A DNA stretch of 14,418 nt from Candidatus Poribacteria bacterium (GTDB taxonomy: Bacteria; Poribacteria; WGA-4E; B28-G17). Below the pieces are notes generated by a model that was given only the letters and a program-made list of their open reading frames with translations, searched no databases and was not told the origin of the DNA. How positions within the stretch are numbered: position 1 is the stretch's first letter; every line of letters begins with the position of its first letter. Shown here one piece after another: positions 1 through 14,418 of the stretch. Position numbers and translations under genes: made by a program. Location: contig QNBQ01000008.1 of assembly GCA_003645735.1 (NCBI GenBank), positions 1 to 14,418 of the forward strand, given 5' to 3'.

Positions 1-110
1 AGCTTCCTTGCTTTGAGGATCGCTTGGGCTATTTGGGCGGCATGTTTGGCATGATCGGGGTCGTCGAAAATCAGTTGCATGAATTTGAAAAATGGGATAG
101 ACTTTCTCAT
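1..110 (-). CDS. Partial gene start, possible transposase N-terminus
   Basis: An open frame starts with ATG at 110-108 and runs off the left edge, giving at least 36 codons without a stop. The protein begins MRKSIPFFKFMQLIFDD and continues with His/Ala/Gln-rich helical sequence. A very strong ribosome binding site (AAAGGAGG) lies about 5 bases upstream, so the start is well supported despite the short length. The N-terminus resembles DDE transposases of the IS4/IS701 type as I remember them, but no catalytic residue lies inside the window, so the family is inference. The hairpin just upstream, which covers the ribosome binding site, fits an insertion-sequence gene. It could instead be another small DNA-binding protein. 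That a gene starts here is fairly sure; its function is not. Confidence 0.5.
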   Translation of the reverse strand, partial: MRKSIPFFKFMQLIFDDPDHAKHAAQIAQAILKARK

Positions 111-147
111 GGGAGCCTCCTTTATTTTCCCTCCTTGGGAGGCTCCC
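111..147 (-). promoter_or_regulatory. Hairpin sequestering the ribosome binding site of the minus-strand gene
   Basis: GGGAGCCTCC at 111-120 and GGAGGCTCCC at 138-147 form a perfect 10-bp inverted repeat around a 17-base loop. In minus-strand RNA the arm next to the ATG holds the AAGGAGG ribosome binding site, so folding would block initiation. A second AAGGAGG-like stretch lies in the loop. Such hairpins are known in insertion sequences such as IS10 and IS50, where they prevent translation from read-through transcripts. The repeat is directly visible; its role is inferred. Confidence 0.6.
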
Positions 148-175
148 TGTAAACTTGTCCCAACTCTTGTCTCAA
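148..175 (-). promoter_or_regulatory. Weak candidate promoter for the minus-strand gene
   Basis: Read on the minus strand, TTGAGA (175-170) is followed after 16 bases by TTTACA (153-148). The -35 is fair but the -10 matches only about three of six consensus bases. If used, transcription would start near position 141, inside the distal hairpin arm. The gene's own transcript would then lack part of that arm and leave the ribosome binding site free. This is suggestive only. Confidence 0.2.
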
Positions 176-192
176 CCTCAGCCTATGGGAGC

Positions 193-222
193 TTGACGGA
201 CGGTAGGAGTTGGAGTTAGAAT
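193..222 (+). promoter_or_regulatory. Sigma70-type promoter for the long operon
   Basis: TTGACG (193-198) and TAGAAT (217-222) each match the consensus at five of six positions and are separated by 18 bases. The predicted start near 229 gives a 5' leader of about 40 bases before the ATG at 271. A short palindrome, AGGGATCCCT at 225-234, sits at the predicted start and could be an operator or chance. This is the only good promoter I see upstream of the tightly packed genes from 271 to 11154. Confidence 0.55.
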
Positions 223-270
223 TTAGGGATCCCTCAAGATCGCTGCTTCCGCCAAGAGGGGGAACAAATC

Positions 271-3200
271 ATGATCGGGCGGTTGAGGTTTCTAAGCTGC
301 TTCGTCGTTTTGAGCCTGGTCATCTGTGCCCTCTCCACCGCTCAGACCCTCTTCCCTCTGCCGAAAGTGGGGGAGATCGGCACCTGGGAGGCGGAGAGGG
401 CCGAGATGAGAGGGGAGTGGGAGCTGAGACGGGATCCCTCCGCCAGCGGAGGGATATACCTCAAACCCCGGAGGGTCGAAGAGGGGGTTGAGCTGATCTT
501 CCCAGTCGAGACGCCCCGCCCGGTGGACCTCAGGGTATGGGCGCTTTTGTGGAGGCACAGCGACAGGCGCCCTGTCAGACGGTTCCCTTATCCGCTGGAG
601 CACAGGCCCGGCCCGGACGTCATCGATCTGTGGGAGATCGGCGGCAAACGCCTCTTGTTTTTCACATGTCCTGAGGCAGGGAGGGTGGCTGCCTTCGATC
701 CCCAAAGCGAAAGGGTCATCAACTCCGTCGATTTGAGGGGATACATCGCCGATCTGGTGATCGATAGGGTCTCAAATTCGATCTACGTCGCGAACTCGAC
801 CGAGGAAAAGGTTCAGGTGCTCGCACCGTCCGATCTCTCCCTGAGAGGCGAGATTTCGATCGATGGGGCGCCGTGGACGATGGCGATTGATGGGAGGCGT
901 CTATATGTGGGCTGCCTCAAGGGGAGGAAGGTGATCTGTATCGACTTGGAAAGCCGCTCCATCTCGGCGGAGGCGGCCCTGCCCTGGGAGGTGGCGCATC
1001 TGGAGGCGGAAGGGGATGGACGGCTGATCGTGTGGCTCGAGCCTGTCGTCATCGATCTCGAGACGTTCAAGCGGATATATGCCGACAGGGAATGGTATGG
1101 ATTCGCCAGGAGGCGGTCCGCTGAGGTGGGAAATCGGAACAGGCCCGGTTGGGTGCGCTTCACCTCCCCCTCGCCCCATAAGCTCCGGGTTGAGGCGGTG
1201 ACCGAGGAGGGGAGGGTCTCCAGGGAGATAGACGTCCGGCCCGTGACAGAAGGGCCGAAGGTCCTCGAAAGCTTCCCCGAGCCGTTGAAGGAGACGCCCG
1301 GTCCGGACGCCATGGTGATCTCGGCCGGCAAACTGTTCTTCACATCCCCCTCCACCGGCAGGGTAGGGGTGGTGGACGTCGGCACCGGCGAGCTAGTAAA
1401 GGTGATAGATCTGGGGGGATACCCATCCGATATCGCCTCGGATCCCACGAGAGGCAGGCTATTTGTCTCGGATGCTTTGGGAGACAGGGTGGTGGCGATA
1501 GATCCGGTGAAGCTGAGCGTGGTGGGGGAGGTGAGGGTTCCGGGCATGCCGGTGGCCCTGGAGACGTTCGCGCCGCCCGGATGGCTGAAAGGGTGCGGCT
1601 CAGAGCTGTTCGTCGCCTGCTGGAAAACGAGGAAGGTGGTGAGGGTGGATCCGGGCGAGCTGAAGGCGACCGGTGAGGTGGATCTCCCGGCTGAACCTCT
1701 GCTTTTGAAGGCCATCACGCCTCCGAACAACAGCTGGTGGCCGCTGATACCGTCCGACCGGATAGAGCTGGAGCTCCGCACCAGGTTGGCCGTCTTCCTG
1801 GCGCCGATCTCGCTCGAAAAGAGGACGCTGCATAGGATCGGCCACGCCCTCGACGTCAGCCCCCGTTTCAGCCGGCGAACCTCCGTCTCGATCGATCTGG
1901 GGGGAGGCATGAGCAAGAGGTTCAGCGTGGATAACAACCTCACCGTTCGAATCGCCCTGGTGGATGCCGAGGGGAGGACGGTCGAGGAGAGATGGGCGGA
2001 TGTGAGCTCGGTGAGCGATCCTCAGCTCGCACCTCCTATCCCGCTCAGCAAGTATGATCGGCCCGGGCCGTTAACCATATCGTTGGACGATGGGCCGGAG
2101 TATCCGTGGCGGAGGGAGATATGGATGACGCCCGATCAGATGCAGTTCCTGGTCGATGGGACGGAGGAGTTTTGGAGGTGGAACGCGCCCGTTCTCCATC
2201 TATCGCCCGGCAGGCACCTCATCAGGGTCAAGGCATATAGCCCGTTTCTCATGATAGATGCCCTCAAGGTCGAGAGGACGGCCGAGGGAGCGGTGAGGGT
2301 GAAGGTGGTAGGCGAGCCGCCGTGCGCCGAATCGATACCCGAGAGATATCGATCGCTGTTCTACCATGATGAGCCGGTCAGGTTCAGGATCGAGCTGCGA
2401 AACCTGCTTAACACCCCCCAGAAAGTGCACTTGGACTATGAGGCGAGGAATTATATGGACGAGGTGGAGGATATCGGGGGAATGGACCTGATCCTCTCGC
2501 CGCTTGAGAGCCGATCGCATCTAATCGAACTCGAGCTGAAAAGCACCGGGACGTTCACCTTGACGATCGCCCTCACCTCCCCGCGCGGGCGGATCGTCAG
2601 GGAACACAGGTTCGTCAGGGTTCCGAAGTTGGAACATCCCAGGATGCTGTTCAGGAGGGAGGATATACCGAAGATCGAGGACAGGATAGCCAGATATCCC
2701 AGGCTGTTCAGGCGATATTTCGAATGGCTCAGGAGGGAGTGCGAGAGGGAGGGGTTCCTGCCGGCCGGGATCGCCCGATCGACCTTCGTGCCCGCCCTCC
2801 CGGAGGCTCAGCGTAAGCTCCCCTCACAGGGGGGGTGGAGGAGGTATGAGCTGGGGTGGCGGATGTTGGCCGTTCAGTTCGGAGCGATGTTCGCGCCCGA
2901 TCCGGAGCTGAGGGAATACTTCAGGTCGAGGATAAAGGAGATCCTCAAGGACGCTCGGACGGACGGATACTGCACCTTCCACCACCACGGGCCGTTCTTC
3001 CCCGGCGCGGTCGCGACGCTTTTCGACATGGTCGCCGCTACCCCGGGCGAGGCGGACGAGGAGGTGGAGAAGCTGCGCGAGTTCTTCAACAGATATCTAG
3101 GGGATATGAACGTGCTGCCCTGGACGCTGGCGTCGATCGAGGAGCCGCTCACCCCGAGGGAGAGGGCGATACTGTGGCATATAGGGATGTGGCTGTCGAA

Positions 3201-4833
3201 CGTCGACAGATACTTCACGCTCCACCAGGGCAAACGCGGGGGCCGGAGATGGCTCAACGAGAGGACGGGGTGTCACTGCCCACTCGCCGGCTACGGGTAT
3301 TCGTTCCTCTACTTGAGGAACGTGTTCGGGGAGAGGAGGTTCCACCGAAAGAAGCTGGTCTACGGGTTCCTCACCCACTCGGAGCTCGTCCGGCCGATAA
3401 ACGATAGGAGGAGGATGCTCGGGCCGGTCGGGCCTCTGGGGGAGCCGATCAGGTGGATCGACGGGGCGTTGAGCGGGCATCCTCTCGAGAAGTGGAGATA
3501 CGGCTGGGATAAGCTGATAATGGAGCTGTCAAAGCCGGAGATCTCAAGCGAGGAGGTGGACGAGCTGTTGAGGTTCGAGGAGTCGGCTTCGACGACGAGG
3601 GCGATGGCGTTTGTGGTGCCGATCGCCCTGGCCTTGGGCTGGTACGAGCCGGGCTCCCCCGAGGTGACGCTTGAGGAGCTTCCCCCAACGCTGCTGTTCG
3701 ACGGCGAGGGGGATGTGGTGATGCGGTCCGATTGGAGCGCCGGGGCGACCGAGGTGATCTTCAGATGCGGCATAAGGGATCACGTCTACCGACATCGGCC
3801 CACACACCTGATGATAATCAAAGGCGGTGAGTTCCTGCTGGGAACGGCCTCCTCATATGGGGATGACGGGAACCCGAACCCGGGCAAGAGCTGGGGGAAC
3901 GTCGTTGTTATCGAGCCGTCCGATTGGATGAGGAGATGGGGCGAGAACTTGAGACATCCCAGGGCGGAGGAGCTCCTCCTCATAAACAGGTTCTCCGATC
4001 CGACCTTCAGGTATATCGTGCGGGAGAGAAGGCTTGTGGGATACGCCCCGGCCGAGGGGGGATGGGGCGGCGGCATCGATCTCCACGGCCACACCGAGTC
4101 GCCCTTGATCAAAGAGGGGGAGATAATCGCCTATGAGACCAGCCCGGAGTTCGATTACGTGGCGGGCGATGCGACCTGCTCGTGGGATCTGGGACTCGCC
4201 GAGGAGGTGTACAGACAGGTGGTGTTCGTCAAACCCGACGTGGTGATCGCTTACGACCGGGTCATGCTTGGGCCGAAAGCGGAGAGGGCATACTGGGTGG
4301 GAGCCGTGGGCCCGGAGCTGAGGGTCGAGGGCAACCGGTTCACCGTTAAAGCCGGGTCGGAGACGATGCGCGGGTGGGTGATCCTCCCCGAAAACCCGAA
4401 GCTCGAAACCTTCGACCCCTCTAAGCCGAACAAATACACCAAAACGCCTCCGTTCAGCATCTCCTACAGCTGGTATCTGTTCGACGGCAGGACGAAACAC
4501 CAGAAGGTCCTGGAGATACATCGCTTGACCCCCTCCAAGAAGCTGGAGTTCCTGGTTTTGATGCACGTCGGCGAGGGCGAGATAGAGGTTGAACCCCTGG
4601 TGGACGACCGGTATGCCGCCATCGGGTTCTTAATCGATGGGAGATGGGTTAAGGTGAAGTTCAGGCGCTCCGGGCCGATCGGCGGCTCGATAACGATCGT
4701 GGGCGATGAGATCATCGAACGCGAGTTCGCTGAGAAGGTGGAGGACGACTACAAACGGTGGGCGGAAGACCCCAGGTTTAAGCTCTGGATGACATCGCCC
4801 CGATTCGGATTTCTGCATCTGAGCGAGGAGTGA
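271..4833 (+). CDS. Giant secreted beta-propeller / heparinase II/III-like protein
   Basis: This 1520-residue protein is probably exported and acts on, or binds, polysaccharide. Residues 1-24 form a Sec signal peptide (hydrophobic run FLSCFVVLSLVICAL, cleavage near A-Q). Two YncE/NHL-like propeller segments with repeated GRV..(F/V)D and IYVA/LFVS strands cover about 112-285 and 342-485. Beta-rich linker domains follow to about 780. An alpha-helical part (about 788-1130) begins HPRMLFRREDIPKIEDRI, as in the toroid domain of heparinase II/III and alginate lyases. The last part (about 1143-1470) resembles the heparinase II/III C-terminal beta-sandwich (GDVVMRSDWSAGATEVIF). The usual HxHxD motif is replaced by histidines at 1171, 1175 and 1179 with no Asp, so activity is uncertain. 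The ATG at 271 follows a purine-rich GAGGGGG site. The next gene starts about 5 bases after the stop. Confidence 0.8.
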   Translation: MIGRLRFLSCFVVLSLVICALSTAQTLFPLPKVGEIGTWEAERAEMRGEWELRRDPSASGGIYLKPRRVEEGVELIFPVETPRPVDLRVWALLWRHSDRRPVRRFPYPLEHRPGPDVIDLWEIGGKRLLFFTCPEAGRVAAFDPQSERVINSVDLRGYIADLVIDRVSNSIYVANSTEEKVQVLAPSDLSLRGEISIDGAPWTMAIDGRRLYVGCLKGRKVICIDLESRSISAEAALPWEVAHLEAEGDGRLIVWLEPVVIDLETFKRIYADREWYGFARRRSAEVGNRNRPGWVRFTSPSPHKLRVEAVTEEGRVSREIDVRPVTEGPKVLESFPEPLKETPGPDAMVISAGKLFFTSPSTGRVGVVDVGTGELVKVIDLGGYPSDIASDPTRGRLFVSDALGDRVVAIDPVKLSVVGEVRVPGMPVALETFAPPGWLKGCGSELFVACWKTRKVVRVDPGELKATGEVDLPAEPLLLKAITPPNNSWWPLIPSDRIELELRTRLAVFLAPISLEKRTLHRIGHALDVSPRFSRRTSVSIDLGGGMSKRFSVDNNLTVRIALVDAEGRTVEERWADVSSVSDPQLAPPIPLSKYDRPGPLTISLDDGPEYPWRREIWMTPDQMQFLVDGTEEFWRWNAPVLHLSPGRHLIRVKAYSPFLMIDALKVERTAEGAVRVKVVGEPPCAESIPERYRSLFYHDEPVRFRIELRNLLNTPQKVHLDYEARNYMDEVEDIGGMDLILSPLESRSHLIELELKSTGTFTLTIALTSPRGRIVREHRFVRVPKLEHPRMLFRREDIPKIEDRIARYPRLFRRYFEWLRRECEREGFLPAGIARSTFVPALPEAQRKLPSQGGWRRYELGWRMLAVQFGAMFAPDPELREYFRSRIKEILKDARTDGYCTFHHHGPFFPGAVATLFDMVAATPGEADEEVEKLREFFNRYLGDMNVLPWTLASIEEPLTPRERAILWHIGMWLSNVDRYFTLHQGKRGGRRWLNERTGCHCPLAGYGYSFLYLRNVFGERRFHRKKLVYGFLTHSELVRPINDRRRMLGPVGPLGEPIRWIDGALSGHPLEKWRYGWDKLIMELSKPEISSEEVDELLRFEESASTTRAMAFVVPIALALGWYEPGSPEVTLEELPPTLLFDGEGDVVMRSDWSAGATEVIFRCGIRDHVYRHRPTHLMIIKGGEFLLGTASSYGDDGNPNPGKSWGNVVVIEPSDWMRRWGENLRHPRAEELLLINRFSDPTFRYIVRERRLVGYAPAEGGWGGGIDLHGHTESPLIKEGEIIAYETSPEFDYVAGDATCSWDLGLAEEVYRQVVFVKPDVVIAYDRVMLGPKAERAYWVGAVGPELRVEGNRFTVKAGSETMRGWVILPENPKLETFDPSKPNKYTKTPPFSISYSWYLFDGRTKHQKVLEIHRLTPSKKLEFLVLMHVGEGEIEVEPLVDDRYAAIGFLIDGRWVKVKFRRSGPIGGSITIVGDEIIEREFAEKVEDDYKRWAEDPRFKLWMTSPRFGFLHLSEE
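604..855 (+). repeat. Internal propeller repeat, copy 1 (residues 112-195)
   Basis: This segment runs from a PGPD motif through FFTCPEAGRVAAFDP, a Val-Asp-Leu-Arg-Gly-Tyr stretch, IYVANS and an LRGEI end. It aligns almost without gaps to 1294-1533. The protein similarity is clear by eye (PGPD, LFFT, GRV, VDL/IDL-x-GY, D.V, LSL/LSV, GEI/GEV), while the DNA has diverged, so the duplication is old. Confidence 0.6.
1294..1533 (+). repeat. Internal propeller repeat, copy 2 (residues 342-421)
   Basis: This is the second copy of the module at 604-855: PGPD, LFFTSPSTGRVGVVDV, an Ile-Asp-Leu-Gly-Gly-Tyr stretch, LFVSDALGDRVVAIDP and LSVVGEV. The two copies are separated by about 146 residues, which include a Trp/Arg-rich beta segment. 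They suggest either two separate small propellers or one propeller built from two halves. Confidence 0.6.
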
Positions 4834-4838
4834 GGGGG

Positions 4839-5813
4839 ATGTCCCTTCCAGGTGAGGTGATGCGGTGGGCTGTTCTGATATCGGCGGTGGCGGCTTTGAT
4901 ATCGGGATGTGGCGGGGAGGAGAAGCTCATAATATTCCACGCCGGAAGCCTGTCGAAGCCGATGGCCGATCTGGTCGAGGCTTTCAAGAGGCTTCACCCG
5001 GAGGTGGAGGTGCAGAGGGAGGCCTCGGGGAGCCTTGTGGCGGCGAGAAAGGTCTCGGAGCTGAGGAGGGAGGCCGACCTGGTCGCCGTGGCCGATTACA
5101 AGGTGATAGAGGCCATACTGATGCCCGATTACGCCGACTGGTATGTGAAGTTCGCCGGCAACCGAATGGTGATCGCCTACACCGAGAGGAGCAGATATGG
5201 GGATGAGATCAACTCCGATAACTGGTTCGAGATACTCGCTCGGAAGGACGTGAGGTTCGGCAGATCGGACCCGAACATGGATCCATGCGGATACAGGACG
5301 TTGATGGTGTGGCAGCTGGCGGATATCTACTACAAGGACAGGCTCAAGGGGAGGAGCATATATGAGACGTTGATGGAGAACTGTCCCCCGAGCAACATAA
5401 GGCAGGGCTCGGTCGAGCTGCTGCCCCTGCTGGAATCGCTCGACTTGGACTACGCCTTCGAGTATCTCTCCGTGGCCAAACAGCACAGGCTGAGATATGT
5501 GGAGCTTCCCAGGGAGATCGACCTGAGCGATCCGGATCTGGAGGAGCTCTACGCCAAGGCTCAGGTGAGGATAACCGGTAAGAAGCCGGGGGAGTACATA
5601 GTGATCAAGGGATCGCCCATAGTGTACGGCGTGACGATCCCCAAGGGCGCCCCACATTATGATTTGGCGGTGGATTTCCTCAAGCTGATGTTGAGCGAGG
5701 AAGGGAAGAGGATAATGGATGAGAACGGTCAACCGCCGATCGATCCGCCCCTGGCGGTCGGCGTCCGGAACATGCCTCCGGAGCTGAGGGAGCTGGTGAG
5801 GGGTGAGCGATGA
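4839..5813 (+). CDS. wtpA: Tungstate/molybdate-binding lipoprotein, WtpA family
   Basis: This is the substrate-binding lipoprotein of a tungstate/molybdate ABC importer. A short signal peptide ends in the lipobox LISGC, with the lipidated Cys at residue 24. The mature protein follows WtpA closely: LIIFHAGSLS, QREASGS, MPDYADWYVKFA, INSDNWFEIL, DPNMDPCGYR, DYAFEY-SVAKQH and VTIPKGAPH. Asp148 (NMDPCGYR) and Glu208 (DYAFEY) correspond to the two carboxylates that complete six-fold metal coordination in archaeal WtpA/ModA. I chose ATG 4839 because GAGGAG lies 8 bases upstream. GTG 4830 and ATG 4860 are alternatives, and the last gives a more compact signal peptide. The length of 324 residues is typical. 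Its stop overlaps the next start in ATGA. Tungstate is more likely than molybdate by family, but specificity cannot be read from the sequence. Confidence 0.92.
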   Translation: MSLPGEVMRWAVLISAVAALISGCGGEEKLIIFHAGSLSKPMADLVEAFKRLHPEVEVQREASGSLVAARKVSELRREADLVAVADYKVIEAILMPDYADWYVKFAGNRMVIAYTERSRYGDEINSDNWFEILARKDVRFGRSDPNMDPCGYRTLMVWQLADIYYKDRLKGRSIYETLMENCPPSNIRQGSVELLPLLESLDLDYAFEYLSVAKQHRLRYVELPREIDLSDPDLEELYAKAQVRITGKKPGEYIVIKGSPIVYGVTIPKGAPHYDLAVDFLKLMLSEEGKRIMDENGQPPIDPPLAVGVRNMPPELRELVRGER

Positions 5814-6610
5814 GAGGGGCGATTGCGCGGCTCATCTCCATATCGCTCTTCCTCTTCATCCTGCTGGCCTGCACGTATGATGAGGAGAGGCTGATCATCT
5901 TCTACGACTCAGCCCTGTCGGGCGCTATGGAGGAGCTGATCGGGAGGTTCGAGAAGATCCATCCGGAGGTAAAGGTCGAGGCCGAGCCGTCCGAGCCCAT
6001 GGGCGCTGTATGTAAGGTGATCGATTTGAGGAGGGAGGTGGACCTGGTCATATCCGATCCTGAGCTGATCGAGAGGATGCTCATGCCCAGGAAGCTGTTC
6101 ACCCCGAGCTACGCCGATTGGCTCATAAAGTTCGCCGCCGACAGGTTGGTGATCGCCTACGCGGATTCGAGCCGATACGCCGGGGAGATAAACGCCGCCA
6201 ACTGGAGGGAGGTTCTGTCGAGAAGAGGGGTGAGGATCGGATGTTTCGACACCGCGAGAGTGCCGATGATCCGGGGGTTGAAGGTGAAACGGTATGAGGT
6301 GGATGAGCTGACGAGAGCGGTCGGATCGGGCGATCTCGATTACGCCCTGCTCCCCTTGTCGGCCGCCCTGCGAGGTGAGCTGAGGTATATCGATCCGCTC
6401 AAGGGCGATGCTGGCAGGATATCATACGCCGCGACGATCCCCAAGGGCGCTCCCCATCTGAGACACGCCCTGATGTTCCTCGATCTCCTCCTCGGCGAGG
6501 AGGGCAGGAGGGTTCTGAGGGCGAAGGGATATCAACTCATAACACCCGCCGAGGCCAAGGGGAGGTCAAAGGTTCCGAGGAAGCTGAGGCGATATGTTGG
6601 GAAGGGATAA
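5810..6610 (+). CDS. Second WtpA-like lipoprotein with a degenerate oxyanion pocket
   Basis: This 266-residue paralogue of the preceding WtpA begins at an ATGA overlap. Its signal peptide ends in the lipobox LLAC (lipidated Cys21). Shared blocks include LIIF, MLMP, PSYADWLIKFA, SSRYAGEIN, NWREVLSRRGVRIG, DLDYA and ATIPKGAPH, so homology is clear. The ligand elements are not kept: FHAGSLS becomes FYDSALS, REASGS becomes AEPSEP, the Asp of NMDPCGYR becomes Val151, and the Glu of DYAFEY becomes Leu181 (DYALLP). About 60 residues are missing, mainly between the two ligand-bearing segments and in the second lobe. It therefore probably does not bind tungstate or molybdate in the known way. It may bind another anion or act as an accessory subunit. 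The frame is intact and codon use matches the neighbours, so decay looks unlikely. Confidence 0.8.
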   Translation: MRGAIARLISISLFLFILLACTYDEERLIIFYDSALSGAMEELIGRFEKIHPEVKVEAEPSEPMGAVCKVIDLRREVDLVISDPELIERMLMPRKLFTPSYADWLIKFAADRLVIAYADSSRYAGEINAANWREVLSRRGVRIGCFDTARVPMIRGLKVKRYEVDELTRAVGSGDLDYALLPLSAALRGELRYIDPLKGDAGRISYAATIPKGAPHLRHALMFLDLLLGEEGRRVLRAKGYQLITPAEAKGRSKVPRKLRRYVGKG

Positions 6611-7802
6611 GCTGGGATACGCCTTCGCCTTCGGATCCGTAACCGCGATCCACCTCCTCCTCTTGTCTCGCCTGATGGATTGGGGGACCAACCTGGTCAA
6701 TCTGTGCGCCGACCTCTTCTTCCTGTGCCATGGGCTCATCTGGTCGAGGAGATCGAAGGGGTTCAAGTGGTCGATCTATCTGGCCGGATATCTGATCCTG
6801 TTCCTTCTCCTGGTGGTCTATGCCGGCAGATCCCTTCTCTTCCCGCTGCTCCTGATCCTGTACGCCGCCGTGTATCGATCGCCCAAGCTGATGGGGTATC
6901 TGGTGATCTTCATCTTATCGATACTCCTCCTGACCCCCTACTGGGTTCAGAGCCTGATCACGTTCAGCTTGTTCTATTCCGTGCTGTTAGCCGTCGGCGG
7001 CGCGAGAGGGGAGCGGTTTCACCTCGTGATGTTCGCCCTCGGATTCCCGTTGCTCTGTTTCATCCTGTTCCCCCTTCTTTATCTGCTTTTTCAGAGCGCC
7101 CCTCAGACCTTAGCCGCCACTTTGAAGCGGGGCGATTTCCGCTCAGCCCTGCTCACCAGCCTGCTGACCGCCACCATCACCACTTTGATCTCGTTGTTTT
7201 TCGGCGTGCCGTTGGCTTATGCCATGGCGAGGATGGAGTTCAAGGGCAAGAGGGCGTTGGAATCGCTGCTGTCCATCCCGATCCTCACCCCACACACGAT
7301 CGTCGGTATAGCGCTGCTGGTGATGTTGGGGCCGAAGACGCCGATCGGCGAGTTTTTCAGGAGGACGCTCGGGGTGAGCATAGCCGGCAGTCATCTCGGG
7401 GTGGTGGCCGCTCAGGTCTACGTCAGCTCGCCTTTTCTGTTTTTCAGCGCTATGAACGGGTTCCAATCGATAGATCCGAAGCTGGAGAGGATCAGCCGGA
7501 GCCTGGGCGCCTCCCCTTTGAGAACCTTCTTCAAGGTTTCCCTCCCGCTGGCCGCGCCTTCGATATTTGAAGGGTGTGTGATGACTTGGTCGAGAGCCCT
7601 GTCGGAGATGGGGAGTTTAATGGTTCTGGCCTACCACCCGTTCACCATCTCCACCTTCACCTATGACGTCTTCACCCAATACGGCCTTTCGGAGGCTCAG
7701 CCCGTGGCGATCCTTTTCCTCATAATCTGTCTTTGGATCTTCATTCTCCTGAGGTGGATCAGGGAGCAGCCCGCCGCGAAGGCTTTTATCTTCAGCAGAT
7801 GA
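6594..7802 (+). CDS. wtpB: Tungstate/molybdate ABC permease (WtpB/ModB type) with extra membrane N-terminus
   Basis: This is the inner-membrane permease of the importer. Residues about 145-395 are a standard binding-protein-dependent permease domain, with TSLLTATITTLISLFFGVPLAYA, the SIPILTPHTIVGIALL segment and an EAA-type cytoplasmic loop at about 297-318 (LERISRSLGASPLRTFFKV) that contacts the ATPase. WtpB/ModB proteins are usually about 230-270 residues. This one has about 140 additional N-terminal residues with some four or five hydrophobic helices (about 10-50, 60-95, 100-135) that I do not recognise. The ATG at 6594 overlaps the preceding gene by 17 bases and has GAGG 5 bases upstream. 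The next gene follows about 10 bases after its stop. The permease call is sure; the substrate comes from the neighbouring WtpA. Confidence 0.85.
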   Translation: MLGRDKLGYAFAFGSVTAIHLLLLSRLMDWGTNLVNLCADLFFLCHGLIWSRRSKGFKWSIYLAGYLILFLLLVVYAGRSLLFPLLLILYAAVYRSPKLMGYLVIFILSILLLTPYWVQSLITFSLFYSVLLAVGGARGERFHLVMFALGFPLLCFILFPLLYLLFQSAPQTLAATLKRGDFRSALLTSLLTATITTLISLFFGVPLAYAMARMEFKGKRALESLLSIPILTPHTIVGIALLVMLGPKTPIGEFFRRTLGVSIAGSHLGVVAAQVYVSSPFLFFSAMNGFQSIDPKLERISRSLGASPLRTFFKVSLPLAAPSIFEGCVMTWSRALSEMGSLMVLAYHPFTISTFTYDVFTQYGLSEAQPVAILFLIICLWIFILLRWIREQPAAKAFIFSR

Positions 7803-7812
7803 GGTCTGGGAG

Positions 7813-8895
7813 ATGATCGAGCTGAAAGGTGTTCGAAGGAGATGGGGGGGTTTCTCCCTTAAAGGGATAACGTTGAGGGTGGAACGCGGGGAGTATTTCG
7901 TTCTCCTGGGGCCGTGCGGGGCGGGTAAGACCTTGCTGCTGGAGACGATAGCCGGGTTTTGGCGGCCGGATGAGGGGGAGATATGGATAAACGGCAGGGA
8001 CGTCACCCATATCCCGCCCGAGAGGCGAAACGTGGGGTTCGTATATCAAGAGTATGGGCTTTTCCCCCATCTATCGGTCAAGGAGAACATCTCCTACGGC
8101 TTGAGGGCTAGGGGATACTCGAGGAAAGAGAGGGAGAGGAGGGTGCGGGAGGTGGTCGAGATGCTCGGCATAGAGGAGCTCCTCGATCGGGGGGAGGTGG
8201 GCTCGTTAAGCGGAGGTGAGAAACAGAAGGTCGCCCTGGCGAGGGCTCTGGCGGTGAAGCCCGATGTGTTGCTCCTGGACGAGCCTTTACACTCGCTCGA
8301 CTATAGCTCAAGGGAACGTGCCTACGCCATGTTGAAGGAGGTGAACAGGGGGCTGAACCTGACGGTCATCCACGTGACGCATGATTACTCCGAGGCGCGC
8401 GCTTTGGCCGGCAGGATAGGCGTGATGAACAACGGTCAACTGGTGCAGGTCGACCGACCTGAGGAGGTGTTCGATCGGCCCAAAACCGCGTTCGCCGCCC
8501 GTTTTCTAGGCGTTGAGAACCTGTTCAAGGGCAAGATCAAACGGAACGAGGGCGGCCTGCTCGTGATGAAAGTGGGCGGGCTCGAGGTGAAAGCGCTGGG
8601 GGGGGGAGAGGTCGATCCGGGGGGGATATGTATCAGGCCGGAGGAGGTGCGGGTATCGCGCGAGCCCTTAAGTTTGGGAAACGATTTCGAGGGCGTGGTG
8701 CGTGAGATATCGGATAGGGGCGCTTTCATAAGGGTATCGGTTGACGTCGGAGATGTGCGGTTCATCTCACACCTCCCCCGACGCGATTTCCTCAGATCTC
8801 ATCTCTCAGTCGGCGAGCGGGTTTACCTCGGTTTCAGCCCTGAATCGGCCTGCGTCCTGATCGATGACGAGGAGGAGATGGATGAGCCTGCATGA
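7813..8895 (+). CDS. wtpC: ABC transporter ATPase with TOBE domain, tungstate/molybdate importer
   Basis: This is the cytoplasmic ATPase that powers the WtpAB importer. All nucleotide-binding motifs are present: Walker A GPCGAGKT (33-40), Q-loop Gln79, signature LSGGEKQ (132-138), Walker B VLLLDEP (152-158) and the H-loop His190 in VTHDYSEA. The D-loop region reads LHSLD where many relatives have LSALD. Residues about 235-350 form a C-terminal TOBE-like domain (ICIRPEEVRV, then DFEGVVREISDRGAFIRV), which in ModC/WtpC proteins often senses oxyanion. The length of 360 residues is normal. The start is the first ATG after the permease stop, with GAGG about 8 bases upstream. The C-terminus overlaps the next gene by 14 bases, which suggests translational coupling. 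Confidence 0.9.
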   Translation: MIELKGVRRRWGGFSLKGITLRVERGEYFVLLGPCGAGKTLLLETIAGFWRPDEGEIWINGRDVTHIPPERRNVGFVYQEYGLFPHLSVKENISYGLRARGYSRKERERRVREVVEMLGIEELLDRGEVGSLSGGEKQKVALARALAVKPDVLLLDEPLHSLDYSSRERAYAMLKEVNRGLNLTVIHVTHDYSEARALAGRIGVMNNGQLVQVDRPEEVFDRPKTAFAARFLGVENLFKGKIKRNEGGLLVMKVGGLEVKALGGGEVDPGGICIRPEEVRVSREPLSLGNDFEGVVREISDRGAFIRVSVDVGDVRFISHLPRRDFLRSHLSVGERVYLGFSPESACVLIDDEEEMDEPA

Positions 8896-9868
8896 TCTCT
8901 TCGGGTTGATCGTCAGAAAGATCGTGACCCGTCCCCTGATACCCGTGGCTAACAGCTGGATAGATGCCACGCCGTTCATCCTGATCTCCCTCTTCCTCTC
9001 CCTTTCAGGCCTCTTTCTGTGGAGGTTCGGGCGGGAGGAGCGGGCCAGATGGGCGTTGAGGGCCGTTTCCACCTTCGTCTTCGTGATCTTCCTTCATAGA
9101 TGCCTCTGTATGCTTCGGGACGCCGTAGGGGGCATCGCTGAGGTGGGCAGGGATGATCTGAGGGCGTTCGGTCAGCTCTGTATCTTCACCCCACTGCTCG
9201 GCTTCTCGCTGACGCTGGGCCGGGCGTTCTGCGGATGGGTTTGCCCCCTAGGTTTCCTCCAGGAAGGGATCGGCAGGATCGCGCTTTTCAAGAGGGAACG
9301 GCTCGGGAGGAGATCGAAGGCGGCGGATCTGATCCTGCTTGTCCTCGTCTCGTTCATCGCCATCCGAATGCTCATCGCCTTCAAACCCTCCACGGATTTC
9401 CTCACGGAGAACGTGGCGGCCTGTTTCAGCATACTGCTGCTTCTGATCATGTTCCCCGCGCTTTTGAGCCGACGTTTGGCCGAGAGGCTGAAGAGGGTGA
9501 GGTATCCGGCGCTGGGGATCTGGATGACGTTGGTGGTTATCAGGGTTTTCGTGACCAACCCTTGGTGTGTGCTTTACGGAGGCGAGCTCGATTACTCCTC
9601 GCTGTTGGCGCTGTTCGTCGTGCTGAGCACCTCACTTCTGATCCCACAGGCGTGGTGTCGATATATCTGTCCTCTAGGGACCTTCCTCTCGCTGATATCT
9701 AAGATATCCCTTCTCAGGTTTGGAAGCACCGGTAAATGCGCGGGGTGTGGGGAGTGCGATCGGGTCTGCCCGATGGGCGCCATCGAGAGGGGGAAACTGG
9801 ATCTGTCAAGCTGCATCTACTGCGGCAGATGTTTGAAAGGATGCGTCGGGAGGCTTGAGCTGAGATGA
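8882..9868 (+). CDS. NapH/NosR-like membrane polyferredoxin
   Basis: This membrane iron-sulfur protein probably passes electrons between the quinone pool and a periplasmic or membrane partner. It has about six hydrophobic segments. Two CxxxCP motifs typical of NapH/NosR/YccM proteins occur (FCGWVCPLG, Cys117/121; WCRYICPLG, Cys259/263). Two C-terminal 4Fe-4S motifs follow: CAGCGECDRVCP (Cys286, 289, 292, 296) and CIYCGRCLKGC (Cys311, 314, 317, 321). In NapH-type proteins these sit on the cytoplasmic side. I start at ATG 8882 because GAGGAGGAG lies a few bases upstream; ATG 8864 would add six residues. It overlaps wtpC by 14 bases and the next gene by ATGA. NosR's N-terminal FMN domain is absent. 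The family call is firm; the electron partner is unknown. Confidence 0.85.
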   Translation: MSLHDLFGLIVRKIVTRPLIPVANSWIDATPFILISLFLSLSGLFLWRFGREERARWALRAVSTFVFVIFLHRCLCMLRDAVGGIAEVGRDDLRAFGQLCIFTPLLGFSLTLGRAFCGWVCPLGFLQEGIGRIALFKRERLGRRSKAADLILLVLVSFIAIRMLIAFKPSTDFLTENVAACFSILLLLIMFPALLSRRLAERLKRVRYPALGIWMTLVVIRVFVTNPWCVLYGGELDYSSLLALFVVLSTSLLIPQAWCRYICPLGTFLSLISKISLLRFGSTGKCAGCGECDRVCPMGAIERGKLDLSSCIYCGRCLKGCVGRLELR

Positions 9869-11154
9869 GGATCGCGGTGATCCTCCTCCTCGTTCAGATC
9901 ATCGGGTCGACCGAATGGCCCTTCTTCGGGGGCGATCAGGGTCATACCGGTTATAAGCCCCAGGTGGACTTCACATCGGGGGAGCTCCGGCTGAGGTGGC
10001 GTTTCGATCTGGGGGAGCACATCTGGAGATACAGGCGGGGCGTGAGCGTTTGGTCATCATCGCCGGTGGCGGCGGAGGTGGACGGCAGGATGCTCGTATT
10101 CGTGGGAGCTTACGATCAAAACCTCTACTGTCTGGACGCCCTCAGCGGGGAGAAGGTGTGGGAGTTCACGACCGGCGGGGCGTTGAGCTCCGCCCCGGCT
10201 TTCGATTGGGTGAACGGCGAGCCCACGGTCTTCGTCGTCTCGTCCGACAGGACCGTCTACGCCCTCGACGCCAGGAACGGTAGGAAGAAATGGTGTTATG
10301 AGACGTTGCCCTGGAGCTATACGATCTGTGAAGCGGTCCCCTCATCCCCTGTCGTAGGGGAGATCGAGGGCAGGAGGGTCGTGATCTTCGGCATATGGAA
10401 CTCGGATAAGAGGCCGATCAAAGGGTTTCAACGCGGCGAGCTTTTCGTCCTAGACGCCGCTACCGGGGAGAAGGTGTGGAGCGAGGTCATCTCGACCACC
10501 TATCTCTCCTCGCCAGCATACGCCCTTATCGATGGATCGCCCTTTATCTTCATAAGCTCGTCCGCCGGGGAGGTTCGCTGTCTGGAGGGCGAGACGGGAA
10601 GAACGGTTTGGAGGTTCACCGCCGGGGCCGAGGTGAGATCATCGCCTACCGTGGGGGAGGTGAGCGGGAGATGGGAGGTTTTCATAGGAACGAGGTTCGG
10701 CATGCTCTACGCTCTGGACGCCCGGAGCGGGGAGGTGATCTGGAGCTACAAGGCGGGCCATGCCATAGATTCCACCCCGGCCCTGGGCGAGGTTAAGGGC
10801 CGGCCAGTCCTGTTCTTCGGATCCTACGATCGAGCGGTTTACGCCGTGGACGCCCTCACGGGCCGGAAGCTGTGGCGGTTCATCACAGGGAAATACATCA
10901 CAGCATCCCCCGCTGTGGGAAGGATTGGGGGGAGGACGGCCGTCTTCATATGTTCGCTTGACGACAGGATCTACGCGATAGATGGCGAGACGGGGGAGCT
11001 GATCTGGAGCTACAGGGGCGGGGGAAGGGTCTGGCCGTATGAAACGAGAGGCGAGAGTTTATGGTCGTCGCCGATAATCATCTCGTCCGGTGGTGAGCCG
11101 CTTCTCCTCTTCCCCTCCTACGATGGAAGGCTATACGCCTTCTGCCCGCGCTAA
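9865..11154 (+). CDS. Exported PQQ-like eight-bladed beta-propeller protein
   Basis: This 429-residue protein is built almost entirely of PQQ-type propeller repeats of about 40-50 residues. Each has the pattern (V/I)F(I/V)G..D..(V/L)YALDA.(T/S)G...W.(F/Y), for example LYALDARSGEVIWSY and VYAVDALTGRKLWRF. Seven full repeats run from about 73 to 400. The last strand (PSYDGRLYAF, about 417-426) pairs with the N-terminal WRFDLG segment, giving about eight blades. The N-terminus RIAVILLLVQIIGS is a signal peptide or anchor. The ATG lies in an ATGA overlap with the polyferredoxin, which suggests a shared role. Tryptophan-docking positions are present, but I cannot identify residues that bind PQQ, so it may be a BamB-like scaffold or binding protein rather than a quinoprotein enzyme. 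Confidence 0.8.
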   Translation: MRIAVILLLVQIIGSTEWPFFGGDQGHTGYKPQVDFTSGELRLRWRFDLGEHIWRYRRGVSVWSSSPVAAEVDGRMLVFVGAYDQNLYCLDALSGEKVWEFTTGGALSSAPAFDWVNGEPTVFVVSSDRTVYALDARNGRKKWCYETLPWSYTICEAVPSSPVVGEIEGRRVVIFGIWNSDKRPIKGFQRGELFVLDAATGEKVWSEVISTTYLSSPAYALIDGSPFIFISSSAGEVRCLEGETGRTVWRFTAGAEVRSSPTVGEVSGRWEVFIGTRFGMLYALDARSGEVIWSYKAGHAIDSTPALGEVKGRPVLFFGSYDRAVYAVDALTGRKLWRFITGKYITASPAVGRIGGRTAVFICSLDDRIYAIDGETGELIWSYRGGGRVWPYETRGESLWSSPIIISSGGEPLLLFPSYDGRLYAFCPR

Positions 11155-11180
11155 AACCCCGTTCTAGATCCCATCCCCGC

Positions 11181-11210
11181 TTGAGCATAGGCGCGCGGAT
11201 CTGGTATAAT
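11181..11210 (+). promoter_or_regulatory. Extended -10 sigma70 promoter for the hydrolase-tgt unit
   Basis: TATAAT (11205-11210) matches the -10 consensus exactly and is preceded by TG one base upstream, the extended -10 element. TTGAGC (11181-11186) is a fair -35 at 18 bases spacing. Transcription would start near 11217, about 30 bases before the next start codon. This is the strongest promoter seen in the window and marks the boundary between the two transcription units, with no obvious terminator hairpin between 11155 and 11180. Confidence 0.7.
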
Positions 11211-11247
11211 CATCTCGGCTTTCAATCCCTCGGAGGAGGGGATGGAG

Positions 11248-11874
11248 ATGGACGCCAGGGAGTTCGTGAAAAACATAAGCTGGCTGGGGCATGCCGCCTT
11301 CCTGGTCAAATATGAGGGGATGAACGTCTACTTCGATCCTTATCAGATCGCCAGAGGCGAGCCGGCGGACGTCATATTCGTCTCGCACGACCATTACGAC
11401 CACTGCTCGCCGGAGGACATCGAGCGGATCAGGAAGAGCGACACCGTCATCGTCACCAACGAATCGTCCGCCAAGAAGCTCAAGGGGGAAATCAGGGTGG
11501 TGAAGGCGGGGGATGAGATCGAGGTCAGGGGGCTGAAGGTCAAAGCCGTCCCGGCGTATAACCCCAACAAGCGGTTCCACCCCAAGCAGTATGGCGGGCT
11601 GGGGTTCATCGTCGATTTCGGCGGGGTGAAGGTCTATCACGCGGGGGATACCGATCTGATACCGGAGATGGAGGGGATAGAGGCGGACATAGCGCTGCTG
11701 CCGGTTTCGGGGACATACGTCATGACGGCCGAGGAGGCGGCCAAGGCGGCAGAGATCATAAAGCCCAAGGTCGCCATCCCGATGCATTACGGGGCGATAG
11801 TGGGCACGGCCAACGACGCGGAGAGGTTCAAGAGGCTCGCGCCGGTCGAGGTGGTGATCCTGAAGAAAACCTAG
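11248..11874 (+). CDS. Metallo-beta-lactamase-fold metal-dependent hydrolase (UPF0173/UlaG-like)
   Basis: This 208-residue metallo-beta-lactamase-fold protein carries SHDHYDHCS (His47, His49, Asp51, His52), HAGDTDL (His131, Asp134) and MHYG (His180), the expected ligands of a dinuclear metal site. It begins ISWLGHAAFLV, the usual opening of the UPF0173/UlaG-like group. The compact size and lack of extra domains fit UPF0173, whose physiological substrate I do not know. I chose ATG 11248 because GGAGGAGG ends 8 bases upstream; ATG 11242, two codons earlier, is too close to that site but possible. It is the first gene behind the extended -10 promoter, and tgt starts three bases after its stop. 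The fold is certain, the substrate is not. Confidence 0.85.
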   Translation: MDAREFVKNISWLGHAAFLVKYEGMNVYFDPYQIARGEPADVIFVSHDHYDHCSPEDIERIRKSDTVIVTNESSAKKLKGEIRVVKAGDEIEVRGLKVKAVPAYNPNKRFHPKQYGGLGFIVDFGGVKVYHAGDTDLIPEMEGIEADIALLPVSGTYVMTAEEAAKAAEIIKPKVAIPMHYGAIVGTANDAERFKRLAPVEVVILKKT

Positions 11875-13504
<1,630 letters not shown>

Positions 13505-13572
13505 GGCGGGAAAGTTTCATAACGGGTTCATTGAAAGCGATATCTGAAAAACCTGAGAAGGGAGGGAACGGG

Positions 13573-14328
13573 ATGAGGATATGCCTGATAACCTTAGTGC
13601 TCGCCCTAATGACGGCAGGCCTGGCCTTAGGGGCGAAGGATGAAACCCTCGTCCTCTGCCTCTCCTTCGATGATGAAACGACCACCGATCTCTCAGTATA
13701 CAACAACCAGTGTGAGCCTAAGGGGAGCATATCCTTTACGGACGGGAAGTTCGGTAAGGCGATACAATTTGAACCGGGCAGCTATGTTGAGATACCGACC
13801 TCCGATTCGCTCAATCCCGACCTCTTCAAGGGGGAGTTCACCATAGCGATGTGGATCAAGCCGACTATGACGGGTGACACATGGGAGCATCTATGGCGCA
13901 GCAGGCCGGTGCAGTCGGGGCACAACACTTTATTCATAAACGTCAACGGAACGGTCTCCTGGAGAGGGATGGTCGGAGGAAACTGGACCGTGTTGTGTGA
14001 GACGGGGGCTGGGACGGTCAAGGCAGATGAGTGGACACACGTGGCGGTGGTGAGCGATAAGAGCAACTTCATCATCTACGTGAACGGAGAAGAAGCGGCT
14101 AAGAGCAAATTTCAAGAGACCGACGGCAACATACAAACCTATTTCCTGGCGAACGACGGGATATCGGCCGAGAGATACGCGGGGGCGATGGACGAGGTGA
14201 GGGTCTGGAACAGGGCGCTTTCGAAGGATGAAATAGTCGATACGATGAACAAAGGAGCTTCGGAGTTGTTCCCCGTCTGCTCCATTGGCTCGCTGCCGGC
14301 GATTTGGGGCGCTTTGAAGGGGAGGTGA
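13573..14328 (+). CDS. Secreted LamG-domain protein
   Basis: This 251-residue exported protein has a signal peptide (MRICLITLVLALMTAGLALGA) followed by one LamG/concanavalin-A-like domain (about 25-230). Its marks are LCLSFDDETTTDLS, FGKAIQFEPGSYVEI, FTIAMWIKP, WTHVAVV, IIYVNGE and MDEVRVWNRALSKDEI. Such jelly-roll domains bind glycans or calcium. The C-terminus ends SLPAIWGALKGR, a short tail that I associate, from memory, with LamG proteins of Poribacteria. I start at ATG 13573 with GGGAGG about 6 bases upstream; the upstream TTG at 13531 lacks a signal-peptide-compatible start. There is no obvious promoter between 13505 and 13572, so it may be read from the tgt unit. No catalytic residues are recognised. 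Confidence 0.8.
   Translation: MRICLITLVLALMTAGLALGAKDETLVLCLSFDDETTTDLSVYNNQCEPKGSISFTDGKFGKAIQFEPGSYVEIPTSDSLNPDLFKGEFTIAMWIKPTMTGDTWEHLWRSRPVQSGHNTLFINVNGTVSWRGMVGGNWTVLCETGAGTVKADEWTHVAVVSDKSNFIIYVNGEEAAKSKFQETDGNIQTYFLANDGISAERYAGAMDEVRVWNRALSKDEIVDTMNKGASELFPVCSIGSLPAIWGALKGR
14321..14328 (+). promoter_or_regulatory. Ribosome binding site overlapping a stop codon
   Basis: GGAGGTGA is a perfect match to the anti-Shine-Dalgarno sequence. It contains the TGA stop of the LamG gene and lies three bases before the ATG at 14332. It confirms that the short open frame at the right edge is a real gene start and that the two genes are translationally coupled. Confidence 0.65.
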
Positions 14329-14331
14329 GGG

Positions 14332-14418
14332 ATGGTAGACGAAGGGCTTCTTCAACTGGGGAGTATTAGGACGTTCGAGGGCAGGAGGTCAGCCCAGGTC
14401 GCCTTCCCCATAGGGGGG
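14332..14418 (+). CDS. Partial gene, probable GH116-type glycosidase N-terminus
   Basis: Twenty-nine codons are open to the right edge of the window. The protein begins MVDEGLLQLGSIRTFEG and ends QVAFPIGG at the cut. The pattern RT(F/Y).G...(I/V)AFP(I/L)GG at this distance from the start resembles GH116 beta-glucosidase/GBA2-like proteins, in which GIGTGT follows directly. This rests on eight to ten residues and memory of the family. It starts four bases after the LamG stop behind a perfect ribosome binding site, so a carbohydrate-active pair is plausible. If the next residues beyond the window are not I-G-T-G, the family call fails. Confidence 0.45.
   Translation, partial: MVDEGLLQLGSIRTFEGRRSAQVAFPIGG

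Follow-up and report, generated by a model that had tools for sequence, protein, structure and literature searches.

ABC importers are usually described as pairing one permease with one or more ligand-carrying binding proteins. WtpA, the binding protein of the WtpABC importer (TIGR03730, NF003196; PDB 3cg1, 3cij and 3k6u), binds tungstate and molybdate; in P. furiosus its metal ligands are Asp160 and Glu218 (PMC10221389, PMC4139814), and mutants at Asp160 are described in the first of these papers as losing both affinity and selectivity. In the molybdate-binding protein ModA of A. baumannii, the anion is held through a Tyr hydroxyl together with backbone NH groups contributed by four residues, the set being S39, S66, V150, V177 and Y195 (PMC11734730).

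Two reports describe a single permease served by a pair of binding proteins (PMC5708682, PMC6640053). HisJ and LAO with HisQMP2, and ArtJ and ArtI with ArtQMP2, are likewise cases in which two paralogous or related binding proteins share one importer. The members of those pairs bind related amino acids, whereas the protein considered here, WtpA2, instead has changed anion loops in its pocket. A search of titles and the beginnings of abstracts in the open-licence part of PubMed Central found no WtpA pair of which one member has an altered anion site.

A tandem wtpA pair in a tungstate importer locus

The window (the whole 14,418-nucleotide stretch of DNA that was analysed) comes from a Candidatus Poribacteria genome that is 76.6% complete. 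On the forward strand the genes run in the order 1520-aa protein, wtpA1, wtpA2, wtpB, wtpC, NapH-like ferredoxin-type membrane protein and PQQ-type propeller protein, the importer genes being the following:

4830..5813, + strand: wtpA1, a 327-aa tungstate/molybdate-binding lipoprotein (NCBIfam WtpA 385.5 bits against a cut-off of 355)
5810..6610, + strand: wtpA2, the paralogue, an intact open reading frame of 266 aa
6594..7802, + strand: wtpB, permease, 402 aa (NCBIfam WtpB 263 bits, under the cut-off of 340, over residues 145-391)
7813..8895, + strand: wtpC, ATPase with a TOBE domain, 360 aa (NCBIfam WtpC 374 bits, under the cut-off of 440)

The wtpA1 product matches PDB 2onk_E with an E-value of 5.8e-84, and WtpC has Pfam matches to ABC_tran and TOBE_2. 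The placement of wtpA2 between a wtpA gene and the permease was correctly read from the sequence: it starts within the wtpA1 stop codon (an ATGA overlap), and its 3′ end overlaps wtpB by 17 nt. An identical 17-nt overlap is present in a genome of a second genus, G001, where wtpA2 starts either at a GTG with an 8-nt overlap into wtpA1 or at an ATG just behind the wtpA1 stop.

Ahead of its WtpB-like part (residues 145-391), the permease carries a hydrophobic N-terminal extension of about 140 residues (6594-7025) that gave no Pfam match at E-values up to 1. Among 84 genomes from the phylum, the extension occurs in just the two that carry wtpA2, and this extra membrane domain is a possible candidate for a partner of WtpA2.

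WtpA2 is a relative of WtpA

By sequence and predicted fold, WtpA2 is a genuine relative of WtpA. It shares 36% identity with WtpA1, is 61 aa shorter, close to the 60 or so missing residues first estimated, and retains the framework motifs that had been recognised in it: YADW, EIN..NW, IPKGAPH and a lipobox. The lipobox (LLAC at 18-21, with Cys21) lies at the end of a predicted helix at 2-21, as expected of a signal peptide, and its Cys is conserved in the G001 orthologue. The best structure matches are solved WtpA chains (MJ1186, E 2.7e-27). The predicted model has a complete ModA-like two-lobed fold (pLDDT 93.9), and its top ten Foldseek and top nine VIA matches are all WtpA or ModA-WtpA chains, although the models were built from alignments mostly of WtpA and may be biased towards that fold.

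WtpA2 nevertheless falls under both NCBIfam equivalog cut-offs (133.2 against 355 bits for NF003196 and 110.6 against 242.75 for TIGR03730), and the best stretch of the G001 orthologue, at 111.4 bits, is likewise under the WtpA cut-off. It further differs from WtpA in its altered loops 1 and 2, its shorter length, a six-residue insertion and, in the window protein, replacement of the ligand Asp. It is also distinct from ModA, being only 11-20% identical to the ModA rows, and the window protein lacks the Ser/Ser/Tyr set of ModA. In a fold-level comparison the metal-citrate-binding protein MctA was no nearer to WtpA2 than other fold neighbours.

Distribution and origin of WtpA2

WtpA2 is present in 2 of 84 genomes of the phylum, the window genome and G001, which belong to one family and to different genera. 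The two proteins are 61% identical over the matched part, gene order is identical, and the G001 gene is intact and retains more of the middle part than the window gene does. A class-wide search for the WtpA family (E up to 0.001) gave matches in 8 of 82 genomes, of which two exceed the WtpA cut-off and six are weaker; the two are the same genomes, so the wtpA pair is found in both genomes of the class in which a full WtpA was found, many of the 82 being incomplete. The possibility raised at the outset, that every close relative would lack the paralogue or carry it broken, therefore does not hold: it is intact in the only other class genome above the cut-off, and its recurrence at the same place in a second genus excludes a chance arrangement.

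A database search with WtpA2 returned two proteins, WtpA2 itself and the G001-type orthologue. A profile made from these two sequences found 48 proteins, of which the two orthologues score 532-557 bits, WtpA1 follows with 226 and the best of the others has 148; none other than the two orthologues is so short, the rest having at least 286 aa, although this search scored only candidates sharing most words, so that absences from it (P0020 and P0030, below, among them) are weak evidence. A scan of genome contigs also brought up three loci in Pantoea, with 35-37% identity over residues 3-57, and these were judged remote.

The wider clade emerged with WtpA1 as the query. WtpA2 groups with two proteins of full length, P0020 (330 aa) and P0030 (328 aa), which lie on contigs of 1349 and 2528 bases; support is SH-aLRT 98 in a quick tree of 72 rows and 97/97 in a careful tree of 30. 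The shortening is a feature of the two Poribacteria proteins and not of the clade as a whole. A duplication inside the Poribacteria family was considered, but the trees place WtpA2 with P0020 and P0030 instead; a topology that keeps both genomes' WtpA1 and WtpA2 proteins together is nevertheless not rejected (p-AU 0.111), and the WtpA2 branches are long.

The metal-ligand positions

The P. furiosus ligands were mapped by hand count on the 3cg1 chain, where they correspond to D132 and E190, 58 residues apart as are 160 and 218. Their counterparts in WtpA1 are Asp151 for Asp160 and Ser194, rather than Glu211, for Glu218.

6260..6262, + strand: Val151 codon of WtpA2, opposite the tungstate-ligand Asp in the alignment

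The sequence-only reading held that WtpA2 had lost both coordinating carboxylates beside an intact wtpA, and this needs revision in several respects. Val151 and Leu181 of WtpA2 do align opposite Asp151 and Glu211 of WtpA1, but Glu211 is not the ligand Glu218, and WtpA1 itself, which has Asp151, lacks the canonical Glu, so its pocket is not intact in that sense. With Ser194 in WtpA1, the Glu makes no difference between WtpA2 and WtpA1; in WtpA2 the position is a gap or Val depending on the alignment, with a Glu one residue ahead of the Val. The loss of Asp is true of the window protein, whereas the G001 orthologue keeps it (DDPSG); P0020 and P0030 have Gly there. A compensated frameshift behind the loss in the window was also considered, as another frame reads ADDPG, yet the in-frame IRGLKV matches YRTLMV of WtpA1, so that a substitution with a one-residue gap suffices (letters read by eye).

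Glu218 is absent from 84 of the 121 aligned rows listed (S 57, A 27, E 37), a set in which P0020, P0030 and the WtpA1 from each genome are counted. Since WtpA1 is itself among the many without it, Glu218 is not diagnostic among these rows, and the two-carboxylate site of the crystal structures does not describe the whole WtpA family. Glu211 is found in 106 of 119 other rows listed and adjoins a conserved Tyr; the aligned chains of M. acetivorans, A. fulgidus and P. furiosus have Ile at this position. It accompanies Ser or Ala at 194 in 80 of 82 listed rows and Glu at 194 in 26 of 37 (Fisher p 4e-5, for rows that are related to one another), a pattern that hints at a possible relocated carboxylate in WtpA1 and similar WtpA proteins.

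The anion loops

WtpA2 is set apart by changes in the first two anion loops, as had been noticed, and by an insertion:

5903..5914, + strand: loop 1 of WtpA2, residues 32-35, Tyr-Asp-Ser-Ala for His-Ala-Gly-Ser (HAGS to YDSA; alignment)
5984..5998, + strand: loop 2 of WtpA2, residues 59-63, Glu-Pro-Ser-Glu-Pro for Glu-Ala-Ser-Gly-Ser (EASGS to EPSEP; alignment)
6086..6106, + strand: region of the six-residue insertion, residues 93-99, PRKLFTP (alignment)

In place of the HAGS and (A/S)GS that characterise WtpA, WtpA2 thus has YDSA and SEP. The comparison set comprised 119 WtpA rows, namely 117 of the best 120 (of 4852 matches to WtpA1) plus WtpA1 of the two genomes; it is a near and redundant sample, and it leaves out P0003, P0020 and P0030. 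All four proteins of the WtpA2 clade carry Ala38Asp (the 119 others listed have Ala in 118 and a gap in one) and Asn111Asp (Asn in 119 of 119). Likewise in all four, Gly67 is replaced by Glu or Lys (Gly 118, Ala 1 in the others listed) and Ser40 by Ala or Asn (Ser 116, Thr 2, gap 1). The insertion, ahead of P.YA(D/E)W, is common to the four and occurs in none of the 119. Columns 38, 40, 67 and 111 and the insertion gave the same result in four re-alignments.

The same pattern holds more broadly. Among 76 near-invariant columns, defined by one residue in at least 95% of the 119 listed WtpA rows, ten are changed in all four clade proteins, 32 are conserved throughout the four and the other 34 are changed in some of them; the ten have a residue in all four at 38, 40, 44, 67, 82, 111 and 301, and gaps in some clade proteins at 156, 191 and 254. 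Counting gaps, 34 such columns are changed in the window protein, 31 in G001, and 17 and 16 in P0020 and P0030, as against at most 12 (median 1) in any other listed row. A loss of the conserved Arg156 and Arg191 in all four was dropped for the window protein, where these columns are gapped in four alignments and read as Gly156 and a kept Arg191 in a fifth; it holds for G001, P0020 and P0030.

Ser40, Ser68 and Tyr212 would correspond to S39, S66 and Y195 of A. baumannii ModA, judging by order and spacing, and at these positions the window protein has Ala, Pro and Pro and so would lack the ModA contacts. P0020 and P0030 retain Ser68 and Tyr212. Since the changes in loops 1 and 2 are common to shortened and full-length members, they would most simply have arisen before the shortening, and because P0020 and P0030 keep Ser68 and Tyr212 while G001 keeps the Asp, the anion site was not dismantled in one step. 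A sequencing error was considered and rejected: the database cluster of the window protein has two members from two contigs, and comparison by eye shows a single residue difference in its representative P0001, which means that the altered loop did not arise as an artefact of one assembly. The Asp-loop of P0020 and P0030 contains many Cys and His residues (GCCHQDIGHCGYH in P0020) and is a possible candidate for a metal site.

Selection on WtpA2

Between the window and G001, dN/dS by the NG86 method, with dS above 1, is 0.27 for WtpA2, 0.12 for WtpA1 and 0.13 for WtpB, the six neighbours compared spanning 0.12 to 0.19. By segment, dN in WtpA2 and WtpA1 is 0.24 and 0.18 in the N-terminal part, 0.59 and 0.08 in the middle and 0.20 and 0.17 in the C-terminal part. 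The excess change in WtpA2 is thus mostly in the middle segment, where its dN is inflated by misalignment of gappy sequence; in WtpA1 no part is better conserved than this segment (84% identity). The middle segment forms lobe B and the N- and C-terminal segments form lobe A, if the lobe limits are those we presume from general binding-protein topology.

What WtpA2 may do

WtpA2 is encoded by an intact gene at the same place in two genera, is under selection, and has a complete predicted fold and altered anion loops that are a trait of its clade. It is probably a selected paralogue that aids the transporter otherwise than by capturing tungstate, and our tentative explanation, which we hold as quite possible, is that it was converted into an accessory lipoprotein serving the same WtpBC importer, without tungstate or molybdate capture. 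Lobe A would then be its main working part, docking probably on WtpB or on WtpA1. One form this might take is a spacer or competitor, independent of ligand, through which the basal activity of the transporter is set, while WtpA1 would supply tungstate to enzymes related in type to aldehyde ferredoxin oxidoreductase. The Asp in loop 1 together with the loss of the loop Ser makes oxyanion binding unlikely. Among the roles first suggested for this gene (binding of another anion, docking or regulation, a decoy), the fixed Asp counts against another oxyanion; the relaxed change of the middle segment leans towards docking or regulation. The original core idea, a paralogue that no longer binds tungstate as WtpA does and is kept beside a working one, survives on the loops, which are changed in four of four clade members, and not on the Asp/Glu argument, which fails in detail.

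WtpA2 might instead bind some other ligand that is not an oxyanion (a metal ion, a metal-organic complex or a cationic compound) and share WtpBC with WtpA1. We regard this as a serious possibility, though an unlikely one: the identical Ala38Asp and Asn111Asp in all four proteins would fit selection for a new ligand too, but such selection for a single ligand should maintain both halves, as in WtpA1. The lobe A loop residues 32, 33, 35, 60 and 63 are identical in both genera, while positions 151 (V/D), 211 (L/T) and 212 (P/R) differ between the two Poribacteria, and for this reason an accessory role of lobe A is moderately favoured over a new ligand.

That WtpA2 is a decaying duplicate nearing loss, held in frame mainly by translational coupling through the overlap of its stop with the wtpB start, seems improbable. 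Its dN/dS does exceed that of all the neighbours compared, and the deletions differ between the two genomes, as does the fate of the Asp; against this, dN in the N- and C-terminal segments stays near that of WtpA1, the reading frame is open in two genera, and the full-length P0020 and P0030 share Asp38, Asp111 and Glu67, so these changes do not lead straight to decay. It is very improbable that WtpA2 still binds tungstate or molybdate in the manner of ModA, by hydrogen bonds only and with lower affinity or other selectivity, as the window protein has other residues at the equivalents of Ser40, Ser68 and Tyr212 and carries an Asp beside the anion site.

The accessory-lipoprotein explanation, which rests on two genomes with gene context, has a point against it in how unequally the anion site appears to have been dismantled across the clade, P0020 and P0030 keeping Ser68 and Tyr212 and G001 keeping the Asp. 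A broader version, doubtful as it stands, makes WtpA2 the founding member of a clade of binding-protein subunits that are ligand-free or changed in polarity. In these the oxyanion site would have been dismantled by an Asp in loop 1 and an acidic residue in loop 2, lobe B would have become free to shrink, and lobe A alone would remain under constraint, as a lasting docking or regulatory partner of the tungstate importer, perhaps with the WtpB extension. If true, a selected operon paralogue without the anion contacts would be a natural test of whether a cargo-free binding protein acts on a transporter.

Surrounding genes and other WtpA relatives

The window has no match to any Rfam family at gathering thresholds, a Moco or tungsten riboswitch included. 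Both genomes with wtpA2 have AFOR_C genes (1 and 3 matches) and molybdopterin oxidoreductases (1 and 3 matches), which fits a host that uses tungsten or molybdenum and is uninformative on WtpA2 itself. The 1520-aa protein upstream (271-4833) ends at the wtpA1 start and is 75% identical to its G001 counterpart; its single Pfam match is below threshold (SGL, E 0.007). After wtpC, both genomes have the NapH-like Fer4 membrane protein and the PQQ-type beta-propeller protein (8864-11154 in the window), a pair that perhaps ties a redox process to the tungstate importer. Further on, at 13531-14328, lies a LamG-like protein (Laminin_G_3, Pfam E 3.3e-27).

Nine of the 120 listed WtpA relatives (P0041, P0060, P0072, P0077, P0078, P0082, P0085, P0105 and P0115) are 453-514 aa long and carry PF00174, which we take to be the sulfite-oxidase-type molybdopterin-binding domain; these are apparently WtpA proteins fused to an oxidoreductase domain.
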